NCBI GenBank assembly: GCA_000806115.1
Contig: JWKQ01000001.1
Span: 89,784-153,783 of the forward strand
Direction of reading: 5' to 3'
Source of the DNA: an archaeon GW2011_AR5
Lineage (GTDB): Archaea > Aenigmatarchaeota > Aenigmatarchaeia > GW2011-AR5
DNA: 64,000 bases
The first letter of the stretch is position 1. Each line of letters starts with the position of its first letter. Below the pieces are notes generated by a model. The model was not told the DNA's origin, did not search any database, and saw nothing but the letters and a program-made list of their open reading frames with translations. A program made the position numbers and the translations under genes. Positions 1 through 64,000 of the stretch are shown here, piece by piece.

Positions 1-186
1 GCCGTGTACTCTCCGCACATAGAGCAGCAAATTGCGTGCCGTGCAACGATGGAGAAGGCGGGATTCAAAAGCGTCATAACGATAGAGAACTCGCAGAAGG
101 AGTGGAGCAGCGTCCACGGCTTCACGCATCCGGTGCCCAGCCAGACAGTGCACACGGGATTCCTCACTTTCGGACGGAAAGAGTAA
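1..186 (+). CDS. C-terminal end of tRNA (adenine-N1)-methyltransferase (TrmI-like), partial
   Basis: Open at the left edge; C-terminal ...HTGFLTFGRKE resembles archaeal TrmI C-termini. Confidence 0.6.
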   Translation, partial: AVYSPHIEQQIACRATMEKAGFKSVITIENSQKEWSSVHGFTHPVPSQTVHTGFLTFGRKE

Positions 187-188
187 CT

Positions 189-599
189 CTATTTGATATT
201 CTTTTTCAATTTTACGAAAACCTCTTTTATATCCCTGATCGCGCTAAGGAGTACAGCTTCATCAAAATTCTCTCCATAATAAATTGAAGAATTTCTCAAC
301 AGACGCGACCTGTCAAAGACCCGGTAGGATTTGTTATCCTTTATCACATCCCTAAGATAATACCCAAGGCAATAATGATTCTTAACCTTAAAACCGGCAT
401 CGTACATCAGGGCATGAAGAAGCTCAAGCAAGGCGTCATAATAATTTGTGAAAAACACGGATGCGTTATTTTTATCGATAAGAATTTTTTCAAGGACCTT
501 CATGGTTTTTTCTGCCTGATTCACAAGAAAAACAGCCCTTTTCCTGTTCGCAGTTATCTTTACAGAGTTGCCTTCCCTGACGCATGTATTCCAGTCCAT
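189..599 (-). CDS. HEPN-domain-like protein (putative toxin of MNT/HEPN pair)
   Basis: Small alpha-helical protein directly downstream of, and overlapping by one base, a minimal nucleotidyltransferase. Confidence 0.55.
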   Translation of the reverse strand: MDWNTCVREGNSVKITANRKRAVFLVNQAEKTMKVLEKILIDKNNASVFFTNYYDALLELLHALMYDAGFKVKNHYCLGYYLRDVIKDNKSYRVFDRSRLLRNSSIYYGENFDEAVLLSAIRDIKEVFVKLKKNIK

Positions 600-1141
600 C
601 AGCTCACGTCCAGCCTTCCTGAAATCACAATTCCATTTCTCAGACCATCGTAGATGCTTGGGTTCTCTTTTCTTAATTTCATGAATTCCTCTTTGCTGAA
701 TCTGAACAGCTGAATTTCCTGCCTGAATTTCTTTTCAAAGTTGCTTATGTCTGCGTCTTTTTTTGATTCTGTGATGACTGCTATGTCTATATCGCTCCCT
801 TCCACTGCTTCGCCTGTTGCGCGAGAGCCAAAAAGCAACACCGCCGGATAACCATAGAATTTGTCAAGAAATTCCAGCAACCCGGAATCTTCAAGCCTTA
901 ACACCATGTCAAATTTCATGAACAGGCGGAATTTTCTACTCTCCCTGTTTGCCCTGTACAAACTCCGGGCACCAAACTTCTTCTCTTCTATTATACCTTC
1001 TTTTTTTAGCTCATCAATATATTTCTTTGTAGAAGGCGGACCAAGCTTGAGCTTTTCCGACAGCTCTTTCCATCCGAATTCCCTTGACGGATTCGACAAA
1101 AAAACCGAAAGCACCCTGTAGAAGTTATATTTTTGTAACAT
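599..1141 (-). CDS. wHTH + minimal nucleotidyltransferase (MNT) protein
   Basis: N-terminal winged-helix-like segment; C-terminal LLFGSRATGEAVEGSDIDIAVI nucleotidyltransferase motif. Confidence 0.8.
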   Translation of the reverse strand: MLQKYNFYRVLSVFLSNPSREFGWKELSEKLKLGPPSTKKYIDELKKEGIIEEKKFGARSLYRANRESRKFRLFMKFDMVLRLEDSGLLEFLDKFYGYPAVLLFGSRATGEAVEGSDIDIAVITESKKDADISNFEKKFRQEIQLFRFSKEEFMKLRKENPSIYDGLRNGIVISGRLDVS

Positions 1142-1187
1142 AGGTTATAATTATATAACAAAAAGTATAAAAAGATAAAAATTCAAT

Positions 1188-1307
1188 TGGGTTCGCGGAG
1201 ATTTGAACTCCGGCCACGAGGTTTTTCTTTCCTTCTTTTGGTTAAGTTTTTCTTCCCAAGAAAAGGTTACCCGAACCTCGAATCCTACCAAGCTAGACTA
1301 CGAACCC
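1188..1307 (-). tRNA. tRNA-Pro (anticodon CGG) with ~46-nt intron at 37/38
   Basis: Minus strand GGGTTCG acceptor, D-arm GTCTAGCTTGGTAGGAT, anticodon stem CGAGG/CCTCG, loop TTCGGG|intron|A, T-arm CGGAG TTCAAAT CTCCG, CGAACCC + A discriminator. Confidence 0.9.
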
Positions 1308-1577
1308 GTCTAAAGTTCAGATGACAATACTAACTTATTTAGTTTTAAAAGCATCACGGTGCTTCCGAAAAACTCCTACCATCGGCGTGCAAACGTGACG
1401 TTTCAGGGAAAATTCTTTGTCGAGGACTGGATACATCCGTTCGTTCATACTTTTTCGGATTTTGTCGTCGAAAGCGTCGAGGAGATAGAAAATATCAAGA
1501 ACGACGTCCTGTCCGGGAAAATAAAAGGGATAGACATAATTGACAAGGCAATAGAGCACAGGGAAAAATTCTGACGT

Positions 1578-3758
1578 TCATTCTGCGCTCTGCCTGACTT
1601 CCTTGGCAACCTTCGGGCCCAGCAGCTTTGCCAGCGTCGTCTCGTCCGTTTTCTTTATATCTGATAGGCTCTTTATGCCGGCGCTGAACAGCTTCCTTGC
1701 GCGGACGCGCCCGACGCCTTTCAATGTGACTAATTTCAGCAGCTCCTCCTTCACGCCGTGCTTCACCTGCATCCTGACCTTGTTTATGTTGTTCGCTATC
1801 TCCTTTATGCCCAGCAGCACCGCCAGCTCGCTCGCCGAGTACAGCATCCACTCCGCATTCGCGGTTTTGTTGTAAAGTTCGCCCGGAGTCACGCCGAATT
1901 TTTCCATGATCTTGTCCTCGCCAGACTCGTTCGTCCATTCCTTCAGCATCAGCGCCGTCTTGAATGAGCTGAGGAAATCCTCGTATTCCACGTCCCATAC
2001 GTCCGGCGGCTCGATGTCGCTCCTTGCAAGCTGGTCCTCCACGTCCTCGTACTCGCTCTTGCGCACAGCAAGCAGCGGCTTCATCTCGATGCACTGGCAT
2101 ATGGTCATCAGGTTCTGCACGGTGCTGTCCTCTTCTGTGATGACTGATAAAATAAAATTCGCGGAAACCGGGTCTATGTAGAGCTCGCTCACGCGCTTGC
2201 CAAGCCGCGTCGCCTTCAACGAGACGTCCTGCGTCAGCTGGAATGCCGGCATGAACTCCTTCGAGATGAACTCGCTCTTGTCGCCTACGAGTATGAACTT
2301 GTAGCTCTCGAGCTCGTCTATTATGCGGTCTATCTTTCCCGATATGCTCGCTATGTCCCCGTATTGTTTTGCGAAAAACGTCCGGAGGAAGAACGACTCC
2401 AGTTCGCTGCGCGTGTGCACGTAGCCGGAAGATATGAGCGCGAGTATGTATATGCGGAGCGTGCGCTCGATTCCCAGCTTGGAATATATCGGCTCGGCAT
2501 CGCCTTCAACGTACCTTTCCCACAGCTGCTTCGCCTCGCCCTTATTCTTTGCAAGAAGGATTGCCTCGCCCTCCGTGTCGTACTTCGGACGCCCCGCGCG
2601 CCCGAACATCTGGTGCACTTCTATGACCGGGAGATATGCAGAGCCGTAGCTGCCTGAGAACCTCTTCGTGTCGCGTATCGCAACGCGGTATGCCGGAAGG
2701 TTCATGCCGAACGCGAGCGTCGGCGTTGCGGCGAGCACTTTTATCAAGCCGGACTTGAAGCCGTCCTCGATTGCCTTGCGCTGCTTGGCAACAAGCCCTG
2801 CATGGTGGAATGCGCATCCGTTCTCCAATATGCGCGCGAGCCTACGGCACTGCTTTGTCGGTGCGCCTAGCGCGTTTTCCACGCCGTCTGCAAGCTCTTT
2901 CAGCGAGCTTCGCTCGCCCGCAGAGATCAGCTTTCTTACGTCCTTGGAGATGCGCTCCGCCGCAGCCTCGGCATTCCGCCTGGTAGAAACAAAAACAAGG
3001 GTTTGCTTGCCTTTCTCTATGGTGTCAAGGCACAGGGAAACGTCAGCCTCGCCTTTTCCGCTGATAGCCGACGGACGCGAACCGCTTTTCCTATCCCTGA
3101 ACTCAAGCTTGAACTTTTCGCCATCAGGATACATCACCCCGCGGTGAAGCTTTACAGGGCGATAGTCGCTCTCAACAAGCTGGGCCCCGAGCCAGCCCGC
3201 TATCTCCTTTGAATTCTCAATCGTGGCAGACAAAGCAATAATCTGGCTCTTCGTCATTCCCATAAGCTGGGTAAGCACGACTTCAAGCGTGGGACCGCGC
3301 GACGGGTCGTCGATGAGATGAATCTCGTCGCTGATGATGAGGGAGATGTCCTTCGTCCACGGCGCCGCGTGTCGCAGGAGCGAGTCCATCTTCTCGTTTG
3401 AAAGTATGATAAGGTCGTAGCTGCCGAGCCAGCCGTCCGTCTCGTCCATGTCGCCTGTCGCGACTGCAACCCGCATCCCTATTTTCTTGTACTTGCTGAA
3501 GTCGCTGTACTTCTCGCTGGCGAGCGCCCTCAGCGGCACCAGATATACGGACTTCTTCCCGTCGAGAAAATTCCTGAGGATTGCCATCTCTGCAATGAGC
3601 GTTTTGCCGGAAGCGGTCGGCGACGCAACCACCAGGTTCTTTCCCTCGAGCAGCCCCTTCTTCACGGCGAGCACCTGGGGAGGATTGAGCTCGGTTATGC
3701 CATCCGTCTTCAGGAGCGCCGTGATTTTCTCGGGCATGCCCAGCTTTTCAACAAGCAT
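1578..3758 (-). CDS. hel308: Hel308/Ski2-like superfamily 2 helicase
   Basis: ASPTASGKTLIAEMAI, SDEIH, SATIEN, GRAGRP motifs; C-terminal HhH-like LKGVGRVRARKLFSAG. Confidence 0.9.
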   Translation of the reverse strand: MLVEKLGMPEKITALLKTDGITELNPPQVLAVKKGLLEGKNLVVASPTASGKTLIAEMAILRNFLDGKKSVYLVPLRALASEKYSDFSKYKKIGMRVAVATGDMDETDGWLGSYDLIILSNEKMDSLLRHAAPWTKDISLIISDEIHLIDDPSRGPTLEVVLTQLMGMTKSQIIALSATIENSKEIAGWLGAQLVESDYRPVKLHRGVMYPDGEKFKLEFRDRKSGSRPSAISGKGEADVSLCLDTIEKGKQTLVFVSTRRNAEAAAERISKDVRKLISAGERSSLKELADGVENALGAPTKQCRRLARILENGCAFHHAGLVAKQRKAIEDGFKSGLIKVLAATPTLAFGMNLPAYRVAIRDTKRFSGSYGSAYLPVIEVHQMFGRAGRPKYDTEGEAILLAKNKGEAKQLWERYVEGDAEPIYSKLGIERTLRIYILALISSGYVHTRSELESFFLRTFFAKQYGDIASISGKIDRIIDELESYKFILVGDKSEFISKEFMPAFQLTQDVSLKATRLGKRVSELYIDPVSANFILSVITEEDSTVQNLMTICQCIEMKPLLAVRKSEYEDVEDQLARSDIEPPDVWDVEYEDFLSSFKTALMLKEWTNESGEDKIMEKFGVTPGELYNKTANAEWMLYSASELAVLLGIKEIANNINKVRMQVKHGVKEELLKLVTLKGVGRVRARKLFSAGIKSLSDIKKTDETTLAKLLGPKVAKEVRQSAE

Positions 3759-3798
3759 GGTGGTATTTTGTCAAAAAAAGATAAATAGTAGCGAGACG

Positions 3799-4629
3799 TT
3801 AACGGAAATCGTTGCGTCTGAGCGAGCTCGCGAGGATGGATGAGCAGCCACTGGATTCAACGACAGAGAGAAGATATTTTTCCGCGTGGTCTCTGTCCAG
3901 CGCATTGACTGCATGCCCCAGTCTGTAGATATGATCCGGGGACATGCTGCAGTCTATCCCTTCGCCATTGTTGTATACCTTCACAAGGGTTCTTTCAATT
4001 ATCCCGATTGCGCGAGGGCTATTAGGATAAAGGAACGGCTTTCCCTCATTCCTTATGACGAATTTTGCAAGATCGCCTGCGTCGCCGGCAAGCATGAAAT
4101 ATTCCATGGAGGACTCGTCGCCTATGCTATACAGCGCGTCCTTCAGGTCGTCCGGCAGCCTGCCAGTGGACACGCCCCTTTCTATTATCGCGTCCCTTGC
4201 GACGGGGATGCTTATAAACCCGAGCGCGCCGGCTGCGTACCGTGAGAAATTTTCCTCCCCATTTTCCGGATTCACAACAATCGAACGCAGCTTCTGTTCG
4301 GCTTCCGGCGTGCCTATGTGCCTCAAAGCTGCCATCGAACCGCCCACCACACGTTCGTCGTTTGGATATGTTCTCGCGAAGTTCAGCAATTCTTCGATCT
4401 GCGCATTGTCGCCCGGCCGGGTCGCATTTATTGATTTTATTGCCCTGTCATAGGATCTCGCTCTTTCACGGCTGGCGGCTAATTTAGGATCAAGCCTTTC
4501 CTCTATGCGCCTCGCCCTTGCGTTCCAGACACGTTCATAATTTTCCGGGCCTATGCTGCCAAAGTCATATGCAAGCGCGCCCACTCCGGCGAGCACCAAT
4601 ACAGCAAAAGACTTTCTTACGAGCCCCAT
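3799..4629 (-). CDS. membrane-anchored HEAT-repeat-like protein
   Basis: N-terminal hydrophobic segment then helical repeats; start taken at MGLVRK. Confidence 0.45.
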   Translation of the reverse strand: MGLVRKSFAVLVLAGVGALAYDFGSIGPENYERVWNARARRIEERLDPKLAASRERARSYDRAIKSINATRPGDNAQIEELLNFARTYPNDERVVGGSMAALRHIGTPEAEQKLRSIVVNPENGEENFSRYAAGALGFISIPVARDAIIERGVSTGRLPDDLKDALYSIGDESSMEYFMLAGDAGDLAKFVIRNEGKPFLYPNSPRAIGIIERTLVKVYNNGEGIDCSMSPDHIYRLGHAVNALDRDHAEKYLLSVVESSGCSSILASSLRRNDFR

Positions 4630-4630
4630 A

Positions 4631-5641
4631 TCATTTCTTCCTGTTGACAAGATAATCTGCGAAAAAAACAAGCAGTTCGTTCAGCTCGGGCACGGATTTT
4701 GCGGTTTCCATCGCTTGCCCCTTCAATCCATCAGCCTTTTTCCTTGCATAGTCTGTTGAGCCGTACTTCTCGAAAAGATGCTTCGCCACAAGCACGTCCT
4801 CGCCGGAGGTTTCCTCTGGTTTTTTGTTTAATATCACGAGAAGCTCCCTTTTCTCCGTCTCGCTGCATTTTCCAAGGCAGTGAATTACGAGTATGCTCTT
4901 CTTGCCTTCCTTGATGTCACGTCCTATCTCGCCGCGCCCCTTGCCTTCGGTCAGGTCCAGCACGTCGTCAGCTATCTGGAATGCCGGGCCGATTGCCATG
5001 CCGAACTCGACAAGCTTCGGAATCAGCTCCTTCCTGCCTGCAAGAATGGCAGCGCCAACCATCGGCACGGTAAGGTAGTGGGCGGTCTTGCCTATTACCA
5101 TGTCCATGTAGTCCTTTTCGCTTGGCGAAGCCGAGCGCATGTTGATGTCCATTGCCTGCCCTTCTGCCGTCCTAAGCGAGGTTTGGACCATCGCCTCAAG
5201 CAGGTCCATTGTCTTTTCATTGTCCACGCCGTACTTTCTCGAATTAAGAATCAATTCATAGACTTTCTGCGCCATGTAGTCGCCGGCGTTTATTGCATGA
5301 GCCAGCCCGTACTTTACCCACATTGCCGGCTTGTCTCTTCTTACTTTGTCCCCGTCCTCGATGTCATCGTGCACCAAAAACCAGTTATGAAGGACTTCGC
5401 ATGCGGCGGCAAAAGGGAGAATCTTCGCGTCTTTTTCCGCAGACGACGCACTTCGTGCGTCTTTCGACATCAGCGCCTCGTAGGTTAATATTGCGAGCAG
5501 GGGACGCAGCCGCTTGCCGCCCGTGTCCATGTGGTAGCGCACAGCGTCATGGAGGTTCGGTACATCTCCGCTGAAAACCTCTTCAATCTCCTTGTCTATG
5601 AGATGTCCTTTCTCCCTTGCCAGGCGCTCGATGTCTATCAT
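4631..5641 (-). CDS. idsA: polyprenyl (geranylgeranyl/farnesyl) diphosphate synthase
   Basis: GGKRLRP, HDDIEDGD (FARM), QIADDVLD (SARM) motifs; start taken at MIDIERL. Confidence 0.88.
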   Translation of the reverse strand: MIDIERLAREKGHLIDKEIEEVFSGDVPNLHDAVRYHMDTGGKRLRPLLAILTYEALMSKDARSASSAEKDAKILPFAAACEVLHNWFLVHDDIEDGDKVRRDKPAMWVKYGLAHAINAGDYMAQKVYELILNSRKYGVDNEKTMDLLEAMVQTSLRTAEGQAMDINMRSASPSEKDYMDMVIGKTAHYLTVPMVGAAILAGRKELIPKLVEFGMAIGPAFQIADDVLDLTEGKGRGEIGRDIKEGKKSILVIHCLGKCSETEKRELLVILNKKPEETSGEDVLVAKHLFEKYGSTDYARKKADGLKGQAMETAKSVPELNELLVFFADYLVNRKK

Positions 5642-5780
5642 AAAACCACTTTGGGCAAAAAGCTTAAGAACAAACCAGAACTCGCAAAAATCCGCCATGA
5701 ATCCGAAAATCTTAATATACGAGGCTGTCTATAATATCAATCAGAACAGAGGCGCGATAGCGCTGTGGAGGTAATTAGTC

Positions 5781-6050
5781 ATGTCTGCCCCTTACAGGCG
5801 AGGATACACGCACACGAAATCGAAAGGAAAGGAGAGCACGGTGGTATGCACCTACTGCGGACGGCAGGTGCCCAGATGGAAGACATTCGTGCAGTACAGG
5901 GGGTTCAGGATAAGCGACCCAACCCTCAGGAAACAGATAGATCCGAGGCGGGTGAGCGGATTCTCGTCCAAGATGTATGTCTGCCCGTCGTGCGCCAGGT
6001 ACAGGGGCATCGTCCAGGTGGGACGGTCGCGCAAGAGCAGGCGGGGCTGA
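5781..6050 (+). CDS. rps26e: ribosomal protein eS26
   Basis: CTYCGRQVP and YVCPSCARYRGIV zinc-ribbon arrangement typical of S26e. Confidence 0.8.
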   Translation: MSAPYRRGYTHTKSKGKESTVVCTYCGRQVPRWKTFVQYRGFRISDPTLRKQIDPRRVSGFSSKMYVCPSCARYRGIVQVGRSRKSRRG

Positions 6051-6252
6051 CTGCCTTAAGGCCAAAAGAAAATATTAACGGCGGCCTGCCAGCGCAAGCT
6101 GGTGCAAAAAATGAAAATAATATCCGAAGACAAGGTTTGTAGGGATCCCATTTCTTTTGGGGTAAAACCTAGACCTTTTCTTCGTAAGACGTTGTGAAGC
6201 ACGGCTTCACGACGCACATTGAGCTTTGCTCGAATGATGAAAGGGATCGGTA

Positions 6253-7938
6253 ATGCTGAACAAAATCAAAAAAGCGAAATCGCACCCGGCGCTAAGGGGC
6301 GCGCTTTACAAGAAGATGCATCATCAGGCGCCGCTGACGCCCACTACTCGCGCGGGACAGCTGCTTGCCACGCTCAGGAAGGGCGACGAAACGAAATTCA
6401 AGATAGCGCCCGCACGTTCTTTTGTGACAGTCCCCGCTCCCGCAGAGATGAAAGGCGGGAACCTTGTATATCCCCTTCTAAGGCCCTACGCTTACGCAAA
6501 CATACGCTACGACAACAAGGAGAACACACTGATTTACGACGTTATCGAGCCGAGGCTCAACGAGAGGGAACAATTCATGCTTAACAAGCTCCACGAAGGG
6601 CTGATCCAGATTATAGACGTCAGCCTCGGGGACATCAAGGAACGCGACAAGGTGCTCAATTTCCTGGAGAAAAGCGTAAACAGGCTGCTGGACGAGTACA
6701 ACTTCAAGCTCACCGAGAAGGAGTATGTAAAAGTGATGTACTTCATTTTCCGCGACTTAGTCGGGCTGAACAAAATAGAGGCTCTCATGAGCGACCCGTA
6801 CATCGAAGACATAGGATGCGACGGGGTTGGAATCCCCGTTTACGTCGTGCACCAGAAATTCGGCTCGGTAAAGACGAACATCGTTTATTCCGACATCAAG
6901 GAACTCCGGGAATTCGTCACAAAACTGGCGGAGCGCTGCGACAGATACATCTCTTATGCCGACCCGCTGCTCGACGGCACGCTGCCTGACGGCGCAAGAG
7001 TGCAGGCATCGCTCGCGAGCGACGTCACAACCCGCGGGCCCACCTACTCGATAAGAAAGTTTAAGGAAGAGCCACTGTCGCCTGTCGACATGATACGGCT
7101 GAACACCGCTTCCGCCGAGATGCTGGCGTACCTCTGGTTTCTGGTTGAAAACGGCATCAACATACTGATAACGGGGGGCGTAGCCACGGGCAAGACATCT
7201 CTGCTCAACAGCCTCGCCTTCTTCATCCTCCCCGAAGCCAAGATAGTGAGCATTGAAGATACGCGCGAACTAAACCTCCCGCACGAGAACTGGATTCCCG
7301 GCGTCGCGAGAGTCGGCTTCACCGGCACCGGAGTCGGCGAGGTCACGATGTTCGAGCTCCTGAGAGAAAGCTTTAGGCAGAACCCTGACTATCTCATAGT
7401 CGGGGAAATCCGAGGCAAGGAAGCGTACGTCATGTTCCAGGGCATGGCGTCAGGACACCCGTCCATAAGCACCATGCACGCCGGCGGCGTCGAGGACCTC
7501 ATGAAAAGACTGCAAACGAAGCCCATAAACCTGTCGGTCGGGCTGATTGAATCATTGGACATGGTCATAGTCATGGTGCACTCGAGGGAGAAGGGCAAGT
7601 CGGCAAGGCGCGTGAAGGAGATAGTGGAGATAGAGAGCATAGACATAAACACGGGGTCGCCTCTAGTGACGAAGTCTTTCGTATGGATTCCCGCCAACGA
7701 CGTCTACGAATACAGGGCGAACTCGTGGCTGCTCAACAAGGTGTCGACTGAAAAAGGCATACCGATGAACATCATTATAAAGGAAATCGCAAAAAGGAAG
7801 AAGTTCCTGACATGGCTCTACGAGAACAACATAACCAACATGAGAGAGCTGGCAAGATACACGTCGCTGTACCACAGGAGCCCGGAGAAGATTTCGAGGC
7901 TGCTGGCAGGCGAGAAGCTCGGCGAAGACGAGATGTAA
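6253..7938 (+). CDS. type II/IV secretion-family ATPase (archaellum/pilus motor, GspE/FlaI-like)
   Basis: GGVATGKTS Walker A, SIEDTREL, ESFRQNPDYLIVGEIRG, MASGHPSISTMHAG motifs. Confidence 0.92.
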   Translation: MLNKIKKAKSHPALRGALYKKMHHQAPLTPTTRAGQLLATLRKGDETKFKIAPARSFVTVPAPAEMKGGNLVYPLLRPYAYANIRYDNKENTLIYDVIEPRLNEREQFMLNKLHEGLIQIIDVSLGDIKERDKVLNFLEKSVNRLLDEYNFKLTEKEYVKVMYFIFRDLVGLNKIEALMSDPYIEDIGCDGVGIPVYVVHQKFGSVKTNIVYSDIKELREFVTKLAERCDRYISYADPLLDGTLPDGARVQASLASDVTTRGPTYSIRKFKEEPLSPVDMIRLNTASAEMLAYLWFLVENGINILITGGVATGKTSLLNSLAFFILPEAKIVSIEDTRELNLPHENWIPGVARVGFTGTGVGEVTMFELLRESFRQNPDYLIVGEIRGKEAYVMFQGMASGHPSISTMHAGGVEDLMKRLQTKPINLSVGLIESLDMVIVMVHSREKGKSARRVKEIVEIESIDINTGSPLVTKSFVWIPANDVYEYRANSWLLNKVSTEKGIPMNIIIKEIAKRKKFLTWLYENNITNMRELARYTSLYHRSPEKISRLLAGEKLGEDEM

Positions 7939-7990
7939 ATACAGCATTTCGAACGAAATGCCCGCAACGAAAAAAGAAAATATTAATTAG

Positions 7991-8665
7991 GTGAATGATA
8001 TCAACAAAGTTCCAACAGGCATACCCGGAATGGACGAGATTCTCGGCGGCGGAATACCCGAGAACCGGACTGTTCTGATAAGCGGCACGTGCGGCACGGG
8101 CAAGACGACGCTCGGGGTGCAGTTTCTGACGGCTTCCGGCCCGGGAATCTATGTCAGCTTCGAGGAAGACCTTGACAACATAAGGGAATATTCGAAGACA
8201 TTCGGCTGGGACCTCAATGACATGGAAGCGAAGGGAAAGCTGCGGCTGCTCAAATACGACCCGTTCAGGCTGGAGGACATACTTGAGGTAATCCAGAACA
8301 ACATCCGCGAAATCGGCGCGAAGCGCATCGTGTTCGACTCGATATCAGCGCTGGGCATATACATGAAGGACGTCTCCGAGCTAAGAAGAATGATTATCCA
8401 GACCGCGAGCCTGATGAGGAAGAACAAATGCACCACCCTGATGATATCCGAGGTGATGCCGAACTCGCGGGCGCTTTCCAGATTCGGCGTGGAGGAATTC
8501 ATTGCCGACGGCGTGATACTCCTTGACAATGTTATTGAAAAGAACGACATGAAACGCGCAATAAGCGTCTGGAAACTGCGCGGCTCGGACCATTCGAGGG
8601 GAATACACAGCTATTCGATAACAGACAAGGGGATTTCCGTAAAGAAATCATCAGGACGCGGGTGA
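7991..8665 (+). CDS. KaiC/RAD55-like (FlaH-like) ATPase
   Basis: VPTGIPGMDEILGGGIPENRTVLISGTCGTGKTTLGVQFL. Confidence 0.88.
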   Translation: MNDINKVPTGIPGMDEILGGGIPENRTVLISGTCGTGKTTLGVQFLTASGPGIYVSFEEDLDNIREYSKTFGWDLNDMEAKGKLRLLKYDPFRLEDILEVIQNNIREIGAKRIVFDSISALGIYMKDVSELRRMIIQTASLMRKNKCTTLMISEVMPNSRALSRFGVEEFIADGVILLDNVIEKNDMKRAISVWKLRGSDHSRGIHSYSITDKGISVKKSSGRG

Positions 8666-8671
8666 TCTGGA

Positions 8672-9538
8672 TTGTACAAGGACATGATAAAGTTTCTCGG
8701 GGGCTTCGGCACCCGCCACTTCTCAGGTTCGCTGAAGCCGCTCCGGGAGGAGATTGTCAAGTCAAACCTCAGCATACTTTTTGAATTATACGTCGGGCGC
8801 ATGCTGCTGCTCACCATACTCGCCTTCATCATAACATTCTCCTTCATCTTCGTTATGTTCGCCTTCATCGGCGCGCCCTTCCTGTTCGGACTGGTTGGGG
8901 CGCTGATAACCGCGTTCGCAACATCCTTCATTGTGCTGACAATCTATCACTCCTACCCTTTCCACCTCCTCACCTCGAAGAAGAACAGCATAGAGGGGAA
9001 CCTGCCTTTTGCCATAAACCACATGGCTGCAATCTCGGCAAGCGGCGTGCCGCCGTTCATAACGTTCAAGCTACTGACAAACATACCTGAATACGGGGAG
9101 GTTGCCAACGAGGCGAAGAGGATAGTGCGCAATGTAGAGGCGTTCGGCATGGACGTGGTGTCCGCCATGAGGAACGTGGCTGACAGGACACCCTCCGCTG
9201 AGTTCAGGCAGACAATATACGGCATAATATCAACGATAGAAACGGGAGGCGACCTGAAGAAATTCCTTGAGAACAGCGCAAAGGAAGCGCTGTTTAACTA
9301 CCGCCTTAAGCGAGAAAAATACATGCAAACGCTCTCCACGTATGCGGACTTCTACACTGCGGTGCTGATAGCAGCTCCGCTGTTCTTCGTTTCCGTCCTG
9401 TCTGTGATGTCGTTGGTCGGCGGCTCGGTATTCGGACTCTCCATACCCAACGCCATGAGGATAGGGGTGTATGCGATGATACCGCTGATGAATATCATGT
9501 TCATATTGTTCATACATTACACGCAGCCGACGATATAG
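8672..9538 (+). CDS. type II secretion F-domain membrane protein (TadC/FlaJ-like half 1)
   Basis: Multiple TM helices; ...AISASGVPPFITFKLL... T2SF-like; follows motor ATPase. Confidence 0.75.
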   Translation: MYKDMIKFLGGFGTRHFSGSLKPLREEIVKSNLSILFELYVGRMLLLTILAFIITFSFIFVMFAFIGAPFLFGLVGALITAFATSFIVLTIYHSYPFHLLTSKKNSIEGNLPFAINHMAAISASGVPPFITFKLLTNIPEYGEVANEAKRIVRNVEAFGMDVVSAMRNVADRTPSAEFRQTIYGIISTIETGGDLKKFLENSAKEALFNYRLKREKYMQTLSTYADFYTAVLIAAPLFFVSVLSVMSLVGGSVFGLSIPNAMRIGVYAMIPLMNIMFILFIHYTQPTI

Positions 9539-10357
9539 GTGATTCAAATCGGAAAGAAATTCAAGATGAACCTGAAGATACTGAGCGTAATCACGCTTTG
9601 CGCCGGCGCGCCCATGCTCCTGTTCAACTTCCTTTACTTCTCGCAGTATCCCGAGATATACGCAATACTGAACCTCGTGGGCGCCGTCATAATCGTCGGC
9701 ATACCTCTGCTCTACCGCTACTCGGAGTTCAAGAAAATCCGGAAGATAGAGGAGATATTCCCGAAATACCTGAACGACATAGCCGAGAACATCAGCGCGG
9801 GCATGACGCTTCCACAGGCAATCAGATCGACGGGGAGCATAGACTACGGCGTGATGAACCCTTACGTGCACGAGATGGCGTCCAAGGTCACTTGGGGGAT
9901 AACTTTCGAGAAGATAATGGAAGACTTTGCCAAGAAGACGGGCAGCAAGAACATGCGGCGAAACGTGCAGACCATCATAGAGACCCACCGTTCCGGCGGG
10001 AGCATGGACACGGTTCTCAAATCAGTCGGGCAGTCGCTGATAGAACTCGAGCGCATCAAGAAGGAACGGTCTGCGTCGGTCTACGCACAAATGATAAACG
10101 GCTACCTCATCTACATAGTCTTCCTCGGAGTTATGATAGGACTCTCGTCCGTCCTTGTTCCGGCATTCCGACTTGGCGATACGCTTCCGGACCTCCAGGT
10201 GGTTTTCGTCGAGATATTCCGGGCGCTGATTGTTGTGCAAGGCTTCTTTGCAGGGCTAGCAATCGGCAAGATGGCAGAAGGCACCCTGATCGCCGGCGTG
10301 AAGCACTCGCTCGTTCTCGTGGTCGTAGGATACTCCGCTTTCCTCCTGTTCGGGTGA
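9539..10357 (+). CDS. type II secretion F-domain membrane protein (TadC/FlaJ-like half 2)
   Basis: FPKYLNDIAENISAGMTLPQAI T2SF signature; TM helices; directly abuts previous gene. Confidence 0.8.
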   Translation: MIQIGKKFKMNLKILSVITLCAGAPMLLFNFLYFSQYPEIYAILNLVGAVIIVGIPLLYRYSEFKKIRKIEEIFPKYLNDIAENISAGMTLPQAIRSTGSIDYGVMNPYVHEMASKVTWGITFEKIMEDFAKKTGSKNMRRNVQTIIETHRSGGSMDTVLKSVGQSLIELERIKKERSASVYAQMINGYLIYIVFLGVMIGLSSVLVPAFRLGDTLPDLQVVFVEIFRALIVVQGFFAGLAIGKMAEGTLIAGVKHSLVLVVVGYSAFLLFG

Positions 10358-10434
10358 GATTTACATGTTTTCCGGGACGCACCCGAGGAAAATGAAAAAG
10401 CCTGATTAGAGAGCTCTGTGAGCGGCTCTTTCTT

Positions 10435-10580
10435 TATAGCGAACCCAGAAAAGACGACATGAATTTTGGGTTCACTGATACAGGGAGAACCTTTGGTCTT
10501 TGCTGTACAGGTGAAGCAAAGCTTTACCTTGTAGCTCACAAGGAAATAAAATATATCCTTTGTTTCCTTGTAGAGCTATA
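10435..10580. repeat. double-hairpin intergenic element, copy A1 (with nested three-way junction element)
   Basis: TATAGC..GCTATA closing stem, GAACCCAGAA/TTTTGGGTTC hairpin, GCTCACAAGGAAA/TTTCCTTGTaGAGC hairpin. Confidence 0.6.
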
Positions 10581-10599
10581 TATACGCGAAATCTCCAAT

Positions 10600-10641
10600 A
10601 TATCATCAATGATATCTTTCATCAGTTATCATTAATGATAT
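10600..10641. promoter_or_regulatory. two palindromic operator-like sites upstream of HTH gene
   Basis: ATATCAT-CA-ATGATAT (10600-10615) and perfect palindrome TATCATTAATGATA (10628-10641). Confidence 0.5.
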
Positions 10642-10735
10642 GTTCCTTAATACGACTAAACGGAACATGGCATCCAGAATGCATACAGAAAACAAAGCTT
10701 TCTGTAGCATCAGTTAGCCCCGCTAACTGCTTGCA

Positions 10736-11704
10736 TTGAATGAGATTGACAACAATGCATTCTTAGATGATTATTATTGCTACAAAGGTGCAGGTATGAG
10801 GAAAATCCAGGACGTGCTTGAGGATTCCCCGTTCGGGCTCACATCAGCGGAGATAGCGAAAATATCCGGGGTGAACTGGAAAACCGCGGAACGCGCGCTT
10901 GACAGGCTCGTGTCGGAAAAAAAGGCGAAGCGCACCAGGGCGGGCAGAAGCTATTTCTACGGCATCATGAAAATAATTATAATCATCTCATTCATTTCCG
11001 CCGTCCATGCCCAGAACATGAGCAGCACCAACTTCAGGGCATACCCCGTCATGTCCAGCGCCGGAGGCGATTCCCAGGGAACAACGCTCCAGCTCGCCGG
11101 AAAGCTCGGGCAGCCGGTCTCCGGGATAAGCAACTCACCCTCTTTCGAACTTTGCGCTGGATTCGTCTGCAATTTCCTTGAAGCGATAATCAATGCGAAG
11201 GTCACGTTCCTGCTCGAGTTCAGCATAGGCGGAAGCGGCGACGACACCGCTTATGCCGACAATGAAACCGCACTTGCCCAGTACAGATCGTTCCAGATAT
11301 CCAACTACTACGCGTGCCTGCACGATACCGTGCTGTCGAACAGCCCAGTATTCGGCATAGTGTTCGCAGGCAGCAGCATCAACTACATCAACCTTTCTTC
11401 AAACACCACCGCCGGAAATTCATTCTCGCTGCGCCTGTCGCAGGACGTGCCCGGCAACGAATTCATAATACCAGTCACGCACACGAACTGTACAGTGATA
11501 AACACAAAGCTGCCCGAAATAGAGCAGACAGGAACCCTCCTGAACCCGTTCGTCGTCCTCAACGAGGCGGTGAATGCCGTAGAGCTCATACTTGGCTACC
11601 CGAACATAGACATATCGGGCAGCTTCGACAGGTCGGGCGCATTCACACTCGTGGTCGAGAAGAACGACACGAACGAGAACCAGATAATAGTCAAACCGGC
11701 ATAG
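10736..11704 (+). CDS. wHTH domain in frame with TM/signal segment and extracellular domain
   Basis: LTSAEIAKISGVNWKTAERALDRLVSEKKAKR HTH followed by MKIIIIISFISAVHAQ hydrophobic segment and secreted-type sequence. Confidence 0.6.
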   Translation: MNEIDNNAFLDDYYCYKGAGMRKIQDVLEDSPFGLTSAEIAKISGVNWKTAERALDRLVSEKKAKRTRAGRSYFYGIMKIIIIISFISAVHAQNMSSTNFRAYPVMSSAGGDSQGTTLQLAGKLGQPVSGISNSPSFELCAGFVCNFLEAIINAKVTFLLEFSIGGSGDDTAYADNETALAQYRSFQISNYYACLHDTVLSNSPVFGIVFAGSSINYINLSSNTTAGNSFSLRLSQDVPGNEFIIPVTHTNCTVINTKLPEIEQTGTLLNPFVVLNEAVNAVELILGYPNIDISGSFDRSGAFTLVVEKNDTNENQIIVKPA

Positions 11705-11714
11705 GCGATAAAAT

Positions 11715-12443
11715 ATGAAAGGCGACATGATAAGCAGCGTTGTAGTTATAATAATCATAGTCATGTCAAGCATACTGGTTCTCAACGCCGTGAATCCCGT
11801 GATAGACGAGAGCAGGGACTTCCAGAAGTTCAACGAGGCAAGGGAAATAATGAACAAGATAGACGTCGCAATCAGCGACATACTCTTCGAGGCGCCCGGC
11901 GCCCGGCGCAGCATCGACATCAACGTCAGGGACAGCCGCCTTTCCGTAGTGGGAGGCGATGATTCCATAAAGCTGAGGATAGACAGCGTCGACATATTCT
12001 CTTCAGGACTTCGGACGGAGGAAGGCAACGTCGTGATAACCGCAGGGCCTTCCATGAAGGCGTATGAAAGCGACATAGACGGCGACGGCAACACGGATCT
12101 CGTGCTTGAGAACAGCCTCATGCTTTTTGCCGTGAAAAAGACGGGCAGCCCGTCCAGCTACGCGACCGTGAACACCACAACCATGATTACAATAATGAAG
12201 AACAAGCGACTGAACATCAATGTCTCGCATCCGGTGAGCGGAATATTCATCAACGACCTCGCGACGACGGCATACGGTGTGGGATACAGCGAGCTCACGC
12301 GCTCTGGCGAAGGCCTTGACTCAAGCAGCATACACGTCTTCATCAACGCGACGGCCGCCAACGTCACATACGACGCGACGTTCTCGCTTTCCACCTCGCT
12401 TGATTTTGTCGACCTGCAGGTTTCACACGTAACAGGGGTTTAG
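11715..12443 (+). CDS. pilin-like/DUF-type secreted protein (paralogue of 32689-33420)
   Basis: N-terminal hydrophobic helix; YGVGYSELTRS and DGDGNTDLVLEN shared with second copy. Confidence 0.6.
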   Translation: MKGDMISSVVVIIIIVMSSILVLNAVNPVIDESRDFQKFNEAREIMNKIDVAISDILFEAPGARRSIDINVRDSRLSVVGGDDSIKLRIDSVDIFSSGLRTEEGNVVITAGPSMKAYESDIDGDGNTDLVLENSLMLFAVKKTGSPSSYATVNTTTMITIMKNKRLNINVSHPVSGIFINDLATTAYGVGYSELTRSGEGLDSSSIHVFINATAANVTYDATFSLSTSLDFVDLQVSHVTGV

Positions 12444-12444
12444 C

Positions 12445-12621
12445 ATGTTAGAGGAAAAAATCAAGAAATGCCTAAAAAGGCAGTCGATGACGATAGAAGA
12501 AGTGTCGAAGGAACTCGGCATAAGCAGGGCCACCGCCTCGAAATACCTGCTTGTCCTCGAAATCAAAAAGCAGGCAAACCACCGCGACATCGGGAAGGCG
12601 AAGCTTTTCTTCCTCAGGTAG
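12445..12621 (+). CDS. small HTH protein
   Basis: MLEEKIKKCLKRQSMTIEEVSKELGISRATASKYLLVLEIKKQANHRDIGKAKLFFLR read by eye; below ORF-track size cutoff. Confidence 0.6.
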   Translation: MLEEKIKKCLKRQSMTIEEVSKELGISRATASKYLLVLEIKKQANHRDIGKAKLFFLR

Positions 12622-12847
12622 CACGAACCCGTCACAGTTTCAAGAACCCGTTTTACGCCGATTTCCATGGATTTAACGTAACATTAATGACTAACTTTAA
12701 CGAGTAAAAATAACTATTTTTTGTAATCGTTACCTTTATATGCTAGGGTTGGTCGTATATTTATCTGGGACGATTAATCCTGCACGGCGAATTCGCGCTC
12801 TGAATTCTCTGTGCTAAGGTTGGTCGAAAGCACAATTAGGTAATATC

Positions 12848-13036
12848 GTGAACGACATCAAGTCGAGGATATTTTCCTCAATAAGCAGGGAAGCTACGCC
12901 GATTTACAAGGTAGCCAAGGAGGCAGGCGTCTGCATAACGACGGCTTCCAAGTACTGCTACATTCTACAGGCTGAAAAACGTGTTGACATCAACAGCTTC
13001 GGCAACATGAAATTGGTCAGGAGGAAATCTTCATGA
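12848..13036 (+). CDS. small HTH protein
   Basis: TPIYKVAKEAGVCITTASKYCYILQAEKRV HTH; same family as 12445-12621. Confidence 0.6.
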   Translation: MNDIKSRIFSSISREATPIYKVAKEAGVCITTASKYCYILQAEKRVDINSFGNMKLVRRKSS

Positions 13037-13091
13037 CGTCAATTTCTTTCGAGCATACGCCCGAAATGAAGCTTGTCCGGAGGCTAAAGCC

Positions 13092-16000
13092 ATGAAGTGG
13101 ATAATTGCAGCCTCTGTCCTCCTAATGCTTTCAGGCATCTCGTTAGCATGGGAAGTGCCGACGGTCATAGACTTCCAAGGCAAGCTTACTGACAACAACA
13201 ACAACCCACAGGCAGGAAGCTTCAACATGACTTTCAGAATATATAACCAGAGCTCCGGCGGAGCATTGCTCTGGCAGGAGAACAAGCTTGTAACGGTGAC
13301 TGACGGGCTTTTTTCCACGCTTCTCGGCAGTGTCAATGCCATTAACCTCACGTTCGGCGAGGACTACTACGTTGAGATGGTTGTTTCCGGCGAGACTTTC
13401 TCGCCGCGATACCGAATAGCAACAGCTCCGTATGCGTTCCGCGCGAACATAACCACAACGGCGATAGCGGGGACGACAACGGAGCCGTCTTTTGTTGTGA
13501 ACTCAATCAACCAGCAAACCTCGAACCTGACTGAATGGAGGAATTCGACAGGCGCGACAGTCGCGTCGCTCAACACATCAGGGTTCTTCAATGCGAGCGG
13601 AGGAGTGCCCTGCACGGCGATACGCGGCGGCGACGGCGATTTCTGCCAGGACGAGAATGCCACAGGGGCGGGACTTCAGGACAACAACACCCAGAACATC
13701 CTGATCACTGCAAACAACAACACGCTCTACGCCCTGATTGGCCAGAGGCTCAACCTGACAGGCGGAATCCTGTCAGGGCTTCTCTCGATATTCGGCATCA
13801 ACACAGCCAACAACCTCTCGCTCAATGTCAACAACACGCTGTACGTAAACGCTTCGCTCGACAGGGTGGGAATCGGGACGTCATCCCCGAATCAGCTGCT
13901 GCAAATAGCCGGCGGGCACGTGAATATATCTTCAGGCAACTTGTGGGTAACCGGTTCGATTATCATAAACGGAACGGAAGTGGGGGCTGGAAGCACCAGC
14001 GACAACACCACACAGGCTGCGCTGCTCGGGCAGAAACTGAATCTTACCGGCGGGACGCTTTCAGGTTTGCTTTCGATAAATAATATTACGGCAACCAACA
14101 ACCTGTCGCTGAACGCATCCGGCACACTCTACGTTAACAGCAGCCTGGGATACGCGGGAATAAACACGCCAAATCCAAATCAGCGTCTTCACGTATCTGA
14201 CGGCAACGTCAACGTGTCAAGCGGCAACGTATTCGTTACGGGCGACCTTGTAGTGAATGGCACAGCATTCGGCAACACCAACGTATCCATACTCTACGCT
14301 GCCAACCAGAGCAACCTCAGCAGCATAATACCCGCGCAGATATCGGCGCAGGGCAACCTTATGGTCTCGATAGACGAGGGACTTGAATCAGGGTGGGCTG
14401 CGGGGAGCGGAAAGGTCATACTCAACACGATAAGCGACAACGTAGGAGTAGGAGCAGGGACGCCGCACTCAAGACTTGAAGTAGCCGGCAACGTGAGCAT
14501 CAACGGCACGCTGCTCGTGAATGGCCTGAACCTGAGCGCGAGCCAGAGCGCGGACAACTCTACACTCACTGCGCTGCTCGGGCAGAAGCTGAACCTCACT
14601 GGCGGCAACTTGTCAGGCAATCTCACCTTCACTGTTGACAGTACATACGACATAGGCACTTCAACTGTCGGTCTCAATGACCTGCACTTAGGAAGCGGCG
14701 GTGTAATCAACTTCGACGGCGGTGATGTGACACTTACTCATTCGGCTAATGCTCTTACAGTAGCAGGAGGATATCTTGGAGCAACTCAGATTAACATAGA
14801 TTCCAGCAATGACTGGACTGGTAGCGAATTAAAGGTCAGCCTTCTCCATTTAAATGGAAATTCGTATTTCTATCCCCAAGCCACAGGCAGGTTCAATCTT
14901 TACAACGATGCTCAAAGTGCCGGTGTGGACGTTGATTTCTCTACCGACGGCACGTTGTTCATCAAGTCCCTTGCTAATGCCGACACTGCTATTGTGAAAG
15001 CCAATCAACTGCATGCAACCGGTAAGGTAGGCATCGGGACGACTTCACCATCGGCAGGACTCCAGATAAACACGTCCAACCCGACATTGAGGACTAACGG
15101 CTCGGTGTTCATTGACGGGGATGTCGGCATCGGGACGACTGCTCCAACAGCCAAGTTTCAGGTAGGGTCGCTCTCTCCGGAGTACGGTACTTATAGTCTG
15201 TCCAATTGGAGTGGTACCGGCTCTGTTGTTCCCGGATTTTTCGAAATACAAACAAACAACGGTGGCAACTCGCCTGCGGCAGCTGTGCCGGCTTTGGTGC
15301 TCGCACGAGAGGGTGTCGACAGCGAGTCTTATTCCAACATCGCCGAATTCAAGCTGCGCCGCTACGAGGATAGCAATCCGTATAATGGCCGTACAGCCCT
15401 AGACATTGCCTTGTCGCACACCGATCTGGAGACTGGCGTGGCTACGAATATCCTGACCCTGCTCTCCTCCGGCAACGTCGGCATCGGGACGACGAATCCA
15501 CTCGAACCCCTTCACGTTGTCGGCAACAGCAATGCGGGTTTGACTATCGAGCGTACGACTGCCACGACTGGGCGGTATTCAATTTATGCCGCAAGTACCG
15601 GCGGTAGTCTCTTCATTGATGAGTCTGGAGTTGCGAATCGAATGGTGATCCAGAAAACAACCGGCAACGTCGGCATCGGGACGACGGGCCCCAACTACAA
15701 GCTAGACGTAAAAGGCGACATCAACGCCAGCAGCTACCGGAGCAACGGAACTGACTATGCGGAGTGGATGAGGGTCGGGGAAAACGAGTCAATCTCGGCA
15801 GGGGACGTCGTAGCTGTGGTGAACGGCAAAATCACAAATCCTGTCAACCTCGGCACGGGGGCGGCGGCGCTTTACATGGTCGTGACCGACAGCGCGGGTG
15901 TAATCGGGAACGGAGGATGTCCTGAAAATGAATGCGAGCCAGTCGCTTTCGTTGGGCAGGTGAGAACCAAGGTGTCTGGCATTGCAAGCGAAGGCGATTA

Positions 16001-16151
16001 TATACTTGCGGGAAACAACAGCGTTGGATACGCCAAATCGAAAGATAATACGACGTTTGACGAGTTCAAGAAGAGGGTTGTGGGCATAGCGCTGGAAAGC
16101 AAGGGGAACGCAGGAACGGCAAGAATATCAGTAGCGGTGGGAGTGAAATAG
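13092..16151 (+). CDS. giant secreted fibre/adhesin-like protein A with VGIGTTSP repeats and C-terminal chaperone/peptidase-like domain
   Basis: Signal peptide; IDFQGKLTDNNNNPQAGSFNMTFRIYN module; repeated VGIGTTSP; C-term LDVKGDINASSYRSNGTDYAEWM...VGQVRTKVSG...ARISVAVGVK, resembling intramolecular-chaperone/peptidase G2-type ends of tail fibres (inference). Confidence 0.75.
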   Translation: MKWIIAASVLLMLSGISLAWEVPTVIDFQGKLTDNNNNPQAGSFNMTFRIYNQSSGGALLWQENKLVTVTDGLFSTLLGSVNAINLTFGEDYYVEMVVSGETFSPRYRIATAPYAFRANITTTAIAGTTTEPSFVVNSINQQTSNLTEWRNSTGATVASLNTSGFFNASGGVPCTAIRGGDGDFCQDENATGAGLQDNNTQNILITANNNTLYALIGQRLNLTGGILSGLLSIFGINTANNLSLNVNNTLYVNASLDRVGIGTSSPNQLLQIAGGHVNISSGNLWVTGSIIINGTEVGAGSTSDNTTQAALLGQKLNLTGGTLSGLLSINNITATNNLSLNASGTLYVNSSLGYAGINTPNPNQRLHVSDGNVNVSSGNVFVTGDLVVNGTAFGNTNVSILYAANQSNLSSIIPAQISAQGNLMVSIDEGLESGWAAGSGKVILNTISDNVGVGAGTPHSRLEVAGNVSINGTLLVNGLNLSASQSADNSTLTALLGQKLNLTGGNLSGNLTFTVDSTYDIGTSTVGLNDLHLGSGGVINFDGGDVTLTHSANALTVAGGYLGATQINIDSSNDWTGSELKVSLLHLNGNSYFYPQATGRFNLYNDAQSAGVDVDFSTDGTLFIKSLANADTAIVKANQLHATGKVGIGTTSPSAGLQINTSNPTLRTNGSVFIDGDVGIGTTAPTAKFQVGSLSPEYGTYSLSNWSGTGSVVPGFFEIQTNNGGNSPAAAVPALVLAREGVDSESYSNIAEFKLRRYEDSNPYNGRTALDIALSHTDLETGVATNILTLLSSGNVGIGTTNPLEPLHVVGNSNAGLTIERTTATTGRYSIYAASTGGSLFIDESGVANRMVIQKTTGNVGIGTTGPNYKLDVKGDINASSYRSNGTDYAEWMRVGENESISAGDVVAVVNGKITNPVNLGTGAAALYMVVTDSAGVIGNGGCPENECEPVAFVGQVRTKVSGIASEGDYILAGNNSVGYAKSKDNTTFDEFKKRVVGIALESKGNAGTARISVAVGVK

Positions 16152-16358
16152 GATGAAAGAGCAAAACAGCTCGAAACGGGCAAATTTCAGGGAATCTGGC
16201 GAAACCGCGAATGGATTTGGATTTAGCCTACTGCCGCGTCATATCACGAATATTGGGCAATATACGAAAACATCCAGAATCCGTGACATTTTCACCCCAC
16301 AAATCCGTGATATGGGATTCGTACTGTCACTACATAATTTGGTTGGAGTTGAAATGCA

Positions 16359-17744
16359 ATGAAACCGCCATTCCAGAAGGACAGGAAACTAGATTTGTCC
16401 ACGCTGCAGGACTGGCCGAGGAAGGCGCGGGAAGACAAGGCGGCAACTATCGAGAAGACAGTCGAGAAATGTCCCTATTGCTCGTCAAAGAAGATAGTCA
16501 AACGCGGCACGCGGAAGAAGAAGCTGGAAGAAGTGCAGCTCTACCTGTGCAATGATTGCGAGAAAGTTTTTACACCTCAAAGAGTGAAAGGAAAAACCTT
16601 CCCGTTGAAGATGATAATAGACGGGCTGAGTTGGTATAACATGGGATATTCGCTTGAGGATTCATGCAATTTTCTGAAGGAACACTACGGCCATGATGTG
16701 CAACCCACAACCCTCTCCAACTGGCTCGAGGAATTCGGCAAGCTTTGCACGTACTCGAGGATGCGCGAGTTCGGGAAGAAACTTTATACGCCGAACCAGA
16801 TAATACAAAGTGTTACGCTCTTCCACCGGCAGGTCTATCGATACCGCTATCACCGCGCGAAGGCGGAATTATGCCTGCAGGAATTTCGCAACGCAAGGCT
16901 TTCGCCGCTGAAGGAGTATCTTGAAGCTGTGATGGCCGAATGCCCGCATCAGCTTTTCAGGGATGGAGGGCGAGCTTCGGATAACGCCAAGTTCGACCTT
17001 TCGCAACTCATCGTCAACGAGCGGTTCAACTTCGCTGTTCGGCTTGCCCAGTTCGTGCTGCAGGCCGTGAACAACAACCGCGAGCGGCATGAGATACTGC
17101 AAAAGTTCATGCTCGCGAATGATTCCGTCACGGTAGCAGCTGAAGTTCCTGTGTACATCGACAGCGATGATATTGACCATATGAAGATTGCACTGGGATT
17201 TGAGATTCCTGATATTTTCCGTTCCACTGCTGGCGTTGAACAGAGCTTTGCCGGCGAGTCCCAAGAAAATACCGGCAGGGACTTGCCCTCAACGGACGGT
17301 AATGACGGCAAGGGGGCGTACGGGGACAATCCGCAAAGCTCGGTATCAACTGCGGCACAAGGACGACAGATAATAACAGGACACATAGACTTCCTGCAAA
17401 TCCGCAACGGCTCCGTGCACATACTCGACTACAAGCCGAATGCGCACAAGGAAAGGCCGATAGGACAGCTGACAATATATGCGCTCGCTTTGTCACGGCT
17501 CACCGGCCTGCGGCTTTTTGACATGAAATGCGCGTGGTTCGACGACAAGAATTATTATGAGTTCTTCCCGCTGCATGTTGTTTACAAAAGACATAAGATA
17601 AAAATAACCAAAGACCAGACAAGGTTGAACCAGATGCGTTCCGCTGCCGGCATTGAGGAGATTTCCAGTACGCCCCAAAATACCGGCAGGGACTTAGCAT
17701 CAACGGCAGGCAATGAAAGCAGGGGGACAGACGATGGAGATTAG
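16359..17744 (+). CDS. zinc-ribbon + HTH (transposase-like) N-terminus with PD-(D/E)XK RecB/Cas4-like C-terminus
   Basis: CPYCSSKK..YLCNDCEKVF ribbon; C-term GHIDFLQIRNGSVHILDYKPN...GQLTIYALAL matches GhID/DYK/QxxxY nuclease motifs. Confidence 0.6.
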   Translation: MKPPFQKDRKLDLSTLQDWPRKAREDKAATIEKTVEKCPYCSSKKIVKRGTRKKKLEEVQLYLCNDCEKVFTPQRVKGKTFPLKMIIDGLSWYNMGYSLEDSCNFLKEHYGHDVQPTTLSNWLEEFGKLCTYSRMREFGKKLYTPNQIIQSVTLFHRQVYRYRYHRAKAELCLQEFRNARLSPLKEYLEAVMAECPHQLFRDGGRASDNAKFDLSQLIVNERFNFAVRLAQFVLQAVNNNRERHEILQKFMLANDSVTVAAEVPVYIDSDDIDHMKIALGFEIPDIFRSTAGVEQSFAGESQENTGRDLPSTDGNDGKGAYGDNPQSSVSTAAQGRQIITGHIDFLQIRNGSVHILDYKPNAHKERPIGQLTIYALALSRLTGLRLFDMKCAWFDDKNYYEFFPLHVVYKRHKIKITKDQTRLNQMRSAAGIEEISSTPQNTGRDLASTAGNESRGTDDGD

Positions 17745-18204
17745 AAAAGTTTCCAATAACTTTCACGGGACAAAATTCTTCCCGAAAAGGCCGGTCAGGA
17801 GTTTCAGAGACTTGGAAGTATACCAGAAGACATCGCAGGCGAGCTCGGACGTGATGAGAAAAATCACGCCTAAGATAACCGGCAAGTACCCGATGACGGA
17901 CAAGATGAGCCAGTGTTTGCTCACCATACCGAACCTCATCGCAGAGGCGCATTCGCGGAGATTCGAGGACGAGAAAGCGGGCCTGAAGCTGCTGGATGAA
18001 TCAATGGCCGAATGCAACAAGATGGTTGTCTATCTTGAGCAGGTGCGCGACATATATGGCGGCGAAGTTGACAGGGGCGTGTGCGAGGAACTCATCAAGA
18101 CGTACATCTATTCGCGCGAAAAGATATTCAGGCTTTACAAGTCATGGAAGAGGTTTCAGGAAGAGCACGAGAGAAATGCGGGCAGGATACGGGAGGTTAA
18201 ATGA
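17734..18204 (+). CDS. four-helix-bundle protein (23S rRNA-intervening-sequence / Avd-like)
   Basis: RSFRDLEVYQKTSQASSDV typical N-terminal motif; start taken at MEIRKVS. Confidence 0.6.
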   Translation: MEIRKVSNNFHGTKFFPKRPVRSFRDLEVYQKTSQASSDVMRKITPKITGKYPMTDKMSQCLLTIPNLIAEAHSRRFEDEKAGLKLLDESMAECNKMVVYLEQVRDIYGGEVDRGVCEELIKTYIYSREKIFRLYKSWKRFQEEHERNAGRIREVK

Positions 18205-18507
18205 ATGATACCAACCCTACCGATAGTATTCTGGATTGCGGCAGCGGGCCTGATAGGCGGACTAGTGAGAGGACTTGTGGGCGTGCTCAAAGCATTGAGG
18301 CAGGGCAGGAAGTTCAAGTGGAAATATTTTGCAGTCACGATGGCGATGTCCGCTCTCATCGGGCTGATTGCCGCGATGTTCGTGGAGAATGACGTGCGGT
18401 TTGCGATACTTGCGGGATATGTCGGCGGGGATTTCATTGAATCGTTGTACAAAGTCCGGTTCCGGGAGAAGTACAAGCCCTCTAACCGGAAGGTGAGGAT
18501 ACCGTGA
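18205..18507 (+). CDS. small membrane protein, holin-like
   Basis: Three predicted TM stretches; LAGYVGGDFIESLYK ending. Confidence 0.45.
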   Translation: MIPTLPIVFWIAAAGLIGGLVRGLVGVLKALRQGRKFKWKYFAVTMAMSALIGLIAAMFVENDVRFAILAGYVGGDFIESLYKVRFREKYKPSNRKVRIP

Positions 18508-18527
18508 AAAATGGAGGCTTTAATAGT

Positions 18528-18561
18528 TATATCAATTGATATATTATATCAGATGATATAA
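18528..18561. promoter_or_regulatory. tandem palindromic operators upstream of TA pair
   Basis: TATATCAATTGATATA (18528-18543) and TTATATCAGATGATATAA (18544-18561). Confidence 0.55.
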
Positions 18562-18581
18562 CTACTGGGTGGGGAATCGAT

Positions 18582-18869
18582 ATGGAGAAGCTTAATGAGA
18601 AGGGTATACTGAGATATCCAAGATTAGATACTGTGCTCATGGTGGAAGAATTCATACGCGAGCACAGCGGCGAGTACAGACGAAAACAGCTTTGGGAAAA
18701 ACTGCCGAAGGGCATGATGTACCAGACGTTCCAGGTAATACTCGCATACCTTTACGAATCCAACAAGATATCTGTTGATTCCGAGGGGAAGATAGGATGG
18801 ATATGGGACCCCGAAGGCGTTGCGAAATACATGAAGAAAAAACATCTGTTCTGGAGAAATAAGAAATGA
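18582..18869 (+). CDS. putative DNA-binding antitoxin
   Basis: wHTH-like, overlaps downstream RelE-like gene by 4 nt. Confidence 0.5.
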   Translation: MEKLNEKGILRYPRLDTVLMVEEFIREHSGEYRRKQLWEKLPKGMMYQTFQVILAYLYESNKISVDSEGKIGWIWDPEGVAKYMKKKHLFWRNKK

Positions 18870-19198
18870 AATCAAACATAGTTTTTGCAGATGCGAGGAT
18901 AAAGGCGGCATTCAATAAGCTCAGGGCATCAAAAACAGAGAGCAAAATGCTTCATGAATTCATGCTCAGGGCATTTGATGATTTAGAGAAGGATGCATTC
19001 TGCGGCATACAGATACCAAAAAATCTTATACCGAAGGAGTATGAAAAAAGATACGGGAAACTCAACAACTTGTGGAAGTACAACCTGCCGAATGCGTGGC
19101 GGCTTATTTACACAATTAAGACAGAAGAGGTCCTTGTTCTTAGCGTAGTCCTCGAGTGGATGGACCACAAGAATTATGAAAGGAGGTTCGGCTACTGA
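18866..19198 (+). CDS. RelE/ParE-like toxin
   Basis: KLNNLWKYNLPNAWRLIYTI...VVLEWMDHKNYERRFGY typical archaeal RelE-like pattern. Confidence 0.65.
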   Translation: MKSNIVFADARIKAAFNKLRASKTESKMLHEFMLRAFDDLEKDAFCGIQIPKNLIPKEYEKRYGKLNNLWKYNLPNAWRLIYTIKTEEVLVLSVVLEWMDHKNYERRFGY

Positions 19199-22100
19199 TG
19201 ACATGGCACCTGAAGCTTGCAATCGCAGTATTTCTTGCCGTATCAATGATTCATCCAGCCAACGCGGCAGGCTCGAGCAATGTCACGCTGCTGTACGGCT
19301 GGAACGGCACCAACTTCGTGCCCCTTCTGACAGATGCAAACGGCACTCTGCTCAGCTCACTGAACACGACTGACAGCATCGGGCTTTACCCGGACATCAA
19401 CAACACATACGACATCGGCAGCGCTTCGAAGCTGTGGGCTAATCTCTATGTGCGCTCTATAAGAGGAGGCTCGGGACCTCTGTCATTGTTCGCCGGCGAG
19501 TCGGAGAGGATAACGCTGCTGGCCAACAATAATGTGGGGATTGGGACGACTTCACCAAATGCTACTTTGCATGTTGCGAGCACGTCCGTGACAGGAGCGT
19601 TGCGAATCACGAATGCGTCAAACAATCTGGAAGTTTTCTTTGTCAATACAAGCTCGGGCAACGTAGGCATCGGGACGACGAGTCCTGCTAAGAAACTTCA
19701 TGTTTACGGAGCAGATGGCGACAACCTAATGAGACTCGAAGGTAATGGTGAATACCTTGATGTCACAAACAGGGCAGAGTTTAATCTGTTTAGATTAACT
19801 GGTAGTGGTGTGGGTATGGATTTTATTACAACAAGTGGTGGAAGCTGGGCAGCTGGAGGGGGATATATCAGATTTAGCCCGAATACAGCAGAAGCGATGA
19901 GAATCACAACCGGTGGCAACGTAGGCATCGGGACGACGAGCCCAAGCGCGGGACTCCAGATAAACAGGTCCAATCCTACATTAAGGACTAACGGCTCGGT
20001 GTTCATTGACGGCAGAGTCGGCATTGGAACGGAAAGCCCTGACTTTAAGACGCAGATTGGGGTTTCCAGTATCACAACATTTGGTTATCCTTTACTTCTT
20101 CTTGAGACGACTGGCACGGTAGGTCAAATGGCTACCATCGGTTTTGGTCGTGATAATGGTATTGGAATGACGGCCACAGCGGAAATAGGATATATTCCAA
20201 CGTCTTTTGCCAGCTACGGGAAAGGCAGCCTGGTTTTTGCCACACGGGATTCAGAGGGACAAAATGACATACCAACAGAGCGTATGAGAATAGACAGCTC
20301 AGGCAACGTAGGCATAGGGACGACGGCGCCGTTGGCGAAACTGGAGGTGAATGGGACTAATACTGTCAACAATTTATCATTGTCCGTGAACGGGTCATTG
20401 TACGTGAATAGCAGCGGCAACGTAGGTATCGGGGACACGGCACCCGGCGCGAAGTTTGTAGTGGAAGGAGTCAACTCTGCCAATAATTTGTCAGTGGATT
20501 TGGATGACGTGTTTTATATCAATGGAAGCAACGTAGGCATCGGGACGACTGCGCCAACTGAAATTCTGACAGTTGTCAAAGCTGATGATGAAACATTTTT
20601 AGGTCTGAGTGGCGCTAGCGGAAGTTATACTTCTATGGCGATTGGCCGCACCGCTGCAGAAGCAAGGTTAGCTATTGCCGCAGTTGCGGGACAGTGGTCT
20701 ACAAACGCAGTTGCCGGTGATGCAGTTTTGCGAGTAGATGACTCAACTAAAAAACTTCATTTTTTAGCAGGAGCAGGAACTGAGGTAATGACAATCACAT
20801 CCTCCAGCGTCGGCATCGGGGACACGTCTCCGCAAGCTAAATTTGTTGTTGAAGGTGTTAATTCGACTAACAACCTTTCACTTGATGTTGATGATGTCTT
20901 ATATGTCAACCAGAGCAGTGTCGGCATCGGGACGACGGCGCCAAAAGCGAAGTTACAAATTGGAAATGCGCCGGACGGTATTACAGCCGAAACGGACGGC
21001 TTTTCGGTTCGGTCAAGCAGCACAGCTAATAATCGCGCTGTCGTGTTTGAACAAGCAAGCGCAGTAAGTACTAATGAAGCATTGGTAGTAGGACATATGA
21101 GCAGCACTGCCACAACTCGCGTATTTGGTGTGTTCGGTGGCAACGGGGCAGCTGATGCGTTTGCCAATTACAGATTTATTGTTCTATCAGGAGGAAATGT
21201 TGGCATCGGGACGACGAGCCCAAGCGCGGGACTACAAATCAATACTTCAAATCCGACATTGAGGACGAACGGGTCGGTGTTCATTGACGGCAACGTAGGC
21301 ATCGGGACGACGAATCCAAGAGCCGCTTTAGAAGTTTATGACTCGGCTCTAATTATTAGTAAGCCGACAGGTACTGATAAAAATTGGCGCTTTCTGCCAA
21401 GTGATACCACCGCAGGAGACCTGGCAATTCAACAGTCGGCAACTTCAGGCGGCATTGATTTCGCAGCCAAGGTTACATTTGGAGCAACCGGCAGTGTAGG
21501 CATCGGGACGACGAGCCCACAGCGAGGCTTGCATCTCAACGGCAGCAATTCGGTGGGCTCCCCTGAATTCGTTATATCAAATACTGACATGGTCTCGGGC
21601 GGAAGGAATTTCAACATAGAAGCTGACACAACTGGGACAGACTTTTGGGCGCTTAGGACACTCACTGATGATTTCATCGCGCAAAATACAATGTTCATGT
21701 CGTTCCAGACAGGCACAGGGAATATTGGCATCGGGACGACGGCACCAAGCACTGCTTTAGACATTAGAAGAAATGGAACATTAAACTTAATGGTGGGCAA
21801 TACAAACAACACATTAGGGGATGTTGGACAAATTGCAGAAATTATCCTTAATCCGGCTACACAACTCTATGGAACAACCGAAGCTCCAAGGATTTATGGT
21901 TATCAAGAAGAAGCAAGTCCGTATAAAGCGGGAATATGGTTTGATACGTATGCCGGTGGAGGAATACGTTCTACAAGAATGGTTATTCAAGGAAACGGCA
22001 ACGTAGGCATTGGAGGCACAGATGCTTCATATCAATTATCAATAACGGAAGCAAGCGGGGCAGGCGCTTTTCAAGCTAGTAGTGCCCAAAATATCCTTGC

Positions 22101-22740
22101 TCTCTATAATAGTAATGACAACAATAACAACTGGGCGAATATGGTCTTCCGCTTCGGTCCCTCAGGTATTATAGGAGGAGTTATTGGTGTAAATTCAGAT
22201 AATACAGGTGCAGGGTTAGGGGCTTTGCACTTTGCTACTAGAGATGGCACGAGCCTAGCCCAAAGAATGGTTATATCCAACTCTGGCAACGTCGGCATCG
22301 GGACGACGAGCCCAAGCGCGGGACTCCAGATAAACACGTCGAACCCGACTCTGCGGACTAACGGGACTGTAACTATTGACGGTGTCCTAACCATAAGGGA
22401 CGATATTAATCAATTTAATAAAGTAATGACCGGCGGCAACTCGGGCCCTTCGGGCAACACAGGCATCCAGAGTTTTGTTGCATATGACCTGAATAACAAC
22501 GACGAGAAGAATATATCGTCGTCGGGCGGGCTATATTTCATATATGACAGCGGTGACGCAACTAAGTACGCGGTGATTTCCTACTCGGGAAGTACTGTAG
22601 CTGCGATATCCACTGGCTCAAGCGTTTCGACAACAAAAGATACATCGAGCAAGATAAACATATATGCAGAGAACAGCAAGCTTGTCGTACAGAACAAGCT
22701 CGGCTCGTTGACCACACCATTCATCTATAGATTTGGGTAA
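19198..22740 (+). CDS. giant secreted fibre/adhesin-like protein B (VGIGTTSP repeats, no C-terminal chaperone-like domain)
   Basis: Signal peptide; SNVTLLYGWNGTNFVP; at least 13 VGIGTTSP-type repeats; ends SLTTPFIYRFG. Confidence 0.75.
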   Translation: MTWHLKLAIAVFLAVSMIHPANAAGSSNVTLLYGWNGTNFVPLLTDANGTLLSSLNTTDSIGLYPDINNTYDIGSASKLWANLYVRSIRGGSGPLSLFAGESERITLLANNNVGIGTTSPNATLHVASTSVTGALRITNASNNLEVFFVNTSSGNVGIGTTSPAKKLHVYGADGDNLMRLEGNGEYLDVTNRAEFNLFRLTGSGVGMDFITTSGGSWAAGGGYIRFSPNTAEAMRITTGGNVGIGTTSPSAGLQINRSNPTLRTNGSVFIDGRVGIGTESPDFKTQIGVSSITTFGYPLLLLETTGTVGQMATIGFGRDNGIGMTATAEIGYIPTSFASYGKGSLVFATRDSEGQNDIPTERMRIDSSGNVGIGTTAPLAKLEVNGTNTVNNLSLSVNGSLYVNSSGNVGIGDTAPGAKFVVEGVNSANNLSVDLDDVFYINGSNVGIGTTAPTEILTVVKADDETFLGLSGASGSYTSMAIGRTAAEARLAIAAVAGQWSTNAVAGDAVLRVDDSTKKLHFLAGAGTEVMTITSSSVGIGDTSPQAKFVVEGVNSTNNLSLDVDDVLYVNQSSVGIGTTAPKAKLQIGNAPDGITAETDGFSVRSSSTANNRAVVFEQASAVSTNEALVVGHMSSTATTRVFGVFGGNGAADAFANYRFIVLSGGNVGIGTTSPSAGLQINTSNPTLRTNGSVFIDGNVGIGTTNPRAALEVYDSALIISKPTGTDKNWRFLPSDTTAGDLAIQQSATSGGIDFAAKVTFGATGSVGIGTTSPQRGLHLNGSNSVGSPEFVISNTDMVSGGRNFNIEADTTGTDFWALRTLTDDFIAQNTMFMSFQTGTGNIGIGTTAPSTALDIRRNGTLNLMVGNTNNTLGDVGQIAEIILNPATQLYGTTEAPRIYGYQEEASPYKAGIWFDTYAGGGIRSTRMVIQGNGNVGIGGTDASYQLSITEASGAGAFQASSAQNILALYNSNDNNNNWANMVFRFGPSGIIGGVIGVNSDNTGAGLGALHFATRDGTSLAQRMVISNSGNVGIGTTSPSAGLQINTSNPTLRTNGTVTIDGVLTIRDDINQFNKVMTGGNSGPSGNTGIQSFVAYDLNNNDEKNISSSGGLYFIYDSGDATKYAVISYSGSTVAAISTGSSVSTTKDTSSKINIYAENSKLVVQNKLGSLTTPFIYRFG

Positions 22741-22808
22741 GTAAAGGTGAAATAAAATGGGACAGTCTTTGACAAAAGGGCAGCGGACAACATCGGCAAG
22801 GTGAAATA

Positions 22809-23237
22809 ATGGGACAAGGAACTCCTGCAAAATTTTTGAAGAAACAGGAACAAGAAGAAAATCGCGCCAACCCCGGTATCGGGACGACGAGCCCCGACTA
22901 CAAATTAGATGTAAATGGGAATATCAATGCGACATCGTATAGAAGCAATGGCACTGACTATGCGGAGTGGATGAGAAAGGCAAATATAAGCGAGTCAATC
23001 TCGGCAGGGGATGTTGTTGCGGTGGTTGGCGGCAGGATAACAAATCCTGTCAACCTCGGCAGCGGGACCGCCACCTATCGGTCTGTCAATAATACGTACG
23101 GAATGCCGGATCCCATATTCAAGAAATACAGGGTATTGCATCGAATCGGAGATTCATGCAAATTGTGCGATTGCATAGCAATCAGCACAATATTTAGGGC
23201 AGACTTGCTGAAGAATCAGGAGGAGCGCCCGCTATGA
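22809..23237 (+). pseudogene. truncated C-terminal cassette 1 of fibre protein
   Basis: NPGIGTTSPDYKLDVNGNINATSYRSNGTDYAEWM...NPVNLGSGTA then unrelated sequence. Confidence 0.6.
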
Positions 23238-23365
23238 TAACGAATAAATTCCTTCACGCCTTTGCGAAATTCAGGATCTTCCATAGCCTTCGCTGTCTGT
23301 TTTGTAATCTTGTGCTTGTGCTTGTACTTGGCCATAAAGTTTCAACTCTGTCACATGGGTATCCA

Positions 23366-26300
23366 GTGAAATACTTAAAATTATCTATAATTGTCCTGCT
23401 CGCTTTATTCATTATTCAACCATCAAATGCCTCGACAACCAACGTATCAATTTTATACGGCTGGAACGGCACCAACTTCGTGCCCGTTCAGGTGACGGAT
23501 GCCGGCGCAATCAAGACGGACATAAATCTATCACAGTCAACCGGACTTTCACCCAAGCTGAATAACACTTACGACCTCGGACAGACAGGCTTCCTCTGGG
23601 CAAACGTGTATGTGCGCAGCATCCGCGGCGGCTCGGGACCTCTGTCGCTGTTCGCCGGAGAATCAGAACGCTTAACGCTGCTGGCGGGCGGGAACGTCGG
23701 AGTGAACTCAGCTTCGCCTCAATATAAATTTGAGGTTGGCGGCAACGCTAACATAACCGGCGAACTTCTTGTGAGCAATGTATCTTTGCTTGACCGCACT
23801 CAGAGCGACAACACCACACAAAACAATGCAATAACAGCCAATAACCAGACGCTCTCGGACAGGTTCGGAGGCGACAACACGACACAGAACAACCTGATAA
23901 CTGGCAACAACAACACACTTCTTGCTAACCTTGGACAGAAGCTTAACCTCACCGGCGGGACGCTTAGCGGAAAGCTGAACGTTTCCGGCACAGACATCAC
24001 CAATAATATTTCCCTCGCAGTGAACAACACTCTCTATGTCAACACGAGCGCGGACAGGGTGGGTGTAGGAACGTCAGCACCCACACAGGCGCTGCACGTG
24101 GTCGGCTCGCTGAACGTCACGGGCAGCATCTGGTCAAGCGACGCCAACATAACCGCGTTCACGAACGTCTCCATCGCATACGGATACAATGGCTCGAACT
24201 TTGTGCCGCTCACCACAACTTCAGGCGGGGTTCTCAAGCTGTCAGTTGCCCAGTCATCCGCGAGCCATCTCACTGGCACGCAGAGCAACGCAACTTCCAT
24301 GCTCATCTCGAACAACCTCACCGTTCTCAAGAACCTCTCAGTCGGCACCACCACTCTTTTCGTCGACCAGACTGCCACGCGCGTTGGTATAAGCACTGCT
24401 TCGCCTTCGGCTACATTGGAAGTTTCCGGATATAATGTCGTGAATAATATTTCCCTGAACGTCAACAACACTTTGTATGTGAACAACTCGGGCGGCGGCA
24501 ACGTAGGCATCGGGACTACCGCGCCAGGCTATAAATTAGATGTAAATGGAGATACAAATCTTGCTGGTGCTGTGACAGGGGTTTCAACATTGGGATTGTC
24601 AGGCACAATCACCTCTAGCAAGTCTGGGTGGTTCGCTACGCAATCGGTAGCTGGAACAGTTTACCGCGGGATGTACATGGAAAATACAAATTCTGGCTTA
24701 TTTCTTGGGGTTGAGGGTACTCCTGGAGGGACAATACTCACAGGATCTACAGCATACGCAGCTGTCATCAATCAACAGGCTAACAAGCTAATGCAATTTG
24801 GTACTAACAACGCCGTGCGTATGACTATAGATAACACTGGCCTCGTCGGCATAGGAACAACTTCACCGTCAGCCGGTCTCCAGATAAACACGTCCAACCC
24901 TACATTAAGGACGAACGGGTCTGTTTTTATTGACGGCTCCGTGGGAATCGGCGATACGTCACCCGGAGCGAAACTGGTAGTTGAAGGCGTCAACTCCGCC
25001 AACAACCTGTCATTGGATATTGATGATGTCTTTTACGTCAATGGAAGCAACGTCGGCATCGGGACGGCTGCGCCGGGAGTCAAGCTGCATGTCAACAGCG
25101 GCGCCGGCGCGATGTTTGTGATTCAGAAGGCAACAGCTTTCACAGGAAGCCAATACATAGATTTCCGTGATAGCACAGGCGCCGAAATAGCTTACGTTGG
25201 ATATGGCAGCTCTACACAAGATGACTTCTATATATCAAACGTCCAAAATGCAAATCTTACCTTCCAGACTAACGGAAGCATAAGAATGATACTAAATAGG
25301 GACGGCAACGTCGGCATCGGGACGACGGCACCTCAGGATGCTCTCCATGTGTCCGGCGGTTCGGGGACTTCGATGACTGTTGCAAGCACCACAAACGGCA
25401 ACAATGCGCTGCTTAAGATAATGACTTCGCGCTCGGCCACTGCTTCGTTGAATTATGGATGGCAGCTAAACGCGACTGATGACGGAGCTACTCCTTCAAT
25501 GGCGCTGAGAATATCGAGAATATCCGAGGGTTCCGTGTCGGACAAGGTAACAATAGACACTAGCGGCAACGTAGGCATAGGGACGACGAGTCCAAGCGCA
25601 ACACTGACTGTTTCCGGCGCCGAAGGCGCAAACGGAGTGTCAAACCTTTGGGCTGACGATGGAGACGACGCTGCCGACAAGTGGAGCCTGACAGCCGGCA
25701 CCGACGGAGTCCTCACACTGGTTCCCGGAACTGCCAATGACGCCGACTCGGACGCTATATATCTGGGAGCGGGCGGAGCAATCAGCAGCACTCGCGGCGC
25801 CATAATACAGTTGTACGGCAATGAGGCTTCTAGCAGCGGAGGCTCCCTTGCTTTCGTCGCTGGAAACATCGACGGAGGCAACCAGACTTTTAGCACAGGC
25901 GGCAACGAACGCATGCGAATCACTTATGCGGGCAGCGTAGGCATCGGGACGACGGGGCCGAACGCTAGGCTGCACGTCAACAGCACTTCTGCAGCTGCCG
26001 CAAGAATTCAGGGCACGAGCACCGATGCAACAGTCCTTATCATGATGAACGACGACACCACACCACAGAGCTGGGGGCTTGGCGTTTCCGGAACAAACAA
26101 CTTGGGCGGGGCTTCGAACAACGGGAACTTCTACATCCGTGACGAGACAAGAGGAGCTGTCGTTATGACGATTAACAAGACCACCGGCAACGTAGGCATC
26201 GGGACGACGAGCCCCAACTATAAGTTAGACGTGAACGGCAACATAAACGCAACAAGCTACAGAAGCAACGGAACTGACTACGGCGAGTGGATGGAAAAAC

Positions 26301-26677
26301 TGGACGTCAGTGAAAAAATGGAGGAAGGGGATGTCGTTGCAGTTGTCGGCGGGAAAGTGACAAAATCGGGCAATCTCGGCACGGGGGCGGCGGACAGCTA
26401 TATGGTCGTGACGGGCAGGGCGGGCTATGTCGGGAACGAAGGATGCCCTGCGGGCAGGTGCATTGTCGTCTCATTTGTCGGGCAGGTGCCTGTGAAAGTC
26501 GCAGGAAAGGTTGGAAGGGGCGATTATGTAATAGTAAATGAGAGCGGCGCTGCAATAGCGAAGCCAAAGGCGAATGTCACATTTGAAGAATTGAAAGGGA
26601 AAGTCTTGGGAACGGCTTGGGAAAGCAAGGGAGACGGGAGTGCAGCAAGGATACTGGTTGCCGTGGGCGTGAAATAA
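23366..26677 (+). CDS. giant secreted fibre/adhesin-like protein C (VGIGTTSP repeats with C-terminal chaperone-like domain)
   Basis: GTG start before LKLSIIVLLALFIIQPSNAS signal peptide; N-term nearly same as protein B; C-term same as protein A. Confidence 0.75.
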   Translation: MKYLKLSIIVLLALFIIQPSNASTTNVSILYGWNGTNFVPVQVTDAGAIKTDINLSQSTGLSPKLNNTYDLGQTGFLWANVYVRSIRGGSGPLSLFAGESERLTLLAGGNVGVNSASPQYKFEVGGNANITGELLVSNVSLLDRTQSDNTTQNNAITANNQTLSDRFGGDNTTQNNLITGNNNTLLANLGQKLNLTGGTLSGKLNVSGTDITNNISLAVNNTLYVNTSADRVGVGTSAPTQALHVVGSLNVTGSIWSSDANITAFTNVSIAYGYNGSNFVPLTTTSGGVLKLSVAQSSASHLTGTQSNATSMLISNNLTVLKNLSVGTTTLFVDQTATRVGISTASPSATLEVSGYNVVNNISLNVNNTLYVNNSGGGNVGIGTTAPGYKLDVNGDTNLAGAVTGVSTLGLSGTITSSKSGWFATQSVAGTVYRGMYMENTNSGLFLGVEGTPGGTILTGSTAYAAVINQQANKLMQFGTNNAVRMTIDNTGLVGIGTTSPSAGLQINTSNPTLRTNGSVFIDGSVGIGDTSPGAKLVVEGVNSANNLSLDIDDVFYVNGSNVGIGTAAPGVKLHVNSGAGAMFVIQKATAFTGSQYIDFRDSTGAEIAYVGYGSSTQDDFYISNVQNANLTFQTNGSIRMILNRDGNVGIGTTAPQDALHVSGGSGTSMTVASTTNGNNALLKIMTSRSATASLNYGWQLNATDDGATPSMALRISRISEGSVSDKVTIDTSGNVGIGTTSPSATLTVSGAEGANGVSNLWADDGDDAADKWSLTAGTDGVLTLVPGTANDADSDAIYLGAGGAISSTRGAIIQLYGNEASSSGGSLAFVAGNIDGGNQTFSTGGNERMRITYAGSVGIGTTGPNARLHVNSTSAAAARIQGTSTDATVLIMMNDDTTPQSWGLGVSGTNNLGGASNNGNFYIRDETRGAVVMTINKTTGNVGIGTTSPNYKLDVNGNINATSYRSNGTDYGEWMEKLDVSEKMEEGDVVAVVGGKVTKSGNLGTGAADSYMVVTGRAGYVGNEGCPAGRCIVVSFVGQVPVKVAGKVGRGDYVIVNESGAAIAKPKANVTFEELKGKVLGTAWESKGDGSAARILVAVGVK

Positions 26678-26950
26678 ATGAAACAAATCTTCGAAACGGG
26701 GCAAGGAAAAATCACAAATTCCCTCAACCCCGGCATCGGGACGACAAGCCCCAACTATAAGTTAGACGTGAACGGAAACATCAATGCAACGTCTTACAGG
26801 AGCAACGAAACTGACTATACCGAGTGGGTGGAGAAACTCGACCTGCAGGAAAGCATTGCCGCCGGGGACGTTGTCGAGATTGTTGGCGGGAAGATAACGA
26901 AATTCGACAACCCTGGCACAGCCGCCAAGCATCCTGTAATTCACATGTAA
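26678..26950 (+). pseudogene. truncated C-terminal cassette 2 of fibre protein
   Basis: NPGIGTTSPNYKLDVNGNINATSYRSNETDYTEWV...FDNPGTAAK then stop. Confidence 0.6.
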
Positions 26951-27009
26951 TTCTAAAAACTCATGCCAATTGATTTATATATTTTCCAGCCAATTTCTCT
27001 GCAGATATT

Positions 27010-27594
27010 ATGGTTGACAAAGTGTACATTGGCATCATCGCAGTGCTTGTTCTTATTGTGATTTATCTTTTCGCGCAGTCCAACCAGAACCTGCAGGACA
27101 TCTCCGGGCAGCAGGCTGCGGCCAATGCAGTCAAGGACATTTATGACCTGCAGTATGAGACGAATTCGGAGGTCCTCAGCACAGTGGAGATGAACGGCGT
27201 CTACAAGGTGGTTGTCCGCTTCGCCGATTTCTCCGGACAGCGCGTCACCCAGGATGTCTATATTACTAAAGACGGCAGGCTGCTGACGGACCGGTTTATT
27301 GTAACAGCCGATTATCGCACTGCGTTGCAAAACCAGAAAACCTTCATCGAATGCTTGTCCGGCGCCAATTTACGGATACTTGGGCAGAGCAACGACACGG
27401 CAACGCTCCAGCAGTTCAACGTCCTCGGCACCTATTCCTACAAGCTGTTTGTCAGCTGCGACGCGGCTAACGAGCAGTCATGCAGGGATTTGGGCGTGGC
27501 GCGATACCCGACAACAATATACAACAACACGGGCTACGCCAACATCTACGCGCCGGCTTTCTTCTCGCAACTCACCGGATGCACGCCCGCCTAA
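27010..27594 (+). CDS. membrane-anchored thioredoxin-fold-like protein
   Basis: N-terminal TM; ...LFVSCDAANEQSCRDLGVARYPTTIYNN...LTGC pattern. Confidence 0.5.
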   Translation: MVDKVYIGIIAVLVLIVIYLFAQSNQNLQDISGQQAAANAVKDIYDLQYETNSEVLSTVEMNGVYKVVVRFADFSGQRVTQDVYITKDGRLLTDRFIVTADYRTALQNQKTFIECLSGANLRILGQSNDTATLQQFNVLGTYSYKLFVSCDAANEQSCRDLGVARYPTTIYNNTGYANIYAPAFFSQLTGCTPA

Positions 27595-27631
27595 TAAATT
27601 GACAAAAACCCTGTCTCAACCGATTAAGCTT

Positions 27632-27729
27632 TTTATAGTGAACCCAGAAAAGAATTTGGACATAATTCTGGGTTCACAGATAGTTCCCAAGGAAATAATG
27701 TCCAGATTGCTTCCTTGGAGAACTATAAA
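27632..27729. repeat. double-hairpin intergenic element, copy A2
   Basis: TTTATAG..CTATAAA; TGAACCCAGAA/TTCTGGGTTCA; GTTCCCAAGGAA/TTCCTTGGaGAAC. Confidence 0.65.
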
Positions 27730-27780
27730 CCGCTGATGTAATTTCTTAAAGTATTGCGTGCATCTAGATAAAAGGTGCTT

Positions 27781-28008
27781 ATGGTGCAGACATTCAAAGT
27801 ATCTATCGTGGTCGAAAAGGACAAGAACGGCTATTATGCTTACTGTCCGGAGTTGCAGGGATGCTACTCCCAAGGCGACACTTACGAGGAAGCTGTAGAA
27901 AACATACGGGATGCCATTAAGCTGCATATTGAAGACAAGCTTGCGGAAGGCGAGGAAATACCTCAATCAGAGATAACAAGCATAGCGAATATTGAGGTAG
28001 CTGTATGA
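27781..28008 (+). CDS. hicB: HicB-like antitoxin
   Basis: VVEKDKNGYYAYCPELQGCYSQGDTYEEAVENIRDAI. Confidence 0.85.
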   Translation: MVQTFKVSIVVEKDKNGYYAYCPELQGCYSQGDTYEEAVENIRDAIKLHIEDKLAEGEEIPQSEITSIANIEVAV

Positions 28009-28217
28009 AAGTGCCGAGGCTCACTTCTGCAGAAATAATAAAGCTCATCGAAAGGAAAGGATTTGTTCTTGTGCGCCAGAGCGGTAGCCATAGAATTTAC
28101 AGGAATGAAAAAGGTGCTAGAATAACAGTGCCCTTTCATAGCGGAAGGGTTTTACATCCGAAAATCATAAAAAGCATAATAAAAGACGCAGAACTTACCC
28201 AAGAAGACTTGGAGTAA
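28005..28217 (+). CDS. hicA: HicA-like mRNA interferase
   Basis: LIERKGFVLVRQSGSHRIYRNEKGARITVPFHSG. Confidence 0.88.
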   Translation: MKVPRLTSAEIIKLIERKGFVLVRQSGSHRIYRNEKGARITVPFHSGRVLHPKIIKSIIKDAELTQEDLE

Positions 28218-28266
28218 TTCAGCCGCTTCTTTGAAGCCTTTTAACTGCCCGCAACCAATAACAATT

Positions 28267-28782
28267 ATGGCACTGGATTTTTACAGACATCTGGGAATTG
28301 GAGTGTCGGTTATAACGTTCGGTGTTGCCCTTTCAATCTTCATATATGCGGTAGCTTCCAAAACCGTTACAGGTTTTCACGCCTGGCTGCTTTTTGCGAC
28401 TTCTTTTCTGCTTATGCTCCGTTTCTGGTGGAGATACAACGAGCTTTTCGTGCAAAACTCGCCGTCACGCAGCTTCTGGCACTTCATGTTTGACTTCCTC
28501 ACGGCTTTCTTCGGGATACTTGCCGTGCTGCTGGTTAATGACATACAGGCATGGGCATTGTCAGGGATAGCCGCGATGCTCTCCTCACTCGTACGGTGCG
28601 GGATGTCTTGGAAAGAAGCGAAAATAAGGAAGCAGCTCAGGGCGACTGCTATCGGCGCCGTTGTGATGGCTATTGTCCTTGGAATTGTTTACGCGTTCTC
28701 GGCTTCGTACAGCGCCACGAACCTCGCCACCGGCACGCTCATTCTTGTAGTAATTTTTGTTGTTTACTCTTCTAGGAAATAG
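28267..28782 (+). CDS. integral membrane protein
   Basis: Multiple TM helices; start taken at MALDFYRH. Confidence 0.5.
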   Translation: MALDFYRHLGIGVSVITFGVALSIFIYAVASKTVTGFHAWLLFATSFLLMLRFWWRYNELFVQNSPSRSFWHFMFDFLTAFFGILAVLLVNDIQAWALSGIAAMLSSLVRCGMSWKEAKIRKQLRATAIGAVVMAIVLGIVYAFSASYSATNLATGTLILVVIFVVYSSRK

Positions 28783-28818
28783 AAAAACCATTTATTATAC
28801 TGCCTCCAATAGTTGTTT

Positions 28819-29400
28819 ATGAGGTTAGTGTCATTTGTCCTCCTTGTCCTATTGTTCTCAGGCATAGCCGCCGCCCACACTGTGACATTCAACTTCGCCG
28901 TCAGAACGGGGAACGCTGGCAGCGACTTCACAATCCGTGCCAACGACACGGATTTCGGGACAACGCCTACAAGCCTTACCTTCACGGGACTTGGCAAGAA
29001 ATACCTGCTTGCCAACAACACCACTTCCATGGCGGGCATCGCCTCTGCCGGCACGCTTCTCAGCGCGCGCCTGAACACAAGCTACAACTCAACCCATTAC
29101 CTGCTGCAGATGACCCAGGACGGCGAATCCAGCAGGATTCTTCTTTTTGCCACTAACGGAAGCTATCCTGACGTGGAGGACAACCTTGACATGATTGAGC
29201 AGACGCGCATGGTGTCCTCGACTTTTGGACGGTTCGTTGCCGGCGTACCGAAGACGTTCCCTACATTCATACGACTTGAATACACGAACATCGACATATA
29301 TGGCAGGGCTTTCTGGTCCGGCACGGGACAGCTGAGAATCAGAAACAACGGCATGAACAGGGGAATTCCAAACATAACAATCGAGCTGGTGAGAAAATGA
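28819..29400 (+). CDS. secreted protein of pilus-like operon
   Basis: Signal peptide MRLVSFVLLVLLFSGIAAAH; overlaps next gene. Confidence 0.5.
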   Translation: MRLVSFVLLVLLFSGIAAAHTVTFNFAVRTGNAGSDFTIRANDTDFGTTPTSLTFTGLGKKYLLANNTTSMAGIASAGTLLSARLNTSYNSTHYLLQMTQDGESSRILLFATNGSYPDVEDNLDMIEQTRMVSSTFGRFVAGVPKTFPTFIRLEYTNIDIYGRAFWSGTGQLRIRNNGMNRGIPNITIELVRK

Positions 29401-29834
29401 TGAAAGCGCAAGCGATACTCCTGAACCATGCTATAATGGTGAGCTTCAGCATATTCATGGTTTACGTCGTGTTCACAACGCTCGCTGCCATCAAGACCGA
29501 TTACCAGGAGCATGTTGGCGGAAATGAAGTAAAGGAGCTATGCTTCGTTATGAGGGGGGCAATCGACAAGGTTTACAGCCCTGCAGACTATAACGTGTCC
29601 ACAAACACCTCTCTCGGGCAGATGGAGGTGCGGCTCCCTGAAAGGATAACGGACATAAAATACAGCGCGCGATTTTTCAACAAGTCAATACTCATAGAAT
29701 CAACCGCCTTCAACGACACCTGCAAAATCGGATACAGCGCGAACTATAACGGCTCCACGTCCGGCGGACTCACAAGGTTCTCTTATTCAAAATATTCCAA
29801 CGGCACAAACGTGATAGAGATGACAAAGATTTGA
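29397..29834 (+). CDS. pseudopilin-like membrane protein
   Basis: N-terminal hydrophobic helix; operon context. Confidence 0.5.
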   Translation: MMKAQAILLNHAIMVSFSIFMVYVVFTTLAAIKTDYQEHVGGNEVKELCFVMRGAIDKVYSPADYNVSTNTSLGQMEVRLPERITDIKYSARFFNKSILIESTAFNDTCKIGYSANYNGSTSGGLTRFSYSKYSNGTNVIEMTKI

Positions 29835-29849
29835 AAGGAAGTCGACTGA

Positions 29850-31292
29850 ATGAAACATAACACGAAAAGAAAAGCGGGAAGAAAAAAAGGGTTCGCGCAG
29901 ACGGACTATGTAGTGGCCATAGGCATATTCATACTGGTTTTCGCGCTTGTGATACAGTACGTCTCAAACTATTTCTCCACCGTGGGCGACACCACCAACA
30001 TACGCGTGATGAACAGCCAGGCAACATCGCTGCTTGACATAGCCGAGCGGGGCTTTGAGCCTGGTCATTGGCCGAACACAGCTGCAAACTCTTCTGTTGT
30101 CCTTCTGCTGCATCTTGACAACTCGACGCTTGACGACAGCCAATACGGGAATAGTGTTAGCATAAATGGAGCTAATTGCTCTTCTGCCGTTAAAGGGTAT
30201 TTTGATAATGGATGTGAGTTTGACGGCATTAATGACGACATAACACGCCCGACTGTTGCAGGGCTCGCTGCTACTAATTCAGTTTCGATGTGGTTCAAGC
30301 CAAGGATTTTTTCTGTCGGAATGAACCAATACTTACTTGACCAGGGAAACAACAACCATCAGTTGCAAGTGTATGATGCAGACGACAATGACGGACTCCC
30401 AAAGCTAGCCTTTAACGGCCAGATTGGCATATCTGAACTTGGCTCCGCAAACACCTGGTACCACGTTGCCGCAATCTATGACGGAACAAATTCGATAATT
30501 TACATAAACGGCGTACTTGACACGTCAATCGCGAGCTTAGCCTCGACACCGGCAAGCATTACAATTGGAAACTATGGCGGAGGCGGAGATTACCGCTTCA
30601 ACGGATCAATAGACGAGGTCGTGATATACAACAGATCTCTCGGTTCTGATGAAGTTTACAACCTTTGGGCGTACGAGAATCTTCTTGACCGCATAGGGCT
30701 TTCAACCCGCGCGTACCGCTTCTCCGTTCTTGTCAATAATTCCCAGAGCTACTGGAAGAACCAGTCGCTGCCTGTAGAAACGATAAGCAACGAGCTTGTC
30801 AAGGTGAACTTCACCGAACTCGGCTACGGCGCGAAAATACCTTCCGTTGCCGTCTACGAGGCGAACGGCTCGCGCGTCGGCTACGAGATTAACGGGAACA
30901 TCGTCACTTTCAGGACGGCAATAAGCGCGAACAGCGCGAAGAATTTCACCGTTTACTTCGATGATGACTCGACTTTTCCCGACCAAACCCAGAGCATAAC
31001 GGGCGTTGACAACTTATCGGAAGTGATGGAGCCTGTTCAGCCAGTGCAAATAATACAGAACAGGAAAATGGGCGCGCTTGAAAATGCGAATTACACAAGA
31101 ATAAAGAATTCGACGGGGCTTCCGCGGGACTTCGGGATACGGATGAACGACGTCGACGCGAGCAGCAGCGTGCTGAGCTTCGGGCCTCCCGTGCCCCCGA
31201 GCGGCAATGTTATATCATTCAGGCGCTTTGCGCTTTACCAGAACGCAACCGGGGCGGTACGCAAGGCAAGGATAACCATACAGGTGTGGTAA
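29850..31292 (+). CDS. LamG/concanavalin-like and DUF2341-like surface protein with prepilin-like N-terminus
   Basis: GFAQTDYVVAIGIFILVFALVI N-term; LHLDNSTLDDSQYGN...WYHVAAIYDG...IDEVVIYNRSL LamG pattern. Confidence 0.75.
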   Translation: MKHNTKRKAGRKKGFAQTDYVVAIGIFILVFALVIQYVSNYFSTVGDTTNIRVMNSQATSLLDIAERGFEPGHWPNTAANSSVVLLLHLDNSTLDDSQYGNSVSINGANCSSAVKGYFDNGCEFDGINDDITRPTVAGLAATNSVSMWFKPRIFSVGMNQYLLDQGNNNHQLQVYDADDNDGLPKLAFNGQIGISELGSANTWYHVAAIYDGTNSIIYINGVLDTSIASLASTPASITIGNYGGGGDYRFNGSIDEVVIYNRSLGSDEVYNLWAYENLLDRIGLSTRAYRFSVLVNNSQSYWKNQSLPVETISNELVKVNFTELGYGAKIPSVAVYEANGSRVGYEINGNIVTFRTAISANSAKNFTVYFDDDSTFPDQTQSITGVDNLSEVMEPVQPVQIIQNRKMGALENANYTRIKNSTGLPRDFGIRMNDVDASSSVLSFGPPVPPSGNVISFRRFALYQNATGAVRKARITIQVW

Positions 31293-31386
31293 ACTCCTTT
31301 TTCTTTAAAAAGAAAAAGTAGCTTCCAGTCAAAAAGAAATTATAGATGGAAAGAAGAAAAATATTATTTGAACAATGTGGTAAACA

Positions 31387-31833
31387 ATGAAAATGCACAA
31401 TAAAATGAAATGTCGGCGCGTCGAACGGCTTCAAAAAAAAGGCTCAAAGGGCTATGTGTACACTCTGGAAGTGATGCTGGCGGTTTCCCTGATATTCGTC
31501 ACGCTAATACTCGTGTTCAGCAGCTCGCCGGAGGAGCCTGAAACGAACCTTGCCATAATGAAGCAGAACGGATACGACGCGCTCTTCTACCTCGACATGA
31601 CGGGAGACCTGAGGAATGCAGTTGCAAGGGGAGCCGTGTCCGAGATAGACGCGAATCTGACGGGCATACTTCCGCAGAATATCAGGTTCGACACCAATGT
31701 CTGCACCACTTCGTGCAACTCCACCGAACTCCCGTCAAACAGCACGGTGGTGACCGTCGATTACTATATAGGCGGATACAGGAGCGAGTACGTAGGCAAG
31801 AAAGTAAGGCTCTGGATGTGGAGGAAGTTTTAG
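31387..31833 (+). CDS. pseudopilin-like protein
   Basis: KGYVYTLEVMLAVSLIFVTLILVF N-terminal helix. Confidence 0.5.
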   Translation: MKMHNKMKCRRVERLQKKGSKGYVYTLEVMLAVSLIFVTLILVFSSSPEEPETNLAIMKQNGYDALFYLDMTGDLRNAVARGAVSEIDANLTGILPQNIRFDTNVCTTSCNSTELPSNSTVVTVDYYIGGYRSEYVGKKVRLWMWRKF

Positions 31834-31865
31834 ACCGATCCTTTTCTTTTAGAAAGAAAGGTCTA

Positions 31866-31920
31866 GATACAAGCAATTGAAGAATTGCTGTACAGAATGA
31901 ACTTTGTTCATTCTTGTATC
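31866..31920. repeat. three-way-junction element E1
   Basis: GATACAA-[GCAATT gaag AATTGC]-TGTACA-[GAATGAAC ttt GTTCATTC]-TTGTATC, all stems perfect. Confidence 0.65.
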
Positions 31921-32704
31921 ACCCCAAAGAAAATATATTATAAAAGGTGGAAAGATGAAAACGAAAATAAAGAACAGTTGTGGAAAACTATGTGAGCGCA
32001 AGCGAGTCCACAATAATACGTTCTTTTTTTCAAAACAGAATGACACTTTAGCGTCGTACACTCGGTTTTTTTCTTTTCAAGGAAAAAGGGTTAAGGGGCA
32101 GATGTTCGTCATAGCCGCGATATTCATGATACTCGGCTTCGTGCTTCTCCGCAACCTGCTGTCGCTGCCCGAGATTACGCAGGAGAAGGTTTACCAGGAC
32201 ACATCGTACCTTGACAAAAACCTCAGGAACCTGGAACGGGAATACAGTTATCTCGCCGGCACCGCGTCGATGCAGCCGAACGTGAATTTCTCCGGCAACC
32301 AGTACCTGCACAGCTTCACACAGCTTGTGCGCAGCGAGTTCGATGCAAAGGTGCTCTACGTCTACATTTACTCCAACGGCACGAGCAGCAACGTGTCAGT
32401 GACTATAGGGAACTTCATGAAGAACAACATGAGCGGGGTGCTGAACATAACAAGCGCGACGCCAACCGGCAGGACATTCTCGCTAAACGACACACATAAC
32501 ACGACGCTCGAGTTCAACTTGACAGCAGGGTGGCTGAACGCGACACTCAACTACACTATGCAGAACAGGGAAACAGTCGAGCGCCTTTATTTCAACGCGT
32601 CTACAAGGAACTATGTGCTCGGCTTCACGGACATGACGCTCCAGGAGCGCGGATTCCTCGTGAGATTCAAGAGCACATACAACAGGACGTGGATTATATC
32701 ATAA
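31904..32704 (+). CDS. pseudopilin-like protein (true start probably internal near KGQMFVIAAIFM)
   Basis: Hydrophobic N-terminal helix FVIAAIFMILGFVLLRNLL; upstream part looks like structured leader. Confidence 0.45.
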   Translation: MFILVSPQRKYIIKGGKMKTKIKNSCGKLCERKRVHNNTFFFSKQNDTLASYTRFFSFQGKRVKGQMFVIAAIFMILGFVLLRNLLSLPEITQEKVYQDTSYLDKNLRNLEREYSYLAGTASMQPNVNFSGNQYLHSFTQLVRSEFDAKVLYVYIYSNGTSSNVSVTIGNFMKNNMSGVLNITSATPTGRTFSLNDTHNTTLEFNLTAGWLNATLNYTMQNRETVERLYFNASTRNYVLGFTDMTLQERGFLVRFKSTYNRTWIIS

Positions 32705-33420
32705 AAAGCAAAAAAGGCCTAAGCACCATCGTGTCAGTCATACTGCTGTTCGTAATAGTGATACTTGCCGTGAGCGTCGTGCTCAACATCGGCGGACCTC
32801 TTGTGGACTCCACCGTCAAGACGACGGAAATCAAGAACGCGGAAGACGACCTCCACTTCATCGACAACTACATCATGACCGTCGCGCGGGAAGGAAAGGA
32901 CGCGATGCGCATCTACAAGTTCTCGAGCCCCAAGGATTTCGAAACCATACCCGGAGAGGATGCCATACAGTTCTCCACGACATCCGACATCGGCGTAATA
33001 GAGTACCTCAACAGGAAGATGTCCGGGAATTTTGTTTATGTCTCAGGCGCGAACGTCAACTGCCAGGAGAAGGACGGCGACGGCGACGGGACTATCGACC
33101 TTGTCGCCGAGAATGACAGGATAAAAGCCGTGTTCAGGAAATATGCCGTTGATACAGCCATTGTCACCGACAGGCTTCTTCTGCAGGTAACTGAGAAAAC
33201 AAACAACATCACGACATACGTCGGCAATTCTTCTGTGGTGATAAACGAGAACCCCGCAACCTCGGTGGGCGTGGGGTACTCGGAGATATCAAGAAGCGAC
33301 ATCAACCTTCCCGTATGCCAGGTGCATGCATTTGTCAACATGACTACGGACTACGACATCTACTACAAGCTTTATGCGGGCGCCGACTTCCTTGTTGTGG
33401 AAGTGAGGAACATTTCTTAA
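32689..33420 (+). CDS. pilin-like secreted protein (paralogue of 11715-12443)
   Basis: GTG start overlapping previous gene; KKGLSTIVSVILLFVIVILAVSVVLN; VGVGYSEISRS. Confidence 0.6.
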   Translation: MDYIIKSKKGLSTIVSVILLFVIVILAVSVVLNIGGPLVDSTVKTTEIKNAEDDLHFIDNYIMTVAREGKDAMRIYKFSSPKDFETIPGEDAIQFSTTSDIGVIEYLNRKMSGNFVYVSGANVNCQEKDGDGDGTIDLVAENDRIKAVFRKYAVDTAIVTDRLLLQVTEKTNNITTYVGNSSVVINENPATSVGVGYSEISRSDINLPVCQVHAFVNMTTDYDIYYKLYAGADFLVVEVRNIS

Positions 33421-33429
33421 TCCCAGCAG

Positions 33430-33891
33430 CTAGCTGCACTTGGGCGTGCCGTCGAACGTGTTCGCTATCCCGCCGCAGTTCGACGTCACCAGCACCTTCG
33501 AGAACGTTCCGGGGCACGTAGGCACCGAGACATTCGTAATGGAGAATGACTGTATGGAACCGGACGGGAAGCTGGACACAACAGAGAAGCCCGTGGAGAA
33601 GTTGTGCCCCGTGGTGTTGTAAACCTGGAGGCTCGTTATCCCGAGGGTGGTGAATCCCGTGTTCTTCACAACAACCCGTGCGCTGCCTGTCGCAAGGCTG
33701 CCTGCAGTGACGTAAACATCCTCTACAGTGATCTGCGCGTTGCTGCATGCCACAGCCTCAGTGGTCTTGTTGCTGACAGTTGTGGTTGTTTCCCTGGTAA
33801 GTGTGGAGAACCATCCCATCACAAGCGTCGCAATCGCTACAGTGAACGCTATGAGCAAAACAGCGGCTATCAGCGGAGATATCCCTTTCAT
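33430..33891 (-). CDS. archaellin/type IV pilin N-terminal domain protein
   Basis: MKGISPLIAAVLLIAFTVAIATLVMGWFS. Confidence 0.8.
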   Translation of the reverse strand: MKGISPLIAAVLLIAFTVAIATLVMGWFSTLTRETTTTVSNKTTEAVACSNAQITVEDVYVTAGSLATGSARVVVKNTGFTTLGITSLQVYNTTGHNFSTGFSVVSSFPSGSIQSFSITNVSVPTCPGTFSKVLVTSNCGGIANTFDGTPKCS

Positions 33892-34027
33892 AAATATATC
33901 CCTTCTTTCCCGATTCCTAACGACGCTTTGGCGTCATGCACTTTTGTCTAGAAGACCTTCGGTCTTGTGATATTATTTTGCGGGCTCAGTATATATAATT
34001 TTTAAAATGCGCGAGAAAAAAACGAAG

Positions 34028-34498
34028 TTACTGGCAGAATGTCGGAGTGCTCTCGAACACGTCAGTGACGCCACCGCAGTTCGTGGTCACAATTACTTTC
34101 GAGAAGGTTGCGCATGTCGGTATCGATGCCATTGTTATGTTGTACGCCACGAGAGAGCCAGGCGTAAGGCTTGATGCTCCTCCGAAACCTGTTGAGAAGT
34201 TTGCACCCGTGGTATTGTAAACCTGCAGACTTGTAATGCCAAGGTTGGAGAATCCACTGTTTTTCACTAGCACCCTTGCATCGCTTTCAGTTGCATTAAG
34301 CCTGATATAAACGCCGTCTATGCTTACCTGCGCGTTGCTGCATGCCACAGCCTCAGTGGTCTTGTTGCTGACAGTTGTGGTTGTTGTCCTCGTCAGCTGG
34401 GAAAACCAGCCCATAACGAGGGTTGCTATAGCTACAGTGAACGCTATGAGCAAAACAGCGGCTATAAGCGGCGAAATTCCCTTCTTTGTTTTCTTCAT
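34028..34498 (-). CDS. archaellin/type IV pilin N-terminal domain protein
   Basis: MKKTKKGISPLIAAVLLIAFTVAIATLVMGWFS. Confidence 0.8.
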   Translation of the reverse strand: MKKTKKGISPLIAAVLLIAFTVAIATLVMGWFSQLTRTTTTTVSNKTTEAVACSNAQVSIDGVYIRLNATESDARVLVKNSGFSNLGITSLQVYNTTGANFSTGFGGASSLTPGSLVAYNITMASIPTCATFSKVIVTTNCGGVTDVFESTPTFCQ

Positions 34499-34507
34499 AA
34501 TAATCAC

Positions 34508-34969
34508 TTAACCACATTTTGGCGTGTTGGTGAACGTGTCTCCCACGCCTCCGCAGTTTGTCGTTACCACTGCCCTCGAGAAGCTTCCCGGGCAGGCGCC
34601 GAAACCTGTTCCTGTTATCGTGAACTGCGTCAGCTGGCTCTCGTTCAAGGCGCCTATCGGCGTGAAGCCGGTACTGAATGAGTTACCTGTGGTGTTCACG
34701 ACTACTAGCCCCCTTATGGCTACCGGGCTTCCACCCGTGTTTTCAACTATCACATTAACGTTCTGCGCACCTGCTGTGCCGCCGAGGACATATACGTCGC
34801 GTATGCTCACTCGGGCGTCGGCGCACTGAACCGCCTGCGTGGTTTCGTTGGTTACCGTGGCGGTTGTGCTGCGCGTAAGCGTGGAGAACCATCCCATGAT
34901 GAGCGTGGCTATGGCGACAGTGAACGCTATGAGGAGCACGGCAGCAATCAATGGAGAAATGCCTTTCAT
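34508..34969 (-). CDS. archaellin/type IV pilin N-terminal domain protein
   Basis: MKGISPLIAAVLLIAFTVAIATLIMGWFS; start taken at this Met. Confidence 0.8.
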   Translation of the reverse strand: MKGISPLIAAVLLIAFTVAIATLIMGWFSTLTRSTTATVTNETTQAVQCADARVSIRDVYVLGGTAGAQNVNVIVENTGGSPVAIRGLVVVNTTGNSFSTGFTPIGALNESQLTQFTITGTGFGACPGSFSRAVVTTNCGGVGDTFTNTPKCG

Positions 34970-35164
34970 TTTTATTTCCTTCTGTAATTCCTTCGTAACT
35001 AGTTGTAAATATGTTTTTGGATGGTATAAATACTTTTTGAAGAGCAGAGCTTTGCACGTAAAGTCCGTTCTGCAAGTAAAGTCTGAAAGTTGCACGTAAA
35101 GTCAAATTGTGGGTTAAAAGAAGCTTTATGTAAAAAGTCTGTTTTTTGAGCAAATTAAAGGACT

Positions 35165-35713
35165 TTGAACATACAGCAGACTATGGACTCTGAAAAGGCT
35201 ATTCGTGAGCTAATAAAACAGAACCTGCATAATGGCGTTCCTCTTTCCCAACTCAGAAAGTTTTGTATAGAACATAACTTTCCTACCGAAATTGTAGATG
35301 ATGCACTTACAGAATCAGAACTTGAGTGGAGACGAAGTCTTAGTTTTAGTATCACAATGCTCTCTGGATGGAATGCATTTGAGCAAGCACTTAGAAATTC
35401 TCAGGGAGCTTTACGGGATATGAAAGAATGGTATTTGGGGAAAAGTGCTGTTCTGAATCTGCTTATTGGCATTTATCTTGGTATTATAGGAAACATCTTT
35501 GCATCAGCGTTAATGCTTGGACAATGGAATTTAACACTTGCAATATCTGGAATTCTTCTGGTTATTGTTTTAGTATTCTACATTCATAGTTTTTTCAAGC
35601 TACGTTCTAAGGATAAAGAATACAAGAATTTCTTTATGGAATGTTTGAAAAATGTTGAAGAATCAAAGAAAATATTAGAGGAGAGAGCCAGACAATTTAC
35701 TGCAACAAAATAA
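35165..35713 (+). CDS. hypothetical two-TM membrane protein
   Basis: Two hydrophobic helices; flanked by direct repeats. Confidence 0.45.
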   Translation: MNIQQTMDSEKAIRELIKQNLHNGVPLSQLRKFCIEHNFPTEIVDDALTESELEWRRSLSFSITMLSGWNAFEQALRNSQGALRDMKEWYLGKSAVLNLLIGIYLGIIGNIFASALMLGQWNLTLAISGILLVIVLVFYIHSFFKLRSKDKEYKNFFMECLKNVEESKKILEERARQFTATK

Positions 35714-35823
35714 CTATTTCTGAACCTCATTACATTCTGGATATATAGCGGTTTGGCTTTTTGCTAAAAAGTCAGATTGTGGGTTAAAAACCGATTTTTA
35801 AAGGCTAAATACAATCTCTCTTT

Positions 35824-38760
35824 ATGGTCACAAAGGAAGAAGCAAAAAGGGAAATCAAGAAGCTTATTGAACGGTTTGACCAGAAAAGCCCGTCAGAACT
35901 AAAGACTATGAATGAGGAAACTGTAAAGAAGAACTTTATTCTGCCTCTTTTCAAGCAGTTAGGTTGGGACGTTGATTCTGACGATGTTTCGGCTGAAGAG
36001 GACATATTCAAGAAAAGGGTTGATTATGGCTTCAAGGCTAACGGAATAACAAAATTCTTTCTGGAAGCAAAGAAACCTTCCGAAGACATATTGAATGATA
36101 CAGACCATATCAGGCAAGCCATAAACTACTCATATTGGAAGTCGGTTACTTGGGCTGTATTAACTAATTTTAAGGAATTGGTAGTTTTCAATGCAGAATG
36201 GAAAAATAATAACCTGTCTGAAAACCGATTCATAACTTTGAATTATAAGGAATTTATTGAGAAATTTGACAAGCTTTGGTTGTTAAGCACGGAAAGTTTT
36301 GAGAAAAATACCATAGATGAAGAAGCCACTGTAGTAGGCAAAAAACAGAAAAGAGAGCCAATAGGTGAACAGATTCTTGAAGACCTCATAAAATGGAGAG
36401 AATCACTAACAAAAAACATAGACAAATATGACCACAAATTAGACCAAGAAACATTGGACGAAGCTGTCCAGAGAATACTTGACAGATTGATTTTCATCAA
36501 GTCATGTGAGGATAGGGGCATAGAATCTCATGTTCTTTTGCCAAAATCAAGACAATGGGAAGAGAACTGGCGACATGCTAAAAAGACTCTATTAGAGGAA
36601 CTGAATTTAGTCTTCAGATATTTTGATAACAAATATAACAGTAGGTTGTTTGAGCCTCATGTATGTGAGACTCTCAAAATAGACAATGAAGTCATAAACC
36701 AAATAATAAAAGAACTACATGGTGACGAATCTGGTCTTGTAAAGTATGACTTTAGTGTAATACCATCTGATATTTTAGGCAATATATATGAGCAATATTT
36801 GGGACACATACTCAAGAAAAGCAAGAAATCAGCAAAAGTAATTGAAAAACATGCCCATAGAAAAGAACAAGGAATTTACTATACTCCTACATACATTGTG
36901 GATTATATTGTCAAAAATACTGTTCGTGAACATATCAAAGATAAAGACGTAGACGAAATACTTGATACAAAGATTCTTGACCCTGCATGTGGCTCTGGCT
37001 CATTTCTCATAAAAGCTTACTCAACCCTTCTTGACGTTGTTAAAGAAAAAATGAGGGTGGGAGAGCGGAGTAAGAAATGGGTCTCCCTCAAGAGTTATTC
37101 TGGAAGGCTTAACATTAACCAAAAAATCGTAATATTAACTTCCTGCATTCATGGTGTGGACTTGGACAAGAAGGCAGTAGAGATAGCACAATTAAATCTT
37201 TTGTTGAAACTTTTGGAAGGTGAAACACCCGTTACATTGTCCAACATAAAAGAAATAAAAAAACTTTTGCCTATGCTAAATGATAACATAAAGTGCGGTA
37301 ATTCTCTTATTGATGATAAAAAATATAGTGACAATAAAACTTTTGTATGGGAAAGAGAATTCAAAGAAATCATGGATAGCGGAGGATTTGAAGTTGTTAT
37401 TGGGAATCCTCCTTACATCAATATGCAAACCCTAAAAGATTTTCAGAAGTATTGTGAAGTAAGGTATCCAGAGATATATACAGGACAAAATGACATCCTT
37501 TACTATTTTGTTTTACGAGGACTGAATGTGTTAAAAAATGAAGGTAGACTTGGATTTATTATCTCAAGGTATTTCTTGGAATCATCTTACGCAAACAAAT
37601 TTAGAAAATTTATTCTTGATGATTCTGTAATTGAAACAATAATAGATTTCAATAATTTCCAAGTTTTTGGAAGAGATGTAAATGTTCTTACATCAATTAT
37701 AATTCTCAGAAAAGAAAATATTGAATTAGAAAGAAGGAAGAGTAATGTCAAGATAATTAAGTTAAAGGATTATACTGGTTCTGGTCATGAGCTTATAAAT
37801 CATATTTACATAAAAACGACAAATAAAGAATATTCGAATAGAATTCTTGATATTTTTGAAGTAAAACAAAGTGATTTGACAGGAAAAAGCTGGTCATTAT
37901 CCAATTCATATATATCAACACTAAAAAGCAAAATTGATAAGAGTAGTATCGCACTTGATAAATTATGTTATGTGGGAAAAGGTATGGAAACAGGACTAAA
38001 TGAAGCATTTGTTATAGATAATAAAATAGAATCTGAAGGGAAAATAGAACGGCATAATCTAAGAAATTATGTAAAAACACGTGACCTTAAACGTTTTGTT
38101 CCATTAAGTAGAAATTTGAAAATCATATACATACCTAAAAAGTTAGATGAAAACAAAAATAAGAATACATTGCGTCATCTTCAAAAATGGCAAGTGGAAC
38201 TTAAACAAAGATTTGATTTCAAAAACAAACATTGCGAGTGGTATTCATGGGGAAATTTGAGAAATCGTGAATTATTTGAAAGTGACTCTGAAAAGATTAT
38301 AACTCCACTTTATTCTACATCCAATAAATTCGTTTATGATTCTGGGAAGTCTGATGAAAACTATTATACTCTTACAGATACTTACATTATAGTTCCGAAG
38401 TCTGATATAAAAATTAGTTTGAAGTATTTGATTGCATTGCTTAACTCAAAACTAATCGAATTCTATTTTAAGAATACTGCAAAGTTGAAGAGAGATGGAT
38501 ATTACGAATACTCTGGTGGAGCATTGTCAAAAATACCTATTAAGCATGACAAGAAGATTGAAAACAAATTAATTTCACTTGTGGATAAGATTTTGTATCT
38601 AAAGAAAAGTCTCATAAATCTTGGAGATAATTTAACAGACGAAAAAACAAAATTAGAAAAAGAAGTAAAAGAAGTTGACAGAGAGATTAATGAAATTGTA
38701 TACGATATTTATGGCATGACAAAAGATGAAAGAGCCATTATAGAAAAAATTGTAGAATGA
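35824..38760 (+). CDS. Type IIG restriction-modification enzyme (Eco57I/N6-adenine class)
   Basis: N-term VDYGFKANGITKFFLEAKK nuclease-like; DPACGSGSFLIKAY SAM motif; VVIGNPPYI catalytic NPPY; TaqI-like C-term. Confidence 0.88.
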   Translation: MVTKEEAKREIKKLIERFDQKSPSELKTMNEETVKKNFILPLFKQLGWDVDSDDVSAEEDIFKKRVDYGFKANGITKFFLEAKKPSEDILNDTDHIRQAINYSYWKSVTWAVLTNFKELVVFNAEWKNNNLSENRFITLNYKEFIEKFDKLWLLSTESFEKNTIDEEATVVGKKQKREPIGEQILEDLIKWRESLTKNIDKYDHKLDQETLDEAVQRILDRLIFIKSCEDRGIESHVLLPKSRQWEENWRHAKKTLLEELNLVFRYFDNKYNSRLFEPHVCETLKIDNEVINQIIKELHGDESGLVKYDFSVIPSDILGNIYEQYLGHILKKSKKSAKVIEKHAHRKEQGIYYTPTYIVDYIVKNTVREHIKDKDVDEILDTKILDPACGSGSFLIKAYSTLLDVVKEKMRVGERSKKWVSLKSYSGRLNINQKIVILTSCIHGVDLDKKAVEIAQLNLLLKLLEGETPVTLSNIKEIKKLLPMLNDNIKCGNSLIDDKKYSDNKTFVWEREFKEIMDSGGFEVVIGNPPYINMQTLKDFQKYCEVRYPEIYTGQNDILYYFVLRGLNVLKNEGRLGFIISRYFLESSYANKFRKFILDDSVIETIIDFNNFQVFGRDVNVLTSIIILRKENIELERRKSNVKIIKLKDYTGSGHELINHIYIKTTNKEYSNRILDIFEVKQSDLTGKSWSLSNSYISTLKSKIDKSSIALDKLCYVGKGMETGLNEAFVIDNKIESEGKIERHNLRNYVKTRDLKRFVPLSRNLKIIYIPKKLDENKNKNTLRHLQKWQVELKQRFDFKNKHCEWYSWGNLRNRELFESDSEKIITPLYSTSNKFVYDSGKSDENYYTLTDTYIIVPKSDIKISLKYLIALLNSKLIEFYFKNTAKLKRDGYYEYSGGALSKIPIKHDKKIENKLISLVDKILYLKKSLINLGDNLTDEKTKLEKEVKEVDREINEIVYDIYGMTKDERAIIEKIVE

Positions 38761-38942
38761 TTTTTATGGGCGTATCACAAAAAGGCTTTAATGAAGCACA
38801 AAGGAAACGATTGTTTAAACACTATGACAAGAAGGAAACTCTTCCAGATAATATAACAACTGCTCAAGTAATCTGTAAGAAGTGTGGTTTCAAGACAAGG
38901 TATCAATTTATCAGATGTCCCGAATGCAATGAGGTTCAATAA
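38757..38942 (+). CDS. small zinc-ribbon protein
   Basis: CKKCGFKTRYQFIRCPECNE. Confidence 0.5.
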   Translation: MIFMGVSQKGFNEAQRKRLFKHYDKKETLPDNITTAQVICKKCGFKTRYQFIRCPECNEVQ

Positions 38943-39739
38943 TGGATATATCAGATAAGGATTTCTGGGTAAATGGCACAAGAAAAAGACAACTTGGTGA
39001 AATAATTGTATTCTTTGGAGTCTATTTTATCTACCTTTATTTTATGGTTACTTACTCCATAAACGTGATTAATCAATATTTTACAACATATTTCCCACCA
39101 ATAGCCATGATTTTATTTCTGAAATATAGATATTTTTGGAGAGGAAGAACAGCGAAGGAGTTTTTTACTTTAATAAAACAGAAGTTTGGCTTAAACCTAA
39201 AAACAAAACACAACCAACACATTTTGCATGATTTGATTATGGCAGTTGTAATTCTCTATACTCTATTTCTCACTTTAATCTTAATTCAATATCAGCCATT
39301 ATACCAATTATCAGACGGTCTTGTGCGACCAGATTTTATTTCTATTACAGCGAGTATAATTCCGAATCTAATTTTTTCCTTACTTTTTCAGCTATTTGCA
39401 GTAGCACTTTATGAAGAGTTTATTTTTAGAGGATATTTGTTGAATTCAATAAATCATCTTATTAAAAATAAATCAAATTCGTATTTTGCAGTAATAATCT
39501 CATCTGTCGTTTTTGCTATATTTCATATATTTTCTGTTTCATTTATCCCACTTAATTTAGAAATGAGACTTATTCAGACATTCTTGGGAGGTATGATATT
39601 CGGTTTTTATTATTTAAGGTCTCAAAATCTTATCCGTTCTTCAATGATGCACGCTGGACTGAATACATTAAATGAAATTCTGGCACAAACCAGCACACAA
39701 ATAATAAGCATTGTGAAAGAAATAACATCTAAAATTTGA
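38942..39739 (+). CDS. CPBP-family intramembrane metalloprotease
   Basis: YEEFIFRGYLLNSI, FAIFHIF, MMHAGLNTL motifs. Confidence 0.82.
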   Translation: MDISDKDFWVNGTRKRQLGEIIVFFGVYFIYLYFMVTYSINVINQYFTTYFPPIAMILFLKYRYFWRGRTAKEFFTLIKQKFGLNLKTKHNQHILHDLIMAVVILYTLFLTLILIQYQPLYQLSDGLVRPDFISITASIIPNLIFSLLFQLFAVALYEEFIFRGYLLNSINHLIKNKSNSYFAVIISSVVFAIFHIFSVSFIPLNLEMRLIQTFLGGMIFGFYYLRSQNLIRSSMMHAGLNTLNEILAQTSTQIISIVKEITSKI

Positions 39740-40229
39740 AATCAAATTTGAAAGGATTGTTAGAAGCAGAACCATATACAATATCTAATTGTGTCCCTTC
39801 ATTGGTATTGAATGTCAATTCTGTCCCTTCATTTTGAGTTATTATCCAGAAAAATAATTCTCTAATCAGGGATTTTGTAGAAACAGGCTGTATATTGCTA
39901 CTTTTTAATTCCATTCCTGCGGGCAATCTTATAATTGTTATATCATCTTGTGTTGTATATTTGAATTGCCACACATCCAAAAAAGCCGAAGCCTTTTCAG
40001 AAGTAAAAGTATTATTATTTACAGTTACTTGGTTTCCCTGAACTGTAAGATAATCTGCACTAACTGACACTGCACTTAAAAGAAAAAAACTGCCGACAAT
40101 TAAAATTGCTATCAATCCAACTTTCATTAAAGTTAGTTGGTTAGCCGCCTTTTTAAACCTAATTTTAGTCACAATATCACCTTTTAATTTTTGCTGGAAC
40201 AATATTTCCAACAGAGAATACAGCAACAT
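39729..40229 (-). CDS. hypothetical secreted/membrane protein
   Basis: Single long ORF with N-terminal TM. Confidence 0.35.
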   Translation of the reverse strand: MLLYSLLEILFQQKLKGDIVTKIRFKKAANQLTLMKVGLIAILIVGSFFLLSAVSVSADYLTVQGNQVTVNNNTFTSEKASAFLDVWQFKYTTQDDITIIRLPAGMELKSSNIQPVSTKSLIRELFFWIITQNEGTELTFNTNEGTQLDIVYGSASNNPFKFDFKF

Positions 40230-40281
40230 CTACATAGAATGTATGTGGTAATAATTCTATGTAACACAAAATTACTAAAAT

Positions 40282-40428
40282 CTATGCCTTCTTCAGAACA
40301 AGCTCAATCTGTTTCTGCTTAAGGTCTATGTCTATTTCATCGCCATCTTTCAAGCCCAAAGCGTCAAGAAAGTCTTTCGGGAGAATCACGCCATAAGAAT
40401 TTCCTATCTGTCTTATTTTTGCTTTCAT
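40282..40428 (-). CDS. AbrB/MazE-like DNA-binding protein (48 aa)
   Basis: MKAKIRQIGNSYGVILPKDFLDALGLKDGDEIDIDLKQKQIELVLKKA; below ORF-track cutoff. Confidence 0.85.
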   Translation of the reverse strand: MKAKIRQIGNSYGVILPKDFLDALGLKDGDEIDIDLKQKQIELVLKKA

Positions 40429-40510
40429 ATGTTATTATTAAAGTGATAACCTTAAATAGTTTACCATCTATATGTTATTATAAAAATATCAACATAAGAA
40501 GGTGATGTGA

Positions 40511-41791
40511 ATGCAAGAAGAAAACAAAAACCACGAAGCCGAAAACGAAGTAAGAAAACAGCGAGGTATGCAGATAGCACAAACTTCAAGGATTATGAAA
40601 AGAGAGAAAGGCGGTTACATAGTGCCGTCTCAATCTGGAAACGGGGCGTATCTTGTGCAATACAAAAACTTCAAGCCAATATGCGAATGTCCTGACTTTG
40701 AGCAGAGAAACGCTTTGGGAATACTTTGTAAGCACTGCTTTGCCGTGCAGTTTTTCATAAACAAGCAGACCAACCCTGACGGAAGCACAACTATAACAAA
40801 AACAATGAAGGTAACCTATGGTCAGAATTGGTCTGCATACAATCAGGCACAAACCCACGAAACAGAGCAATTCATGGGGCTTCTATACGACCTCACAGAT
40901 GGCATTTACAAGCCTTATGAGTTCGGCAGACCTTCCCTGCCCTTGTGCGATGTCGTGTTCTGTTCGGCTCTGAAAGTCTATTCAACCATGTCAAGCCGAA
41001 GGACAATGGCTAATTACAGAAACGCCTTTGAGAAGAAATACATATCGCAAATACCAAACTTCAATGCGGTTTCCGAACTGCTCAACAAAGAGGAAATAAC
41101 GCCTATCCTTCTTGACTTGATAGAAGCTTCAAGCCTTCCGCTTAAAGCTATTGAGACTGACTTTGCCGTAGATAGCTCTGGATTCTCAACAAGCCGATAT
41201 GCAAGATGGTTCAATTTCAAGTATGGCAAAGAAGTCAATTCAAGGATATGGCTAAAGGCTCACCTGATAACAGGCACGAAAACAAACATAGTTACAGGCG
41301 TGAGAATAACAGGGGCTTTCAGCCACGACACGAATGAGTTTCCCGAACTTGTGGAAAAGACCGCAGAGAACTTCAACATAAATGAAATATCTGCCGATAA
41401 AGGCTATTCGTCAAGAGCTAACATAGAACTTGTGAATGACATAGGCGGTTCTGCATTTATCCCATTCAAGAGCAATACAACAGGGAAACAAAGAGGCTCA
41501 CAAATATGGGGAAAGATGTTCCATTACTTCATGTATAACAGAGAGGACTTTTTACAGCACTATCATAAGAGAAGCAATGTAGAAACGACCTTCCACATGA
41601 TTAAGGCGAAATTCGGAACTCATGTAAGAAGCAAGAACACGACTGCACAGATAAACGAAATTCTCTTGAAAGTGCTGTGTCATAACATATGCGTGGTTAT
41701 TCACGAAATACATGAACTTGGAATCAAGCCTGATTTCTGCAAGGAAAGTAACGAAACTGCAAGAAAAGAAGGGGGTGAAGGGCTACTTTAA
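40511..41791 (+). mobile_element. SWIM zinc finger + DDE transposase
   Basis: CECPDFEQRNALGILCKHCFAVQFF SWIM; TDFAVDSSGF, SADKGYSS, HKRSNVETTFHMIKAKFG DDE-type motifs. Confidence 0.82.
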
Positions 41792-42012
41792 ATGCAAAGC
41801 CGAAGAGCAGGATTGAAGTCTCGACGCCTTCATGCGGCGGTTTTTCACGAAAAGGAATTTCCACGCAGCCGCGAAAACGGCAGCTTCCCTCAAGCAATAG
41901 AGGACTTTGAATAATATATGTTTTGTTCAAAGTCCTTATTGCGAACTTTGACAAATTAAGGGGTTAATCAAAGTTCTCAATAATTTATATAGTACTGGCG
42001 ACAATTAATTTT

Positions 42013-42438
42013 ATGAAAGGCGTAAGTCCTCTTATTGCAGCAGTCCTTCTTATCGCCGTAACCATGGCAATCGCCGGCGTCATGGCAACATGGGCGACAA
42101 CGTTCACCGCGGGCAAAGTCGATGAGGCCAACATTGGCGCGGACTGCATCGGCGCGATAGACATAAGTTCCCTAACTTTCAGCAACACAACTGTTTCTGT
42201 AAAAATACGAAACGTCGCGGAGAGAATCAACCTGACGAACATCCGCGCGTCGATAGAATACGGCGACCCGACGAAGAACAAGGAAATCAGCATACAGGAT
42301 TACAACGCCACAGACCCGATGGCTCCCGGTGCCACGACGTGGCTCATCTACAACACGGGCTCCACAACCAAGCCTCAGAAGATAGAAGTTCTGGCTTCGA
42401 ACTGCCTGAAGTATCCCGCCAACCTGTTCTTCAGGTAA
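42013..42438 (+). CDS. archaellin/type IV pilin N-terminal domain protein
   Basis: MKGVSPLIAAVLLIAVTMAIAGVMATW. Confidence 0.8.
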   Translation: MKGVSPLIAAVLLIAVTMAIAGVMATWATTFTAGKVDEANIGADCIGAIDISSLTFSNTTVSVKIRNVAERINLTNIRASIEYGDPTKNKEISIQDYNATDPMAPGATTWLIYNTGSTTKPQKIEVLASNCLKYPANLFFR

Positions 42439-42536
42439 GCCTCTTCGGATTTTGGAAAAGACATGATAATACCGGACATACCGGCGCGCCCTAATTCTGA
42501 AAAATATTATATAGCAGAGCCGCTCAGAATACTATT

Positions 42537-43028
42537 ATGAAAGGGATAAGTCCGCTCATAGCTGCCGTGTTCCTTGTAATCATCACGGTCGTGGGCTCGA
42601 TAATGCTCTCGGGCTGGCTGTCAACCACGTCAACTTTCCAGGCTAACGTCATAAGGAACAACAGCATCGCGCAGCTGCAGTGCCAGTACACCGACATGTT
42701 CATCAAGAACGCCACCTACAACTGCGGACTGAACTGCACAACGGGCACGCAGCACACGACCACGCTCACCGTGGTAAATTCCGGAAAACGCACGATAACC
42801 ATAGACAGGCTTCACATACGGAACACCACAGGCTTTGTCACATCCCTGCTGCTTAACGAGTCCAGGACGATAACCGTTGGCAACTCGCTTTCGATAACAA
42901 ACACAACAAGGGCGACGTGCACGGGCATAAACAATTCCATAGAATCTATAGAAGTCAGCTCGATAGAATGCCCGTCCAACGCTTACGACTCGCTTGACAG
43001 CGGCGACATAATTTACACCAGCTGTTGA
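42537..43028 (+). CDS. archaellin/type IV pilin N-terminal domain protein
   Basis: MKGISPLIAAVFLVIITVVGSIMLSGWL. Confidence 0.8.
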   Translation: MKGISPLIAAVFLVIITVVGSIMLSGWLSTTSTFQANVIRNNSIAQLQCQYTDMFIKNATYNCGLNCTTGTQHTTTLTVVNSGKRTITIDRLHIRNTTGFVTSLLLNESRTITVGNSLSITNTTRATCTGINNSIESIEVSSIECPSNAYDSLDSGDIIYTSC

Positions 43029-43083
43029 GCGCCAGCTTGCGCCGCGGAATCTATACAAGGTGAAACGAAGTTTCACCTGTGCA

Positions 43084-43182
43084 GTTATAGTGAACCCAGA
43101 AAAGAATCTGGACATGAATTCTGGGTTCACAGATAGTTCCCAAGGAAGTAATATCTTGTTTATTTCCTTGGAGAACTATAAC
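43084..43182. repeat. double-hairpin intergenic element, copy A3
   Basis: GTTATAG..CTATAAC; TGAACCCAGAA/TTCTGGGTTCA; GTTCCCAAGGAA/TTCCTTGGaGAAC. Confidence 0.65.
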
Positions 43183-43240
43183 CAGTTGAATTTTCTATTT
43201 GGTTAACTATATAAAACGGGCATGTCAATAATCTAATCAT

Positions 43241-43696
43241 ATGAAAGGCGTTTCCCCGCTGATTGCAGCGGTATTGCTCATAGTAATAGTCGTCAGCATA
43301 ACGGCTCTTGTATCAGGATGGCTCACCACTTTCTTCTCAGGCACGAGGGAAACCGTGAACAACAGGACGGATGCCCAGGTCGGCTGCACCGGCGCATCCA
43401 TATATGTCGAGACGGTTTACGTTGGAATAGCCAACGGGACGTCAGGCAACGTCCGTGCAATAGTCAAGAACGACGGAGTCATAGACGACTCGATAACAGC
43501 CGCGCAATATGTCAACACGACAGGGCACAATTTCTCGACGACAGTTGCGATGCCGATAATAAGCTTCAGCCGCGGATCGATCAAAACCTTGCTGTTCGAG
43601 AACGTGTCCATACAGAACTGCACGGCGTTCTCGCAAGTAGTGGTGTCAACGAATTGCATCTCTGCGCGCTACAAGAAGTCTCCTGAAGGATGCTAA
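43241..43696 (+). CDS. archaellin/type IV pilin N-terminal domain protein
   Basis: MKGVSPLIAAVLLIVIVVSITALVSGWL. Confidence 0.8.
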   Translation: MKGVSPLIAAVLLIVIVVSITALVSGWLTTFFSGTRETVNNRTDAQVGCTGASIYVETVYVGIANGTSGNVRAIVKNDGVIDDSITAAQYVNTTGHNFSTTVAMPIISFSRGSIKTLLFENVSIQNCTAFSQVVVSTNCISARYKKSPEGC

Positions 43697-43849
43697 AAAC
43701 CCCTTTCTTTTGGGAAAAGAAAGTCCCTTGGGTTCAAAGAAAACATATTATCAACGTGGCTCACTGGCGTTCGCGTGAGCGCCACTGAAGAAGAAAGGGC
43801 TCAAACCCTAAGAAAAAGGCTATTTATTAAGCCCTGAAAAAGTGAGATT

Positions 43850-46075
43850 ATGGCTATGAGCAAAGCATTTTATTATACAGGAATCGTGGTTGTGGCGGCA
43901 CTTGTAGTGTTGGGCACGCTGCCCCGCGGCTCGCAAACGGAAACAGATTCCCTCAAGAAGTTCGCCTCCTATGACGAGCTGAAGAGCTTCATAGAAACCC
44001 GCTCTGAAGACTACGCCGCTTACAGGAGCCTTGGCGGCGCTGACATGATTGCAACGCGCGAATCGATGGCTCTTGGTGCGCCTCAGGCAACTATGGCAGA
44101 CTCCTCAGATTCTTCGAAATCATCCGATTATTCTTCCACCAATATTCAGGTTGAAGGCGTTGACGAGGCTGACATAATAAAGAACGACGGCAAATACATC
44201 TACACGGTTTCCGGCAACAAGGTTGTAATAATCGACGCCTACCCCGCCGGCGACATGAAAATTGTTTCTGAAATTAACGTCACAGGCGTAAGCGACATAT
44301 TCGTCAACGGCGACAGGCTGGTTGTTTTCGGAAGCGACTACACTGCGAGTACAAGCGGAGCTTCTGCTGAACGAATGATTTACCCCTACTTCAACTCGCA
44401 GACAACATTCGCGAACATCTACGACATATCAGACAGAAAAAGCCCGACGCTTGCCCACAACGTCTCCGCTGACGGGAGTTATGTCAGCTCAAGGATGATA
44501 GGCAACCACGTATACATGATAATAAACGAGCCGGTGACGCAAGACGTGCCTGTTCCTGCGCTGCGCGGAACAACTGCTTTTCCCGACATCTACTATTTCG
44601 ACGTCCCCGGCAGTTCCTACAACTACATCAACGTGGTTGCCATAGACGTAACGACAGGCGAGGCAAACAACAAGGCATTCCTTGTCCCTTACTCCGAGAA
44701 CCTGTACGTCTCGAAGGACAATGTCTACCTCACTTATACGAAGTGGCTTGATTACAGGGATTTCTTCGACAAGTTCGTCGACGAGGTAATAGTACCTGCG
44801 TTCCCCGAGCTTTCATCGCGAATAACCGAGATAAGAAGCTACAACCTTGGAAGAACCGCGCAGCTTGCTGAAATTCAGGAAACACTTGAAGCTCATCTCC
44901 GCGGCATGAACCCCGAGCAGGCTGCAGCCGCACAGAAAGCAGGCGAGCAGAACATGGTAAAGTTCCAGACGGAGATAGCCAAGGAACGGGAAAAGACAGT
45001 CATCCACAAGATTTCGATAAGCGGAATGGAAATAAGTTATGTTAATCAGGGCAGCGTTCCGGGGAGGCCGCTGAACCAGTTCTCCATGGACGAGCACAAC
45101 GGCAACTTCAGGATTGCGACAACTGTTAGCAGTGGCTTCGGACCGGTAATAATGACAGCTTCCGCAGGGGTAGCTGATGCCGCAGTTATGAAACCGGCAA
45201 CATCCGCGCCTGTATCTTCTGAGATGCCCGCGCCTGACGCGGACACGACAGAGACGATAGCCGAGCCTGTACAAACAATAGCTCCGCCTGCGCCGCGCTC
45301 ATCATCGCTAAATAATCTTTACGTCCTTGACTCAGGCATGAACATCGTCGGCAAGCTGGAAGACCTTGCGCCGGGCGAGCGCATCTATTCGACGCGCTTC
45401 ATGGCAGACCGCGCCTACATGGTCACGTTCAGGCAGATAGACCCGCTGTTTGTCATTGATCTGTCCAGTGAACCGAAATTGCTGGGACAGCTGAAGATAA
45501 CCGGCGTGTCACAGTACATACACCCCGTGAACAGCACTCACATCATAGGCGTAGGCAAGGAAGCAACTGAACAGGGATTCTTCCAGGGGCTGAAGATGTC
45601 GCTTTTTGACGTGTCCGACGTCGCCAATCCGAAAGAAGTTTCCAAGTTCGTTATAGGAGACCGCGGCACGGAAAGCCAGGTGTTGTACGACCACAAGGCG
45701 TTCCTGTACTCGCAGGAGAAGAATCTTCTGGTGCTGCCGGTGATGATTGCGGAGATAGACAGGTCAAAATATCAAGACCCGCTGCCTACATGGGCGTACG
45801 GCGAGCCGAAGTGGCAGGGCGTCTATGTGTTCAATATCGGCGAAAACGGCTTCAAAGTAGCCGGAAGAGTTACGCACGCAACAAATGAAACTGACAATTA
45901 CCAGTTTTATTATAGCGAGTACACCGTGTCAAGGGCGCTGTACATTGGCGACGCGCTCTACACGATGTCGGGCAAGCTGCTGAAAGCAAACAGCCTTGAC
46001 AGCATGGAAGAAATAAGTTTGGTGGAACTCCCCGGTACTGATTATCGAATTTATGACAAGCCCATGCCGCTTTAG
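43850..46075 (+). CDS. secreted beta-propeller domain protein
   Basis: VEGVDEADIIKNDGKYIYTVSGNKVVIIDAYP characteristic of archaeal secreted Beta_propel family. Confidence 0.8.
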   Translation: MAMSKAFYYTGIVVVAALVVLGTLPRGSQTETDSLKKFASYDELKSFIETRSEDYAAYRSLGGADMIATRESMALGAPQATMADSSDSSKSSDYSSTNIQVEGVDEADIIKNDGKYIYTVSGNKVVIIDAYPAGDMKIVSEINVTGVSDIFVNGDRLVVFGSDYTASTSGASAERMIYPYFNSQTTFANIYDISDRKSPTLAHNVSADGSYVSSRMIGNHVYMIINEPVTQDVPVPALRGTTAFPDIYYFDVPGSSYNYINVVAIDVTTGEANNKAFLVPYSENLYVSKDNVYLTYTKWLDYRDFFDKFVDEVIVPAFPELSSRITEIRSYNLGRTAQLAEIQETLEAHLRGMNPEQAAAAQKAGEQNMVKFQTEIAKEREKTVIHKISISGMEISYVNQGSVPGRPLNQFSMDEHNGNFRIATTVSSGFGPVIMTASAGVADAAVMKPATSAPVSSEMPAPDADTTETIAEPVQTIAPPAPRSSSLNNLYVLDSGMNIVGKLEDLAPGERIYSTRFMADRAYMVTFRQIDPLFVIDLSSEPKLLGQLKITGVSQYIHPVNSTHIIGVGKEATEQGFFQGLKMSLFDVSDVANPKEVSKFVIGDRGTESQVLYDHKAFLYSQEKNLLVLPVMIAEIDRSKYQDPLPTWAYGEPKWQGVYVFNIGENGFKVAGRVTHATNETDNYQFYYSEYTVSRALYIGDALYTMSGKLLKANSLDSMEEISLVELPGTDYRIYDKPMPL

Positions 46076-46287
46076 ATTACAACAAGCGCCAGGAGCCCCA
46101 GTGCCCCGACAAGGGCAATTGTCATGCCGACTGCGTACAGAAGAGCTATTTCCTTCAGAACCTTGAGATCTTTGTGCAGCTTCTTGTGAAGAGAAAGATA
46201 CGTGTACACGACGACACTGAAGATTATGTTGCTCAGCGCAACCAGAAGCGTAAGGACGAACCACACGAACGGGTTGATTTCAACCAT
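46072..46287 (-). CDS. small two-TM membrane protein
   Basis: 71-aa ORF with two hydrophobic helices. Confidence 0.45.
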   Translation of the reverse strand: MVEINPFVWFVLTLLVALSNIIFSVVVYTYLSLHKKLHKDLKVLKEIALLYAVGMTIALVGALGLLALVVI

Positions 46288-46367
46288 AAAATGTAATTGG
46301 ACTGGGCCGTATAAATAATTTCCAGAAATAGAAAACTGCCCGGTTTATGCATGGACTTCACTATAAA

Positions 46368-47000
46368 TTAGAAGAAAACCGGCTGGAGCGCAAGGAAGAT
46401 TAAGACAAGCAGCGCGAAGAACGAAGCCCATATAACCTTGTTCCATGAAAGCACCTTTGAGCCGTCCAGCGGAGGTATTGGCAGCATGTTGAAGATGGCG
46501 AGCCACAGGTTAACAAAAACCGCGAGCGAGAACAGCTCAACACCCAGCACAGTTATCGGGTAGATTAATTGCAGGGGCAGGAAAGCCGCGACAAGCAGAA
46601 GGTTTATCAGAGGACCTGAAAGCGACACAATTCCCATCCTCTTCTTTGACACGCCTGACTGCCGCCCCCACAGGTCGACGCGCGAGCTGACATAAACCGC
46701 GCCGGGCGCGGCGAAGACGAAGCCCGCAAGAGATGAAAGAAGCGCAATCACGAGCCCGAATTTCCACATGCGATACTCAGCGTGCAACCCCAGGCGCTGC
46801 GCAATAAGCTTGTGACCTATAAGCTCATGCGCGAGGAAACCTATACCGACTGCGATGAATGCAAAAAGCACCAGCACAGGCAGCACCGCAAGGTTCAGCG
46901 AGAATATTCCGTCCGAATAGGCGAGCGCGAAGGCAAATGAAAGGACAACGGCAGAAATGACTATCTCCTTCACTTCAATTGCAGTAAATGTGAACTTCAT
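46368..47000 (-). CDS. site-2 protease family (M50) metalloprotease
   Basis: AHELIGHKLIA and NMLPIPPLDGSKV; start taken at MKFTFTA because upstream part is SRP RNA. Confidence 0.8.
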   Translation of the reverse strand: MKFTFTAIEVKEIVISAVVLSFAFALAYSDGIFSLNLAVLPVLVLFAFIAVGIGFLAHELIGHKLIAQRLGLHAEYRMWKFGLVIALLSSLAGFVFAAPGAVYVSSRVDLWGRQSGVSKKRMGIVSLSGPLINLLLVAAFLPLQLIYPITVLGVELFSLAVFVNLWLAIFNMLPIPPLDGSKVLSWNKVIWASFFALLVLIFLALQPVFF

Positions 47001-47024
47001 AGAAAGCAAACTCTTCTTGAATAA

Positions 47025-47305
47025 AAGCGGAGGCGCGCCATCGGTGACTGCATGAGACAAAAAAAGTTTGTCCGGCTCCATTGCTCCACTCAGCGACCCT
47101 GAGAGCACCACATCCATAGTTTAGCGCTGCACCGTTCCCGGCCTCGCGCGGTTCGCCATAAACATGATCCCCCAGGACTGAGCTTCGACGCTCTGGTTCC
47201 GGGCTCTTTTTACCTCTTACAGCGCCCTCAGGCTTCGATCCCATCTGAAGCGGATTGATGGCAACAGACGTCCGCTACCCGTCCGACCTAGCCTCCAGTC
47301 TAACT
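47025..47305 (-). ncRNA. ffs: archaeal SRP (7S) RNA
   Basis: Minus strand GGAGGCTAGGTCGGACGGGTAGCGGACGTCTGTTGCC 5' domain and domain IV-like GGCGAACCGCGCGAGGCCGGGAACGGTGCAGC; 5'/3' GGAGGC/GCCTCC closure. Confidence 0.8.
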
Positions 47306-47352
47306 TAATGGAGAAACATATTAAAACCAGATATGATTCGAAGAAAAAGGGT

Positions 47353-47637
47353 TTACAACACGGTCATCTTGCCGTACTTGCCAACAGAGAGCTGCAGCGT
47401 GCCGTTCCATTCCTTCACGAACCCGTTTTCTATCTTTAGCGAGTCGCCTTCCTTCACTTTGTCGGCGTCGTCCCCCCAGAGGGTAAGGGCGATTGTGCCG
47501 CTGTCGTCCTCTATGACTGCGTTGGCGACTTTGCTCCTGCCGAATTTCGTGTTGACTTCGCGCGTTGCTTCCTTCTCGATTACCTTGGCTTCGATGTCGA
47601 CTTTTCCGGTGCCGTCCTTTAGTTCAGATATTTTCAT
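47353..47637 (-). CDS. OB-fold nucleic-acid-binding protein (RPA/SSB-like)
   Basis: VANAVIEDDSGTIALTLWGDDADKVKEGDSLKIENGFVKEWNG. Confidence 0.82.
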   Translation of the reverse strand: MKISELKDGTGKVDIEAKVIEKEATREVNTKFGRSKVANAVIEDDSGTIALTLWGDDADKVKEGDSLKIENGFVKEWNGTLQLSVGKYGKMTVL

Positions 47638-47793
47638 TAGTGAATTTTGAACGGGAAAAGATATAAACTCATTTTACTGCAATGAATGCGGCAACATATC
47701 ATACCGTTCATGCTCAGAAAGCTTCGCTTTTCGCGGGAATGTCGCGGACTTTAGCCCGCGGATATTTATGGGTTCACTATACAATAATGATTC

Positions 47794-49020
47794 ATGCCAG
47801 AGGTAATTGTCGGGCGGGACGAGGACGACACGAAGCGCTTCGGCACCACGGGCACGCTTTTCATAGGCAAGCACCTTGTCGGCAGCGGCGAGGAGACGCA
47901 TCTCACAACTCCTGTCCTGCTGGACGTTCTCCGCCCGCACATCATCACCGTCACCGGCAAGAGGGGCGAAGGAAAATCTTATTCAATGGGAATTCTTATT
48001 GAGGAGATGTTCAAGCTGCCTCCCAGCATAAAAAGGAACATCTGCGGGCTTGTTGTTGACACGCAGGGCATATTCTGGACAATGAAGTCGCCAGCCGAGA
48101 AGGACGCGGGGCTCCTGAAGGAGTGGGGGTTGCTGCCCCAGGGATTCGACGTGACTGTCTACGTGCCAGAGGGACAGGAGAAGACGTTCAGCTCGGCGGG
48201 AGTCGACTACGACGGCGTGTTCTCCTTCTCGCCGAGCGAATTACGCGCAGAAGACTGGCTTCGCGTCTTTGAACTGGACGCCAACGAACCGCTCGGCATA
48301 CTGCTCCAGAAATCGCTGCCTGCAGGCAATTACACCATTGACAACATAGTCGACTCAATTAAAAAAAGCGGCGCTACGGACGTGGAGAAAGCCGCGCTGG
48401 AGAACAGGTTCGAAACCGCCAAAGGCTGGGGGATTTTCGGCTCGTCGAAAGTGCCGCCGCTGCTCGAGCCGGGAAAGATGACTGTCCTTGATATAAGCCT
48501 GACGCCGCAGAACGTGCGGGCACTGCTTGTGGGACTTGCATGCAACAAGATTTTCATCGAACGGGTGGAGGCGAGGCGAAGGGAGGAACTGGCAGACATA
48601 GAGGTTGCCGCCATAAAAAGAACTCCGATGCCGTGGATATTCATAGACGAGGCGCACAACTTTCTTCCCGCAGACGGTGACACCCCGGCAACAGAAACGC
48701 TGAACCGGATAGTAAAAGAAGGACGCCAGCCTGGAATAACCCTTGTTTTCGCCACGCAGCGCCCCGAGAAGCTGCATCCTGATGCATTGGCGCAGACTGA
48801 CATGATAATATCACATCGCCTGACGGCAAAAAATGACGTTGACGCGCTGAAGGCGATAATGCAAACCTACCTGCTCTATGACATCGGCAAATACATCAAC
48901 GAACTGCCAAAATTGAAGGGCGTAGCGATAATACTTGACGACAACTCGGAACGGATGTACAAAGTCCGCATGCGACCGCGCCAGTCGTGGCATGCCGGAA
49001 GCAGCCCTGTTGCCATCTAG
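47794..49020 (+). CDS. HerA/DUF87-like ATPase
   Basis: ITVTGKRGEGKSYSMGIL Walker A; PWIFIDEAHNFLP; TLVFATQRPEKLH. Confidence 0.85.
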   Translation: MPEVIVGRDEDDTKRFGTTGTLFIGKHLVGSGEETHLTTPVLLDVLRPHIITVTGKRGEGKSYSMGILIEEMFKLPPSIKRNICGLVVDTQGIFWTMKSPAEKDAGLLKEWGLLPQGFDVTVYVPEGQEKTFSSAGVDYDGVFSFSPSELRAEDWLRVFELDANEPLGILLQKSLPAGNYTIDNIVDSIKKSGATDVEKAALENRFETAKGWGIFGSSKVPPLLEPGKMTVLDISLTPQNVRALLVGLACNKIFIERVEARRREELADIEVAAIKRTPMPWIFIDEAHNFLPADGDTPATETLNRIVKEGRQPGITLVFATQRPEKLHPDALAQTDMIISHRLTAKNDVDALKAIMQTYLLYDIGKYINELPKLKGVAIILDDNSERMYKVRMRPRQSWHAGSSPVAI

Positions 49021-49031
49021 GAGATAAATTC

Positions 49032-49340
49032 ATGAATCTCAAGGAAATGCAGAAAACCAAGAAAGAGTTCGACAAGAAACGCGGATGGGACAGGCATCGC
49101 GCCTCCAATGTCTTCGTGCATCTCGTCGAGGAGCTGGGCGAGATAGGAAGGCACATCAACTACGAGGAAGGCTACAAGGAGAAGGGGAAAAACTCGCCGG
49201 ATATAAACAGGAAGGAGCTGGAGAGGGAGTTCGCGCAAACGCTCATGCTGCTCCTTCAGCTTGCAAACCATTATGAAGTCGATTTACAATCCGCTTTTGC
49301 CGGCGAGCTTAAGATAATGGAGAAGCGGTTTCAGAAATAG
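49032..49340 (+). CDS. MazG-like nucleotide pyrophosphohydrolase
   Basis: FVHLVEELGEIGRHI... helical MazG pattern; start taken at MNLKEMQ. Confidence 0.7.
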   Translation: MNLKEMQKTKKEFDKKRGWDRHRASNVFVHLVEELGEIGRHINYEEGYKEKGKNSPDINRKELEREFAQTLMLLLQLANHYEVDLQSAFAGELKIMEKRFQK

Positions 49341-49341
49341 G

Positions 49342-49641
49342 CTATTTGTTGTCTGTAAACCCATATTCGCGCCAGAACGGATTTATTTCACCGTTTGTAT
49401 CTCCCATTATCCTGTCAACCCTGATGCCGTCTTTTTCCAGTTCCGGTTTCAGGAGTTCACCGAACCGTTGGGCAGCTTCCCTCGGGATTGCCCCAAAAGT
49501 ACTTGAAAAATGTTTCAGTTCCAAATCTCCGTCAAAATAAGTTATGGAGCCCCCTCCAACAACTCTTTTTCCTTCTTCAACAACAAATTTGTTGGATGCG
49601 ATGTCGTATTTGCCTAACCCGAATGCCTCCGCAACAGCCAT
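49342..49641 (-). CDS. hypothetical protein
   Basis: 99-aa ORF, no recognised motif. Confidence 0.35.
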   Translation of the reverse strand: MAVAEAFGLGKYDIASNKFVVEEGKRVVGGGSITYFDGDLELKHFSSTFGAIPREAAQRFGELLKPELEKDGIRVDRIMGDTNGEINPFWREYGFTDNK

Positions 49642-49832
49642 ATGCCCGCCTGCAAACTCTTTTGCGTAAATAAAGACTGCACCACTTTCCGAACCTACGA
49701 CAAAATCTACGCTGCGTAAATCCAGGAGAGTCTTGGGCTGATGTTCAGACCGCCGATTCTATATTCGAGCATATTAAAACGATTCCTGGAAGTTTCTTAA
49801 ACCAATTTAATCTTCCAGTTCTACATATCAAA

Positions 49833-50456
49833 ATGAAGCTGACGTGGATCCTTGTCGCGATTTGCATAGCGGGCTTTGCTTACGGCGCTTATGCGGGCGA
49901 ACAATTTTACAACGAATACGGCTTCTCGGGCGACAATCTTGTCCAGCGCCCTTACGTGCTGCTCACTTCAATATTCATGCACGGCTCGGCTGAGCATCTT
50001 CTTTCAAATATCCTTGTGCTGATTTTCTTCGGGCTTGCCGTCGAATCGGAGCTGGGAAAGAAACGCACGCTGCTCATATTCTTCCTGGGCGCATTCGCCG
50101 GAGATGTCCTTTCCTTGCTTGTTTACGCGCCGTCTGAAATAGCAGTCGGCGCGTCCGCAGGGATATTTGCCTTGATAGGCGTAGGCATGCTCGTGAAGCC
50201 GCTTGACCTGTCCTTCTATCCGCTTGTTGTGCCCGTGCCGCTCGCGCTACTCGGGCTCGCATACGCCGCGTACAACGCTTACGGCTTCATAACGAACATC
50301 GACCCGAACGTCTCTTATATAGCGCATTTCGGCGGGCTCTTCGTGGGGCTTGTTTTCGGATTCCGAAGGGAAGGCTGGAAACGCGGGCTGAAAATAATTG
50401 CCATAACTTTTCTGGTGATGGTAGCGATACCGCTGATATGGCTACTATTAACGTAA
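49833..50456 (+). CDS. rhomboid-family intramembrane serine protease
   Basis: MHGSAEHLLSNILVLIFFG, VGASAGIFALIGVG, YIAHFGGLFVGL. Confidence 0.9.
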   Translation: MKLTWILVAICIAGFAYGAYAGEQFYNEYGFSGDNLVQRPYVLLTSIFMHGSAEHLLSNILVLIFFGLAVESELGKKRTLLIFFLGAFAGDVLSLLVYAPSEIAVGASAGIFALIGVGMLVKPLDLSFYPLVVPVPLALLGLAYAAYNAYGFITNIDPNVSYIAHFGGLFVGLVFGFRREGWKRGLKIIAITFLVMVAIPLIWLLLT

Positions 50457-50498
50457 AAAAGAAAAATCAGAACTAATTCTCTTCCCAGCTGCCTGGAG

Positions 50499-50627
50499 CT
50501 AGTATGTTCCGCGGCCGAACATGTAGTATAGGACGACGAGTATGATAATGACTACGACTATCCATACCCACTTCGACACACCTTTCATGTTCTTCATGGC
50601 CAATAGGTTCTTCAAAAGGTCCATCAT
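50499..50627 (-). CDS. 42-aa small membrane protein
   Basis: MMDLLKNLLAMKNMKGVSKWVWIVVVIIVLVVLYYMFGRGTY read by eye; below ORF-track cutoff. Confidence 0.5.
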   Translation of the reverse strand: MMDLLKNLLAMKNMKGVSKWVWIVVVIIILVVLYYMFGRGTY

Positions 50628-50692
50628 AGAAATATATTGAATTCCTGTGCTATAAATATGTTTTTTATTTCGGAATTCGTGATTGTCTTGTA

Positions 50693-51259
50693 TTACTTCC
50701 TGTGCTTCTCAACAAGATTCTTTATACTTTCTCTCTCGGCATCGTCGGGCTTCTGCACAGGCTCGCCAATTTTGTGGTACCTGCCCGCGTGGTAAAGAAC
50801 GGCATTTTTGTCGTGCACTTCAATTTCAACAGCCTCGCCTACGAAAGCCATGTGGTCGCCGAGCTTAATCGCTTCGACAAGCCTGCATTCGACATTCATG
50901 GCGGCGCCCTTCACCATCAATGCATTTATCTTCTTCCCTTTGTAGAATTCGACGCCCAGCTCCTTCAGCACGGCAATCTTGTCGACTTCCCTGCCGCTGC
51001 TCCCTCCGGCAACGCTCGAAACCACGTTCTGGTCCTCCGCAGCCAGCGACACGCCGAATTCTTTGCCCGCTTTTATGTTCTCTTCCGTGGCTTTGTCAAA
51101 GCCGATATTTACCATAATCAGCCCGGGACTATAGGAAATCTGATGAGTCCATTCCGCAGCCATTATGTTGTCGCCGTGCGGACCGTTACTCGTGATAAGC
51201 CCCACGTTCGTCGTGAACTTGTGCGCGCCCTCGCTTCCCCATTGTATATCCATAGACAA
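50693..51259 (-). CDS. flavin reductase-like (FMN-binding split barrel) protein
   Basis: VGLITSNGPHGDNIMAAEWTHQISYSPGLIMVNI. Confidence 0.8.
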   Translation of the reverse strand: MSMDIQWGSEGAHKFTTNVGLITSNGPHGDNIMAAEWTHQISYSPGLIMVNIGFDKATEENIKAGKEFGVSLAAEDQNVVSSVAGGSSGREVDKIAVLKELGVEFYKGKKINALMVKGAAMNVECRLVEAIKLGDHMAFVGEAVEIEVHDKNAVLYHAGRYHKIGEPVQKPDDAERESIKNLVEKHRK

Positions 51260-51282
51260 GACACCTACGGTTTCTTTTCCTT

Positions 51283-51339
51283 GATACGAGGTGATGTTTA
51301 CTTCACCTGTACAGCAAGACTAAATGTCCTGCTTGTATC
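51283..51339. repeat. three-way-junction element E2
   Basis: GATACGA-[GGTGA..TCACC]-TGTACA-[GCAaGAC..GTCcTGC]-TTGTATC. Confidence 0.6.
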
Positions 51340-51477
51340 TTCCCTTAATACGCACGGATAAGAATTAAAAATAAGCGTGCGGCGAGCGTAATTCGATTTT
51401 TGTGCAATTAGCCACTTGGAAGAAATAATTTCGTCGAGAACAGGCAAATAAAAAGACTTTATCCAACTCATTTCTTG

Positions 51478-52554
51478 ATGCCCGTACCAGCAGCATTTGA
51501 TTTTGAGGGGCCGATAGCAAATCCTGCAATCGACGTCGCTCACATAGTATACAATGAACTCATTTCTGACGCGACAAAGCAAAGGTATCCAAGACAGGTT
51601 TTCGAAGCTTTCGACGCCTACGACGATGCGAGATGGCTGGCCGAGCGGTCCCGCGGGGGGCATTCGACGGGCACGACGCCCCTTCTAGTCGATTGTTTCG
51701 CAGCCGTGGACGGACTTGGTGATTATGCATTCACCGAACTTGCCATGAAAAGAATGGAAAGTGACATGGTCTACAACCCGGGCGCCAAGAGATTTCTGGG
51801 CTCTGTCAGGGGCAGGGGACCGACTTACATAGTGACGAGTTCTTATCCTGCCATGCCTTTGATAGCTGCATATGACAATGGTTTAGGGCTGAGGAATGTA
51901 TTCACGCACGGGAGGCAGCCGAACGGAGAAAAGTCATTACAAGTTCACGATGAAATCGACCATAGGTCACCTATGACAGTCCTGACTGCACATCCTGCGG
52001 AGCTTGCACAGTTCCTGGATGAATACCTGCCTGCATGCGACAACATACTTAGGCTAACCGGCAACGGACATGCGACGCATGTCGCGAGTCGCGAGCATGA
52101 CGAAGTCTTTTCGAGAGTGACAATTCCACAGCTGCGACGCGAGCTTGAATACATGTTCCTTTCCCAGAAGGGCGTGATGGGCGGGCACAGGAAGAAGCAT
52201 GTGCTTCAATCCATAGCACCCGACGGGAACATCGCATTCATGGGCGACAGAATAGTCGACGCTGATGCGCTTCGTTTCGCAAGATACGGTTTCTCAATCA
52301 ACTGCACAAACCGCGAAGCTCTCCAGGCGTCGAAACTGAATTTCGTGACCGACGATATCATGACTCTTTATGAACTCTTCAACGACGTCCAAGGCGGAAT
52401 GTTCACATTCGAAAGCGCTGCAAAGAGATATGCATGTGACGACCTTGTTATATTCACGCCGGGTGAAATAGCTGAATGCGTCGATGATGTAAAGAAAGAA
52501 AATGCAAGGATGAAGGCAGCGCTTAAGGAACAATACGCAGCCGCTTCAGTATAA
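51478..52554 (+). CDS. HAD-like hydrolase
   Basis: AFDFEGPIANP N-term; GNIAFMGDRIVDADALRFA late motif. Confidence 0.6.
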   Translation: MPVPAAFDFEGPIANPAIDVAHIVYNELISDATKQRYPRQVFEAFDAYDDARWLAERSRGGHSTGTTPLLVDCFAAVDGLGDYAFTELAMKRMESDMVYNPGAKRFLGSVRGRGPTYIVTSSYPAMPLIAAYDNGLGLRNVFTHGRQPNGEKSLQVHDEIDHRSPMTVLTAHPAELAQFLDEYLPACDNILRLTGNGHATHVASREHDEVFSRVTIPQLRRELEYMFLSQKGVMGGHRKKHVLQSIAPDGNIAFMGDRIVDADALRFARYGFSINCTNREALQASKLNFVTDDIMTLYELFNDVQGGMFTFESAAKRYACDDLVIFTPGEIAECVDDVKKENARMKAALKEQYAAASV

Positions 52555-52630
52555 ATATCCGCGGGCTAAAGTCCGCAGTATTTCTTGCAAGAATGCAGTT
52601 TAATAAAACTAGCTGCATTCATTGCAATAA

Positions 52631-53530
52631 TCAACGTATCGCTGTTTCTATTACGGCTTCCCTGAGATATTTTCCCACCTCTCCGGAAACATTCATGCCG
52701 CCTTGCTGCGGCTCATTGCCGGCGTAAAGGACACGGTCCCTTATCGACCAGTCTCCGCGCGAGAGCTTGGAATACGTAAGCACAAGTAGCGGATGCTCGC
52801 CCTGCACCTGCTCACGGCGTATCTCTCCTGCGAGCTCCTCGAACTCCTGCATCTTTTTTGCCTCTTCAATCCCGCATGTCCTTGCATTTCCGGCGTTTTG
52901 TCCCCACATTTCGTAGAGGCGCGAGCTTGTGAGCGGGAATTCATACCATGAGATAACCTGCCCCCTGTCAACTTCGCCTGAAACAAGGTGCAGCATCCCG
53001 CCTGCCATGTAATTTCTGTTTTGAAGTATACGGCACATTTCTGCTTCGTTGCCGGCTTCTGTCAGTTCATGAAGCGGCCTTTCCGCCTGCTCCTTCATGA
53101 CATCCTTCCACATTCCTTTGGGTCCGATTTCAGGAAGGGCAGGATGGAGGTTCACTATGTCCAATCTATCATAAAGCTCGGGTCCCATTATCCTCATGTA
53201 TCCTATGTTCAGGAAAGAGGAAGCCCCCAAGTCGGAGAGTATCTTTGCAACTGCCGAATCGTACTGAGCGCGTCTCTCCTCATTATCGCCTGTAATATGA
53301 AATCCCGAAGGAGGAAGCAAGGCAATGTTGTTCAAATGCCTCAGCTGCCTTACGCGCCCGATCCGCGCATCTACGGCCGCATCCCTTCCCTCTCTCCGGT
53401 CGCAGAACACGAGCGGCACTTCACCTTTTATAATTCCGCTTTCGATTGCACCGTCTATTGTTTTGAGCAGCTTCGGCGCTTCGTCATCATACAGGCTGGT
53501 CAGTATTCCAAATTTGTACATGGTTATCAC
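52631..53530 (-). CDS. PurN-like formyltransferase
   Basis: IVNLHPALPEIGPKG formyltransferase signature; purine operon context. Confidence 0.7.
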   Translation of the reverse strand: MITMYKFGILTSLYDDEAPKLLKTIDGAIESGIIKGEVPLVFCDRREGRDAAVDARIGRVRQLRHLNNIALLPPSGFHITGDNEERRAQYDSAVAKILSDLGASSFLNIGYMRIMGPELYDRLDIVNLHPALPEIGPKGMWKDVMKEQAERPLHELTEAGNEAEMCRILQNRNYMAGGMLHLVSGEVDRGQVISWYEFPLTSSRLYEMWGQNAGNARTCGIEEAKKMQEFEELAGEIRREQVQGEHPLLVLTYSKLSRGDWSIRDRVLYAGNEPQQGGMNVSGEVGKYLREAVIETAIR

Positions 53531-54963
53531 ACGCTGACGGTGAAGTCGGATTTGCCCGCCAGTTCCGAATATTTCTTCAGGACGGGGCTGACTTCCTTTT
53601 CCAGAAACTCCTCTGTCTGCTGCCTTGCGGCGCCTGCAAACCTTTCAGGCTCCTGCAGCAGGTTATCCAGATATTGTCTTGACATACCGAGCCTGCCGTC
53701 CGCGACAAGCCGTTCAAACAAATCGTTGCGCTTTCCTTCCAGCTTCACGGCATTTCCTGCCGCAACCGAATGATATTTTATTATTTCGTGCATCTCCTGC
53801 CTGTCCTTTCCCTGCTTGGCAAGGTGCATCAATATCGCTTCCGTTGCCATGAACGGGAGTTCTTCGTCCAGATGTTTCCTTACCTGCGCTGGGTACACAA
53901 CCATTCCGCTTGTAATATTCTGATAAAGCTTGAGTATCGCATTCGCAAGCAGGAATGCCTGCGGTATGTCCATTCTCCTGATTGCAGAGTCATCCAATGT
54001 CCTTTCGAACCACTGGCTGGAATGTATGTGCGCGAAATCAAGCTGGATGTTCATCAGTTTTCTTGAAAGCCCTGTCATCCTTTCGCACCGCATCGGGTTG
54101 CGCTTGTATGCCATCGCCGAGCTTCCTGTCTGCCCCTCTTCGAAAGGCTCTTCCTGCACCTTGAGATTGGAAAGCATCCTCATGTCCGTAGCGAACTTGC
54201 ACGCGGATTCGGCTATCCCGGCAAGGGCTTTGACGATTACCGTATCAAGCTTTCTCGTGTATGTCTGCCCGCTTACCGGAAAGCTTGATTCAAACCCAAG
54301 CTTATTGCTTACAAGCATGTCAAGCTTCTTCACTTTTTCAAAGTCATTTTCGAACAATTCCATCATGGCAGCCTGCGTGCCGGTCGCCCCCTTCACTCCG
54401 CGCGCTTTTATCATCGACTCGGCATGCTCGATATTCTTCAAGTCCATCAGCAAATCCTGGATGTATAGGGTTGTCCTCTTGCCGACTGTGGTCGGCTGGG
54501 CGGGCTGGTAGTGCGTGTAGCCCAGCGTCACGAGCGATTTGTGCTTTTCCGCAAACTGCGCGAGATTGTGAACAGTGTTTATCAACCCCGCCTTGATTAT
54601 CACAAGAGCTTCGCGCATCTGTATCAGGTCAGTGTTGCACCCGACAAACATCGAAGTTGCACCGAGATGAATAATTCCTTTTGCTGCCGGACAGTGCGTT
54701 CCGAATTCATAGACGTGCGCCATTACATCATGACGGATTTCCTTTTCCTTCTGTTCGGCAATTTCATAATCGATCACATCCACGGATTTCATCTCATCAA
54801 TCATCTGTTGAGTGATTTGCTTCAGCCCAAGCTCCAGCTGCGCCTCAGCCAGCGCTATCCAGCACCTTCTCCATGTCTTGAACTTGAAGTCGTCAGAAAA
54901 AATTATCTGCATTGCCTTGTCAGTGTACCTGCTCACTAACGGATCCTGGTAAACATCGTGCAT
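53527..54963 (-). CDS. purB: adenylosuccinate lyase
   Basis: HYQPAQPTTVGKR, GSSAMAYKRNPMRCE lyase signature. Confidence 0.93.
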   Translation of the reverse strand: MHDVYQDPLVSRYTDKAMQIIFSDDFKFKTWRRCWIALAEAQLELGLKQITQQMIDEMKSVDVIDYEIAEQKEKEIRHDVMAHVYEFGTHCPAAKGIIHLGATSMFVGCNTDLIQMREALVIIKAGLINTVHNLAQFAEKHKSLVTLGYTHYQPAQPTTVGKRTTLYIQDLLMDLKNIEHAESMIKARGVKGATGTQAAMMELFENDFEKVKKLDMLVSNKLGFESSFPVSGQTYTRKLDTVIVKALAGIAESACKFATDMRMLSNLKVQEEPFEEGQTGSSAMAYKRNPMRCERMTGLSRKLMNIQLDFAHIHSSQWFERTLDDSAIRRMDIPQAFLLANAILKLYQNITSGMVVYPAQVRKHLDEELPFMATEAILMHLAKQGKDRQEMHEIIKYHSVAAGNAVKLEGKRNDLFERLVADGRLGMSRQYLDNLLQEPERFAGAARQQTEEFLEKEVSPVLKKYSELAGKSDFTVSV

Positions 54964-54965
54964 AT

Positions 54966-56078
54966 TTATTTCACCGGATAACTCAGGCTTCCGCCGTCCC
55001 TTCCATGCGACTCTATGCTGATTTTCCCGTCATTTGTTATTGCGCCCGCCAGTCTTGAAACGATTCCGAACCGTTCCGCTTCCTTCATAACATTATCAGG
55101 CTCGGGCGTTACCACGGCAAGACCCTGACCCATGTTCCACGTCTTGTACGCTTCAAAATCAGACACATTTCCAAGTTCCTGACAGTATTTCATTGCATGG
55201 CACGGACTGAAGAGGCTGTCGAGCTTCGCGCCCAAGCCTGCCGGCTTAAGTATTCTCGCCACTTTGTGCGCCACGCCGCCCCCCGTTATGTGCGCAACCC
55301 CGTGTATCTCGGAACTTCCGCCGCCCATCGGGCCATGCATCGCGACGAGAGCTTTGCTGTAGATTTTTGACGGCCTGAGGGCATGATTTCCGAGCTTGTC
55401 GCCTTCAAACTTTGTTTCATGCCACTCCTTTCCCAGCGACGACTCAAAAATTTTTCTCATGAGCGTTATGCCGTTCGTCCTGAAGCCTTCCTCTTCAAAA
55501 ACAACGACTGAATCCCCCTCTTTAATCTCCTTGCCTGTGAACAGCTTCTCCTTCTTCGCCAGCCACACTACTGACGCGCCCCAGTTGTAGGCGAACTTCC
55601 CGTACCCTCCTACGGCGTTCCCGAGCTGGCAGAGTTCGCCGTTTATGACTGCGACGTTCGCGGCTTTTGCCGCCTCAACATACCCCTCTGCAAGCTGTTC
55701 GATTATCCAGAGATTGGAGTTGTCTGTTCCGAGCGACGTAACATCAAGATTGCTTCCGGCGAGAACGGGTTCTGCGCCGCGAACTATTGCATCGTCACAA
55801 ACCATTGCCAGCAGGTCGAACGCTATGGTTTTGTGGAAGTTCATCCTCTGGGCAATTTCCACTTTAGTGCCAACCGTGTCGAATCCCATGCACATATACG
55901 TGCCGGGCGGAAAATCAGCTTTTGCCGCTCTTAGTCCCGAGAAATCGTCGAACATTGACAGGACTTCGCCTGTACGTCCTGTCCTGTTGGCGAAAGTCTT
56001 CTTTGACGCCTCATAGAGCATCTGCGAAGCTTTCGCCTCAATGTCCACGTCAACACCCGATTTCGAGTAATCCATCAC
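54966..56078 (-). CDS. purM: phosphoribosylformylglycinamidine cyclo-ligase
   Basis: DYSKSGVDVDIE; HITGGGVAHKVARI. Confidence 0.92.
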   Translation of the reverse strand: MMDYSKSGVDVDIEAKASQMLYEASKKTFANRTGRTGEVLSMFDDFSGLRAAKADFPPGTYMCMGFDTVGTKVEIAQRMNFHKTIAFDLLAMVCDDAIVRGAEPVLAGSNLDVTSLGTDNSNLWIIEQLAEGYVEAAKAANVAVINGELCQLGNAVGGYGKFAYNWGASVVWLAKKEKLFTGKEIKEGDSVVVFEEEGFRTNGITLMRKIFESSLGKEWHETKFEGDKLGNHALRPSKIYSKALVAMHGPMGGGSSEIHGVAHITGGGVAHKVARILKPAGLGAKLDSLFSPCHAMKYCQELGNVSDFEAYKTWNMGQGLAVVTPEPDNVMKEAERFGIVSRLAGAITNDGKISIESHGRDGGSLSYPVK

Positions 56079-56087
56079 TATTCCTCA

Positions 56088-56961
56088 TTACAACATATAG
56101 TCCATATTGGTCAGCGCAAAGATGCCGTTGAAGTTTTCCAGCAAATCTTTTGTCCCGTCCGCATGAAAAACTGCTATCGAATGATACGAAGCCATCGGAA
56201 TTTTTTTATCTTTCGCGTCAATTAACCTCGGCTCTATTGTTATCGCCATTCCGTTTTTCAGCCCCAGAGTCTCCGCCCCGCTCAGGAACTTCCTTTTGCT
56301 GCTTATCAAATCTTTCGCGGTTGTCCAGCTTTCTTGCAGAATTTTCATCTCTTCCTTTGTCCATTCCTCGTATGATGCGGGTATGGTATGTCCTATAATG
56401 CCCGTGCTGTCCGGTTCCGTCACGCTTACCACATCATTTGAGACGCGGTTTTTGCTGATAATTTTCATGCCCAGTCTTTGCACTTCCGAGAGGTTCATGC
56501 CTGCTTTGATTGATGCAAATATCTCCCGGTTGATGTCCAGGCATTTCTTAAGATGATTTATTATTGCCGGGTCCTTACCCAAGTAAAATGTCATTCCAAA
56601 ATCCCCTATTATGCGCGTTTCCCTGTCGACGGGAGATGCATACACATATGCCACCCCTTTTTTTCATGTCAAGTTCTATGCCAGCCTGCGGTTCCATTTT
56701 CCTGAGGCTCTTATGATGAAGCCTTCCGCAGTTGTCATCTGTTGCGAAAATTACCCCGATACCGTTCCTTGGAGGCATATACCAGCCGTCCTTTTCGATA
56801 GAGTCGCTTTTTCTCATTTCCGCCAGCCATTTTTCATGCAGGGACAGCTCTGTAATGGTCTCTCCTGAGGAAAGCATTTTGCCAAGAACAGAGTGCAGGC
56901 TCGCTGCCGCAAACGCCCTGGTGCGCTTGCACACATCCAGTTTATGTTCTGTTTTATCCAT
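56088..56961 (-). pseudogene. M24 (Xaa-Pro aminopeptidase-like) protein split by a +1 frameshift at A7G4
   Basis: Two ORFs join as ...GIELDMKK|GVAYVYASPVDRETRIIGDFGMTFYLG across CCCCTTTTTTT at 56654-56664 (plus strand). Confidence 0.65.
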
Positions 56962-58447
56962 TTTGCATACCTTCGTCAGCCATCCTGAGTTTCTCGAGCT
57001 TCTCACTGTTCTTGTCGAGGATTTGCTTTTGCAGCGCAGGCAGCTGATGGCCGAATATTTGGGCAACGTGCTTTGCCGCATTGGACACGTTCAAGACGGT
57101 CGAATTAGAGCTGCCCGGAGGGTTCAATATGCAGGATGCATACTCTGACGGATTCGGCGGACAGCTTATCACAGGATGAACGCTCAAAAAAGAAAGTACG
57201 CCTGAAAGTGCGTCGGTTCCGCCTGCCACGGAGATGAAGACAACGGGCTCGACTGAGCTGTTGTATTTGCTTACCAGCTCCTCGCATGCCGACGGCTGCT
57301 TGTGCGCGGAACATATCCTGACTTGCGACCTTATTCCGTACTTTCCCAACTCAGCCCGGAGCTTTTCCAGATGCGACATGTCGCTGTCAGAACCTGCAAC
57401 AATCACTGCAAGGCAGCCGCGTATGTATCCTTCTTCTTCAAGGCTGCTGAGGAGCTCCGCCCTCACATTCGACGGCGGGAACTCAAAACTGTTGCCCGTC
57501 AGTATTTCGTAAAGGCGTATGTATCTCCAGGAGACTTCCACTACGTCGTCGTCCGACAACGACGGCGGCTTGCCTGTCGAGCCGTAGCCGAAACCCTTCT
57601 CTATTATCACGTCCCTCACGAACTGCTTCGACATCTCCTGTATTTTGAGTTCCGGCTTCTGCTTCAGCAGCTCGGATACGCTATTGAAGCCGCCTCCCGA
57701 CATCTCTTTCTTTATCGATTCGAATTTCCCGTATTCCTCGACAGAGCAGTATCTTGACGAGTCCGGCGTGTTAGCCTCGTCTATCAGGAAAAGGTTGCCG
57801 TTCTCATCCGTGCCGAACTCGTATTTCGTGTCGATAAAGAGAAGCCCTGCTTTTTGCGCGAGCTCCGCGCCGCGCATGTAAAGCCTTATCGATACGTCGC
57901 GAACTTTCTCCGCCAGCTCTTTGCCGACCATCTTTGAGACCTGCTCGAACGTCATTGCTTCGTCGTGCTCCGACTTTGTAGTAGGTGTGAAGAGCGGCTC
58001 GTCAAGCTTCTGATAGCGCAGCAGACCTTCCTTGAGCGGCACGCTGCACACTTCGCGCTTCCCCTTCTCGTATTCTTCCGCCATGCTGCCCCAGACATAG
58101 CCGCGCACTACGCATTCGACCATTATATTTTTGTAATACTTCTGGACAAGCACGTTGGCGTGCGGGCTGTCCATGGAAGCGTTCTGAATTATGTCCCCGG
58201 TGTTCTTCATCGCCCATGTGTTCAGCAGATTCAGGATGCGCCCCTTGAACGGGATTCTCCTGTCAAGAACATGGTCGAAAACAGACACCCTGTCGCTTGC
58301 CACCATTACTATGGGCTTCCCGATTTCCAGCGAAGTGAAATGAATGTCGCGCACCTTGCCGGACTTGTGCTGCCCGAGCTCGGGTATGAAACCCGATTCG
58401 AGCACGTTGTTCAGGTTTTTTCTTATTGCTTCCTTGTAGTTTTCCAT
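56954..58447 (-). CDS. purCE: fused SAICAR synthase (PurC) and N5-CAIR mutase (PurE)
   Basis: HKSGKVRDIHF, IDTKYEFGTD; C-term AVIVAGSDSDMSHLEKLRAEL...SAHKQP. Confidence 0.92.
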   Translation of the reverse strand: MENYKEAIRKNLNNVLESGFIPELGQHKSGKVRDIHFTSLEIGKPIVMVASDRVSVFDHVLDRRIPFKGRILNLLNTWAMKNTGDIIQNASMDSPHANVLVQKYYKNIMVECVVRGYVWGSMAEEYEKGKREVCSVPLKEGLLRYQKLDEPLFTPTTKSEHDEAMTFEQVSKMVGKELAEKVRDVSIRLYMRGAELAQKAGLLFIDTKYEFGTDENGNLFLIDEANTPDSSRYCSVEEYGKFESIKKEMSGGGFNSVSELLKQKPELKIQEMSKQFVRDVIIEKGFGYGSTGKPPSLSDDDVVEVSWRYIRLYEILTGNSFEFPPSNVRAELLSSLEEEGYIRGCLAVIVAGSDSDMSHLEKLRAELGKYGIRSQVRICSAHKQPSACEELVSKYNSSVEPVVFISVAGGTDALSGVLSFLSVHPVISCPPNPSEYASCILNPPGSSNSTVLNVSNAAKHVAQIFGHQLPALQKQILDKNSEKLEKLRMADEGMQNG

Positions 58448-58456
58448 ATTAACACC

Positions 58457-59251
58457 TCACCTTCCGACGAAATCCACCGCGTTCTTGAATATCATGAAAT
58501 TGCTTTCTATTAGTTCCCTCACTATGAGTCCGTTCCTCCTTGCGATTTCCTTTTTCCACTGAAATTCGGGCTCATTACAGCTGTACAATCCGCGTTCGGG
58601 ATGCGGCATCATTCCGAACAGTCGTCCGGACTTGTCGCATATCCCTGCGATGCCCGCGAGAGAGCCGTTCGGGTTGTCCGGAAATCCGCCCGCTTCATTG
58701 CCGAAGGCGTCGCAATAGGTGAAAACAACCTGGCGGTTTGATTCAAGGGACTTCAGCGTTTCTGCGTCGCAATAAAATCTCCCCTCGCCATGGGCAACAG
58801 GCACATGGGACCTGTCCATACCCTGCGTGAACACGCACCTGGAGTCGCGGTGCTTTATGTGCACCCAGCGGCACTCATAGCGGTTCTGGCTGTTTGCAAG
58901 GAGCGCGCAGTTCCTGACGCCGTACTGGGGACCGAACAGCCCCAGAGAAACCATTATCTGAAACCCGTTGCATATCCCAAGAATCAGCTTGTCAGAACTT
59001 ATGAAATCCTTCACGTCATCCCACACGTTGTTACGTATCTTGTTCGCGAAGGCACTGCCGGAACCGGTGTCGTCCCCGTACGAGAAACCGCCGGGGAACA
59101 CAATGATGTCGAACTCCCCTATCCTTGATTTCCCTGAAATTATGTCGTTGATGTGCACGATGCTGGGGCGCGCGCCGGCTCTTTCGAAAGCGTGGGCTGT
59201 CTCAGCCTCGCAGTTTATGCCGTACCCCGATATCACCAATACGTCAGCCAT
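58457..59251 (-). CDS. purQ: FGAM synthase glutaminase subunit
   Basis: VFPGGFSYGDDTGSG, LGICNGFQIMVSLGLF, HGEGRFY, MPHPERGLYS. Confidence 0.93.
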   Translation of the reverse strand: MADVLVISGYGINCEAETAHAFERAGARPSIVHINDIISGKSRIGEFDIIVFPGGFSYGDDTGSGSAFANKIRNNVWDDVKDFISSDKLILGICNGFQIMVSLGLFGPQYGVRNCALLANSQNRYECRWVHIKHRDSRCVFTQGMDRSHVPVAHGEGRFYCDAETLKSLESNRQVVFTYCDAFGNEAGGFPDNPNGSLAGIAGICDKSGRLFGMMPHPERGLYSCNEPEFQWKKEIARRNGLIVRELIESNFMIFKNAVDFVGR

Positions 59252-62178
59252 TACCAGTCACCGAACCTCTCCTTGTATTTCCTGTCAATAGCTGCAACAG
59301 GCAGGTTGATCAAAGTCCTCCCGTTACAATCGATTCTGAGACTACCGCCTTTGACAACGCCTATCCTTGCAAACGTAAAATCCTTCATCTCCTTCCCGAA
59401 CCTTTCCATGTTGCCGGGCGCTATCGCGACTATAAAACGCCCCTGGGATTCCGAGTACATTATTTTTTCCGGCGGCAGATCCCGGTTCGGCGCAATTCCA
59501 ATGTCGCATTCCGCGCCAAGCATGCCGGCTATTGACATCTTTGCGAGCGCGACTGCAATTCCCCCCGGACCCACGGACGCCATGGAACTTAGCAACCCTT
59601 TCTTGTTGAGTTCGCATATCTTTTCATACAGCTTCCTCGAGTTGCATACCTTCGGAGACCTGCTTCCCGTTTCACCGAACAGTCCGTAGAACTCGCCGCC
59701 GCCGCACTCGTCCCCTGTCATTCCGACAACATAAATCGCGTCATCCTGCATCTTGAAATCCATCGTGCAGGTATTTGCAACATCCTCGACAATTCCGATG
59801 GCTGATATGAGCAGCGTCGGCAGAACCGATATTTTCACGGGGGCGCCTTCGGAATCAAGCCCTTTGAAGTCGTTGAACATGCTGTCCTTGCCCGAGATGA
59901 ACGGCGTGCCGTAAATTTTTGCATAATCGTAGCACGCGCGCGCCGCATCCTTCAGTTGATGCAGGCGTTCCGGTTCATCCGATGAGCACCAGCAGAAATT
60001 ATCAAGCAGCGCTAGGCGGGAGATGTCGCCGCCTGCAGCCACGCAGTTCCTTATTGCGGTATCTATTGCGCATGCCGCCATGTCGTATGCGGAAATTTCG
60101 CTCAGCCGCGGGTAAAGCGACTGGGACAGCACAACGCCGCGTCTGTTCGAGAGGAGCGGACGTATCACAGTTGCCGCGCCGTTAACGCGCCCCCTGCCCT
60201 GGAGCGGCTTCACTATCGAGCCCCCCTGGACTTCATGGTCGTACTGGCGCGATATGAACTCGAAGCTGCAAAGATTATGGCGGGCAAGCATCCTCTTCAA
60301 AATATCCTCATGATCCTGAACGCGCAATTCCGGCTCCGGGCTTCCCTTGTACGGATAAGGCCTGGTTGCCAGCCGCCGCTTTGGCAGCCCGTTGTGCAGA
60401 AAGTCCATGTCGATGTTGAAAATTTCCACCCCCCTGAAGCTCACTACAGCCTTTTTTGCGCCGGTGAATTTTCCGATGACTGACGCTTCAATGCCGCGGC
60501 TTTTCATCAGTTCCGCAAATTCGCCGAGCGTGCTGTCGGGCACTGCAAGCGTCATCCTTTCCTGCGATTCCGATATCCAGATTTCCCACGGCTGGAGTCT
60601 CGGATATTTCAGCGGTACCTTGTCCAGTTCCACAATGAAGCCGCCGCACTCCCTTGCCATCTCGGCGACGCTGCACGAAAGGCCGCCTGCGCCGTTGTCT
60701 GTTATGCTGCTGTACAAATTCCTGTCCCTCGCTTCCTTCACCACGGCGTCGGAGAGCTTCTTTTGCGTGATCGGGTCGCCAATCTGCACCGCAGTGACGG
60801 GACTGCCCTCGTCCATCGCTTCTGACGAAAAGGTCGCTCCGTGGATGCCGTCTTTGCCGACGCGACCCCCTATCATGACTATATTGTCCCCGGGTTGTGC
60901 CTTCTTCTCGTGGCTGGCGCTGTTCCCGATTCTGGCCGGTATAATGCCGACGGTGCCGGCAAACACAAGGGGTTTGCCGCGATAGCAGTCGTCAAAATAA
61001 ACAAATCCCTGCGGCGTAGGAATGCCCGAGCAGTTGCCGCCGACATTCACGCCGCTTATGACACCCTCGAATATCCTCTTCGGCGTCAGCACAGGCTGGT
61101 TCTTCGCCTTGTATATCGTCCTTGAATCTTCGGGAAATCCGACGCAGAATCCGTAGCGATTCGCTATCGGCTTGGCGCCCATGCCGAAGCCGATGGTGTC
61201 CCGGTTGACGCCCACTATGCCCGTTATCGAGCCGCCGAACGGGTCGAGGGCTGAGGGCGTGTTGTGCGTCTCCACCTTGTCCGTCACCAGAAAATCGTCG
61301 TCAAAGCGCACGGCGCCCGAGTTGTCCCTGAAGACCGATGCGCAGAAGCCGCTGTTTATCTCCTCTGTCGCGCGTTTTATATAATGCGAGAAGAGCCCGT
61401 CCTCGATTTCGTCAATGGCTGCGGAAAAATACGTGTGCTTGCAATGTTCTGACCATGTCTGCGCAAGCGACTCGAGCTCTATATCAGTTGGCGCACGCCC
61501 CAGCTTTGAGAAATATTTCTTGATCGCGTGCATATAGTCGACGTCAAGCGCGAGCGGGCCTCGCCGCAGCTTTGTCAGGGGGTCCAGGATTCCAAGCTTT
61601 CCAATCTTTGCCAGCTCGCCGTCGCCGACATTCAGATCCACCCATATGACTTCCTGCTTTTCATGCAGCTTCACGTCGGGCGCGACGGCATCCATCCCCC
61701 CGTCACGCGCGTAATCGGCGGACGATTTTATGTGAAACCTCTGTATGAGCGTGTTGACAAGACTGTTCGCTATCGCCTCGACGTCTTTCTTTGCCAGCCT
61801 TCCGCCAATGTAGAGAACCTTGGAACTGAATACGTCGGTTTCTTTTTTCAGCATATCAGCAACTATCTCCCGCGCCGTATGTCCCGCGTTGTCTGTCACG
61901 CCGGGAAGCATGCCGAGCTCGAGCGCCCAGTCGAATTTCCGCGAGAACGGCGCATTTATCCTGGCAGTCTGGACGGTTTCATTGTGAAGGGATTTTGCCA
62001 CATCTTCAACTTCGCTCCTGGAAAGATTTCCCCGGACAGTGTAAACATCGGAAACCCGCACGTCCGCTGCAAAGCCCATCTGACTTATTTTTTTCTCAAG
62101 AACCAGGGCTTCGGAGCTCTTCTCGTTAAAATCTATCGATATCCTGAACATGTTCGCCATTTGGGTTAACGATTCCAT
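59251..62178 (-). CDS. purL: FGAM synthase (PurS-like N-terminus fused to PurL)
   Basis: QTWSEHCKHTYF, VETHNTPSALDPFGG, NDNGAGGLSCSVAEMA. Confidence 0.93.
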   Translation of the reverse strand: MESLTQMANMFRISIDFNEKSSEALVLEKKISQMGFAADVRVSDVYTVRGNLSRSEVEDVAKSLHNETVQTARINAPFSRKFDWALELGMLPGVTDNAGHTAREIVADMLKKETDVFSSKVLYIGGRLAKKDVEAIANSLVNTLIQRFHIKSSADYARDGGMDAVAPDVKLHEKQEVIWVDLNVGDGELAKIGKLGILDPLTKLRRGPLALDVDYMHAIKKYFSKLGRAPTDIELESLAQTWSEHCKHTYFSAAIDEIEDGLFSHYIKRATEEINSGFCASVFRDNSGAVRFDDDFLVTDKVETHNTPSALDPFGGSITGIVGVNRDTIGFGMGAKPIANRYGFCVGFPEDSRTIYKAKNQPVLTPKRIFEGVISGVNVGGNCSGIPTPQGFVYFDDCYRGKPLVFAGTVGIIPARIGNSASHEKKAQPGDNIVMIGGRVGKDGIHGATFSSEAMDEGSPVTAVQIGDPITQKKLSDAVVKEARDRNLYSSITDNGAGGLSCSVAEMARECGGFIVELDKVPLKYPRLQPWEIWISESQERMTLAVPDSTLGEFAELMKSRGIEASVIGKFTGAKKAVVSFRGVEIFNIDMDFLHNGLPKRRLATRPYPYKGSPEPELRVQDHEDILKRMLARHNLCSFEFISRQYDHEVQGGSIVKPLQGRGRVNGAATVIRPLLSNRRGVVLSQSLYPRLSEISAYDMAACAIDTAIRNCVAAGGDISRLALLDNFCWCSSDEPERLHQLKDAARACYDYAKIYGTPFISGKDSMFNDFKGLDSEGAPVKISVLPTLLISAIGIVEDVANTCTMDFKMQDDAIYVVGMTGDECGGGEFYGLFGETGSRSPKVCNSRKLYEKICELNKKGLLSSMASVGPGGIAVALAKMSIAGMLGAECDIGIAPNRDLPPEKIMYSESQGRFIVAIAPGNMERFGKEMKDFTFARIGVVKGGSLRIDCNGRTLINLPVAAIDRKYKERFGDW

Positions 62179-62180
62179 TT

Positions 62181-63041
62181 TTACAACCTTTTATTGTTCA
62201 TGACGGGCATGGCGCGCGGACCTTTCTCGAGCACCGACATCGAAGCTGCAGATGCCGCGAACCTTATGGCATCGTTCTCCGGCTTCCCGTCCGAAAGCGC
62301 CGAAACAAAAGCGGCTGCGAAACAGTCGCCCGCTCCTGTCGTGTCGACAGCCTTGACGGCATTGACCGGAAACTCCCGGACGCTGCCGCAATTGAAAAAC
62401 CTGACGCTGTTCCCGCCGTCCGTGACTATGACTTTGGGCACGGCGGTCAGCAGAATATTCCCTATCATCCCGAGTTCCGCCGCGTTGAGTATGACGTAAT
62501 CGCAATGGACAAGAAACCGCTTCAGTTCGCGGAATCCGAGGCGCGCCAGTATGCTGCCCGGCACGAACATGATTTTCGCGCCCCTTTTCCTGGCACGGCC
62601 GGCTATTTCAGAATAAACGTCCACAATCCCGTCCTTGACAAGACTTGTGAAGATGACGAAGTCCGAATTCTCCAGATGTTCCGGGAAATCAGCCGCCGAG
62701 AACCCGACATTGTTGTACGCGTACATCTGCCTCCTGCCTGAGGCGTCGATGAATACATAACATGTGTTGTTCGGCTTGCCGGTCCTCACGGCGGAAGAAT
62801 AATCGACGCCGTCTTTGTCGAAGTCGCGTTCCAGCATTTCAGTGTAATTGTCGCTCCCAAGATTGCCAAAGAAAGAAACTTGATTTCCAAGGCGCCCGAG
62901 CCCCGATGCGATGTTCGCCGCCGAGCCTCCCGAACATACGTTTGTGGAAGAGACGCCATGCTCACTGTCTCCCGTCCCAAGCTTGTCGACAAACAGGGAA
63001 ATATCAACGTTAGCGCTACCTATGCACACCACACGACCCAT
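62181..63041 (-). CDS. PfkB-family carbohydrate/nucleoside kinase
   Basis: CSGGSAANIASGLGRLG; DTTGAGDCFAAAFV. Confidence 0.9.
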   Translation of the reverse strand: MGRVVCIGSANVDISLFVDKLGTGDSEHGVSSTNVCSGGSAANIASGLGRLGNQVSFFGNLGSDNYTEMLERDFDKDGVDYSSAVRTGKPNNTCYVFIDASGRRQMYAYNNVGFSAADFPEHLENSDFVIFTSLVKDGIVDVYSEIAGRARKRGAKIMFVPGSILARLGFRELKRFLVHCDYVILNAAELGMIGNILLTAVPKVIVTDGGNSVRFFNCGSVREFPVNAVKAVDTTGAGDCFAAAFVSALSDGKPENDAIRFAASAASMSVLEKGPRAMPVMNNKRL

Positions 63042-63407
63042 TGTTCCTATGATGTCATAAAATTTTATATAATGATTCGCTTATTTTTTTCAGGAAAAAC
63101 CAATTACAATCGACAGACGAATCGCGTATTTAAGCAAGAAATCCTGATTATATACTACATCACATATGTTCTGCCGTAGAAATCATTTATATAGAGGTAT
63201 GCCAGAATAGAAGTATTGATGACACGCCTGGACAGCGAGTCAGAAATATTACCTTCAGCAAATCTGGACAATTTGCTTTGGGACATTTGGACAATTGGAC
63301 AACCTTAGGTTTCTTTCTCTAAGATTAAGAAATATAATGCAAACGCAGCTTAAAAGGCATTTTGCCTGCACAACATATGCGTTGCAGAATACAAAAGAGG
63401 GGTAAAA

Positions 63408-64000
63408 ATGTCCGATTCGTTCAATAACATAAATGATTTTGAGATGCATAAGGCTCGCATAATGGTGGTGGGCTGCGGCGGCGGCGGATGCAACACAATC
63501 AATGCGTTGTCGAAGAAAGGCATCAACGGCGCGAACACGATTGCGCTTAACACTGACGCCAAGCATCTTGCAGTTACGCAGGCGGACAAGAGGATACTTA
63601 TCGGGAAATCATTGACAAGGGGACTGGGTGCCGGCGGATTCCCGGAAATAGGCAAGAATGCGGCGCTCGAGAGCAAGAATGAAATCCGCGAGGCGCTGCA
63701 CGAATCGGACCTCGTTTTCGTCACTTGCGGGCTCGGAGGCGGAACCGGCACAGGCGCTGCGCCTGTTGTGGCAAGTCTTGCGCGCGAGTTAGGCGCGATA
63801 GTAATTTCTGTGGTGACTCTACCGTTCAAGCTGGAAGGCGCCAGGATACACAAGGCAGAAGGCGGACTGGCTACGCTCAGAAACAGCTGCGACACGGTAA
63901 TAGCGATAGAGAACGAAAGGCTTCTCAAATTAGCCGGCAACAAGCCCCTGAAAGAGGCGTTCGGGCTGGCTGACGACCTCATAGCTACGATGATAAAAGG
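63408..64000 (+). CDS. ftsZ: cell division protein FtsZ, partial at right edge
   Basis: ARIMVVGCGGGGCNTINAL; ALNTDAKHL; FVTCGLGGGTGTGAAPVVA; not in ORF track because open-ended. Confidence 0.93.
   Translation, partial: MSDSFNNINDFEMHKARIMVVGCGGGGCNTINALSKKGINGANTIALNTDAKHLAVTQADKRILIGKSLTRGLGAGGFPEIGKNAALESKNEIREALHESDLVFVTCGLGGGTGTGAAPVVASLARELGAIVISVVTLPFKLEGARIHKAEGGLATLRNSCDTVIAIENERLLKLAGNKPLKEAFGLADDLIATMIK

Follow-up and report, generated by a model that had tools for sequence, protein, structure and literature searches.

The three copies E1, E2 and E3 found in the window, the stretch of 64,000 nucleotides of archaeal DNA that was analysed, very probably represent a non-autonomous double-hairpin mobile DNA element. 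It measures about 50 bp, consists of two adjacent hairpins and is best read as a MITE- or REPIN-like element moved in trans. Comparison of filled and empty sites demonstrates insertion with a 2-bp duplication, dispersal, and frequent entry into or beside palindromes. The reduced genomes known from uncultured DPANN archaea thereby gain a mobile element of very small size whose filled and empty sites are precise. Moreover, RNA-like covariation can stem from mobile DNA that depends on its hairpins.

Architecture and pairing of the element

E1 occupies positions 31866-31920 exactly as the original prediction had written it, and its arrangement GATACAA..TGTACA..TTGTATC matched once, the figure for 100 dinucleotide shuffles being 0.00. 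The looser form GATAC..TGTACA..GTATC gave two matches (E1 and E2), again against 0.00 in shuffles. The element had also been said to recur at 51283-51339 (E2) and 10477-10537 (E3). The shared frame and TGTACA were indeed found there, but closing stems and arms are less perfect than claimed: E2 has a G-T in its closing stem and mismatches in places in arm B, while the closing stem of E3 contains a G-T and a single mismatch, and its arm A is mismatched in places. The features of the window are as follows.

31868..31918: E1 double-hairpin element, TA[CAAG-hairpinA-CTG-TA-CAG-hairpinB-CTTG]TA; the outer TA/TA is the target duplication, and the orthologous site in the congener G001 is empty, with a single TA
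51285..51337: E2 double-hairpin element, lying upstream of a flavin-reductase-like gene (minus strand), about 31 bp from where that gene starts
10479..10533: E3 double-hairpin element, inserted into a FamA repeat at its central TA
43054..43089: degraded copy matched by the covariance model, with hairpin A and the central dinucleotide, without the second hairpin
10435..10580: FamA two-hairpin repeat (TATAG...CTATA), the target palindrome split by E3; the FamA match ends at query position 53, the TA
43085..43181: element-free FamA repeat, a paralogous empty site whose central TA (43134-43135) is single
31832..31864: T-rich hairpin of FamC type, right after the upstream stop codon and adjoining E1; the same hairpin is found without E1 in G001

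The core TACAWG-arm-CTGTACAG-arm-CWTGTA is conserved (31868-31918 in E1). Since it is dyad-symmetric and has no orientation, each copy is matched on both strands. In its general layout the element reads CA-W-[8-bp stem, 3-nt loop]-TG-Y'X'-CA-[8-bp stem, 3-nt loop]-W-TG and is flanked on either side by XY, the duplicated target dinucleotide (TA, rarely CA), the reverse complement of which stands at the centre. A typical arm has a stem of 8 bp and a 3-nt loop closed by C-G, and its 5' side is rich in purines. Exact double-hairpin arrangements numbered 101, overlapping loci being counted more than once.

Pairing, and not arm sequence, is conserved. In 21 aligned cores, standard pairs made up 96.4% of cells against 76.4% in shuffled and about 40% in slid arms, double-change cells numbered 85 against 25.5 in shuffles, and covariation reached 0.549 against 0.166 when shuffled. 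This bears out the original prediction that the arms are unrelated in sequence yet paired. Among 72 distinct cores the Watson-Crick share of arm pairs was 96.6%, and the deviations found in 1161 pairs (11 G-T against 14 A-C) show no G·U excess. TGTACA and the ends are invariant, as had been stated; variation is so slight in the TACA/TGTA ends and in CTGTACAG that they are uninformative on pairing. In near-identical copies, stem changes were mostly one-sided (the comparisons being few and non-independent), whereas pairing between the arms of unrelated copies was nearly perfect. Taken together, this fits pairing being required for copying and not at every resting site, and the one-sided changes suggest that inserted copies decay.

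The original prediction also included a closing stem, P1, that would make the element a three-way junction, and this part did not hold: the two outermost bases of this stem are the target dinucleotide that was duplicated. The left, central and right dinucleotides are TA/TA/TA in 66 copies and CA/TG/CA in 7 copies. In the CA class, the outermost positions of P1 bring C opposite A and A opposite C, and the outer pairs are impossible, while the centre still pairs with each outer dinucleotide. The outer bases of the supposed closing stem pair in TA copies only because TA is self-complementary. Folding energies favour two plain hairpins over the junction, for E1 both as RNA (-12.9 against -12.8) and as DNA (-8.6 against -8.3), and in the best fold one hairpin runs on into the centre. 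A test for compensatory change in P1 failed, as the CA class breaks the outer pairs and 3 of 5 P1 pairs are invariant in alignment A1. W-W complementarity in P1 (60 of 72) was left out as evidence because dyad symmetry and shared descent yield the same. The element is a double hairpin, and a three-way-junction RNA is rejected on the CA class, the energies, the absent G·U excess and an orientation mix that follows the background.

Copies, filled sites and empty sites

The source genome (G000), of the Aenigmatarchaeota, comprises 858 kb in 3 contigs and is 87.6% complete; the analysis of it covered loci retrieved by searches and individually extracted stretches. It contains 9 copies of the core pattern, and none were found with the reversed control. 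A covariance model, which had been proposed as a way to look for further copies and was built from the 21 cores, detected about 33 loci in this genome at a threshold of E <= 1e-3; the outcome that would have spoken against the idea, no copies and no covariation, is absent. A simple coding-potential caller places 34 of 36 copies between genes, and the orientation classes of the neighbouring genes (>> 16, <> 9, << 5, >< 4) approximate the background mix. E1 comes after the stop codon of a gene, E3 downstream of a T2SSF-like gene.

Among 60 genomes searched, the source genome included, 21 carry the element, with 1 to about 48 loci each, many of these having identical cores. In G007 and G020 the loci number about 44-48, and 7-8 of the cores are identical, compared with a single locus in the congener G001, and identical cores are found with different flanks inside G007 and inside G020. 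Within this set of 60, the element is absent from the other families of the order and from nearly all of the class. Such a patchy, multicopy distribution is the pattern expected of something spreading. A pattern scan of GTDB gave at least 120 matches, mostly due to chance, which were then scored by arm pairing. Among the matches listed, the well-paired ones (>= 0.79) from named genomes belong to Candidatus Aenigmatarchaeota, Woesearchaeota and one further archaeon, the closest named genome being RIFCSPLOWO2_01_FULL_48_10, of the window's genus. Also among those listed, three viral-contig matches scored 0.80-0.82 with short and poor arms, and no archaeal-like well-paired arms were observed in viral contigs with a loose pattern.

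Target duplications, a suggested check on the original prediction, are seen when filled sites are compared with empty ones. At the E1 site, G001 has the same gene and the same T-rich hairpin, followed by a single TA (..CTAGG-TA-TCCC..); this alignment was made by eye because the congener has diverged (about 64-72% identity). At C1:317999, G002 reads ..ATCCC-TA-CTGGAAAG.. where the source genome reads ..GCCC-TA[element]TA-CTGGAAAAG... The FamA paralogues give a similar picture, as about 20 have one central TA and about 8, E3 included, have TA-element-TA. In the interrupted copies the match halves end at q53 and restart at q52, a 2-bp overlap, and two further FamA copies are filled at a second TA, in the loop of the second hairpin (H2). 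Moreover, removal of the element and one TA restored a palindrome, perfect or extended, at several further sites, examples being the hairpin at C2:250710 (GAGGG-TA-TCATG/CATGATACCCTC) and C1:311519, a loop site. Targets are often palindromes, which leads to nested hairpins. Joined flanks fold at a mean of -29.7, whereas the value at intergenic TA sites elsewhere is -19.5 (sd 6.6), although these targets are not independent because many of them are FamA copies. As several copies share one position in FamA or FamC, the spread may partly be composite amplification and not new insertions. Another candidate, 80 bp (window 32202-32281) missing from an otherwise 100% identical contig of the congener G003, was found to be coding sequence and no element.

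Competing explanations and the putative mover

The conserved fold could be that of a structured RNA, either a three-way-junction small RNA or a cis-regulatory one, with P1 and the two arms as its functional parts. The strong covariation of the arms, the invariant TGTACA and ends, and the location of E2 about 31 bp ahead of where a gene starts are in line with it. Nevertheless, the broken outer pairs of the CA class, the lower stability of the junction, the lack of a G-U excess and the background orientation mix all argue against this explanation, as do the existence of empty sites and the contrast between most relatives, where the element is missing, and others that hold dozens of copies, many of them identical. 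In Rfam, no family was found above the gathering threshold for the element, the window's sole match being archaeal SRP RNA, and a search for an Rfam family or tRNA identity found none. A structured RNA is thus very improbable, and no line of evidence suggests a functional RNA. It is hardly credible that the copies are bidirectional transcription terminators or hairpins at mRNA 3' ends. Copies are intergenic, and E1 and several relatives are preceded by a stop codon plus a T-rich hairpin, but the element has no T-run, is absent from orthologous gaps and is spread over tandem, divergent and convergent gaps roughly as the background is. As for the T-rich hairpin next to E1, it is a separate unit and perhaps itself a terminator.

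Palindromes flanked by short repeats are known to be lost precisely, and such a loss can mimic an empty site. Replication slippage or template switching at short repeats would then create or remove palindromes and produce apparent empty sites without any transposition, and composites of FamA and the element are common. On the contrary, the same core motif is found in unrelated contexts (the FamA centre, the FamA H2 loop, FamC and plain intergenic DNA) and G007 and G020 hold identical cores in differing flanks, so that this explanation is improbable. A classical IS630/Tc1-mariner MITE, the transposase of which was recently lost or lies on a missing contig or another replicon, is a narrower form of the mobile-element reading and is compatible with it. 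As expected of a MITE, the element is short, non-coding, multicopy and dispersed, with a 2-bp target duplication, TA (CA in a subclass). Its CAWG/CWTG ends are inverted repeats but very short, and the transposase and recombinase searches described below gave no autonomous partner that shares them. TA duplication is typical of the IS630 superfamily, as in RUP, and DDE_3 genes are present in the element-bearing G005, G014, G015 and G020. However, G000, G002, G003, G007, G026 and G030 have many copies and no DDE_3, the sole IS630 end found, from a relative (TAGTACTATGACAATTTAA), is unlike CAWGG, a CA-target class exists and arm sequence is not conserved. This narrower form appears rather unlikely.

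For the double-hairpin mobile element itself, the size is too small for a gene, which implies that something acts in trans. Searches of G000 (87.6% complete) for Y1 (PF01797), DDE_3/IS630, TnpB and serine recombinase as autonomous partner found none; the mover is therefore lost or yet to be named. The hairpins, as extruded or single-stranded DNA, may serve as substrate in trans for a transposase or recombinase, and the candidate enzyme would recognise the end and centre motifs CAWG/CTG-XY-CAG. Recognition would probably depend on the invariant CA..TG ends and the CTG-XY-CAG centre, with the hairpins as the probable structural component. If spread were limited to well-paired copies, arms would remain complementary as their sequence drifts, and copies would decay once inserted.

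At its centre the element nearly always carries the reverse complement of the dinucleotide duplicated at the target (TA/TA/TA, CA/TG/CA). This match between centre and target is the most novel thread, and it rests on few CA-class copies that are partly related. If these copies arose independently, the element could specify its own two-base target and depend for its movement on an uncharacterised recombinase of archaea that works on DNA folded into hairpins. Such a system would be unlike known IS families, with palindromes that grow nested in each other; we consider this distinctly unlikely. Together with the missing transposase, the TA/CA match raises a testable question on how hairpin-only elements move.

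Known systems and neighbouring repeats

REPINs are REP doublets that form hairpins and are associated with RAYTs (Bertels & Rainey 2011, PMC3116915). Like the element, they are short palindromic extragenic doublets that replicate, with conserved ends, a hairpin interior with compensatory changes, and insertions into or beside each other (PMC3116915). However, a REPIN is one long hairpin of two inverted REPs, whereas the element has two hairpins about a CTGTACAG centre; RAYT (Y1) genes lie near REPINs, while G000 has no PF01797 match and the element has a 2-bp TA/CA duplication. RUP, Correia/NEMIS and ERIC are also non-coding, intergenic repeats of less than 200 bp with terminal TA and target duplication, and RUP was proposed to be moved by IS630-Spn1 (PMC2229807). 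They are bacterial, conserved in sequence and 107-155 bp long (ERIC 127 bp) (PMC2229807), whereas the element is archaeal, of about 50 bp, conserved in pairing and not in arm sequence, and has the dyad centre CTGTACAG. The YPAL/RU-2 repeats of Yersinia resemble it in having targets that span or adjoin dyad symmetry, with filled and empty sites known, but they measure 168 bp, with duplications of 3-26 bp and without terminal TA (PMC2229807).

Fungal mitochondrial double-hairpin elements (Paquin, Laforest & Lang 2000, cited in PMC5910586) likewise have two hairpins and are mobile and intergenic. The element shares their two tandem hairpins, mobility and variable arms, a likeness of working for which common ancestry is not claimed. 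Mitochondrial hairpin repeats lack flanking duplications (PMC2800124), whereas the element has one of 2 bp. Archaeal MITEs of Sulfolobus, Halobacterium and Haloquadratum are also small, non-autonomous mobile DNA; the review that describes them names no DPANN host, the term being absent from it, and its hosts are unrelated archaea (PMC10969869). No archaeal record of such double-hairpin elements was found in the literature searched. In its working the element resembles REPINs, TA-duplicating repeats and fungal double-hairpin elements, but as tested it lacks features that define REPINs and IS630 MITEs.

Several other repeats were observed. FamA (window 43085-43181; G000 C1 and C2) is a 97-bp two-hairpin repeat, TTATAGTGAACCC..GGGTTCACAGATAGTTCCCAAGG..CCTTGGAGAACTATAA, with about 28 copies and flanking TA; it is probably a second, larger double-hairpin mobile element. 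FamB (window 41896-41982) is a dispersed two-hairpin repeat (GGACTTTGAA../GAACTTTGAC..) with many matches in congeners. FamC (window 43697-43774, and around E1) combines a T-rich hairpin past a stop codon with AAAGAAAATATTATAA ahead of the next gene. Its presence varies at orthologous gaps, and it is possibly a mobile terminator-promoter unit.

Larger palindromes were also found in G000. At C1:182812-183839 (L271:2313-3340), about 350 bp of nested palindromes lie within a FamA hairpin loop, followed by more hairpins, and adjoin a gene for a cysteine-rich, secreted-looking protein. Large hierarchical palindromes with the outer stem CTGTAGAAAA..TTTCTACAG contain the element at C2:250710 and C2:296456. 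Finally, in this genome without a TnpB or Y1 gene, hairpins like CCCACGACTTTAGTCGTGGG occur in the flanks of C1:395708 and C1:414267, and these resemble IS605-type ends.
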